DNA of 30,531 bases from positions 1 to 30,531 of IMG/VR virus record IMGVR_UViG_3300017917_004574. One strand, given 5' to 3'. The notes under the pieces are model-generated. The model had not been told where the DNA came from. It saw only the letters and a list, made by a program, of their open reading frames with translations, and did not search any database. The translations under genes and the position numbers were made by a program. This document shows positions 1-30,531 of the stretch, in pieces. Every line of letters begins with the position of its first letter. Position 1 is the stretch's first letter. The DNA comes from a virus.

Positions 1-12
1 ATATTAAATATC

Positions 13-33
13 TTTCGTATATTAAAGCATAAA
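13..33 (+). promoter_or_regulatory. Cassette copy 1 (TTTCGTATATT)
   Basis: TTTCGTATATT followed by AAAGCATAA, with an A-rich leader ending AGTT directly before the ATG at 45. This matches the element found before most small genes in the first 10.5 kb. Promoter function is inferred from position and repetition. Confidence 0.6.
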
Positions 34-44
34 TAAAGAAAGTT

Positions 45-431
45 ATGGAAAATAGAATTTGTATAGACGGTGTATGGTATGTTAGAGAAACATCAACACC
101 AACCACATTCAAAATCAACCCACAAAATGTTATTCATACAATAAGTTGTGTATGGGAAAGTGACAATTGGGTATTTGAAGCAACAATGATGTGTAGAGAA
201 GATGACCCAACAGACCTATACCCAGACCCAACAATTGATATTACAGATAAAAGAGGGGAATATGAAGATTGGATTAAACATGATAGTGATAATCCAAATT
301 GGATGTGGGGTGTGTTGGAAAACAACCCTGAAAGTATGATTGATGCTAATGAGATGATGGATAAACAAGGTTTAACTGAATTTAAAGCATTTCTAGAATA
401 TTTAATTGAAAAAGGTTGGTTAGGAAAATAA
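45..431 (+). CDS. Hypothetical protein, 128 aa, Trp-rich and acidic
   Basis: I do not recognise this protein. It is soluble-looking, with no signal peptide or membrane segment, and is unusually rich in tryptophan and acidic residues (for example DDPTDLYPDP in the middle and WMWGV near residue 87). The C-terminus, from about residue 100, looks helical (EFKAFLEYLIEKGWLG). The start is supported by a full regulatory cassette upstream and by AGTT immediately before the ATG, the same initiation context as many neighbours. It is the first of a run of same-strand small genes that look like phage early or middle accessory genes. No function can be assigned. Confidence 0.75.
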   Translation: MENRICIDGVWYVRETSTPTTFKINPQNVIHTISCVWESDNWVFEATMMCREDDPTDLYPDPTIDITDKRGEYEDWIKHDSDNPNWMWGVLENNPESMIDANEMMDKQGLTEFKAFLEYLIEKGWLGK

Positions 432-455
432 AGGAATAGTTTACCTAAAATATCC

Positions 456-468
456 CTCGTATATTTAG
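456..468 (+). promoter_or_regulatory. Cassette copy 2 (short form)
   Basis: CTCGTATATTTAG keeps the TCGTATATT core but lacks the downstream AGTATAA and A-rich leader. The ATG at 472 follows after 3 nt (CAT). If the core is a promoter, its transcript would be nearly leaderless. Confidence 0.5.
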
Positions 469-471
469 CAT

Positions 472-948
472 ATGAAAAAAATAAAAGATATAGTAATCAG
501 CAAAGGTAAAAAAGCCCAAATAGGTCCTGTACACACCAGAGATATCACATTGGAAGATATCTACCGTTGCTTCCGACCACAACCAGGATATGAATATGAT
601 TATCTTGGATATGCTTATTACCGAGTTAAAAAAGATGGAACATTAAGAAAAGGTGATCAAATTGTAAAAGAATTCCTACAGCAAGTAGATAAAGTAGTTA
701 AACCATGGTGGTGTCCACGTTTTGTTTTACGTTTGCTTGATTTGTTTGGAAACGATCAAAGTATAGTTCGGATGCGTAATTTAAAACTATCTAATATATT
801 TTCTCGTTTAACAGGAGGTATACGCATAACGGATATGAAATGGAAATGGGATGAATTCAGAATATATGGTTCTTTTACGGAGGAATTGGATCGGTTAGCT
901 CAAGAAACTTGTAGAAAGTTAGAGGAGGAATACGCTAATGAAGATTGA
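472..948 (+). CDS. Hypothetical protein, 158 aa
   Basis: No family recognised. The N-terminus is basic (MKKIKDIVISKGKKAQIG), followed by a Tyr-rich stretch (PGYEYDYLGYAYYRVKKDG, residues about 38-56), a hydrophobic central segment with PWWCPRF (residues about 78-84), and an acidic helical tail (CRKLEEEYANED). The PWW segment is too short and charged around its edges to be a clear membrane anchor. The ATG lies only 3 nt after the core motif, unlike the 20-30 nt leaders of the neighbours. The gene stands alone between two cassettes and probably forms its own transcription unit. Confidence 0.75.
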   Translation: MKKIKDIVISKGKKAQIGPVHTRDITLEDIYRCFRPQPGYEYDYLGYAYYRVKKDGTLRKGDQIVKEFLQQVDKVVKPWWCPRFVLRLLDLFGNDQSIVRMRNLKLSNIFSRLTGGIRITDMKWKWDEFRIYGSFTEELDRLAQETCRKLEEEYANED

Positions 949-968
949 TTTCGTATATTATAGTATAA
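949..968 (+). promoter_or_regulatory. Cassette copy 3
   Basis: TTTCGTATATTATAGTATAA, then AATTAAAAAATTAAGGTT directly before the ATG at 987. Both the core and the AGTATAA block are present. Confidence 0.6.
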
Positions 969-986
969 AATTAAAAAATTAAGGTT

Positions 987-1739
987 ATGAACGAAGAAAT
1001 TAAAGATCCAAACCAACTAGACATGTTTGCAGGTATATTGCATACCACAGAACAAGAGAAAATGATAGCGGATTTTATTGTAAAGCAAAAGAATCAAAGT
1101 ATTTCAAACGAGAAACAAAACCAACAATATGAAAAGTTGCTAGTTGATAATGGTTTTATCTATGGAATGGATTATATCAACACATTCAAAAGAGAAATTG
1201 TTACACGAGAAGTAACACTAGGTTATAGTTGGGACAATACAAGATTTGAAGTAGAACTAACATATGAAACCACTACAGGTTATATCGCATTAAAAGGAAA
1301 ACGATTCTACAATAATGAATTGAAAGATAGTAACTTTAGTGTTGACTTTTCAGGAGATAGAGTACAATGTCCAACTGTTCAAGGTCAATATCGTTATGTC
1401 AAACCTAAAACATTACTTGAAAAACTGAAAGAATACAATTCAAGTCAAGAACATTTACTTGAAGAATATAAAAAGAAAAATAGCCTGATAGAATATACAG
1501 TGGGAAAATACACTAAAATGTATCCAAATGCTACAGTAACTATCCAATCAGATTGGACAAAATATAGCGGTTCATTCCAAGTTGTAGAGGTGAAATTCAA
1601 ATCAGGTAGCTACATTCAGTTTAGATTAGACATTCACAACAATAAAGAATATCTATATAAGAAACATGATGCTGAATTTGAAGGGATGGGTTCAAATGAG
1701 TTACTAGAAAGATTTTCAAAGCAGGAAGCCTCTAATTAA
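987..1739 (+). CDS. Hypothetical protein, 250 aa, with N-terminal clamp-binding-like QLDMF
   Basis: Overall family not recognised. Residues 10-14 read QLDMF, close to the bacterial sliding-clamp-binding consensus QL(S/D)LF, and sit in a short N-terminal stretch likely to be exposed (DPNQLDMFAG). The rest is a mix of a helical segment (about 20-50), a beta-rich middle (about 65-130: VTREVTLGYSWDNTRFEVEL), a charged helix (about 140-165: LLEKLKEY), and a second beta-rich part (VTIQSDWTKYSGSFQVVEVKF). The stop codon lies inside a terminator hairpin. A clamp-targeted DNA-metabolism or host-interference role is inference from one short motif only. Confidence 0.78.
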   Translation: MNEEIKDPNQLDMFAGILHTTEQEKMIADFIVKQKNQSISNEKQNQQYEKLLVDNGFIYGMDYINTFKREIVTREVTLGYSWDNTRFEVELTYETTTGYIALKGKRFYNNELKDSNFSVDFSGDRVQCPTVQGQYRYVKPKTLLEKLKEYNSSQEHLLEEYKKKNSLIEYTVGKYTKMYPNATVTIQSDWTKYSGSFQVVEVKFKSGSYIQFRLDIHNNKEYLYKKHDAEFEGMGSNELLERFSKQEASN

Positions 1740-1748
1740 AGAGGCTTT
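1726..1748 (+). terminator. Intrinsic terminator overlapping the stop codon, fused to cassette 4
   Basis: Stem AAGCCTCT (1726-1733) pairs with AGAGGCTT (1740-1747) across loop AATTAA, which contains the TAA stop of the upstream gene. The 3' T residues are also the first T residues of the next TTTCGTATATT. Confidence 0.75.
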
Positions 1749-1800
1749 CGTATATTGAAGCAATAATCAAAAAAGATTATTGATTATTTTAAAGTATAAA
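1746..1800 (+). promoter_or_regulatory. Cassette copy 4, split by a hairpin insert
   Basis: TTTCGTATATTGAAG starts at 1746, but the AAAGTATAAA block appears only at 1791, about 35 nt later than usual. The insert contains a perfect 8-bp hairpin, CAATAATC (1761-1768) with GATTATTG (1775-1782) and loop AAAAAA. Confidence 0.55.
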
Positions 1801-1811
1801 ATTAAAAAAAT

Positions 1812-2195
1812 ATGAGTACAAGATCGAGAATTGCAATTGAAAAACAAGACGGAACAGTTGAATCTATTTACTGTCATTTTGATGGTTATCTTTCACACAA
1901 TGGAGAAACACTTCAAAACCACTACTCAACTAGAGAGAAAATGGAGAAACTAATTGAACTAGGAGATATCTCTTCCCTTGAAAATACACCTGAAGAAACA
2001 GTAGCATATCATAGAGATAGAGGTGAAGATTTAAATATTACTTCATACCCAGATGTACCAACATTGTTTGAAGATGGCTTTAATAGTGGTGAAGAATATG
2101 TTTATTGTTTAACAAAAGATAATAGATTGTTAGTGTCAAGTGGAGGACCAGTAGCGGATCTACACCTAGCACTACAAGGTGAAGATGTATTATAA
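1812..2195 (+). CDS. Conserved phage protein of the STRSRI...CH.DGY type, 127 aa
   Basis: The N-terminus MSTRSRIAIEKQDGTVESIY followed by CHFDGYLSHNGETL is a pattern I associate with a widespread phage protein of unknown function. Other copies typically read S/T-RSRI, then CHWDGYP. Later features are LIELGDISSLE (about 53-63), HRDRGED (about 74-80), and a Gly-rich turn SSGGPVADLH near the C-terminus. No membrane segment or known catalytic motif is visible. The ATG follows the relocated AAAGTATAAA block at 14 nt. The gene is followed by a strong terminator, so it is probably monocistronic. Confidence 0.8.
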   Translation: MSTRSRIAIEKQDGTVESIYCHFDGYLSHNGETLQNHYSTREKMEKLIELGDISSLENTPEETVAYHRDRGEDLNITSYPDVPTLFEDGFNSGEEYVYCLTKDNRLLVSSGGPVADLHLALQGEDVL

Positions 2196-2212
2196 TACTT
2201 TTTTTCATAACC

Positions 2213-2253
2213 AAAAGGGGCGTCAATCATAAATGATTGGCGCTTTTTCTTTT
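2213..2253 (+). terminator. Strong intrinsic terminator
   Basis: GCGTCAATCAT (2220-2230) pairs with ATGATTGGCGC (2233-2243) with one G-T wobble, followed by TTTTTCTTTT. A-rich sequence before the stem pairs with the T-tract, as in bidirectional terminators. Confidence 0.85.
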
Positions 2254-2282
2254 AATTGAAGGAATAGAAAATATGATAGAGG

Positions 2283-2302
2283 TTTCGTATATTAAAGTAT
2301 AA
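2283..2302 (+). promoter_or_regulatory. Cassette copy 5
   Basis: TTTCGTATATTAAAGTATAA, identical over 20 nt to copy 6. The leader ATTAAAAGAT ends at the ATG at 2313. Confidence 0.65.
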
Positions 2303-2312
2303 ATTAAAAGAT

Positions 2313-2537
2313 ATGGATTTAAGAGAAAGGAAACAAGCACTATATGAAGCAATGGACCAACTAGACTCAGCAATTGATAATATCAGAGTCGCGTTACGAG
2401 GAACTTCATTTGAAGGACACGCTAATGCTTATATTTTAGGGCATTTACGTAGTTGGATTGATTCGGATAATAGTTTTAACATGGGTGTACAACAGTACAT
2501 TGATAGATTAGATAATGAAGAGGAAGAAGATATCTAA
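2313..2537 (+). CDS. Hypothetical protein, 74 aa, helical and acidic
   Basis: No family recognised. The sequence looks almost entirely helical (LRERKQALYEAMDQLDSAID at the start) and ends in an acidic tail, LDNEEEEDI. No cysteines and no membrane segment. It lies between two copies of the same 20-nt cassette and probably has its own transcript. Confidence 0.7.
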   Translation: MDLRERKQALYEAMDQLDSAIDNIRVALRGTSFEGHANAYILGHLRSWIDSDNSFNMGVQQYIDRLDNEEEEDI

Positions 2538-2543
2538 AGTATC

Positions 2544-2563
2544 TTTCGTATATTAAAGTATAA
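2544..2563 (+). promoter_or_regulatory. Cassette copy 6
   Basis: TTTCGTATATTAAAGTATAA, followed by ATTAAAAGAT and the ATG at 2574. The cassette and leader match copy 5 exactly over at least 30 nt, so the two are recent duplicates or under tight constraint. Confidence 0.65.
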
Positions 2564-2573
2564 ATTAAAAGAT

Positions 2574-2807
2574 ATGAACGAAGAAAAAATTATGCAACAG
2601 ATAGTAGCAAGTAATATTGAAATGCATCCTTTAATCCAAGAATGTACAGCTGATTTTGATATGAAATTGAAAATGCAAATGATGCTTGATGGGATATATG
2701 ATGGTGATTTAAAAACAATGATGTTAGATATGCTTCAATTCATGATTGAAGATGAAGAATATGAATTTGCAGCAGTATTGAGGGATGAATTTTTAAATAA
2801 ATTGTAA
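2574..2807 (+). CDS. Small protein, 77 aa, with UVR-motif-like C-terminus
   Basis: Helical and Met-rich (MKLKMQMMLDG, MMLDMLQFMI). The C-terminal segment MIEDEEYEFAAVLRDEFLNK (about 56-75) resembles the UVR motif of UvrB/UvrC and McsA-type proteins (consensus like EE.YE.AA.LRD.I), a short helical-hairpin protein-protein contact. In UvrB the motif binds UvrC. Whether this protein contacts host repair or protease-adaptor proteins is inference. Its stop codon overlaps the start of a 21-codon ORF (TAATG). Confidence 0.75.
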   Translation: MNEEKIMQQIVASNIEMHPLIQECTADFDMKLKMQMMLDGIYDGDLKTMMLDMLQFMIEDEEYEFAAVLRDEFLNKL

Positions 2808-2872
2808 TGGAAGAGTTTGATAAACATTTAACATCTATTTTACTTGAGAGAGGAATAGTATTTGAGTTTTAA
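2807..2872 (+). CDS. Possible coupled micro-ORF, 21 aa
   Basis: ATG overlaps the previous stop as TAATG, the junction also used in the late operon. It encodes MEEFDKHLTSILLERGIVFEF. There is no independent cassette. It could be translated by coupling or could be chance. The stop lies 2 nt before the next cassette. Confidence 0.35.
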   Translation: MEEFDKHLTSILLERGIVFEF

Positions 2873-2874
2873 AG

Positions 2875-2893
2875 TTCGTATATTAAAGTATAA
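2875..2893 (+). promoter_or_regulatory. Cassette copy 7
   Basis: TTCGTATATTAAAGTATAA, then an A-rich leader ending AAAGGTT directly before the ATG at 2911. Confidence 0.65.
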
Positions 2894-2910
2894 ATAAAAA
2901 AATAAAGGTT

Positions 2911-3078
2911 ATGAATAAATTTGCAGAAAACAATCCACAACGGTTAAAAGAATTCGCAGCTAAATTACAAGAGTTACATGATGAATACCATGCCAACCTT
3001 TATCTAATTGATGAAGTATATGATGGGATAGATATGATATTGGATGGAATAAAAAAGAAATTAGAAGATGAAATTTAA
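2911..3078 (+). CDS. Hypothetical protein, 55 aa, helical
   Basis: Short ORF with a full upstream cassette and the AAAGGTT-ATG context. The protein is two probable helices, NNPQRLKEFAAKLQELHDEY and an acidic/basic C-terminal helix GIDMILDGIKKKLEDEI. It overlaps the next gene by 11 nt (next ATG at 3068), suggesting translational coupling. Function unknown. Confidence 0.65.
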   Translation: MNKFAENNPQRLKEFAAKLQELHDEYHANLYLIDEVYDGIDMILDGIKKKLEDEI

Positions 3079-3619
3079 AGAAGGAGATATTTTAGAGTTT
3101 ATAGGTGTAGAAACATACTCAGCCAAAAAAGGTGCTAGAGCAATTTGTAAAGGAGATAATGGTTATCTCCAAGTAGAATGGATCCGAGATGGATTGGACA
3201 ACGATCAATCCAATGGTGGTTACCACTCAGAATGGTTTACAAAAGTAGGGGAATTAGAGATTCAAAAAGAAGATCGTATATTAAAAGAAAATAAAAAGGT
3301 TATGAAATTTAATTTTGAAGAAGGTAAACAACGAGTTGTTAAAATGTTAGAAGAACATATCGTTGATTTTAAAACTGATATGTCAAAAGACATCAAAGGT
3401 GTTATTAATGATGATAGAGAAGATGCAATAGATCAAATCGAAGATATTATTGAAACGATTAAAACCAATACTAATTACTGTGAAACAGCAATCGAAAAAG
3501 TAAAACAAGCAAAAAGCATAGCTGAAGTATTATTTGCAATGGAAAATACATGCTATGAAGAAATGGAAGAAACAGTATTGAATGAATTGTTTGGATTAGA
3601 AGGTATAACAATAGAATAA
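3068..3619 (+). CDS. Probable in-frame fusion of two small genes (183 aa), with internal start at 3302
   Basis: Residues 1 to about 65 look like a small beta-barrel (KFKEGDILEFIGVETY, then GYLQVEWIRDGLDNDQ, then HSEWFTKVGEL), reminiscent of SH3-like or KOW-like folds. Residues 79-183 are a helical acidic protein starting MKFNFEEGKQRVVKMLEEHI. The linker (about 68-78, KEDRILKENKK) is encoded by a complete regulatory cassette ending AAGGTT-ATG at 3302. That cassette and start are identical over 37 nt to 6264-6300, which drives a separate gene. The natural reading is that an upstream ORF has become fused in frame to a downstream gene that keeps its own promoter and start, so a 183-aa and a 105-aa product may both be made. 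Function unknown. Confidence 0.7.
   Translation: MKFKEGDILEFIGVETYSAKKGARAICKGDNGYLQVEWIRDGLDNDQSNGGYHSEWFTKVGELEIQKEDRILKENKKVMKFNFEEGKQRVVKMLEEHIVDFKTDMSKDIKGVINDDREDAIDQIEDIIETIKTNTNYCETAIEKVKQAKSIAEVLFAMENTCYEEMEETVLNELFGLEGITIE
3274..3291 (+). promoter_or_regulatory. Cassette copy 8, inside a reading frame
   Basis: TCGTATATTAAAAGAAAA, then TAAAAAGGTT and ATG at 3302. The 37 nt from 3274 to 3310 equal 6264-6300 exactly. The ORF reads straight through it. Confidence 0.6.
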
Positions 3620-3623
3620 GGTT

Positions 3624-3806
3624 ATGACAGAACTAGAAGAAAAAATAGCATCCATTAGAGTGAAACGAGCAGTAAAAAACACACTCAAGAATCAAGTTAC
3701 ATTTGCAGATATGGCTAGTATAGTTGGTTGGCAATTGAGAGATAGAGGTAAACTCATCACAGCAGAAACAATGTTATTAGTAGGTTATCAAAGTAAATAT
3801 AATTAA
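3624..3806 (+). CDS. Hypothetical protein, 60 aa, basic
   Basis: The ATG lies 4 nt after the preceding stop and is preceded by AAGGTT without a nearby cassette, so it is co-transcribed with 3068-3619. The protein is basic at the N-terminal third (IASIRVKRAVKNTLKNQ), followed by FADMASIVGWQLRDRGKLI. It could be a compact helix bundle. No known DNA-binding motif is certain. A terminator hairpin follows at 3813. Confidence 0.7.
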   Translation: MTELEEKIASIRVKRAVKNTLKNQVTFADMASIVGWQLRDRGKLITAETMLLVGYQSKYN

Positions 3807-3812
3807 AGGAAT

Positions 3813-3830
3813 AGAGAGCGCAAGCTCTCT
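3813..3830 (+). terminator. Terminator hairpin with GNRA loop fused to cassette 9
   Basis: AGAGAGC (3813-3819), loop GCAA (GNRA type), GCTCTCT (3824-3830). The trailing T residues continue directly into TTTCGTATATT. Confidence 0.75.
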
Positions 3831-3853
3831 TTCGTATATTCAATCAAATTAAA
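3830..3853 (+). promoter_or_regulatory. Cassette copy 9
   Basis: TTTCGTATATTCAATCAAAT then TAAAGAAATAAAGGTT before the ATG at 3866. The second block is TCAAATTAAA rather than AGTATAA. Confidence 0.6.
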
Positions 3854-3865
3854 GAAATAAAGGTT

Positions 3866-4075
3866 ATGATAGAAAGTAGAATTGAACGATTGATTGCACT
3901 AGATGACTATGTTAAAGCACTTGGACTAGAAGAAGGTGTTGGTAAACTAAACATACTAGATGCAGTTGGAATGCAACGCCAAATAGAGAAAATTATATTG
4001 GATACACTAAACGAACTAAACACTGTTGAGCAGTTTAAGCAAGATGATTTTAATAAAAGGGACATAGGCTTGTAA
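3866..4075 (+). CDS. Hypothetical protein, 69 aa, helical
   Basis: Helix-rich, starting MIESRIERLIALDDYVKALG, then GVGKLNILDAVGMQRQIEKI, ending FNKRDIGL. No recognisable domain. The start is set by the cassette and AAAGGTT immediately before the ATG. Monocistronic by position, between terminator 3813-3830 and the next cassette at 4083. Confidence 0.7.
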   Translation: MIESRIERLIALDDYVKALGLEEGVGKLNILDAVGMQRQIEKIILDTLNELNTVEQFKQDDFNKRDIGL

Positions 4076-4082
4076 ACTATCC

Positions 4083-4106
4083 TTCGTATATTTAGGTAAA
4101 TTAAAA
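4083..4106 (+). promoter_or_regulatory. Cassette copy 10
   Basis: TTCGTATATTTAGGTAAATT then AAAAATAAAATAAGTT before the ATG at 4119. The GTAAATTAAA block is shared with copies 11 and 12, a sub-type of the cassette. Confidence 0.6.
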
Positions 4107-4118
4107 ATAAAATAAGTT

Positions 4119-4634
4119 ATGAAAGATCTAATCGAAAAACTCAAAACGATACATGGTGTATCATTCGTTTCAGTTACCTACGTTAACCAACAAAACGAAA
4201 AACAACAAACAACATTCAATGTTGGAGTAAATTACAGCGCAGCAAAAGAAAAAGATATTGAGTATCTAAAGCAATTAGATGTATCTACAATTGAATCTTC
4301 ATTACCCAATGATATTCTAGAAGAGGCTCGAATTGCACTGTTAGAGAGTTTTCAAAACCCATCTAAATCTCGCTCTGAAGGTATTAAAGATGCTTATACT
4401 CATTTAGGGGCAGGAATAAAACTCCATAAGGAGTCTAAGAAATTATTTGTATATGGAATGAAAATACATAAACGAGTAATTAAGGAAGGTGTTGAGAGAG
4501 AAGATACTAGAAGTACCCTAACTAAAGCAAAAGATAAAATCAGAAGCCTACTCAAATCAACTCAATACAGACAATTTGAGATAGGAAATGCTAGTAAATT
4601 TACTCTTAAAGGAGATACTATAGAGTTTAAATGA
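4119..4634 (+). CDS. Hypothetical protein, 171 aa
   Basis: An N-terminal alpha/beta segment (HGVSFVSVTYVNQQNEKQQT, residues about 13-32, a likely beta hairpin) is followed by helices (SSLPNDILEEARIALLESFQ about 60-79). A basic central region then follows (GAGIKLHKESKKLFVYGMKI, KRVIKEGVER), and a C-terminal FTLKGDTIEFK. The basic middle could bind nucleic acid, which is inference. No family recognised. The AAGTT-ATG context supports the start. Confidence 0.75.
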   Translation: MKDLIEKLKTIHGVSFVSVTYVNQQNEKQQTTFNVGVNYSAAKEKDIEYLKQLDVSTIESSLPNDILEEARIALLESFQNPSKSRSEGIKDAYTHLGAGIKLHKESKKLFVYGMKIHKRVIKEGVEREDTRSTLTKAKDKIRSLLKSTQYRQFEIGNASKFTLKGDTIEFK

Positions 4635-4657
4635 GGAATTGAAAAATAAAGAATAAA

Positions 4658-4680
4658 TTCGTATATTCAAGTAAATTAAA
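4658..4680 (+). promoter_or_regulatory. Cassette copy 11
   Basis: TTCGTATATTCAAGTAAATT then AAAAACATAAAGA before the ATG at 4691. This copy lacks the usual GTT before ATG. Confidence 0.6.
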
Positions 4681-4690
4681 AACATAAAGA

Positions 4691-5269
4691 ATGGAAGTAA
4701 AGATTTATCGCGAACCAGAAAATGTAGGTTTATTGTTGGATGAAAATGAGTTAGCAGAGTACCAACAACTAGCAGAGGAATTAGGTATACCTGAGGTAAA
4801 ACAAGGCAAAACACCTAGCGTCTATCAAACACTAAACCAAGTACAAATTAGAGCATTAGAAGCGCTTTGTCCTGCTAAAGTCGATTTGGAAAAGTATAGC
4901 CGAAGTACAATACCTGTTGAAGTGTTACGTGCTATTAAATTTATTAAAGAAAATGAAATGTTTGACTTTATTAAAGTATGGTATGACGATAAAAACCCTG
5001 ACCCTATTATTGTGGGGGAAAAATACCGAACTGAGAATGACCGAGTAAGTGGGTATACATGGAATACTGAAAAAGTACTAGTTGCGAGGTGGGGTGATTG
5101 TGCTTATGAGTTGCCTGAGCTGGTAGAGATAGGTAAGGAAAGGTTAAAGAGAGAATTCACTGAGAAAGCAATTGATAAACAACAAAAAATTGAATCGTTT
5201 CTTCAACATCCTGATGTGTACATCAATAAGTACTTGAGTGATGGTCGTGTGAATTTTGAAATAGATTAA
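4691..5269 (+). CDS. Hypothetical protein, 192 aa
   Basis: Acidic N-terminus (NVGLLLDENELAEYQQLAEE, about 12-31), a Gln-rich stretch (YQTLNQVQIRALEALCPAKV, about 45-64), then a region with DDKNPDPIIVGEKYRTENDR and two tryptophans (GYTWNTEKVLVARWGDCAYE, about 121-140). The tail is a charged helix. It looks like a folded soluble protein and I do not recognise the family. Followed by a terminator fused to the next cassette. Confidence 0.75.
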   Translation: MEVKIYREPENVGLLLDENELAEYQQLAEELGIPEVKQGKTPSVYQTLNQVQIRALEALCPAKVDLEKYSRSTIPVEVLRAIKFIKENEMFDFIKVWYDDKNPDPIIVGEKYRTENDRVSGYTWNTEKVLVARWGDCAYELPELVEIGKERLKREFTEKAIDKQQKIESFLQHPDVYINKYLSDGRVNFEID

Positions 5270-5281
5270 GTTTAAAAAAGG

Positions 5282-5304
5282 AAGCCCTTAATCTAGAGGG
5301 CTTT
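5282..5304 (+). terminator. Terminator hairpin fused to cassette 12
   Basis: AAGCCCT (5282-5288) pairs with AGGGCTT (5297-5303) across loop TAATCTAG. The last T residues are shared with TTTCATATATT. Confidence 0.7.
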
Positions 5305-5325
5305 CATATATTCAAGTAAATTAAA
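5302..5325 (+). promoter_or_regulatory. Cassette copy 12 (CATATATT variant)
   Basis: TTTCATATATTCAAGTAAAT then TAAAAAATGATAAGTT before the ATG at 5338. G is replaced by A in the core, as in copies 15, 17, 20 and 23. Confidence 0.6.
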
Positions 5326-5337
5326 AAATGATAAGTT

Positions 5338-5694
5338 ATGAAAAACAAACCAATTTTAGCAGACCACAAACATGAAATTGAATTAGAAGATGATTCTATC
5401 ATTGTTGATTTTGTATGTGAATTTCACGCTGAAAACGATGGAATAGGATCATACAATTACTGGGGTGCGACCTATTATGATGACGGGGATGATTATTTAG
5501 TTTTGGGCCATTTGAAATGGGATGAATCGAAATTTTCTATAGAACAAAATGAAGCGATTAAAAAATACATTGACGAGGATAGTAATTGGCTCCATATTGA
5601 AGAGATAGTATCCCATCAAATGTATAACAAATGGGAAGAGGATTATTATGATTATGAAGAACCTGATGGTTATCTTGAGGAATTAGATTTTTAA
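5338..5694 (+). CDS. Hypothetical acidic protein, 118 aa
   Basis: Strongly acidic, with an aromatic-rich core: IIVDFVCEFHAENDGIGSYN (about 21-40) then YWGATYYDDGDDYLVLGHLK (about 41-60), ending DYYDYEEPDGYLEELDF. The alternating beta pattern and the acidic surface could mimic nucleic acid, a common property of phage inhibitor proteins, but this is only a compositional argument. No motif recognised. Start supported by AAGTT-ATG. Confidence 0.72.
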   Translation: MKNKPILADHKHEIELEDDSIIVDFVCEFHAENDGIGSYNYWGATYYDDGDDYLVLGHLKWDESKFSIEQNEAIKKYIDEDSNWLHIEEIVSHQMYNKWEEDYYDYEEPDGYLEELDF

Positions 5695-5701
5695 ATTAAA
5701 G

Positions 5702-5720
5702 TTCGTATATTAAAGTATAA
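5702..5720 (+). promoter_or_regulatory. Cassette copy 13
   Basis: TTCGTATATTAAAGTATAA then TTAAAGAAAAAAATAAAAGTT before the ATG at 5742. It appears to drive a short unit of a 49-aa gene, the tRNA-like gene and the gene at 6016. Confidence 0.65.
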
Positions 5721-5741
5721 TTAAAGAAAAAAATAAAAGTT

Positions 5742-5891
5742 ATGAAAAAAATAAAAGAAATGATCGAAACAGCACCATCAAAGAAAGACGCCATGGATAT
5801 ACTTGAGACATGGAGGTTGTTTTATGGGTTGAGTGAATCGCAGTATGCGAACGCAAGGAAATATATTCGAAAGGTTTGGAATCCACTATGA
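5742..5891 (+). CDS. Hypothetical protein, 49 aa
   Basis: Short ORF with a full cassette and AAAAGTT-ATG. It encodes MKKIKEMIETAPSKKDAMDI then LETWRLFYGLSESQYANARK and a basic end YIRKVWNPL. Likely two helices. Its stop lies 10 nt before the tRNA-like gene, so the two are probably on one transcript and the RNA would need processing. Confidence 0.62.
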   Translation: MKKIKEMIETAPSKKDAMDILETWRLFYGLSESQYANARKYIRKVWNPL

Positions 5892-5901
5892 TTTAAACCA
5901 T

Positions 5902-6000
5902 AGTCAGGTGGCGGAATTGGTAGACGCTACAAGCACCGTAGTGGAGAGCCTACAAGTGTAATTGAAGTGGCTCATACAGGTTCGAGTCCTGTCCTGACTA
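5902..6000 (+). tRNA. tRNA-Leu-like gene with aberrant anticodon arm
   Basis: The acceptor stem is perfect (AGTCAGG 5902-5908 with CCTGACT 5993-5999). The D arm is Leu/Ser-type (GCG 5911-5913, loop GAATTGGTAGA, CGC 5925-5927), and the T arm is canonical (ACAGG, TTCGAGT, CCTGT, 5976-5992). CCA is not encoded. The middle is odd. The only good anticodon-like stem is CTAC (5927-5930) with GTAG (5938-5941) around AAGCACC, which lacks the near-universal U33 and would read GCA. The variable region is very long, with GAGCC (5946-5950) pairing GGCTC (5969-5973) over an 18-nt loop. CTACAAG occurs twice, 23 nt apart (5927, 5950). It could be a diverged phage tRNA, a decayed tRNA carrying a partial internal duplication, or a tRNA-mimicking RNA. 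Confidence 0.6.
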
Positions 6001-6015
6001 CAAAAAATAAAAGTT

Positions 6016-6258
6016 ATGAATTATCAAAAATTAATGTCGCTTGACCCAACTACATATGGCTCAATGACTAACAGTAAAAAACAAGAAATTGTATTTGTTG
6101 AACACCCAACTAGAGGAGACGAATACCCCGTAATAGCGGTATGTCATGAATTGCAATTAGCAGCAGCAACAGATTTCTTTGAATTAGATGATATGACAGC
6201 GGAACATGGTGAATATGAACCGTGGTTTGATAAAGATGGGGAATTGGTTATTGGTTAA
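6016..6258 (+). CDS. Hypothetical protein, 80 aa, acidic
   Basis: The ATG is preceded by AAAAGTT and follows the tRNA-like gene by 15 nt, with no cassette of its own, so it is probably co-transcribed from cassette 13. The sequence has PTRGDEYPVIAVCHELQLAA in the middle and an acidic tail with FELDDMTAEHGEYEPWFDKD. No family recognised. Confidence 0.7.
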   Translation: MNYQKLMSLDPTTYGSMTNSKKQEIVFVEHPTRGDEYPVIAVCHELQLAAATDFFELDDMTAEHGEYEPWFDKDGELVIG

Positions 6259-6262
6259 AAAG

Positions 6263-6281
6263 TTCGTATATTAAAAGAAAA
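6263..6281 (+). promoter_or_regulatory. Cassette copy 14
   Basis: TTCGTATATTAAAAGAAAA, then TAAAAAGGTT and ATG at 6292. The segment 6264-6300 equals 3274-3310 exactly, including the first codons ATGAAATTT. Confidence 0.62.
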
Positions 6282-6291
6282 TAAAAAGGTT

Positions 6292-6570
6292 ATGAAATTT
6301 GAATTTTTAAAAGAAAAAGAATTAGAGCTAATCAATAACAGATTTGCTGAGGAAGACTCAATTGATTATGATAATTGGCATTTAATGACGGATGAAGAGA
6401 TACTAATTACTGATGCTGCTATGTTTGTTTATGAAGCATATTGTGATAATGAGTTTGATTCATTGGAGGAATTCGCTAAAAATGCTTCTGAAGGAGAAGG
6501 AGATACAGTGGAGAATACTATTAAAAGATTAAATAGAATGTTAAATAAAGGAATATTAAAATTAAAATAA
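6292..6570 (+). CDS. Hypothetical protein, 92 aa, acidic helical
   Basis: Begins MKFEFLKEKELELINNRFAE and continues with acidic helices (NEFDSLEEFAKNASEGEGDT, about 56-75), ending in a basic helix IKRLNRMLNKGILKLK. The first codons match those at 3302, but the proteins diverge after the first few residues, so the identity concerns the control region and not the gene. Function unknown. Confidence 0.7.
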   Translation: MKFEFLKEKELELINNRFAEEDSIDYDNWHLMTDEEILITDAAMFVYEAYCDNEFDSLEEFAKNASEGEGDTVENTIKRLNRMLNKGILKLK

Positions 6571-6571
6571 A

Positions 6572-6591
6572 TTTCATATATTAGTGTATAA
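6572..6591 (+). promoter_or_regulatory. Cassette copy 15 (CATATATT variant)
   Basis: TTTCATATATTAGTGTATAA then GAAAATAAGAAAGTT before the ATG at 6607. Confidence 0.58.
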
Positions 6592-6606
6592 GAAAATAAG
6601 AAAGTT

Positions 6607-6840
6607 ATGAAAAATAAAAATAATACATTAAGTTCAAATATGCAAAAACAATTTAATATGATTGTTAGTGCTCTAAAAAGGGCTAAATCTGAGAAGGATA
6701 TTGATCAAGTCCATACAGATCTTATTCTTCTCCCTAAAAAACTAACAAAAATGTTTATTGATAAACTTGCAAATATGGGATTAGCAAACAAAGAAGGAGA
6801 GGGAAAATATTCACTTAGTTATAATAGTGAAGAGGATTAA
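6607..6840 (+). CDS. Hypothetical protein, 77 aa, possible small winged-helix-like fold
   Basis: Lys-rich N-terminus (MKNKNNTLSSNMQKQFNMIV), then helices (SALKRAKSEKDIDQVHTDLI) and a segment FIDKLANMGLANKEGEGKYS. The helix-turn-beta look of that segment recalls the recognition helix and wing of winged-helix proteins. This is a weak structural impression, not a family match. AAAGTT-ATG supports the start. The next gene follows after 11 nt without a cassette. Confidence 0.68.
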   Translation: MKNKNNTLSSNMQKQFNMIVSALKRAKSEKDIDQVHTDLILLPKKLTKMFIDKLANMGLANKEGEGKYSLSYNSEED

Positions 6841-6851
6841 AAATAAAGGTT

Positions 6852-7022
6852 ATGACAGCAGACCAAATAGACAGAATAGAAGGAATAATAAGCAAGAAAA
6901 ATATACTCCAGTTCAAAGACACAATAGATAATATAGTGGATGAGTTAGTTGAGGATGGATTTGAGCAAACGGATGTAGCTACTTATTTGACGGAAGTGAT
7001 AAGAGAGTATTTAGTTGGATAA
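6852..7022 (+). CDS. Hypothetical protein, 56 aa
   Basis: Starts at ATG preceded by AAAGGTT and has no cassette, so it is co-transcribed with 6607-6840. It encodes a helical acidic protein: MTADQIDRIEGIISKKNILQ, then NIVDELVEDGFEQTDVATYL, ending TEVIREYLVG. The conserved AAAGGTT here, away from any TTCGTATATT core, argues that the GTT-ATG context is a translation signal. Last convincing gene before the noncoding island. Confidence 0.62.
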   Translation: MTADQIDRIEGIISKKNILQFKDTIDNIVDELVEDGFEQTDVATYLTEVIREYLVG

Positions 7023-7041
7023 ATTAATAAATGGAATTAGT

Positions 7042-7098
7042 ATGGCATTGTTTTTAGTGTTATTGGGCGCTGTTTTGTTGATTTTAAACGAGGAATAA
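7042..7098 (+). CDS. Possible 18-aa hydrophobic peptide
   Basis: ATG at 7042 encodes MALFLVLLGAVLLILNEE, a single hydrophobic run with an acidic end, similar in design to short membrane peptides or toxins of type I systems. There is no cassette and no AGTT before the ATG, so it may be chance. It sits at the 5' edge of the structured noncoding island. Confidence 0.3.
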   Translation: MALFLVLLGAVLLILNEE

Positions 7099-7132
7099 CG
7101 CGATAAAACGTATAGACATATAGTGTAGTGGA

Positions 7133-7172
7133 TTAGGAGGAATATGCGTTTAACTACGTTAGGAGGAATATG
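7133..7172 (+). repeat. Tandem repeat TTAGGAGGAATATG x2
   Basis: Identical 14-mers at 7133-7146 and 7159-7172, period 26 nt. Each contains AGGAGG, a full Shine-Dalgarno core, in a window where genes do not use one. Confidence 0.8.
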
Positions 7173-7279
7173 AGAGGGTGGAAAACAATAGGATAAAGAG
7201 TGGAATGGGAGTAGGAGATTAAGAGCGTATGTGTAGAGAGGGACCCACTGTGTCGAGATCGAGATAAGGTAGGGTACAA

Positions 7280-7303
7280 CCCTCCCCCACACCCCCACGC
7301 CCC
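7280..7303 (-). other. G-quadruplex-type motif on the minus strand
   Basis: Four C-tracts on the + strand: CCC 7280-7282, CCCCC 7284-7288, CCCCC 7292-7296 and CCCC 7300-7303, with loops T, ACA and ACG. The minus strand therefore fits the canonical four-tract quadruplex pattern with loops of 1-3 nt. Confidence 0.7.
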
Positions 7304-7770
7304 TTTCACAAGAGGTCAAAAGTATATACAAACCCCCGCATAGATGCGCGGGGAATAGCATTAGGAGAATAACAAGAGAGGGGTAGAGAACGACCCCTAC
7401 ATTAGGAAACTAACCAGGAGGATCGAGAGGGACCCCAAAAAGATCAAAAAATGTTAGGAGAAGCCATTAAGAGGATGTATCTTACTATATGTATTATTGG
7501 ATACAACGGTATCTTTATTACGAGGTATTGAGAGGAACGCAACAAACTTAGGGTACAGAAAGAACCTCCCACACCAAACAATATAGAAAACAGCGTATTC
7601 GTGTTGGAAATCGAATGAGTTTGGATGTTCTCCTACAACAAAACATACCCAGGATAAGCCCCTAAGAATGACCTGTTAGGGAACGTTTGTTAAAAAATTA
7701 AAAGCCACACATAAACGTGAGGCTATCAGACTGCTCATACAAACAAAGGAATATCTTATTTAAAATATAT

Positions 7771-7785
7771 TTTGTATATTTATAG
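7771..7785 (+). promoter_or_regulatory. Cassette copy 16 (TTTGTATATT variant)
   Basis: TTTGTATATTTATAG with the ATG at 7789 only 3 nt later. A short form like copy 2, and also close to the Bacteroidota -7 element TAnnTTTG (TATATTTA). Confidence 0.5.
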
Positions 7786-7788
7786 CAA

Positions 7789-7881
7789 ATGAGTAAGCAA
7801 GAAAAATACAAGCTATTATCACATTACGAGATGCAAGCAATGGCATTCTTGCTTATGTTATACATTAGAACATATAACTGA
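7789..7881 (+). CDS. Possible small protein, 30 aa
   Basis: Encodes MSKQEKYKLLSHYEMQAMAF then LLMLYIRTYN. A short-form cassette lies directly upstream, as for the gene at 472, which raises the odds that it is real. The C-terminal half is hydrophobic (MAFLLMLYI), so membrane association is possible. Confidence 0.42.
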   Translation: MSKQEKYKLLSHYEMQAMAFLLMLYIRTYN

Positions 7882-7910
7882 GATAATAAGCAATTGTAAT
7901 TGATTACTTT

Positions 7911-8063
7911 ATGAAAAGAGAAACGATTAAAATGAACATCAGTGTGACTAGAGAATCACAGAAACAACAAGGGTATTTTGATGGTCGCTTTGTTGAGAGG
8001 ACTACCCAGTCTAAAAAACAATATACACGTAAACGCAAACATAAGAGGACTAGCTTAGATTAA
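7911..8063 (+). CDS. Hypothetical basic protein, 50 aa
   Basis: Encodes MKRETIKMNISVTRESQKQQ, then GYFDGRFVERTTQSKKQYTR and a highly basic end KRKHKRTSLD. The charge suggests nucleic-acid binding (inference). No cassette lies directly upstream, so it may be co-transcribed with the 30-aa ORF. The upstream context TACTTT-ATG is not the usual AGTT-ATG. Confidence 0.5.
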   Translation: MKRETIKMNISVTRESQKQQGYFDGRFVERTTQSKKQYTRKRKHKRTSLD

Positions 8064-8094
8064 GCTATAAATGGACTATTATTATTGATAAATA

Positions 8095-8120
8095 TTTCAT
8101 ATATTTCAGTATAATTAAAA
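8095..8120 (+). promoter_or_regulatory. Cassette copy 17 (CATATATT variant)
   Basis: TTTCATATATTTCAGTATAA then TTAAAAAAGATAAAAGTT before the ATG at 8133. The TCAGTATAATTAAAA sub-type recurs in copies 19 to 22 with minor changes. Confidence 0.65.
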
Positions 8121-8132
8121 AAGATAAAAGTT

Positions 8133-8330
8133 ATGAAAAATTTGAAAAAATTGAAGTTGATTAAATCAAAAATTGAAGATTTAAGATTAGAAATGATCAA
8201 TATGTCTGTTGATTTGAATGTAAAAGAAAAAAATTATGATGATGTTTTTGAATTTGTTTCAACAGAAGCTGAAAATGTATTTTGTATATTATTGAATGAA
8301 TTTGAAATGTTTATTGAAGAAATCGAATAA
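8133..8330 (+). CDS. Hypothetical protein, 65 aa, coiled-coil-like
   Basis: Lys/Leu/Ile-rich N-terminal helix (MKNLKKLKLIKSKIEDLRLE) followed by an acidic half (FEFVSTEAENVFCILLNEFE, about 41-60). Heptad-like spacing of hydrophobics suggests a helical hairpin or coiled coil. More AT-rich and Lys/Glu-biased than genes before 6.8 kb, as are the genes up to 10041. No function assigned. Confidence 0.68.
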   Translation: MKNLKKLKLIKSKIEDLRLEMINMSVDLNVKEKNYDDVFEFVSTEAENVFCILLNEFEMFIEEIE

Positions 8331-8355
8331 AATGAATTAGCTAATTAAAATAATA

Positions 8356-8380
8356 TTCGTATATTGAAATATAATTAAAA
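8356..8380 (+). promoter_or_regulatory. Cassette copy 18
   Basis: TTCGTATATTGAAATATAAT then TAAAAAGATAAAAGTT before the ATG at 8392. Confidence 0.63.
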
Positions 8381-8391
8381 AGATAAAAGTT

Positions 8392-8685
8392 ATGAAATTA
8401 GAAAAATTAATGACAAAAAAATGCAATTGCTGTAACAATCTTAAAGAAGATAAATTTACAGAGTTAGTTAGAATTACTAATTTTTCTTCAGTGGAAGAAT
8501 CTATTAAAAGAATTCAAGAACATTTTAATTGTGAATTTTATTGGACAAATAATAAAAATAATGAAAAGTTCAAGTATGCTTATTTAACAGGAGATTGTCA
8601 AGTGTATTTTGTAAAAGAATTAAAAGAATTTAATTTCTCAAAAACTGAAAGAGACTGGAAAGTTGATTATTCAATTGAGTTTTAA
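8392..8685 (+). CDS. Paralogue A of a two-gene family, 97 aa, with CxCC
   Basis: A Cys cluster near the N-terminus (KKCNCCNN, about 9-16) precedes a domain shared with the protein at 9474-9776. The shared features are FTELVRITNFSSVEESIKRI here versus FTELIKIEDFTTIEEALDRI there, then a YWT/YTT...D/N...KYAYL/KYVYT strand region, CQVYFVKELKEF versus CSFVESLDEF, and WKVDYSIEF versus WRVYSSIEI. The order beta-helix-beta-beta-beta suggests a small compact fold. The cysteines are absent from paralogue B, so they are not part of the conserved core. Function unknown. Confidence 0.72.
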   Translation: MKLEKLMTKKCNCCNNLKEDKFTELVRITNFSSVEESIKRIQEHFNCEFYWTNNKNNEKFKYAYLTGDCQVYFVKELKEFNFSKTERDWKVDYSIEF

Positions 8686-8690
8686 AGAGG

Positions 8691-8713
8691 AAGCAGCTAA
8701 TTAAAGTTGCTTT
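8691..8713 (+). terminator. Terminator hairpin fused to cassette 19
   Basis: AAGCAGCT (8691-8698) pairs with AGTTGCTT (8705-8712) with one G-T wobble across loop AATTAA. The T residues overlap TTTCGTATATT. Nearly identical to the hairpin at 9015. Confidence 0.7.
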
Positions 8714-8736
8714 CGTATATTTCAGTATAATTTAAA
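8711..8736 (+). promoter_or_regulatory. Cassette copy 19
   Basis: TTTCGTATATTTCAGTATAA then TTTAAAAAAATAAGTT before the ATG at 8747. Confidence 0.65.
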
Positions 8737-8746
8737 AAAATAAGTT

Positions 8747-9028
8747 ATGAAAAATGAAATGATTAAATTTGTGAGTGAGAATTTTGATGTGATTAAGAAT
8801 CAATTCTTGAAAGATGAAATTGAAATTTTAAATGAAATATTTGAAGATGAAGGTGATTTAGTTGAACATAATCGATTAACTGAATTTTTGCTTGATCAAA
8901 TGAAAGTTTCAACTGCTGAAGAATTGATTGATGTGATTAATGAAAGATCTTTAGGTGTTAATTTAGATGGTGTTGAAGTTGGAGAGCTATTTAATATGAT
9001 TAAAGCAATAAAGGAAGCAGCTAATTAA
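8747..9028 (+). CDS. Hypothetical protein, 93 aa, acidic helical
   Basis: Begins MKNEMIKFVSENFDVIKNQF, continues with acidic helices (EIEILNEIFEDEGDLVEHNR, about 24-43) and ends VGELFNMIKAIKEAAN. The last codons, GAA GCA GCT AAT TAA, are part of the terminator stem and loop, so the C-terminal EAAN is dictated by the terminator sequence. No recognised domain. Confidence 0.7.
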   Translation: MKNEMIKFVSENFDVIKNQFLKDEIEILNEIFEDEGDLVEHNRLTEFLLDQMKVSTAEELIDVINERSLGVNLDGVEVGELFNMIKAIKEAAN

Positions 9029-9037
9029 AGCTGCTTT
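9015..9037 (+). terminator. Terminator overlapping the stop codon, fused to cassette 20
   Basis: AAGCAGCT (9015-9022) pairs perfectly with AGCTGCTT (9029-9036) across AATTAA, which holds the TAA stop of the upstream gene (9026-9028). The T residues overlap TTTCATATATT. Confidence 0.78.
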
Positions 9038-9060
9038 CATATATTCAGGTATAATTAAAA
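9035..9060 (+). promoter_or_regulatory. Cassette copy 20 (CATATATT variant)
   Basis: TTTCATATATTCAGGTATAA then TTAAAAAAATAAAAGTT before the ATG at 9072. Confidence 0.65.
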
Positions 9061-9071
9061 AAATAAAAGTT

Positions 9072-9413
9072 ATGAAAAAAGTTGAAGTTATTGAAGTAAA
9101 AAAATTAGGACGTCCTGTTAATGAAAACAGTGTAAGACAACAAAGGATTAAAGAGTTAGAGTTTAAGAAAGAAAATGGTTTGTTAAAACGAGGACGTCCT
9201 GTAAATGTTGAAAGTGAAAGACAGAAAAGGATTAGTGAGTTAGAGAATAAGAGAAAAAATGGAGAGTTGAAATTAGGACGTCCTGTAAATGAAAATAGTG
9301 AAAGACAGAAGAGATTAAAAGAATTAGAGAGTAAAAGAGAATTAGGTTTAGTTAAAAGAGGACGACCTAAAATGATTAAAGTAGAAGAAGTTAAAACAGA
9401 GGTAGTCAATTAG
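9072..9413 (+). CDS. Multivalent AT-hook-like repeat protein, 113 aa
   Basis: Three full 28-residue repeats (12-39, 40-67, 68-95) plus a fourth GRP. Each starts [L/R]GRPVN, followed by a charged helix of the form SERQKRIxELExKR and ends near xGxLK. GRP cores sit at residues 13-15, 41-43, 69-71 and 97-99, exactly 28 apart. RGRP flanked by basic residues is the core of the AT-hook, which binds the minor groove of AT-rich DNA; two of the four GRP cores (41 and 97) have Arg before Gly and two have Leu. The simplest inference is a multivalent binder of AT-rich DNA, perhaps a nucleoid-like or gene-regulatory factor. The charged helices could alternatively make this an RNA-binding or coiled-coil protein. 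Confidence 0.8.
   Translation: MKKVEVIEVKKLGRPVNENSVRQQRIKELEFKKENGLLKRGRPVNVESERQKRISELENKRKNGELKLGRPVNENSERQKRLKELESKRELGLVKRGRPKMIKVEEVKTEVVN
9105..9380 (+). repeat. 84-bp tandem repeats within the AT-hook-like gene
   Basis: Units at 9105-9188, 9189-9272 and 9273-9356 with a partial fourth from 9357. The palindrome AGGACGTCCT recurs at 9107-9116, 9191-9200 and 9275-9284, and degenerates to AGGACGACCT at 9359-9368. Confidence 0.85.
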
Positions 9414-9426
9414 GACTACCTTTTTT
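9401..9426 (+). terminator. Canonical intrinsic terminator overlapping the stop codon
   Basis: GGTAGTC (9401-9407) pairs with GACTACC (9414-9420) across AATTAG, which holds the TAG stop (9411-9413), followed by TTTTTT. Confidence 0.88.
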
Positions 9427-9435
9427 AATGTTTAA

Positions 9436-9460
9436 TTCGTATATTTCAGTATAATTAAAA
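9436..9460 (+). promoter_or_regulatory. Cassette copy 21
   Basis: TTCGTATATTTCAGTATAAT then TAAAAAAAGATAAAAGTT before the ATG at 9474. Confidence 0.65.
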
Positions 9461-9473
9461 AAAGATAAAAGTT

Positions 9474-9776
9474 ATGAAATTATTTGCATTACAAACAGAA
9501 GACAACTATTTTACAGAATTAATTAAGATTGAAGATTTTACTACAATAGAAGAAGCTTTAGATCGAATTAATAAATTTATTGAAGGAACAGATGATTTAT
9601 CAGATTATGAAGAAGATGATCTCTTTTATACAACAGATAAAGATGGAAGAGATTATAAATATGTTTATACTTCAAATGATGGACAATGTTCATTTGTAGA
9701 ATCATTAGATGAATTTTCTGAAAGTCATAATAGCGAAGAAAAATGGAGAGTTTATAGTTCTATAGAAATTAAATAA
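9474..9776 (+). CDS. Paralogue B of the 8392 gene, 100 aa
   Basis: Shares the domain described at 8392-8685: FTELIKIEDFTTIEEALDRI (about 12-31), a strand region with YTTDKDGRDYKYVYTSNDGQ, CSFVESLDEF, and the C-terminal KWRVYSSIEIK. Compared with paralogue A it lacks the N-terminal Cys cluster and has an acidic insertion (IEGTDDLSDYEEDDL, about 37-51). The two proteins have diverged well beyond recent duplication while their cassettes stay similar. Function unknown. Confidence 0.73.
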   Translation: MKLFALQTEDNYFTELIKIEDFTTIEEALDRINKFIEGTDDLSDYEEDDLFYTTDKDGRDYKYVYTSNDGQCSFVESLDEFSESHNSEEKWRVYSSIEIK

Positions 9777-9779
9777 TTA

Positions 9780-9832
9780 AAAGGACTAAGCAAATTAAAA
9801 TATAATTCGTATATTTCAATATAATTAAAAAA
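9780..9832 (+). repeat. Intergenic direct repeat, unit 1 (contains cassette 22)
   Basis: AAAGGACTAAGCAAATTAAA followed by ATATAATTCGTATATTTCAA and TATAATTAAAAAA. It recurs at 10033-10083 with only a few substitutions. The cassette core is at 9806. Confidence 0.8.
9806..9830 (+). promoter_or_regulatory. Cassette copy 22
   Basis: TTCGTATATTTCAATATAAT then TAAAAAAGATAA before ATG ATG at 9838/9841. Confidence 0.62.
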
Positions 9833-9837
9833 GATAA

Positions 9838-10041
9838 ATGATGAAATTAAGTAAAATTGAAAAGAAAGCATTTGAAAAAATTAATTTAGAATTAAATAAT
9901 ATAGTTAATGATTCTAATTTAGAAAAATATGATGAATTTTTTGAAGAAGATTGTGAATTTAGATTAGAGATAATTAAAAAAATGATTAATATACTCTTAA
10001 AAGAAAAAGAATTAATTGAAGATTTATTAGTAAAGGACTAA
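9838..10041 (+). CDS. Hypothetical protein, 67 aa, helical and acidic
   Basis: Two adjacent ATGs (9838, 9841). Alignment with the other leaders (AAGATAAAAGTT-ATGAAATTA) favours 9841 as the ancestral start, one residue shorter. The protein is helical with alternating acidic and hydrophobic residues: KLSKIEKKAFEKINLELNNI, then KYDEFFEEDCEFRLEIIKKM, ending in ILLKEKELIEDLLVKD, a good coiled-coil candidate. No function assigned. Confidence 0.65.
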   Translation: MMKLSKIEKKAFEKINLELNNIVNDSNLEKYDEFFEEDCEFRLEIIKKMINILLKEKELIEDLLVKD

Positions 10042-10083
10042 GCAAATTAAAATAAAATTCATATATTGAAGTATAATTAAAAA
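10033..10083 (+). repeat. Intergenic direct repeat, unit 2 (contains cassette 23)
   Basis: AAAGGACTAAGCAAATTAAA then ATAAAATTCATATATTGAAG and TATAATTAAAAA. This is the second copy of 9780-9832, but here no coding start follows. Confidence 0.8.
10058..10080 (+). promoter_or_regulatory. Cassette copy 23, driving a noncoding island
   Basis: TTCATATATTGAAGTATAAT then TAAAAATAAC. No GTT-ATG follows. The next 180 nt are GC-rich and hairpin-dense. If the cassette is a promoter, its product would be an untranslated RNA. Confidence 0.55.
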
Positions 10084-10085
10084 TA

Positions 10086-10260
10086 ACAACCCAGCACCTC
10101 CTAATAAAATTAACCCGCAAAATACCACCTCGTAATAAGGGTGGTTTGCGGTGCGTACGCCGGGCGTATATATATGGTATATGGTAGGGGATATCGCCCC
10201 ACGCGCGCCGTGGTCAATATGGTGGAGGTGGTGGGGGGAGGGTGGTGTGGATGAACCTTC
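10086..10260 (+). ncRNA. Candidate GC-rich structured RNA downstream of cassette 23
   Basis: Hairpins follow one another: CCGCAAA (10115-10121) plus CCACC (10125-10129) pairing GGTGG (10140-10144) plus TTTGCGG (10145-10151), 12 bp with a 3-nt bulge; TACGC (10156-10160) with GCGTA (10164-10168); GGGG (10187-10190) with CCCC (10197-10200); and CCACG (10199-10203) with CGTGG (10209-10213), the last two mutually exclusive. A G-rich tract follows at 10219-10250. The rest of the gap, 10261-10460, is AT- and pyrimidine-rich with no structure or gene I can support. A DNA role, such as a replication or packaging site, is equally open. Confidence 0.5.
10219..10250 (+). other. G-rich tract with quadruplex potential
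   Basis: Successive G runs GG, GG, GG, GG, GGGGGG, GGG, GG, GG separated mostly by single bases. It fits two-tier quadruplex patterns on the + strand. Confidence 0.55.
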
Positions 10261-10460
10261 ACATCTCCTACAACTTTTCCCCATCGACATTGTATATCCT
10301 TATATATTCAACTTATTGGGTAAATAATTCATATACCCCACAAAAACACACCCACATTTTTCATTTTACCAAATTTTCTAAAAATCAAAGGATATCAAAA
10401 AAGAGATTCTCAAAATTTTTTCACTCTAGAGCAAAGTATATTTGGATATACAAAATATTA

Positions 10461-10487
10461 TTCGTATATTGTATCATAAATTTAAAA
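10461..10487 (+). promoter_or_regulatory. Cassette copy 24
   Basis: TTCGTATATTGTATCATAAA then TTTAAAAAATAAAGGTC before the ATG at 10498. This is the last full copy before the late region. Confidence 0.6.
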
Positions 10488-10497
10488 AATAAAGGTC

Positions 10498-10656
10498 ATG
10501 AAACGAATGCTTAAACACCCATTAAAATTAACTTTTGGAATTATTTGCCTACTATCCGGGATTTTCCTAGACAACATTATTTTAATATTCTTATCTGGTT
10601 GTGCTTATGGGGATATGATGTTTGCCGAGATTTTAGAGGAACTCAACAAAAGATAA
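10498..10656 (+). CDS. Small membrane protein, 52 aa
   Basis: Basic start MKRMLKHPLK followed by a hydrophobic run from about residue 11 to 38 (LTFGIICLLSGIFLDNIILI, then FLSGCAYGDMM) with one Asp in the middle, which could be one long or two short membrane helices. It ends in a short charged tail, EILEELNKR. A cassette and AAAGGTC-ATG support the start. The stop lies 4 nt before the next gene, so the pair is probably co-transcribed. Role unknown. Confidence 0.65.
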   Translation: MKRMLKHPLKLTFGIICLLSGIFLDNIILIFLSGCAYGDMMFAEILEELNKR

Positions 10657-10660
10657 AGCT

Positions 10661-11134
10661 ATGGCATTAATTAAACGTATATCCGAATCCGAAGCCCGCA
10701 ACTATATCCCAGTTGATGAAGATTTTACAAATTCCCCCAAAACATATTTTACTATAACCCCAGACCCAAATAAACCAGGGTGGGAAAAAGTTACATATTA
10801 TACTGCTAGAAAAAAGAATTTATATGAAAATAGAGAAGGGGATGGGGATTCATGGATATATGTTTTAACAAATATTTCAATGCCCCATCTAATTAAAATA
10901 GGTCATACTGATAAGACACCTGATGAAAGAGCATTTCAAATTTCTAGGGCAACAGGAGTACCTTTAGAGTTTGATGTTGCATTTTCATTTAAATGTTTTA
11001 ATGCTCGTATGTTTGAATTGGAACTACATAGGTATTTAAAGGAGTATAGGTTACGAACGGATAGGGAATTTTTTCAAATGTCTGTTGAGCAAGCTAAAGA
11101 AATTATTGTTAAGTTAGGACAAAGATATAAATAA
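10661..11134 (+). CDS. T5orf172/MUG113-type GIY-YIG-superfamily nuclease-like protein, 157 aa
   Basis: From about residue 66 the protein reads WIYVLTNISMPHLIKIGHTD, then a segment with DERAFQISRATGVPLEFDVA, ELELHRYLKEYR and DREFFQMSVEQAKEII. This order is characteristic of the T5orf172 / Meiotically-upregulated-gene-113 branch of the GIY-YIG superfamily: YVL and KIG correspond to GIY and YIG, Arg of DERA to the catalytic Arg, and Glu of ELELH to the acidic residue. Residues 1-60 are an unassigned N-terminal extension. Such proteins occur alone or fused to DNA-binding domains in phages and restriction systems. Its role here, homing, host DNA attack or repair, is open. Confidence 0.8.
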   Translation: MALIKRISESEARNYIPVDEDFTNSPKTYFTITPDPNKPGWEKVTYYTARKKNLYENREGDGDSWIYVLTNISMPHLIKIGHTDKTPDERAFQISRATGVPLEFDVAFSFKCFNARMFELELHRYLKEYRLRTDREFFQMSVEQAKEIIVKLGQRYK

Positions 11135-11219
11135 TCTAATATTTATTGGTATAATTATTTTACTTATTCTATGGTATATATGTATATTAGTAGAGAGGTA
11201 GGATATAAAAAATTATATT

Positions 11220-11432
11220 ATGAGTATAAAACAAGATATAGAAATAGAAATTAAAAATTTAGAAGATAAATTGTATACAATTGCTTTACTGACTGAGCAA
11301 GTTTGGGCTTATCATCCTGCTAATCCTGATTTTGTTAATCCTATTTCATTATATGAATTTTTAAATAGTGAAATTAATGTTATTGAGCGCAAAATCAACT
11401 TTTTAGAGTGTGAATTAAATGCTTTAAATTAA
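11220..11432 (+). CDS. Hypothetical protein, 70 aa, helical
   Basis: N- and C-terminal amphipathic helices (MSIKQDIEIEIKNLEDKLYT and SEINVIERKINFLECELNAL) flank a Pro-rich middle with YHPANPDFVNPISLYEF. An antiparallel helical hairpin is plausible. Upstream 11135-11219 contains AT-rich sequence with GTATATATGTATATTAG but no full cassette. Followed after 11 nt by the next gene, so likely an operon. Confidence 0.65.
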   Translation: MSIKQDIEIEIKNLEDKLYTIALLTEQVWAYHPANPDFVNPISLYEFLNSEINVIERKINFLECELNALN

Positions 11433-11443
11433 ACAACAATAAA

Positions 11444-11875
11444 ATGGATTTACATAAATTTTTTAATTTTTTTAACAATAAACCTGAATATGACCAGATT
11501 GAGGAGAATTTAAGTGATTTTAAAAAAACACCTTATTTTAAAATTGGGGTATTTGTTAAATTAATCATAAATGGGTTAAGTTTTAAAAAACAAGTAGTTA
11601 TGTTTTTTGGGAATTCTGATGGTGGGTTAGATATGAGGGATGTTGATTTAATGGGAGAATTTATGATGTATCATAGAGCATGGTATTGGATTAGTCAATT
11701 AGATTGGAATGATGAAGAATGGTTAAATGATTTAAGACGTTCTAGTGATGTGGATTTACTAACTGCTTTAAAACTTTCTATAAACTTTTTTGAAGAGGAG
11801 GAAGAATTTGAAAAATGTGCCTCCCTTAAAAAAATCCAAGATTTTGTTGAAAATTATTTGGAGATAGTAGGATAA
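11444..11875 (+). CDS. Hypothetical protein, 143 aa, with UVR-like tail
   Basis: Phe/Asn-rich start (MDLHKFFNFFNNKPEYDQIE), a middle with MFFGNSDGGLDMRDVDLMGE, a Trp-rich stretch (HRAWYWISQLDWNDEEWLND, about 85-104), and a helical end. The end, ALKLSINFFEEEEEFEKCAS followed by LKKIQDF, resembles a UVR-like helical hairpin (E.EEFEKCA.LK.I). The gene at 2574 carries a similar tail, so phage use of UVR-like adaptors is a possible theme. No function assigned. Confidence 0.7.
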   Translation: MDLHKFFNFFNNKPEYDQIEENLSDFKKTPYFKIGVFVKLIINGLSFKKQVVMFFGNSDGGLDMRDVDLMGEFMMYHRAWYWISQLDWNDEEWLNDLRRSSDVDLLTALKLSINFFEEEEEFEKCASLKKIQDFVENYLEIVG

Positions 11876-11876
11876 G

Positions 11877-11894
11877 TTTTGTATATTGATCATA
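11877..11894 (+). promoter_or_regulatory. Diverged cassette-like element
   Basis: TTTTGTATATTGATCATA follows the stop at 11873-11875. It resembles copy 16 more than the canonical form and is followed by three inverted repeats. Confidence 0.4.
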
Positions 11895-11896
11895 CG

Positions 11897-11961
11897 GGGT
11901 TTTTAAAAACTCTAGATATATAGAGAAATAAAGTTAGATAAAAGTGGGATAACGTTGTCCC
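11897..11961 (+). promoter_or_regulatory. Cluster of three inverted repeats
   Basis: GTTTTTAAAAAC (11899-11910, perfect palindrome), CTCTA...TAGAG (11910-11925), and GGGATAACGTTGTCCC (11946-11961, one mismatch). The last lies 17 nt upstream of the ATG at 11979 and could be an operator or a 5' leader hairpin. Confidence 0.45.
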
Positions 11962-11978
11962 GGTTATATATAAATCAA

Positions 11979-12146
11979 ATGAGAAACAAAGAGTTAGCAT
12001 TACGACGTCTCCAAACAATTCAAGGACGTCTAAAACAATTGGAATTTGTTATTAATAGAGGTAGTTCTGAGGAAAGAACAAATGCTCTTAAGGAACTAAA
12101 TGAATTACTTAATGATCTACAATCTATTATTGAACGAGAAAATTAA
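11979..12146 (+). CDS. Hypothetical coiled-coil protein, 55 aa
   Basis: I place the start at ATG 11979 rather than TTG 11955, because the upstream TTG lies inside the GGGATAACGTTGTCCC inverted repeat and ATG is used by all neighbours. The protein is almost wholly helical and charged: MRNKELALRRLQTIQGRLKQ, then LEFVINRGSSEERTNALKEL, ending NELLNDLQSIIEREN. Likely an oligomerising small protein. Seventeen nt separate it from the HD-domain gene, with which it is probably co-transcribed. Confidence 0.65.
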   Translation: MRNKELALRRLQTIQGRLKQLEFVINRGSSEERTNALKELNELLNDLQSIIEREN

Positions 12147-12163
12147 TCTAAAACAAATAAGTT

Positions 12164-12958
12164 ATGAATTTAACAGCTGAACAAATCCAAAGTAATTGGG
12201 TTGAATTACTTGCTTACATTGACAAGTATGTTTCTTCCCCTAGAAGTGAAAAACTTAGAGAATTTTATGAACAATATGCTGAACGCTTAATGCTAATGCC
12301 TGCTGCTCATAAAAAAGAATATCATAATGCTTTCCCTGGAGGGTATGTAGAGCATGTTTTAAGAGTTATTAGGTGTTCTCTTAAACAATATGATCTTTGG
12401 AAAGAAGAAGGAGCAGATGTTTCTACTTTTACACTTGAAGAACTAATATTTTCAGCTTTAAACCATGATCTGGGTAAAATGGGAGATGAAGAACAAGATT
12501 CATATATTCCCCAAACAGATCAATGGCGTAAAGATAAATTGGGGGAAGATTATATGTTTAATACTAAAGTCCCATTTGCCTCAGTCCCAGATAGAGGTTT
12601 ATTCTTACTTCAATCCCATGGGGTTCAATATACATTTAATGAGATGATTGCCATTCAGACTCATGATGGATTATATGATAAAGCAAATGAAAAATACCTT
12701 TTGAATTTCATGCCTGAACAAAAACCAAGGACTTCCCTCCCTTATATTCTCCACCAGGCTGATCTAATGGCTGCTCGTATTGAATTTGAGCGTGAATGGT
12801 TACCTAAATTGAAAGAAGGAAAAAAATCCGTGGATGATGGGAAAAGTAATTTTACATTAGGGAACAAAACGAACTTTACTAAAAAAACCCCTACAAAGGA
12901 TAAAGCTTTAAGTTCTATAAAAAGTAATAATTTAGCTAATTTATTAAATAATATATGA
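12164..12958 (+). CDS. HD-domain phosphohydrolase, 264 aa
   Basis: Metal-binding HD signature: His64 in PGGYVEHVLRV, His101-Asp102 in SALNHDLGKMG, a SHG motif (about residue 151-153), QTHDGLYD (about 166-173), and a late Asp in HQADLMAARIE (about 199-209). The arrangement PAAHKKEYHNAFPGGYVEHV resembles the HD domain of YhaM-like exoribonucleases, although no OB domain is present. HD enzymes hydrolyse phosphoester bonds in nucleotides, cyclic nucleotides or RNA, and the substrate cannot be read from sequence. After the domain, about 215-264 is a basic, Asn/Lys-rich low-complexity tail. The ATG is preceded by AAGTT. The stop overlaps the next start (ATGA). Confidence 0.85.
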   Translation: MNLTAEQIQSNWVELLAYIDKYVSSPRSEKLREFYEQYAERLMLMPAAHKKEYHNAFPGGYVEHVLRVIRCSLKQYDLWKEEGADVSTFTLEELIFSALNHDLGKMGDEEQDSYIPQTDQWRKDKLGEDYMFNTKVPFASVPDRGLFLLQSHGVQYTFNEMIAIQTHDGLYDKANEKYLLNFMPEQKPRTSLPYILHQADLMAARIEFEREWLPKLKEGKKSVDDGKSNFTLGNKTNFTKKTPTKDKALSSIKSNNLANLLNNI

Positions 12959-13236
12959 TAGTTTATATTGTAATAGCTGTTTTAAGTTTGTTGGTTATCT
13001 TCTTAGGGTTCACCACATTTAATTTAATGCGCAAACAGGAAAAAGCAGAAGATATCCTAGTTACATATATGCAGTACCTAGATAACCTTTCCCGAACTAT
13101 TGAAATCTCAGATAAAAAATTAAAAGAAATAGATTATAAAGGAACCTTTAAATCAGATGATGAGATTGGGTTCTTTTTTGAGGCAGTTAAACAAATACAA
13201 GATATACTAAATGAATTCAAAGTGATTCGCTTTTAA
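12955..13236 (+). CDS. Small membrane-anchored protein, 93 aa
   Basis: Residues 2-23 (IVYIVIAVLSLLVIFLGFTT) form one clear N-terminal membrane helix, followed by a cytoplasmic-type charged helical domain (KQEKAEDILVTYMQYLDNLS, about 27-46, and DDEIGFFFEAVKQIQDILNE, about 69-88). It overlaps the HD gene by 4 nt (ATGA) and lies 2 nt before the sigma factor gene, so the three are likely one transcript. It is not a holin by pattern, because it has only one helix and a long soluble domain. Role unknown. Confidence 0.75.
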   Translation: MIVYIVIAVLSLLVIFLGFTTFNLMRKQEKAEDILVTYMQYLDNLSRTIEISDKKLKEIDYKGTFKSDDEIGFFFEAVKQIQDILNEFKVIRF

Positions 13237-13238
13237 TT

Positions 13239-13964
13239 ATGATAACAAAAAGAGTAAGGGAAAAAAGAAAATATTTTACCCAAGAAACCGAAGATGCTAT
13301 TGTTAAATACAATAGCACTTCTGATCCTATAGAAAAAAATAGGATATATGAAGGAGAAATACATTATGCATTTTTCAAATTAACCCAAAATATAATTCAT
13401 ACCTTTAAGTTTTATCATACTGAAGTTGAAGATCTAGAACATCTCCAACATGAGATTATAGTATTTCTCCTTTCAAAAATACATCTTTTTAATCCTGAAA
13501 ATGGGGCTAAAGCTTATTCATATTTTGGAACTATTGTAAAACGATGGTTAATTTTATATAATGAAAAAACTTATAAGAAAAAAGTACAAAAATCATCCGT
13601 TGAAGATTTAGAGAAGGATGAAAATTATTCTTATACCCTAGATGGTGGAAGTTCCAAAGATAAACTATCTAATTTTATAGATGCATATGTTGATTTTGTT
13701 TCTGAAAACATATATGAAATTTTCCCTAAAGGAAATGATGCTCAAATTGCAGATGCTGTTTTAGAGTTATTTCGTAAAAGGGATGGGATAGATATATTTA
13801 ATAAAAAAGCTCTTTACATCTATATACATGAACAAATAGATGTTAAAACCCCTAAAATAACTAAAATAGTAACTATATTACAAGATATATTTAAAAAGAA
13901 CTATGTATTTTATCTAGAAAATGACTATTTAGATTTTAAAGGTTGCACTGTAGGGTATTTATAA
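13239..13964 (+). CDS. 55: gp55-like late transcription sigma factor, 241 aa
   Basis: The central segment resembles region 2 of T4-type gp55: helical HLQHEIIVFLLSKIHLFNPE (about 68-87), then GAKAYSYFGTIVKRWLILYN (about 89-108), followed by basic KKKVQKSS. In T4, gp55 is a minimal sigma that directs host RNA polymerase, together with the sliding clamp and gp33, to late promoters. It is longer than T4 gp55 (185 aa), with a C-terminal extension containing FRKRDGIDIFNKKALYIYIH. Its position directly before the structural operon fits. An alternative is another divergent sigma-70-family factor. Cognate sites may be the TATTTATAAT motifs downstream, one of which overlaps the 3' end of this gene. Confidence 0.68.
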   Translation: MITKRVREKRKYFTQETEDAIVKYNSTSDPIEKNRIYEGEIHYAFFKLTQNIIHTFKFYHTEVEDLEHLQHEIIVFLLSKIHLFNPENGAKAYSYFGTIVKRWLILYNEKTYKKKVQKSSVEDLEKDENYSYTLDGGSSKDKLSNFIDAYVDFVSENIYEIFPKGNDAQIADAVLELFRKRDGIDIFNKKALYIYIHEQIDVKTPKITKIVTILQDIFKKNYVFYLENDYLDFKGCTVGYL

Positions 13965-13969
13965 TAAAA
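13956..13969 (+). promoter_or_regulatory. Late motif copy 1 (TATTTATAATAAAA)
   Basis: TATTTATAATAAAA overlaps the end of the sigma gene and ends 6 nt before the ATG at 13976. Confidence 0.55.
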
Positions 13970-13975
13970 ACTTCT

Positions 13976-14323
13976 ATGAGCAGTTTAGATAAAAATATAT
14001 TCGGAAAGAAAAAACTCTCGGATATTTTCCAAGAGATATACAATAACCAAAAGAAAAAAGAAGAGCAAATATCCGCTCTTATAAACGAACTTAAACCCCT
14101 AATTAATGATATAGGTGATGCTACTTTAGTAGTCCCTTTAATTAAAGAATATATGGATTTAGCCATTAGAAATGATGAAGCACTTATTAAAATGGCTACT
14201 ATTGTTCAACGTGCCCTCAACTCAGAATCATCTGAAGATAATAATTTTGGGATGACAGAAGAGGAAAAAGCACAATTATTAGCTGAAGTAAAAAACTTTA
14301 ACCCTAAGAAAGATGTCTCATAA
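13976..14323 (+). CDS. Hypothetical protein, 115 aa, possible late-transcription accessory
   Basis: I use ATG 13976, not the in-frame TTG at 13943, because the latter lies inside the sigma gene. Helical and charged: MSSLDKNIFGKKKLSDIFQE, a Lys/Glu-rich stretch YNNQKKKEEQISALINELKP (about 22-41), a more hydrophobic middle (ATLVVPLIKEYMDLAIRNDE, about 49-68) and an acidic tail EEEKAQLLAEVKNF. In T4, the small co-activator gp33 (112 aa) works with gp55; the size and position next to a gp55-like gene make that a hypothesis, but I see no diagnostic motif. A small structural chaperone is the alternative. Overlaps the next gene by 11 nt. Confidence 0.65.
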   Translation: MSSLDKNIFGKKKLSDIFQEIYNNQKKKEEQISALINELKPLINDIGDATLVVPLIKEYMDLAIRNDEALIKMATIVQRALNSESSEDNNFGMTEEEKAQLLAEVKNFNPKKDVS

Positions 14324-15569
14324 ATTTGGCTTTCCAGCCATGACTAATAGGGCAACTAATGGAAGCAATTTAAAAAACCCTAAAAAATCCCAAAAACCCA
14401 ATTTATTTAGGGTAACGGATATAATTATGGATGAAAACCACCCTAGGGTAAAAAGCGGGGAATTTAAATGGCCCTCATGTATGGGTTTAGTTATATGTGT
14501 TGGTACATCTCCTATAAATTTTGGAAAAGAGCTTACTGCTCTCCCTCTTAACACCAATAGTAAAAATTTCCCAGTAGTAAATGAATATGTAGATATTACT
14601 CGAGGAACAATACCAAATAGTAATGGTACACAATATTTTTATGATAAACCCATAGCACTTTATGGTAGTACAGCAACAAATGGTAATTTTTTTCCCTCAA
14701 CAACTCAAACAGTTACCCCACCCTCACAAAACTTGGATTACACTCAGGTGGGAAATGGCGCTGTAAATGTTATTTCGAATCAACCCCAACAAATTCAAAC
14801 ATCATCCCCAGATAACCCTAGCCAAGCCACTTTTACAGAAAAATCAGATATACATCCCTTAATGCCTTTTGAGGGAGACATATTACGTGAGGGGAGGTTT
14901 GGAAATAGTTTACGATTCGGAAGTACTTCCAAATCAAATAGCCAATGGAAAAATAATTGGTCTACTTCAGGAGAAAATGGAGACCCAATAACAATATTGA
15001 GAAATGGCCAACCAGTAAACTCTGATAAAACCCCAGGGTATTTACCTGTAGTAGAGGATATAAATAAAGATTTATCTTCTATTTATTTAACTTCATATCA
15101 AAAAATACCATTTAATTCATCACCAAGTTTTAATTCATATTTAAATAAACCTACTAAACTTGGGGAATATATATCTCCTCAAACTATAATTAATTCATCT
15201 AGAGTAGTATTAAGAGCAACTGATGATCATGTTATAATCTCGGGAAAACAATCTATTAATCTTTATTCTGAAAGATCTATAAATATTGATTCTCCAACAT
15301 CAATAATTCAATCTACTAATATATTTTTAGGAGATAAAGAAGCTACTGAACCTGGAATTAAAGGGGATGTTCTCTATAATAAATTAGATACTATATTACA
15401 ATCTTTAATAGATCTTATTACAGTACTAGAAGTCCAACAAATATGGCCAGCTGGTCTCCCATCCCCAGATGGAGGGACAATGATGGTTGCAAGTATTACT
15501 AAACAACAACTTATAAACACTAAAAATACTTTAGATGATATCAAATCAAAAGTTGTTAAATTAAAATAA
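14313..15569 (+). CDS. gp5-like baseplate central spike protein, 418 aa
   Basis: An N-terminal OB-fold-like region (LFRVTDIIMDENHPRVKSGE, about 31-50) and a conserved-looking segment PLMPFEGDILREGRFGNSLR with NGDPITILRNGQ (about 184-230) are followed by a C-terminal spike-like part. That part has repeating short strands: VVLRATDDHVIISGKQSINL, then YSERSINIDSPTSI, as in gp5/VgrG beta-helices. The C-terminal 70 residues are helical. I see no lysozyme domain, so this is a spike without the T4 gp5 muramidase. It should sit at the tip of the tail tube. The gene order ahead of gp25/gp6 supports a baseplate role. Confidence 0.62.
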   Translation: MSHKFGFPAMTNRATNGSNLKNPKKSQKPNLFRVTDIIMDENHPRVKSGEFKWPSCMGLVICVGTSPINFGKELTALPLNTNSKNFPVVNEYVDITRGTIPNSNGTQYFYDKPIALYGSTATNGNFFPSTTQTVTPPSQNLDYTQVGNGAVNVISNQPQQIQTSSPDNPSQATFTEKSDIHPLMPFEGDILREGRFGNSLRFGSTSKSNSQWKNNWSTSGENGDPITILRNGQPVNSDKTPGYLPVVEDINKDLSSIYLTSYQKIPFNSSPSFNSYLNKPTKLGEYISPQTIINSSRVVLRATDDHVIISGKQSINLYSERSINIDSPTSIIQSTNIFLGDKEATEPGIKGDVLYNKLDTILQSLIDLITVLEVQQIWPAGLPSPDGGTMMVASITKQQLINTKNTLDDIKSKVVKLK

Positions 15570-16675
15570 TGAGTATTACTAAGTTATATAATATTAAAGG
15601 GAAAATATCCTATAATAATGAACCTATTCAAGGGGCAGAAATTACAATAGGTCTTAATAAGACCGTTAGTAATAAAAATGGTTCATTTACTATAAAGGGA
15701 GAATATTCTGAGGTTTTTAATTTATTAATTTATAAATCAGACTTTGCACAATATGTAACTATTCCTTTTGATTCAAATAATAATATTAAATCTGACATAG
15801 GGGTTATTGAACTTACCCCTCTATCAACAGATTTAAACCAAACAGCAACCCAACTTGCTAGACTCCCCGAATCATCTATAAAAGCTATAGTTGCATCTAA
15901 AACTAATTTTGAAACTCTTCAACAAAAGAAATTAAATAATTTAGTTAATACTTTAAAATTTACCTTACTTCCAACTATATTAAGGTTACTAGCCGAATTT
16001 GGAATTTCAAATGCCAAACAAGCTCTTAATAAAAAATTTAATCAACCATTAACGTGTCCCTCCCCAAACCAAATAGCTAAAATAATATCAAAAAAAAATA
16101 AATTAGTTAGACAATTAAATATAACATATAAAGTTATAAAAACTACTAGAGTGACAGTAGACATAACTTTAGGATTCATAATAGCATTAGAAATTATTCA
16201 AAAAACAACTTTAGGAATTATAATACCAACCCCACCTGCTATTCCTGCTTCTGAAAAAACCATAGACCAACAAATAAAAAAATATAAAACTATAGTTGAA
16301 ATAACTTCAATACTTTTAAGAATTCTAGAGGAAATACTTGCTGAAATCATTTCCTATCTAAATCTATTAGACCAATATATACAACACTGCTCCCCAGATT
16401 CAACCCAAACCCAAGAAATTATTTCTATTGAATTAACTTCATTAACAACCCAACAATCCCAACAACAATCCCCAGTAATTACAAATGTAAATGGATTTGA
16501 AATGGGTGTTGAAACAGAAAACACAACTAATACCCTAAAACGTAGAAGAGCTATAGCTAGAAATAAACAAGGTGTAGTAATGTTGAAAGGAGAGTGGTCT
16601 TTTTCATCCATTGATCAGATATTAATAGATGAACTTGTGTTTTACATACAACAAAATAATCTAAAAGCTGAATAA
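15569..16675 (+). CDS. Baseplate-region protein with N-terminal carboxypeptidase-regulatory-like domain, 368 aa
   Basis: Residues about 5-80 have the pattern of a CarboxypepD_reg/Ig-like domain: YNIKGKISYNNEPIQGAEIT, then SNKNGSFTIKG. These domains are very common in Bacteroidota surface proteins. The remainder is helical and hydrophobic without clear membrane topology (KLNNLVNTLKFTLLPTILRL, about 120-139; EITSILLRILEEILAEIISY, about 244-263), then a Thr/Gln-rich stretch (SLTTQQSQQQSPV, about 291-303) and a C-terminal segment with MLKGEWSFSSIDQILIDELV. Overlap with the previous gene as TAATG places it in the baseplate operon. It could be a hub or spike-associated component. The function is inferred from position. 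Confidence 0.68.
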   Translation: MSITKLYNIKGKISYNNEPIQGAEITIGLNKTVSNKNGSFTIKGEYSEVFNLLIYKSDFAQYVTIPFDSNNNIKSDIGVIELTPLSTDLNQTATQLARLPESSIKAIVASKTNFETLQQKKLNNLVNTLKFTLLPTILRLLAEFGISNAKQALNKKFNQPLTCPSPNQIAKIISKKNKLVRQLNITYKVIKTTRVTVDITLGFIIALEIIQKTTLGIIIPTPPAIPASEKTIDQQIKKYKTIVEITSILLRILEEILAEIISYLNLLDQYIQHCSPDSTQTQEIISIELTSLTTQQSQQQSPVITNVNGFEMGVETENTTNTLKRRRAIARNKQGVVMLKGEWSFSSIDQILIDELVFYIQQNNLKAE

Positions 16676-16680
16676 TTCTA

Positions 16681-16690
16681 TATTTATAAT
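16681..16690 (+). promoter_or_regulatory. Late motif copy 2 (TATTTATAAT)
   Basis: TATTTATAAT followed by CAT and ATG at 16694, a gap of 3 nt. Confidence 0.5.
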
Positions 16691-16693
16691 CAT

Positions 16694-17029
16694 ATGAAAG
16701 CAACAGAACTTAAAAAATTTATTAAAGAAGCTGTTAAAGAAGCAATCCAAGAAGAACTAAAAGATATTCTTTTGGAAGCAGTTCGTACACCAAAAACCCA
16801 AATTGTTAGAGAACATACTATTCCTCAAGTAGATATTTCCTCTAGACCATCCGAAATTACAATGGATAAAAGACAAGCGTATATGGATGTTTTAGGTGAA
16901 ACTGCCCTAAGTTTTACTTCCAAAGATGTACCTAAATTTAATCCACAAGGGGTAGACACTATAAACGGATCTTTACCTAATGGAGATGTAGGAATGGATC
17001 AAATTATGAATTTATTAGGAAATAAATAA
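16694..17029 (+). CDS. Hypothetical virion-operon protein, 111 aa
   Basis: An N-terminal amphipathic charged helix (MKATELKKFIKEAVKEAIQE, then ELKDILLEAV) is followed by a linker and a Pro/Gly-rich C-terminal half (VDTINGSLPNGDVGMDQIMN). The style is common among T4-like virion-associated small proteins, but I do not recognise a family. The stop overlaps the gp25 start as TAATG. A late motif lies just upstream, so this may be the first gene of a late sub-operon. Confidence 0.7.
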   Translation: MKATELKKFIKEAVKEAIQEELKDILLEAVRTPKTQIVREHTIPQVDISSRPSEITMDKRQAYMDVLGETALSFTSKDVPKFNPQGVDTINGSLPNGDVGMDQIMNLLGNK

Positions 17030-17433
17030 TGGCTTTTAATCCTCAACAAATATATCCAATTGATTTAAATGCTAGTAAGGCTGTTGGGGTTAATATTCCT
17101 TTTAGTGGAGATGCTGTTTTTATCTCTAATTATTTAACAAAGGATGCTATAAAAAATAATTTAATTAATTTTTTCTTGACAAACCCTGGGGAAAGATTTT
17201 TAAATCCTACATTTGGGGGTGGTTTACGTCCTTTTATATTTGAACAAATAACAAGAGACAATTTAGATTTTCTTAGAGAAGATATAAACCAAAAAATTAC
17301 TATATATTTCCCTAATATAACTATTAATGATTTAGTAGTTAGTGGTCAACCTGATGTTAACAGAATAGATGTAAGTTTAACATATTCTGTTAAAAATACT
17401 AATATTTCCGATACCTTAGAATTTGAACTTTAA
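17029..17433 (+). CDS. 25: gp25-like baseplate wedge protein, 134 aa
   Basis: The GPW/gp25 family signature is clear: a helix ending FFLTNPGERFLNPTFGGGLR (about 48-67), then PFIFEQITRDNLDFLREDIN, and a beta-rich C-terminus with IDVSLTYSVKN. In T4, gp25 sits in the inner baseplate wedge beside gp6 and gp53 and helps nucleate the sheath; it resembles T6SS TssE. Length is normal for the family (T4 gp25 is 132 aa). It starts at TAATG with the previous gene and overlaps gp6 in the same way. Confidence 0.95.
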   Translation: MAFNPQQIYPIDLNASKAVGVNIPFSGDAVFISNYLTKDAIKNNLINFFLTNPGERFLNPTFGGGLRPFIFEQITRDNLDFLREDINQKITIYFPNITINDLVVSGQPDVNRIDVSLTYSVKNTNISDTLEFEL

Positions 17434-19283
17434 TGGCAACAACTAATAGAGATATAAAATATATTAATAGGGATTTTTCCGATTTTAGACAACGCTTAAT
17501 TGAATACACTAAAACGTATTTCCCTAACACTTATAATGACTTTTCCCCTACATCCCCAGGAATGTTATTTATGGAGCAAGCCTCATATGTTGGTGATGTT
17601 TTAAGTTTCTATTTAGATAACCAATTCCAAGAAAACTTTATTCAATATGCTCAACAAACAAATAACGTTTATGAGTTGGCATATATGTTTGGATATAAAC
17701 CAAAAACAACAGGCGTTGCCCAATCCACAGTAGATTTTTACCAACAACTCCCAGCTAAAACAATCAGTGGTAGTGTTGTACCTGATTATGATTATGCCAT
17801 TACAATTGGAGAAAACACTACAGTTTCATCAACTTCCGGTGTATCTTTTATAATTCAAGATAAACTAGATTTTTCTGTTTCTAGTTCACAAGACCCAACA
17901 GAGGTTTCTGTATATCAAATAGCAGGGAATGTTCCACAATATTTTCTTTTGAAGAAAAGTAGAAGTGCTATTTCATCCACAATTCAAACCCAAACATTCA
18001 CGTTTAATACCCCTGAACAATTTGCAACAATATCTCTTACAGGACCAAACATTATAGGGATTTTAGATATAATTGATTCTGATGGAAATGAATGGTATGA
18101 GGTAGATCATTTAGGGCAAGAAATGGTTTATAAACCTGTTTCAAATACAAATATAAATGATCCAAATAATACTGTTAATAATTTGGTTCCGTATATTTTG
18201 AAATTAGAAAAGGTACAAAGAAGATTCGCTACTCGTTTTACCTCCCAAACAAATTTACAAATACAATTTGGATCTGGAACAGTAAATGACAATGATGAAG
18301 AAATTATACCAAACCCAAATAATATAGGTTTAGGTTTACCATTCATAAAAGACAAACTCACAACAGCATATTCTCCATCAAATTTTCTTTATACAAATAC
18401 TTATGGGATTGCTCCTTCAAATACAACTTTAACTGTAAGATATTTAGTGGGTGGTGGAGTTAATTCAAATGTACCTGCAAATTCATTGACATCTTTGAGT
18501 ACAACAAACTCAAAATTCAATAATATTAATCTTAACCCAACAACAGCAAATTATATTTTTAATTCATTGGCCACTAACAACCCAGAAGCAGCCAGTGGAG
18601 GAAAAGCAGGAGATACCCTAGAGGAAATCAGACAAAATACATTATCTCTAGTGGCTTCCCAACAACGTTCAGTTACAGCGGATGATTATTTAGTTAGAGC
18701 TTTAAGTATGCCCGCAGAATATGGTTCTATTACAAAAGCATATATTGAACAACCTAAATTAACAGATGAACAAGTTTCTACTATTGAAACACTTAATTTA
18801 TATTGTTTATCCCAAAATGCATCTGGTCAATTAGATTATGCTTCTGACTTATTAAAAAAGAATTTAAGAACATATATTTCCCAATATAGAATAATTGGAG
18901 ATAGTATTGAAATTAGAGATGCATATATAATTAATATTGGAGTAAATTTTGAAATTATAGTTTTACCTGAATATAACAATAATGAGGTATTACTATCTTG
19001 TGTAACTTCTTTGCAAGATTATTTTAATATTTCTAAATGGCAGATTAACCAACCAATATTTTTGAGGGATCTTTATATCCTTCTGGATAGAGTAAAAGGA
19101 GTACAAACTGTAAAAACAATCAATATAGAAAATAAAGCAGGAACATCCCTTGGATACTCAGCATATGCTTATGATATAGTGGGTGCTACCCAAAACCAAG
19201 TAATATATCCTTCACTTGATCCAAGTGTTTTTGAAGTTCGCTATCCTAATTTAGATATTAAGGGGCGTGTTTCTCCCTTATAG
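17433..19283 (+). CDS. 6: gp6-like baseplate wedge protein (baseplate J family), 616 aa
   Basis: The N-terminus is typical of T4 gp6: NRDIKYINRDFSDFRQRLIE, then DFSPTSPGMLFMEQASYVGD and VLSFYLDNQFQENFIQYAQQ. A middle motif, GDTLEEIRQNTLSLVASQQR SVTADDYL (about 389-416), matches the baseplate J-like fold. The C-terminal domain covers about 470-600. In T4, gp6 forms the ring of the inner wedge with gp25 and gp53, and its rearrangement triggers sheath contraction. Length is close to T4 gp6 (660 aa). Downstream lies a homing endonuclease, 18 nt after the stop. Confidence 0.93.
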   Translation: MATTNRDIKYINRDFSDFRQRLIEYTKTYFPNTYNDFSPTSPGMLFMEQASYVGDVLSFYLDNQFQENFIQYAQQTNNVYELAYMFGYKPKTTGVAQSTVDFYQQLPAKTISGSVVPDYDYAITIGENTTVSSTSGVSFIIQDKLDFSVSSSQDPTEVSVYQIAGNVPQYFLLKKSRSAISSTIQTQTFTFNTPEQFATISLTGPNIIGILDIIDSDGNEWYEVDHLGQEMVYKPVSNTNINDPNNTVNNLVPYILKLEKVQRRFATRFTSQTNLQIQFGSGTVNDNDEEIIPNPNNIGLGLPFIKDKLTTAYSPSNFLYTNTYGIAPSNTTLTVRYLVGGGVNSNVPANSLTSLSTTNSKFNNINLNPTTANYIFNSLATNNPEAASGGKAGDTLEEIRQNTLSLVASQQRSVTADDYLVRALSMPAEYGSITKAYIEQPKLTDEQVSTIETLNLYCLSQNASGQLDYASDLLKKNLRTYISQYRIIGDSIEIRDAYIINIGVNFEIIVLPEYNNNEVLLSCVTSLQDYFNISKWQINQPIFLRDLYILLDRVKGVQTVKTINIENKAGTSLGYSAYAYDIVGATQNQVIYPSLDPSVFEVRYPNLDIKGRVSPL

Positions 19284-19288
19284 GAGTA

Positions 19289-19298
19289 TATTTATAAT
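19289..19298 (+). promoter_or_regulatory. Late motif copy 3 (TATTTATAAT)
   Basis: TATTTATAAT then AAA and ATG at 19302, directly upstream of an inserted homing endonuclease. The first A of the ATG completes TATTTATAATAAAA, the 14-mer also seen at 13956 and 20139. Confidence 0.5.
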
Positions 19299-19301
19299 AA
19301 A

Positions 19302-20138
19302 ATGGTAGGAATATATAAAATCACATCCCCATCTAATAAAATTTATATTGGTCAAAGTATAGATATTGAAAGAAGAAAAGAGGAATATAAAAGATTGAGT
19401 TGTAAAGAACAAACCAAATTATATAATTCTCTTAAAAAATATGGATGGGAATTACATTGTTTTGATATTATAGAAGAATGCGATGAATCTAAACTTATAG
19501 AAAGAGAAACATATTGGAAAAAATATTATAAAGTTTTAGAATTACCTTCATTATGTTGTAGGACAGATGGGAGAGGTGGATCTTTATCTAAAGAAACATG
19601 TGTTAAAATAAGTAATTCTAGAAAAGGAATTAAACATAGTCAAGAAACTAAAATTAAAATATCTATTAATCATTCCTCGTCTAAAAAAATTTATCAATAT
19701 GATGTAAAAGGAAATTTGATAAAGGTATGGGATTCATATTCTCAAGCTGAAAGAGAAAATAAAGGGAATATAAAAAATAATATTTTAGGAAAAACCAAAC
19801 ATTCTGGAGGATATATATGGTTGAGAGAAGAAGATCTTTCCCTTCTAAGTCATCGACTTGATTTGATTAATCAATATAAAAATCCACTATTAGGTAAAAG
19901 TAAATCTGAAGATCATAAAAGAATACTTTCTATAAGTATTAAAGGTAAAAAGAAAAACTATAAAAAAGAATATTTATTTAATAATATAGGTTTAATAAAA
20001 AAAGATTATGAAACTTTATCTGTAAAAATGTTATCGAATAAATATAACGTATCTATTTTTACTATGTTAGAATTTTTAAAACAAAATAATCTCTACATCC
20101 CAAGAAAAAATACAATAAATAAAATAGTACCTCTATAA
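19302..20138 (+). CDS. GIY-YIG homing endonuclease with NUMOD-type DNA-binding modules, 278 aa
   Basis: GIY at residues 3-5, YIG at 15-17, catalytic Arg25 (DIERRKEEY), catalytic Glu69 (LIERETYW), aligning with Gly-Ile-Tyr, Arg27 and Glu75 of I-TevI. After about residue 95 come modules of NUMOD3 type (SRKGIKHSQETKIKIS) and NUMOD1 type (KKIYQYDVKGNLIKVWDSYS, then GGYIWLRE), and a basic C-terminal region that may hold a further helix-turn-helix (SVKMLSNKYNVSIFTMLEFL). It is free-standing between gp6 and the next virion gene, like T4 Seg enzymes. The host genes are intact, so no intron is implied. Shares 54 identical nt with the enzyme at 27770. Confidence 0.93.
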   Translation: MVGIYKITSPSNKIYIGQSIDIERRKEEYKRLSCKEQTKLYNSLKKYGWELHCFDIIEECDESKLIERETYWKKYYKVLELPSLCCRTDGRGGSLSKETCVKISNSRKGIKHSQETKIKISINHSSSKKIYQYDVKGNLIKVWDSYSQAERENKGNIKNNILGKTKHSGGYIWLREEDLSLLSHRLDLINQYKNPLLGKSKSEDHKRILSISIKGKKKNYKKEYLFNNIGLIKKDYETLSVKMLSNKYNVSIFTMLEFLKQNNLYIPRKNTINKIVPL

Positions 20139-20148
20139 TATTTATAAT
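20139..20148 (+). promoter_or_regulatory. Late motif copy 4 (TATTTATAAT)
   Basis: TATTTATAAT then AAAAA and ATG at 20154. Together with copy 3 it flanks the endonuclease gene as a direct repeat. Confidence 0.5.
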
Positions 20149-20153
20149 AAAAA

Positions 20154-21290
20154 ATGGCCGTTTATAAATTATTTCCTTACAAGGATGCTTCTATATATTC
20201 TTATTATCCGAGTATGAACTCGGGTATGGATGCTATAAGTGAAGCCTATAACACCATAACTGTAGAAGGCACCCCAGATGTAGCTCGATTCTTAACCCAA
20301 TTTGACTCCACAGAAATTTCAGATATCATAGATAATAAAATAAATGGTTCTACTTGGACAGTATATTTTAATTCATATGTAGCTTCTGCTCAAGGTATTT
20401 CAACAGATTATAACCTTGAAATATATCCTATAGCCCAAAATTGGAATAATGGAACGGGAGAATTCGGAGATTCACCCCAAACCCAAGACGGCATCTCATG
20501 GAATTACTCCAATTATTCAGGATCAGGTATATGGAGTATGTCTGGTTCTGTTGGGACTGAATTATATACAGGTTCATATAATCCTTCATATTCATCTTTG
20601 GGGGGTGGAAATTGGTTTTATTCTGGTTCTGGTGTTTCTTCATATCGTGTAACTCAATCATTTGGTTTAAGGAGTGATAAAGATTTGAGTGTAGAAGTTA
20701 AAACCATTGTTTCCAAATGGTATAGTGGTTCCCTTCCAAATTATGGATTCATTACTAAATGGGAAGATTCAATAGAATTTACAAATAGTGTATATGTTCA
20801 ACCTACTTTAAAATACTACAGTGTTGATACTAATACAATTTACCCTCCTCAACTTGAATTTAGATGGAGAGATTACACAACAGTACTAACAGGATCGTTA
20901 ACAGGCAGTATTGTAGATACCCTTAACCTTAAACTCGCTCTAAACGAAAACCCAGGAGTATTCTACCCAGATAGTATAAATAGATTTAGAGTAAATTCTA
21001 GCCCTTTATATCCCGTTAGAACATTCCAAACATCATCATATTTTACAGATTTATATTTTCTCCCAACTTCTTCATACTATGCTGTAAAAGACTTGGATAC
21101 CGATGAATTTGTTATTAACTTCGATAATCAATATACTCAAATTAGTTCTGATGCTGAAGGAAACTATTTTGATGTTTATATGAATGGGTTAGAGCCTGAA
21201 AGATATTATAAAGTTTTAATTAAAACTATAATTGATGGTTCTACTATCATTTTTGATGATCAATATTACTTTAAAGTAATTAACGGATGA
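20154..21290 (+). CDS. Virion protein with DNRLRE-like N-terminal domain, 378 aa
   Basis: The first about 190 residues fit a DNRLRE-type beta-sandwich, a fold seen in extracellular adhesion or carbohydrate-associated proteins: YKDASIYSYYPSMNSGMDAI, VARFLTQFD, YNLEIYPIAQNWNNGTGEFG, then DGISWNY. The middle is Ser/Gly/Tyr-rich (SGSGIWSMSGSVGTELYTGS). The C-terminal part (about 300-378) is another beta domain ending YRYYKV-like YYKVLIKTIIDGSTIIFDDQ. Position between gp6 and the giant protein suggests an outer baseplate or fibre-attachment component. Stop overlaps the next start (ATGA). Confidence 0.72.
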   Translation: MAVYKLFPYKDASIYSYYPSMNSGMDAISEAYNTITVEGTPDVARFLTQFDSTEISDIIDNKINGSTWTVYFNSYVASAQGISTDYNLEIYPIAQNWNNGTGEFGDSPQTQDGISWNYSNYSGSGIWSMSGSVGTELYTGSYNPSYSSLGGGNWFYSGSGVSSYRVTQSFGLRSDKDLSVEVKTIVSKWYSGSLPNYGFITKWEDSIEFTNSVYVQPTLKYYSVDTNTIYPPQLEFRWRDYTTVLTGSLTGSIVDTLNLKLALNENPGVFYPDSINRFRVNSSPLYPVRTFQTSSYFTDLYFLPTSSYYAVKDLDTDEFVINFDNQYTQISSDAEGNYFDVYMNGLEPERYYKVLIKTIIDGSTIIFDDQYYFKVING

Positions 21291-21649
21291 GCGAAAGTAT
21301 CAAATTAAATAAACAAGTATACAACAAAAACAATTACCAAAAGGTAATTGATACCTCATTTACTCAATTAGGTGTTAAAACCATCCAACAACAGTTGCAA
21401 GAGCAACCCACAGTAAATGAGTTCTTTCAAATGTACAATGATTTATTTTACGATATACCAGAAACAGGTGAAACAAATTCACACGAATATCTAGTTAAAA
21501 CTAGTGGTGCATATATTAATTTTGATCCCAACAGTGAAGAAATAGAAGCACTACAAGCAGAAATAGCTCAATTAAGAACAGATCTATTGGATGCCCAAAG
21601 ACAAATAGTAGAGTTACAAACAGGAACAACATTAGCTAACCCTCAATAA
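21287..21649 (+). CDS. Virion-operon protein with C-terminal coiled coil, 120 aa
   Basis: Residues about 1-80 are mixed (MSESIKLNKQVYNKNNYQKV, FFQMYNDLFYDIPETGETNS). The end is a strong coiled-coil candidate: SEEIEALQAEIAQLRTDLLD then AQRQIVELQTG. Overlaps both neighbours by 1-4 nt (ATGA and TAATG), so it is translated with them and is probably an assembly partner of the giant protein that follows. Function otherwise unknown. Confidence 0.75.
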   Translation: MSESIKLNKQVYNKNNYQKVIDTSFTQLGVKTIQQQLQEQPTVNEFFQMYNDLFYDIPETGETNSHEYLVKTSGAYINFDPNSEEIEALQAEIAQLRTDLLDAQRQIVELQTGTTLANPQ

Positions 21650-24600
21650 TGGCTACAGAAATTATTCAAATAAACACCCAAACACTAGAATCCCAGGCAT
21701 ATAATTCCCAGGACACTAATTTAATACCTACATTTGATGTTAATACATCTTTAACCTCAGGTAGTTATATTGAATATTTTGTATATGATTTAAATCAAAA
21801 TTTACTTTATACTGACTATAGCTTTACCCAATATACTGTTTTGAATGATGGGCAAGCAGCTGGAAATAATGTTTTATCTCAAATAGAACTAGACCCTGAA
21901 AGAAACCTAACCTCAGTAGGATATGATCAAGGAAGCTATATAACATATTATAATTTTTTAAATAAAAAAATAGGTTCCTCTCTTGAGCAACTCTATATCT
22001 CTGAAATATCATCTGACAGGACAGAAATCCGCTTAGATAGTACTTCATTAACAAATAGTGACATAGTTGAACAAACCACAGCGTTTGTTGATGAAAGAGA
22101 AAATAGTGAATACTTTCTAGATTTTTATATTAATTTTGGAGATAACCAATTATATATAGCAAATAATATTGCCCTGGATAATGAAGATCCAAACAACCCA
22201 ACAATATTAATTAAACTATATGAACCATTACCTACAGAATTTAATATAAATTCTACATTATGGGTTATATCATCCGTTGAAGAACCTATAGCATATCAAG
22301 TTAATTTTCTAGAGGAACCAATAGTATTTGATGACACCATCAGAATTAAAGGCCCCAATTTCAATATTGAACTGAAAGATCAAGTTAACAATTCAACACA
22401 AGAATTATCCTATACTGACCTAATTGCTACTTCTTTAACTAGTTCCCAAAATCAATTAAATAGTTTACTAGAGGAAAAAGAAATAGACATTAATATTGAC
22501 TACACTAACTTTGAAGACTTTATTCATTTTAGTTCTGCACAAACTCGACTAGAAAATTTCTATCACAAGGTTAGCTTAATTGAACAGTATTCATCTTCAA
22601 TCGCTATATTAAATAACACAAATTCCTCGTCGTTAGCTGTTAGCCAAAGTACAGCAGTATATGAAGCACAAATAAACCAAATAATTACCAATTTTGATGG
22701 TTGGGATTACTACCTATACTACTCAAGTGGTTCATGGGCTTGGCCTAAACTCAATACTGAACCACCCTACCAGCTAGCCCCCACTGGTAGTGTTGCTGTT
22801 TTAAATTGGTTTGGAAGCACAAATGAATATAGCCCCCAATATGGAGGAATAATACTATCAGCTTCTCTATATGACAATAACAATAAAGATAATCTTCTAT
22901 ATTCAATCCCAGAATATTTAAGAGAGGATCCTGCAAATGCACCGTATGAATTATTCATTGATATGGTTGCCCAACATTTTGATAATATTTGGATTTACTA
23001 TAAAGATGTTACCAATAAATTTGATGCCGATAACCGTTTAGAGTCGGGTATATCAAAGGATATAGTAGCGGATGCTATTCGTGACTTTGGGGTTAAATTA
23101 TATCAAAATAATTTTTCCAACCAAGACCTATACACTGCATTTCTTGGATTAACTCCTGAAGGTGGTCTATTTCCATTTCCAAATATTACTGGTTCTTTAC
23201 CAACACCTAGTGGATTCGAATATATTGATACTTTAGTATCTGCCTCTAACGATTATTTACCGTTAGATGATGTAAATAAATCGCTGTATAAACGCATTTA
23301 CCATAATTTACCATACCTGCTTAAATCAAAAGGTACTCTACCTGGTTTGCGCGCCCTTATCACCTCATATGGTATTCCTGATACAATATTGAGAATAAAC
23401 GAGTATGGTGGAAAAGATAAAGTAGATACAAATGATTGGGATTACTGGCAAAATGAATTTAATTTTGCATATTCAACTGAAGAAAATAATTTTATATCAT
23501 CTTCATGGACACTGAATAGTAACTGGAATTCCCCAAATGATGTTCCTTCAACTTTAGCATTTAGATTTAAAACCCCAGAGTTACCTACCGCAAATATACG
23601 TTACTCCCAAAGTTTATGGTCAAATGATTCAGGATCAGCTATAACACTTACCTATACAGGATCAGCATATACTACAGGATCATATTCAGGTTCCATTATA
23701 GACCCGTACTATCAATATGCTACTCTAGAATTTTACCCCGATATAGCAAACCTAACAGCTACAGCTAGTGTATACATGCCATTCTTTGATGGTGGGTGGT
23801 GGTCCGTTATGGTAAATAGAAGTGGAAGTGAATTCACATTAAGCGCAGCAAACAAGATATACGAGGGAGGAAATAATGGAACTACATTAGGATTTTATGC
23901 TACCTCTTCTATTACAGGAAACGATATACCGTGGATTAATTCCTCCACATCATACTTCCCAATTTCATTCTCAGCAGCAACTGTATTTGGATACGATATT
24001 GTAACCTATGATAATACAGCAATATATGATGGAACTGGATCATTAGCTGGCCTATATGAACCATTCTCCGGATCATACCAGGAAATCAGATATTACACTA
24101 CAGTAATACACCCAGATGTATTTAAAGATTACGTAATGAATCCTTATTCTATTGAAGGTAATTCATTAAATAGTGCTCCAAATGAACTAGCATTCAGAGC
24201 ATCCATTGGTGGAGAATTTTATACTGGATCAGTTTCAATCCATCCCAAAGTAACTGGGTCATGGGCTATAACTCAATCTTTCCCAACAGACAGTAGTTTC
24301 TATTATGATTTAACCCCAATATTTAAACCCAACACTGAATATTTCTTTTACGATCAACCAGTAGCAGGAATTAAAAACGCTGTAAGTGATAAAATTCGTT
24401 TGGAAAATGATAACATACCCTCAGGAAATACATTATCACCCTTCAGAAGACTAGCTCAAACCACAGAGGCTAGTGCAAGCTACACTGTAGGAACTAATCT
24501 ACTTGAGGTAGCATTTTCCCCACAGAACGAAATAAATGATGATATAAACTCATCTATTGGTTTCTTCAATATTGGTGATTTTATAGGTGACCCTGCTTTT

Positions 24601-27600
24601 AGATCATCCCGTCTAAATTCATATCCTGATTTAGATAAATTAAGGAATGAATATTTCGAGAAATATACTAAAAACTATAATTTAGTTGATTTCATACGTT
24701 TAATTAAATTCTTTGACAATTCACTATTTAAAATGATTAGGGACTTTGTACCTGCACGTACAAGTCTTGCCTCTGGAGTTGTCATCAAACAAACCTTACT
24801 TGAGAGAAACAGATACCCTGAACCACAAATAACTTGGGAAAATTTAGATATATCTGGGACTATTAAATCTACTCAAGTATGGGATCATATATCTCAAAGT
24901 AGTTATATTTCACATTCTTTGATTGAAACATTCAATGGTGGAACAGCAGGAATACTAGAGCAATTTAATGGAATTAATACCTCACCATATGGTATAAATG
25001 GAAATGGCCCTAGTAACAGATTTGGTATTACTCAAAGTTGGGATGAAACCTATCCAACATTATCCGGTTCGGTTACAATAGTTCATGATTCACAAGATGA
25101 ATTTTATAATGGGGAATTTAGTGGATCTGTTTTAATAGTTACAACACAAAGTTTAAACCAACCATACCCATCTAACTATAACCTATTTTCCTATAAACCA
25201 GTCCATTACTATGGAATTTCTTCAACGGAAGATAATATATTTAAGAATAACTTCTTCAATACATCTACTACCCCATCACCCGGAGAAATATATTTCTATG
25301 ATAAAGACCCAAGCAATCTATCAACAGCATATATTAAAATAGCCAAAATAGATTGTAATGGAAATAACAACCAATATATTCTCGAAACTGCTAACATTTT
25401 ATTAATATATAATAGTGACCAATCCAAATATATAGAATACCCAGTTAAATTATTTGGGGAAGGATCTGGGTTTATTTTATATGAATGTATTGCTCCTTTA
25501 AAATCATTTAATGAAGCAACATTCCCCAATCAAGTTTTGGACTATACCGTTTCTGCTTCAAAGACAATTCCTCAAATAATTTCAACCCCAATTCTTGGAA
25601 CTTATCCTATAATTAATAACTATTCAACTAAAACTGGAGATACCCTTAATTATTTTAATCTTATTTCAGGAACATACACCTTAATGAACACCCCAAATAC
25701 TCCATTATCTATTACAGCTTCTTTTACAAATGCTGGTGATGCTAGTTTGGGTGATGGGAGGGCATTTATAGAAATATTAAGAAATGGGACCCGTACTGTA
25801 CTTTCCTCTATTATTGGATTTACTACTACTTCTCCAACAACAGTAACTATTTCTGCTTCTTACTATGGTTTAGAAGGAGACCAATTATATTTAAGAGCTA
25901 CTGTTAGTACTGCCTTATCTAGTTATACCATAACAAACGCCCAACTATCAATTACCCAAAGTAGACCTATTGAAACAGTAAGTTGTACCCCTATCACTTT
26001 TTTTGAACCAAATATTACAGAAGCGAATTTCTATAATAGTGATGAAAATGCATTAATAAATAATGCCTTTGAAGACCGTTTAAGTACCCAATATCAAGAT
26101 GTAGATTATTCAACCGGGGCTCTTATCCCAACAAACTTTAATTTATTAATTAGTGGAAGTGCCCAAAAGGCTGCAGTACAAGATTCAAACTATAGTACAA
26201 TAAGACATATTAACCCAAGATATAATGGTAGTAGAACCACATCCCAAAGATTAAATGTTTGGACCCCAGACTTAGATATAGGAACATATGGTAAATTACC
26301 CACAATAGATTCAGCTAAATCATATGTTGCCTATTGTGTTAATTTTACCGGATACCCACCTGAAAGAATGAATACTTCTGCTCTTGTGGTTCAATATTTA
26401 ATCGGAGAAGACGGTACTATAGTAATCCCTAATACATCACAAAATTCCCTCCAAATAAACAAAGGAACATTTGAATCTAGAGAGAGAGTATCAATTGTAA
26501 CTTCAAACAATATTTTAGGATTACAAAAATATTACAATATAGTTAGAGGAGGTACTCGCATTGAACCTATTCTATATACTCAATCTGGTAGTGCCCCCAA
26601 TGAAAATTGGAACACAACAATGAGCTTTGAAGATATAACACCATCTGAAATAGGACTCCCAGGAAATTATACAGCTCAATACACTAAACCTGGATCTGAT
26701 ACACTTCCTAACAATTCATGGTTTAAAATACCTTTAACAAATACTATTTATGGTGTTTCTGTATCTAATAATGAATATAATGTTACCCTTGCGGCTATAG
26801 AAGATGGGATTACTTTTAATGTTAAAGCTAAATTTAACATTTATGTACCTGGTTCATATTGGTGGAATGAAACAAATATATTCTATGCTTTTACTGGGAT
26901 TGGTAAAAGTAAAAAAGAAGAAGTTTTTTTAGGTGGAAGTTATTCACTTAATGGAAGAGTAGTTAGAGAAAGAGGATCATCAAAAAAATATTACCCATCT
27001 AGTAATGGATTAAATTTTAGCCCTCCTCGTGGTAGTATACAAACTATATCTATCCCATCCAACCCAAATGAATTTATAACCGTCCCATCAGCTGATTTAA
27101 ATACTGGGGATAAAATATATTTTGAAGTAAAAATTTCATACACACCTACAGAAGTCCCTGAAGGAGTATCCAATATCCCAACCATTTCATCTAATGTTTT
27201 TACAGTAGCTCAATATCCATTATATTCACCATCTATTACATCTTCTGGGGCAAATTCAATTTGGGGGTGGCCAAATAAAACTCTATATCCAAATGTAATA
27301 ACATCTTCTAATCAAATATTAGTTGATACTTATGATGTAAATGTTAAGCAAGTTGATATAACAGGATCTGGATTTAACCCAATTTCACTTCCATGGTCAA
27401 TTGAATATGGAGATGAATTTAGATTTGAAGGTAGAGAAGATTTTACATATCAAGTAGGAAAAATATTCCCGGCCGATGTAAGTGGATCTGGTAGAATTAC
27501 TGAAACAGGATCAATTGAGGTACATTTTAATTCTCCTCTCCCAATAAGTGCTAGTTCTTCTGCATTTAATTTAGATCATTTCCTTATCCGTAGATATGTA

Positions 27601-27753
27601 GATGATCCTACTTTAATATTAATTGATGGACTCAGACCATCAGGAGTATCAGGTGATGGACCATGGTTAGTTAAACCAGAATTTGTGAATCCTGCTCTAA
27701 ATAAAAGTATAGATCAATTTATTGTGGATCTTACGGAAAGAGGTTTGCTTTGA
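21649..27753 (+). CDS. Giant baseplate/tail-fibre-type structural protein, 2034 aa
   Basis: The longest gene here. The N-terminal about 450 residues are mixed alpha/beta. A conserved-looking region, YHNLPYLLKSKGTLPGLRAL then ITSYGIPDTILRINEYGGKD (about 553-592), leads into a LamG/concanavalin-like stretch (about 595-850: FRFKTPELP, GGWWSVMVNRSGSEFTLSAA). A second conserved region, YTKNYNLVDFIRLIKFFDNS then LFKMIRDFVPARTSLASGVV (about 1003-1045), follows. The remaining about 950 residues are Ser/Thr/Asn/Gly-rich beta sequence typical of fibres. Place and size suggest the role of T4 gp7/gp10-type outer wedge fused to a receptor-binding or fibre part. That equivalence is inference. No frameshift is visible. 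Confidence 0.75.
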   Translation: MATEIIQINTQTLESQAYNSQDTNLIPTFDVNTSLTSGSYIEYFVYDLNQNLLYTDYSFTQYTVLNDGQAAGNNVLSQIELDPERNLTSVGYDQGSYITYYNFLNKKIGSSLEQLYISEISSDRTEIRLDSTSLTNSDIVEQTTAFVDERENSEYFLDFYINFGDNQLYIANNIALDNEDPNNPTILIKLYEPLPTEFNINSTLWVISSVEEPIAYQVNFLEEPIVFDDTIRIKGPNFNIELKDQVNNSTQELSYTDLIATSLTSSQNQLNSLLEEKEIDINIDYTNFEDFIHFSSAQTRLENFYHKVSLIEQYSSSIAILNNTNSSSLAVSQSTAVYEAQINQIITNFDGWDYYLYYSSGSWAWPKLNTEPPYQLAPTGSVAVLNWFGSTNEYSPQYGGIILSASLYDNNNKDNLLYSIPEYLREDPANAPYELFIDMVAQHFDNIWIYYKDVTNKFDADNRLESGISKDIVADAIRDFGVKLYQNNFSNQDLYTAFLGLTPEGGLFPFPNITGSLPTPSGFEYIDTLVSASNDYLPLDDVNKSLYKRIYHNLPYLLKSKGTLPGLRALITSYGIPDTILRINEYGGKDKVDTNDWDYWQNEFNFAYSTEENNFISSSWTLNSNWNSPNDVPSTLAFRFKTPELPTANIRYSQSLWSNDSGSAITLTYTGSAYTTGSYSGSIIDPYYQYATLEFYPDIANLTATASVYMPFFDGGWWSVMVNRSGSEFTLSAANKIYEGGNNGTTLGFYATSSITGNDIPWINSSTSYFPISFSAATVFGYDIVTYDNTAIYDGTGSLAGLYEPFSGSYQEIRYYTTVIHPDVFKDYVMNPYSIEGNSLNSAPNELAFRASIGGEFYTGSVSIHPKVTGSWAITQSFPTDSSFYYDLTPIFKPNTEYFFYDQPVAGIKNAVSDKIRLENDNIPSGNTLSPFRRLAQTTEASASYTVGTNLLEVAFSPQNEINDDINSSIGFFNIGDFIGDPAFRSSRLNSYPDLDKLRNEYFEKYTKNYNLVDFIRLIKFFDNSLFKMIRDFVPARTSLASGVVIKQTLLERNRYPEPQITWENLDISGTIKSTQVWDHISQSSYISHSLIETFNGGTAGILEQFNGINTSPYGINGNGPSNRFGITQSWDETYPTLSGSVTIVHDSQDEFYNGEFSGSVLIVTTQSLNQPYPSNYNLFSYKPVHYYGISSTEDNIFKNNFFNTSTTPSPGEIYFYDKDPSNLSTAYIKIAKIDCNGNNNQYILETANILLIYNSDQSKYIEYPVKLFGEGSGFILYECIAPLKSFNEATFPNQVLDYTVSASKTIPQIISTPILGTYPIINNYSTKTGDTLNYFNLISGTYTLMNTPNTPLSITASFTNAGDASLGDGRAFIEILRNGTRTVLSSIIGFTTTSPTTVTISASYYGLEGDQLYLRATVSTALSSYTITNAQLSITQSRPIETVSCTPITFFEPNITEANFYNSDENALINNAFEDRLSTQYQDVDYSTGALIPTNFNLLISGSAQKAAVQDSNYSTIRHINPRYNGSRTTSQRLNVWTPDLDIGTYGKLPTIDSAKSYVAYCVNFTGYPPERMNTSALVVQYLIGEDGTIVIPNTSQNSLQINKGTFESRERVSIVTSNNILGLQKYYNIVRGGTRIEPILYTQSGSAPNENWNTTMSFEDITPSEIGLPGNYTAQYTKPGSDTLPNNSWFKIPLTNTIYGVSVSNNEYNVTLAAIEDGITFNVKAKFNIYVPGSYWWNETNIFYAFTGIGKSKKEEVFLGGSYSLNGRVVRERGSSKKYYPSSNGLNFSPPRGSIQTISIPSNPNEFITVPSADLNTGDKIYFEVKISYTPTEVPEGVSNIPTISSNVFTVAQYPLYSPSITSSGANSIWGWPNKTLYPNVITSSNQILVDTYDVNVKQVDITGSGFNPISLPWSIEYGDEFRFEGREDFTYQVGKIFPADVSGSGRITETGSIEVHFNSPLPISASSSAFNLDHFLIRRYVDDPTLILIDGLRPSGVSGDGPWLVKPEFVNPALNKSIDQFIVDLTERGLL

Positions 27754-27756
27754 TAA

Positions 27757-27766
27757 TATTTATAAT
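27757..27766 (+). promoter_or_regulatory. Late motif copy 5 (TATTTATAAT)
   Basis: TATTTATAAT then AAA and ATG at 27770. The spacing and the start ATGGT match copy 3 before the other homing endonuclease. Confidence 0.5.
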
Positions 27767-27769
27767 AAA

Positions 27770-28375
27770 ATGGTTGGTATATATAAAATAATATCCCCTA
27801 CAAATAAAATTTATATTGGCCAGAGTACTAATATAGAACAAAGATGGAAATGGTATAATAAATTATACTGTAAAAATCAAACCAAACTATATTATTCACT
27901 AAAAAAACATGGCCCCCAAAATCATATATTTAAAATTATAGAAGAATGCGATGAATCTAAACTTATAGAAAGAGAAACATATTGGAAAGATTATTATAAA
28001 GTTTTAGAAACACCTTCATTATGTTGTCGAATAGATGGAAAAGGAGGAAAAAATAGTAAAACAACAAATAAATTAATATCTAAAAGTAATAAAGGAGTAA
28101 GTAGAAATAAAGGAAGAATTCAAAGTGAGGAAGAAAGAAAATTAAGAAGTCAAATTAAACTTGGATATATACCTTCTTCTTCCCATATTGAAAATATGAG
28201 AAAATCTATGTTAGGGAAAAACACTAAAGGAATAATATGTATAAACACAGGAACAACATACCCTAGCATACGAGAAGCAGCTCAAATGTTAAATTTAAAT
28301 GAAAGAGCTATTGGTAATCATTTAAAGGGGTTGACCAAACAATTAAAAAATAAATTAATTTTTAAATATATCTAA
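27770..28375 (+). CDS. Second GIY-YIG homing endonuclease, 201 aa
   Basis: The start is ATG 27770 (MVGIYKI), as in the first enzyme; an upstream in-frame ATG at 27722 lies inside the previous gene. GIY 3-5, YIG 15-17, Arg25 and Glu69 are all present, so the nuclease looks active. After residue 90 it differs from the first enzyme: a basic NUMOD3-like stretch (SKSNKGVSRNKGRIQSEEER, then HIENMRKSMLGKN) and a C-terminal NUMOD1-like helix-turn-helix (YPSIREAAQMLNLNERAIGN). The N-terminal halves are closely related at DNA level while the DNA-binding halves are not, suggesting domain swapping and a different target. It sits just after the giant gene, which stays intact. Confidence 0.92.
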   Translation: MVGIYKIISPTNKIYIGQSTNIEQRWKWYNKLYCKNQTKLYYSLKKHGPQNHIFKIIEECDESKLIERETYWKDYYKVLETPSLCCRIDGKGGKNSKTTNKLISKSNKGVSRNKGRIQSEEERKLRSQIKLGYIPSSSHIENMRKSMLGKNTKGIICINTGTTYPSIREAAQMLNLNERAIGNHLKGLTKQLKNKLIFKYI

Positions 28376-28378
28376 ATT

Positions 28379-29041
28379 ATGGGATATCTTTCAAATAGTG
28401 TAGTTACAATTGACGCTATATTAACAACAAAAGGTAGAGAACTTCTAGCAAAAAATGATGGTTCTTTTAGAATTACACAATTTGCCTTAGCAGATGACGA
28501 AATCGACTACACTCTATATAATCCTACCCACCCCTCAGGTTCTTCATTTTATGGTGAGGCAATTGAAAATATGCCACTATTGGAGGCATTTCCCCAAGAA
28601 ACCCAAATCATGAAATACAAATTAGCTACTCTACCACGTGGAACAGCTAAATTACCTGTACTTGATTTAGGTTATTCGGCAATATCATTACAACAAGGAG
28701 CATCCCTTTCAATCACTCCACAAACCCTAAATTACCTTGGAAACAACCAAACATACGAAACAAGTGGATATTCAGCTACAATTTCGGATGTTAGATTAAT
28801 GAGTACATATACTGGGGTAGGTATTAATACAACAGTTGCAAATGAGGCAAATGTTAATGCTACTACTACTTTAGGTACAAATGTTTCCAAAACAATTATT
28901 GGGACACAATTTAACTTAAGAGCAACAACTATAAATACATTATTTGGTTCTAATACTCAATTATCTGCTACTTTAACTGTAGTAGGTCTAGATAGTGGAG
29001 CTAGATTAACTATTCCAATTACTATTAACAAAGTTAGCTAA
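28379..29041 (+). CDS. Virion structural protein, 220 aa
   Basis: N-terminal motif MGYLSNSVVTIDAILTTKGR then ELLAKNDGSFRITQFALADD and EIDYTLYNPTHPSGSSFYGE. I associate this type with structural operons of T4-like environmental phages, but cannot name its counterpart in T4. The C-terminal half is a Thr/Asn/Gly-rich beta domain with TIPITIN at the end. It starts 3 nt after the endonuclease stop, so before that insertion it probably followed the giant gene directly. Likely a tail or baseplate component. Confidence 0.72.
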   Translation: MGYLSNSVVTIDAILTTKGRELLAKNDGSFRITQFALADDEIDYTLYNPTHPSGSSFYGEAIENMPLLEAFPQETQIMKYKLATLPRGTAKLPVLDLGYSAISLQQGASLSITPQTLNYLGNNQTYETSGYSATISDVRLMSTYTGVGINTTVANEANVNATTTLGTNVSKTIIGTQFNLRATTINTLFGSNTQLSATLTVVGLDSGARLTIPITINKVS

Positions 29042-29052
29042 AAAATAAATAA

Positions 29053-30069
29053 ATGAGCTTTAAAAGATTAGACCCTGAAGATTTTGTGGTAAGTAGCGAT
29101 TCAATTTCCTCTACTGCTTGGTCCACTGGCGCCCCAGCATTAACAGAATTTTATACATCATCAGTGCAAGATGCTAGTTCCGCTGGAAACTATTATTTAA
29201 GTGTTTTCCAAACATCATCCACTGACCCTACAGCAGCTGTTCAATTTGATATTGTATACTGTGATAGTCAAGGAAGTGGAAGTGAACTTTACAATAATAT
29301 TGTTGTTGGAAATTCCCCAACTAAAACAATGTACGGACAATATCGTTCATTGATTTTGGAAGATGAAAATTCTTCATTTACATTTGGTACTGGAAACAAC
29401 GTAATAACTGCAAGTAATTTTTGGGTAATTAATATTGAAAGATCCCGATATAAAGAATCACTATTCCCCGGCTCACTTAACTTAACCCTTTCAGGGTCAG
29501 GTACAAGAAAAATCCAACTTACAGATAACTCAGCAGTTACTACAGTAAATACATTCATTGGATCAACAAGAGTATTTCAATTAGTTTCGGGATCAAATGG
29601 TACCCCAATTTCCACAAATAGTGGGTATGTTGCTGGGTCTGGTTCTTATGGTTTAGTATTTCCTGATTTAGGGGTAATTATGTTGAATCCAAGAGCTATA
29701 TCTCAATCACTTCATGTATCACCCACTCGCTCATTTGATTCTAATACTGGGGTAAATAATGCAAGATTATATAATGCCATATCTCTTGGAGGTAACTTCA
29801 TACTTAATTCCCAAGAAACCATTACTTCAGATTACATATTCGTTAGAGCTAGAAATAGTGAATTTAACTACTCAGAGAACCCAACATTTATTGCTGGAGC
29901 AACAGGTGAGGTAATTTACGATGAATTTATCAATAACCCTCAAACATATTTAACTACTGTAGGATTCTACAATGATTCAAATGAATTGTTGGCTGTAGCT
30001 AAAATGTCAAGACCATTGATAAAAGATTTCACCAAAGAAGCACTTATCCGAGTGAAGCTCGACTTTTGA
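29053..30069 (+). CDS. Virion structural protein, 338 aa
   Basis: Beta-rich, Ser-rich protein beginning MSFKRLDPEDFVVSSDSISS, with a middle of short strands (GSGTRKIQLTDNSAVTTVNT, about 148-167) and a C-terminus of a more conserved look: TTVGFYNDSNELLAVAKMSR then PLIKDFTKEALIRVKLDF. That C-terminal pattern recurs in structural proteins of marine T4-like phages, as far as I recall, but its location in the virion is not known to me. The ATG follows AAAATAAATAA. The next gene starts 10 nt after the stop. Confidence 0.72.
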   Translation: MSFKRLDPEDFVVSSDSISSTAWSTGAPALTEFYTSSVQDASSAGNYYLSVFQTSSTDPTAAVQFDIVYCDSQGSGSELYNNIVVGNSPTKTMYGQYRSLILEDENSSFTFGTGNNVITASNFWVINIERSRYKESLFPGSLNLTLSGSGTRKIQLTDNSAVTTVNTFIGSTRVFQLVSGSNGTPISTNSGYVAGSGSYGLVFPDLGVIMLNPRAISQSLHVSPTRSFDSNTGVNNARLYNAISLGGNFILNSQETITSDYIFVRARNSEFNYSENPTFIAGATGEVIYDEFINNPQTYLTTVGFYNDSNELLAVAKMSRPLIKDFTKEALIRVKLDF

Positions 30070-30079
30070 TAGATGATGA

Positions 30080-30531
30080 ATGAGTGTATTCAAGCCATTT
30101 ATAACTTCGGACGTTATTGTCTCGCCTTTCAAAGTAAATAAATCATTTTCATTTGAGGGGACAGCGGCATTAACCGGATCCGGTGTTGATCTATATATTG
30201 GAGTAAATACAAATCCTACACTTTGGGTATCCGGATCAAGTACAACAGGATATGTAACCCCACAAGACCCATTCCTTCTTTACCGCTCCATTAGAGAACT
30301 CTACTACTACAATTATCTTAAAGATGAAGATGGATCCCCTGCCACTACAGCATCATTTAACCCGGATGGAACTATAACTACAACATCCCCATATACCCCA
30401 AATGCATATAATTATTTATGCAATACATTACCATCTAATAGATATTTTCCCACTGGATCTGGGGAAATAATTGGAGTAATAACCATACCCTCTAACCTAT
30501 TTGGGGAATACATCAAACCTGGAACATTTTC
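30080..30531 (+). CDS. Virion structural protein, partial (at least 150 aa, cut by window end)
   Basis: ATG at 30080, open to the end of the window. Begins MSVFKPFITSDVIVSPFKVN then KSFSFEGTAALTGSGVDLYI, and continues with PFLLYRSIRELYYYNYLKDE (about 67-86) and YNYLCNTLPSNRYFPTGSGE. The beta-rich, Ser/Thr/Gly-rich style matches its neighbours, and it is likely another tail or baseplate component. The C-terminus is not visible, so family and length cannot be judged. Confidence 0.68.
   Translation, partial: MSVFKPFITSDVIVSPFKVNKSFSFEGTAALTGSGVDLYIGVNTNPTLWVSGSSTTGYVTPQDPFLLYRSIRELYYYNYLKDEDGSPATTASFNPDGTITTTSPYTPNAYNYLCNTLPSNRYFPTGSGEIIGVITIPSNLFGEYIKPGTF

Follow-up and report, generated by a model that had tools for sequence, protein, structure and literature searches.

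Comparative analysis of a gene-free phage locus points to a new structured RNA family beside a conserved DNA element

What does a phage keep in a stretch of some 640 nt in which no protein seems to be encoded? This question is raised by positions 7099 to 7740 of the window, as we call the whole 30.5-kb IMG/VR contig analyzed here, for which an initial annotation had proposed one large, hairpin-rich noncoding RNA. Comparison with related phages led us to a different answer: rather than a giant RNA of a new kind, the locus holds a new phage RNA family and, beside it, a conserved DNA element that is also new. The sequence comparisons indicate that the gap is conserved and very probably consists of two parts, a DNA element (part A) followed by a separate gene for a small structured RNA (part B). 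The compound reading of the locus as a whole, which adds to both parts the predicted expression of the RNA from its own promoter, is one that we regard as likely, with somewhat less confidence; an origin-linked regulation by the RNA is a guess.

The gene-free stretch and its surroundings

The window encodes a baseplate protein with 47% identity to its counterpart in Flavobacterium phage immuto, and a Bacteroidota-phage-like promoter, TTCGTATATT, precedes its small genes; on these grounds we take the window phage for a large T4-like Bacteroidota phage, and the genomes of the group look lytic and T4-like. Most small genes of the window phage have TTCGTATATT without a TTG upstream, and between 5700 and 10100 a recurring phage promoter of the form (AGGA)...TTATTAAAA...TTCGTATATTNNAGTATAATTAAA, unlike host sigma-A promoters, lies ahead of nearly every small ORF. 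Several other features of the surroundings were recorded. The Rfam tRNA model identified leucine-tRNA-like genes with unusually long interiors (99 to 118 nt) in the window (5902 to 6000, ~1.1 kb upstream of the gene-free stretch), in L085 (9082 to 9199), and in L013 (2681 to 2785); the U that normally precedes the anticodon seems to be lacking, and ARAGORN, for which only the window was scanned, missed the window copy. Inserted between structural genes are two similar homing endonuclease genes of the GIY-YIG type, one at 19302 to 20138, which matches PHROG homing endonucleases, and one at 27722 to 28375, which was assigned by sequence likeness only. A small protein of repeated units (LGRPVNENSxRQxRIKELExK...) is encoded at 9072 to 9413, with similar sequences in L025 and L085. 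A second conserved noncoding stretch, at 10084 to 10497 (core, 10135 to 10307), shows 68 to 79% identity by blastn in ~25 relatives, is more widely conserved than the stretch at 7099 to 7740, and has a TATATA/GCATCGACA motif that recurs at other intergenic sites; a further RNA or control region may lie here.

The gene desert itself proved real: no credible gene separates the ORF that ends at 7022 from the one that starts at 7911. In this gap, just two ORFs reach 50 aa, both on the minus strand, at 7011 to 7361 and 7154 to 7309; the longer one (116 aa) has no Pfam match, and relatives differ by indels across it. The raised G+C content reported for the stretch was also found (0.41 to 0.43 in 7001 to 7750, against ~0.25 to 0.35 around it), as were its internal repeats, all exact (GAGAGGGACCC at 7236 and 7425; TTAGGAGGAATATG at 7133 and 7159). 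The hairpin richness of the stretch as a whole is not clearly above chance, with a z-score of -1.73 and 2 of 20 shuffles folding equally well.

Homologous loci were sought in 80 related contigs that were gathered via a protein 4.5 kb downstream of the stretch, and the homologue set was drawn from reading these loci and from pattern scans. By blastn, DNA similarity to 7443 to 7781 was seen in L013 and L079, with a short stretch in L011. Among the IMG/VR relatives, part A was found in ~30 phage contigs and part B in 16 distinct copies, including that of the window; an additional part B copy in L071 is cut by the contig end. A DNA search of GenBank phages gave no match for the window and only chance-level scraps for L085 and L106, and a search with the part B covariance model (R1) of the cultured relatives immuto and Mel-JY01 and of LR756508 gave nothing convincing (best E-value, 0.26). 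Several matches were set aside: an exact-pattern match in L082 is unrelated coding sequence, the match in L094 lies in an unrelated coding region, that in L109 is unrelated, and an R1 match in G013 (E-value, 0.01) is without the conserved loop of helix P3. Among the bacterial genome contigs searched, no host or prophage copy was found; 21 of them matched the part A pattern and were not confirmed by the part A model. The end of contig L041 (positions 1 to 180) carries, apparently inverted, a copy of the small gene MKPKKDKVIQL..., for which L075 shows the plus orientation; L041 may be an assembly chimera. It was not relied on as a case of the RNA without part A, since the contig starts with this copy.

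A conserved DNA element flanked by direct repeats

Part A lies within 7099 to 7350, running from about TATGTGGAAA to CAAAARTATATACA, and was mapped to 7160 to 7348 of the plus strand by nhmmer (100.7 bits) and by aligned blocks. A G-rich stretch, AACCC..., and a C-rich stretch are followed, after a fixed spacing of ~29 nt, by CAAAAGTATATACA (7318 to 7331); the blocks are nearly fixed in spacing, terminate in CAAAARTATATAC, and have short same-strand repeats on either side. In the four near-complete genomes (G001 to G004), part A gave one strong match each. RNAalifold found no consensus RNA fold in the part A alignment, and the near-fixed spacing of the blocks, together with this lack of a common fold, argues that part A is conserved as DNA. 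The single RNA of ~640 nt proposed for the stretch did not survive this comparison, its first half being conserved DNA without a consensus fold, and a model joining parts A and B in one RNA was dropped because RNAalifold gave part A no structure.

The repeats upstream of the element (7120 to 7175, plus strand) are exact copies of the TTAGGAGGAATATG type, at 7133 to 7146 and 7159 to 7172, and further TTAGGA copies occur at about 7361, 7402, and 7454. Relative to the TATATAC end, the copies stand at -197, -171, +31, +72, and +124, all on the plus strand; a 720-bp stretch contains five 9-mers like TTAGGAGGA, where the remainder of the contig would predict 0.1. The motif is TTAGGAG in the window and ATYRYCA in many phages. 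An iteron origin would be expected to show a cluster of short same-strand repeats that is unique in its genome, and such a cluster was found in G001, G002, and G004, where the 500-bp bin with part A holds 10, 10, and 8 repeats, respectively, and the next best bin holds 3 to 4; with the ATYRYCA-type pattern tested, no cluster was seen in G003. A local maximum of G skew coincides with the locus in G002, G003, and G004, without a change of sign. In these three genomes the excess of G over C rises to 0.37 to 0.70 in the small-gene region at part A and then drops near zero within about 10 to 15 kb downstream.

Directly behind TATATAC, at 7333 to 7353 of the plus strand, the sequence forms a C-rich/G-rich hairpin; many relatives have similar ones, and some are without it. 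In L095 and L101 an ORF begins five bases behind TATATAC, from which we consider that part A may include a promoter. The resemblance of the repeats to an iteron array favors a probable function of part A as replication origin or master control region, and the direct repeats might then bind a phage protein.

A small structured RNA gene behind the element

The structured noncoding RNA gene that we call part B was placed at 7488 to 7740 of the plus strand by cmsearch with R1 and by nhmmer; its boundaries are inferred, with the start at about 7485. R1 was trained on nine short members with the window excluded, and it recovered the window copy at 7488 to 7734 with 33.9 bits and a rough E-value of 0.0015 over 0.9 Mb, as well as the copies in L079, L013, L085, L089, and L098; an nhmmer model that included the window scored its part B at 192.8 bits. 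The gene measures ~135 to 150 nt in the shortest relatives (~135 nt in L075 and L041) and ~250 to 285 nt where a middle module is present, as it is in the window copy of about 250 nt. The longest ORFs within part B members (11 to 43 aa) are unrelated, and none is common to the members.

The predicted promoter of the RNA, at 7454 to 7483 of the plus strand, is of the Bacteroidota sigma-A type and consists of TTA(G) (7454 to 7456), 21 nt, and TATCTT (7478 to 7483). Fourteen of the 16 members have TTG or TTA, 19 to 22 nt, TAnn(T/C)(T/C), and CATATGTAT 1 to 3 nt further on, in a family layout of TTG, 20 bases, TATCTT, two bases, and CATATGTAT with near-constant spacing. This TTG-N20-TATCTT arrangement resembles Bacteroidota sigma-A promoters, whose consensus -7 box, established for flavobacteria and Bacteroidota, is TAnnTTTG (PMC9723704), whereas the -7 box of part B departs from TTTG in its last letters. 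The conserved columns and the promoter table place the presumed 5' end of the RNA at the conserved (C)ATATGTAT (7485 to 7494, plus strand), where many relatives have a palindromic ACATATGT.

Three main helices were recognized on the plus strand of part B, two of them by covariation. P3 (GAGGAAC, 7532 to 7538, with GAACCTC, 7562 to 7568) closes a conserved loop of 22 to 24 nt, which is GCAACAAACTTAGGGTACAGAAA in the window and GCAACAGNNTTAGGGCACAGAAA across the family. Six of its seven pairs have changed on both sides, and its covariation of 0.493, against 0.177 in shuffled data, was reached by 0 of 500 shuffles, a test that does not fully remove kinship among the phages; when the partner was slid along by one, two, or three columns, the value did not exceed 0.13. 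L024 was excluded from this count, as it keeps P4 and its P3 could not be placed. RNAalifold returned no structure for the P3 alignment, which we attribute to the existence of two versions of the helix, so that the pair count is the evidence there. P4, a 3' hairpin (GCCACAC, 7704 to 7710, with GTGAGGC, 7717 to 7723), is directly followed by the conserved 3' tail TATCAGACTGCT, helix and tail together covering 7704 to 7735; 98% of its cells are paired, six of seven pairs show changes on both sides, none of 500 shuffles (with the same reservation on kinship) reached its score, and it stands far above the slid controls. Both tests used plain sequence-only MAFFT alignments of segments picked by eye.

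The closing helix P1 (GGATAC, 7499 to 7504, with GTATTC, 7595 to 7600) is probable and has moderate support. Its 3' arm was not aligned by MAFFT, and it was assessed by hand and by duplex swapping only: with hand-placed arms, 60 of 66 cells are paired (shuffle P = 0.0012), and automatic duplexes of own versus swapped arms gave a P value of 0.016; for the window, the best own-arm duplex was found at another place. The optional middle module contains a hairpin (CCCTAA, 7660 to 7665, with TTAGGG, 7676 to 7681, plus strand) whose stem varies in step with those of L079 (CCATC/GATGG) and L013, as seen in the alignment without statistics. RNAfold predicted P1, P3, and P4 unaided in L041 (z-score, -4.1); the other single-sequence folds of part B members have mostly unremarkable z-scores.

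A new RNA family calls for covarying helices on alignments that were not made from structure and for recovery of a member by a model that had not been trained on it; P3 and P4 covary on such alignments, and R1 found the window. Judged by this comparative evidence, part B is a previously undescribed structured phage RNA family. The idea of a structured RNA in the desert therefore holds for the last ~250 nt, which covary, and fails for the size of 640 nt and the unity of the molecule; the comparative folding of homologous loci that the initial annotation had called for was positive, in P3 and P4.

Known families, competing readings, and a possible role

To our knowledge, few phage noncoding RNAs show real structural conservation, and most of these are without known function. 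Rfam 15 gave no match for the stretch and no family at gathering score in the window, and the earlier statement that the stretch can be assigned to neither GOLLD nor ROOL agrees with this negative search. In a relaxed search of window positions 5800 to 8100, four homologous loci, L106, and L041, nothing relevant except tRNA appeared; no match to GOLLD (up to an E-value of 5) or ROOL was obtained in these loci. HEARO or OMEGA RNA was rejected in the same way, with no nuclease domain in ten adjacent ORFs scanned, and the idea that ACAGAAA is RNase P-like was given up for want of an Rfam match. GOLLD and ROOL are, like part B, structured phage-encoded noncoding RNAs, and they are of unknown function and often near tRNA genes; GOLLD often exceeds 800 nt, and ROOL is likewise large and multihelical (PMC12286853), whereas the part B RNA has 135 to 285 nt and three main helices and matches neither model. 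The nearest known cases, by description, are the RNA-based prophage origins and the RNAs of ICP1. Cluster A mycobacteriophages also have a noncoding RNA beside a replication locus; these phages are temperate, and their prophages depend on the RNA region for replication (PMC7157519), whereas the genomes studied here look lytic and T4-like in our judgment and part A also occurs without the RNA. ICP1 is a large lytic phage with ORF-less transcribed gaps and unexplained abundant noncoding RNAs (PMC7567579), and the PLE satellites of ICP1 have an iteron origin that, like part A, lies in a repeat-bearing noncoding region (PMC7145576); the hosts, sizes, and sequences differ from ours, and the abundant RNA and the PLE origin lie on separate genomes rather than at one locus.

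Four other explanations of the stretch were weighed. That it is a decayed or frameshifted protein gene is extremely improbable: many small genes surround it and the 116-aa minus-strand ORF crosses it, but that ORF is without a Pfam match, the relatives are conserved without a common frame, the ORFs of part B are short and unrelated, and the RNA helices covary. A single large, ornate, GOLLD- or ROOL-like RNA, forming a new class, would suit the total length, the freshwater-phage setting, and the tRNA-like gene upstream; it is nevertheless very unlikely, as part A has no consensus fold, the parts occur separately, with part A lacking part B in about half of its loci, a promoter-like sequence stands between them, and Rfam gave no match.

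Part B might instead be a structured 5' leader acting in cis on the next small gene, which lies directly downstream in the loci read, and an obvious U-run terminator is absent; we consider this unlikely, since the downstream gene varies among phages (MKTIEVTQQEINQATRPNVY..., MKRETIKMN..., MNYQKL..., and others) and is in most cases served by a TTCGTATATT promoter of its own, immediately behind the RNA. More serious, and a little short of an even chance in our estimate, is an accessory trans-acting RNA unrelated to part A, in a variable slot where phages swap small genes, that would bind a protein of the host, for example RNA polymerase or a defense factor. The content of the slot does vary by phage (the RNA, short ORFs of the MENGGGCGCGRPKK type, or nothing), and conserved loops with drifting stems fit protein binding; against this, no binding partner is known, and in the loci examined the RNA was never seen away from part A, contig ends aside.

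This restriction to positions behind part A hints at a link between the RNA and the origin-like element. The RNA is, judging from the half of part A loci that lack it, dispensable for whatever part A does, and it may just as well be an accessory gene, one among several found in the slot. Across part B members the stems drift and the P3 loop and 3' tail stay constant, a pattern that would suit an RNA recognized by a protein, or by a host RNA that is itself conserved, better than one that pairs with variable phage messages. Transcription from its own predicted host-type sigma-A promoter would probably make the RNA early in infection, and an RNA made right beside part A might regulate the use of that element, in initiation, priming, or early gene timing. 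An origin-linked role, at best guess as an early regulatory RNA, is thus offered tentatively; the more specific proposal, that a lytic T4-like lineage controls a direct-repeat origin via a dedicated, adjacent structured RNA made by the host polymerase, is speculative and on present evidence improbable.

Part A and its repeats can mark the control region in an uncultured group of phages, one that is common among the contigs searched, from freshwater and other environments. The RNA is short, varies readably between lineages, has a predicted start and end, and adjoins an origin-like element; deletion or complementation in a phage of Bacteroidota could thus link a class of RNA with a function. If the proposed link is true, the locus would represent an RNA-controlled origin in a lytic phage.
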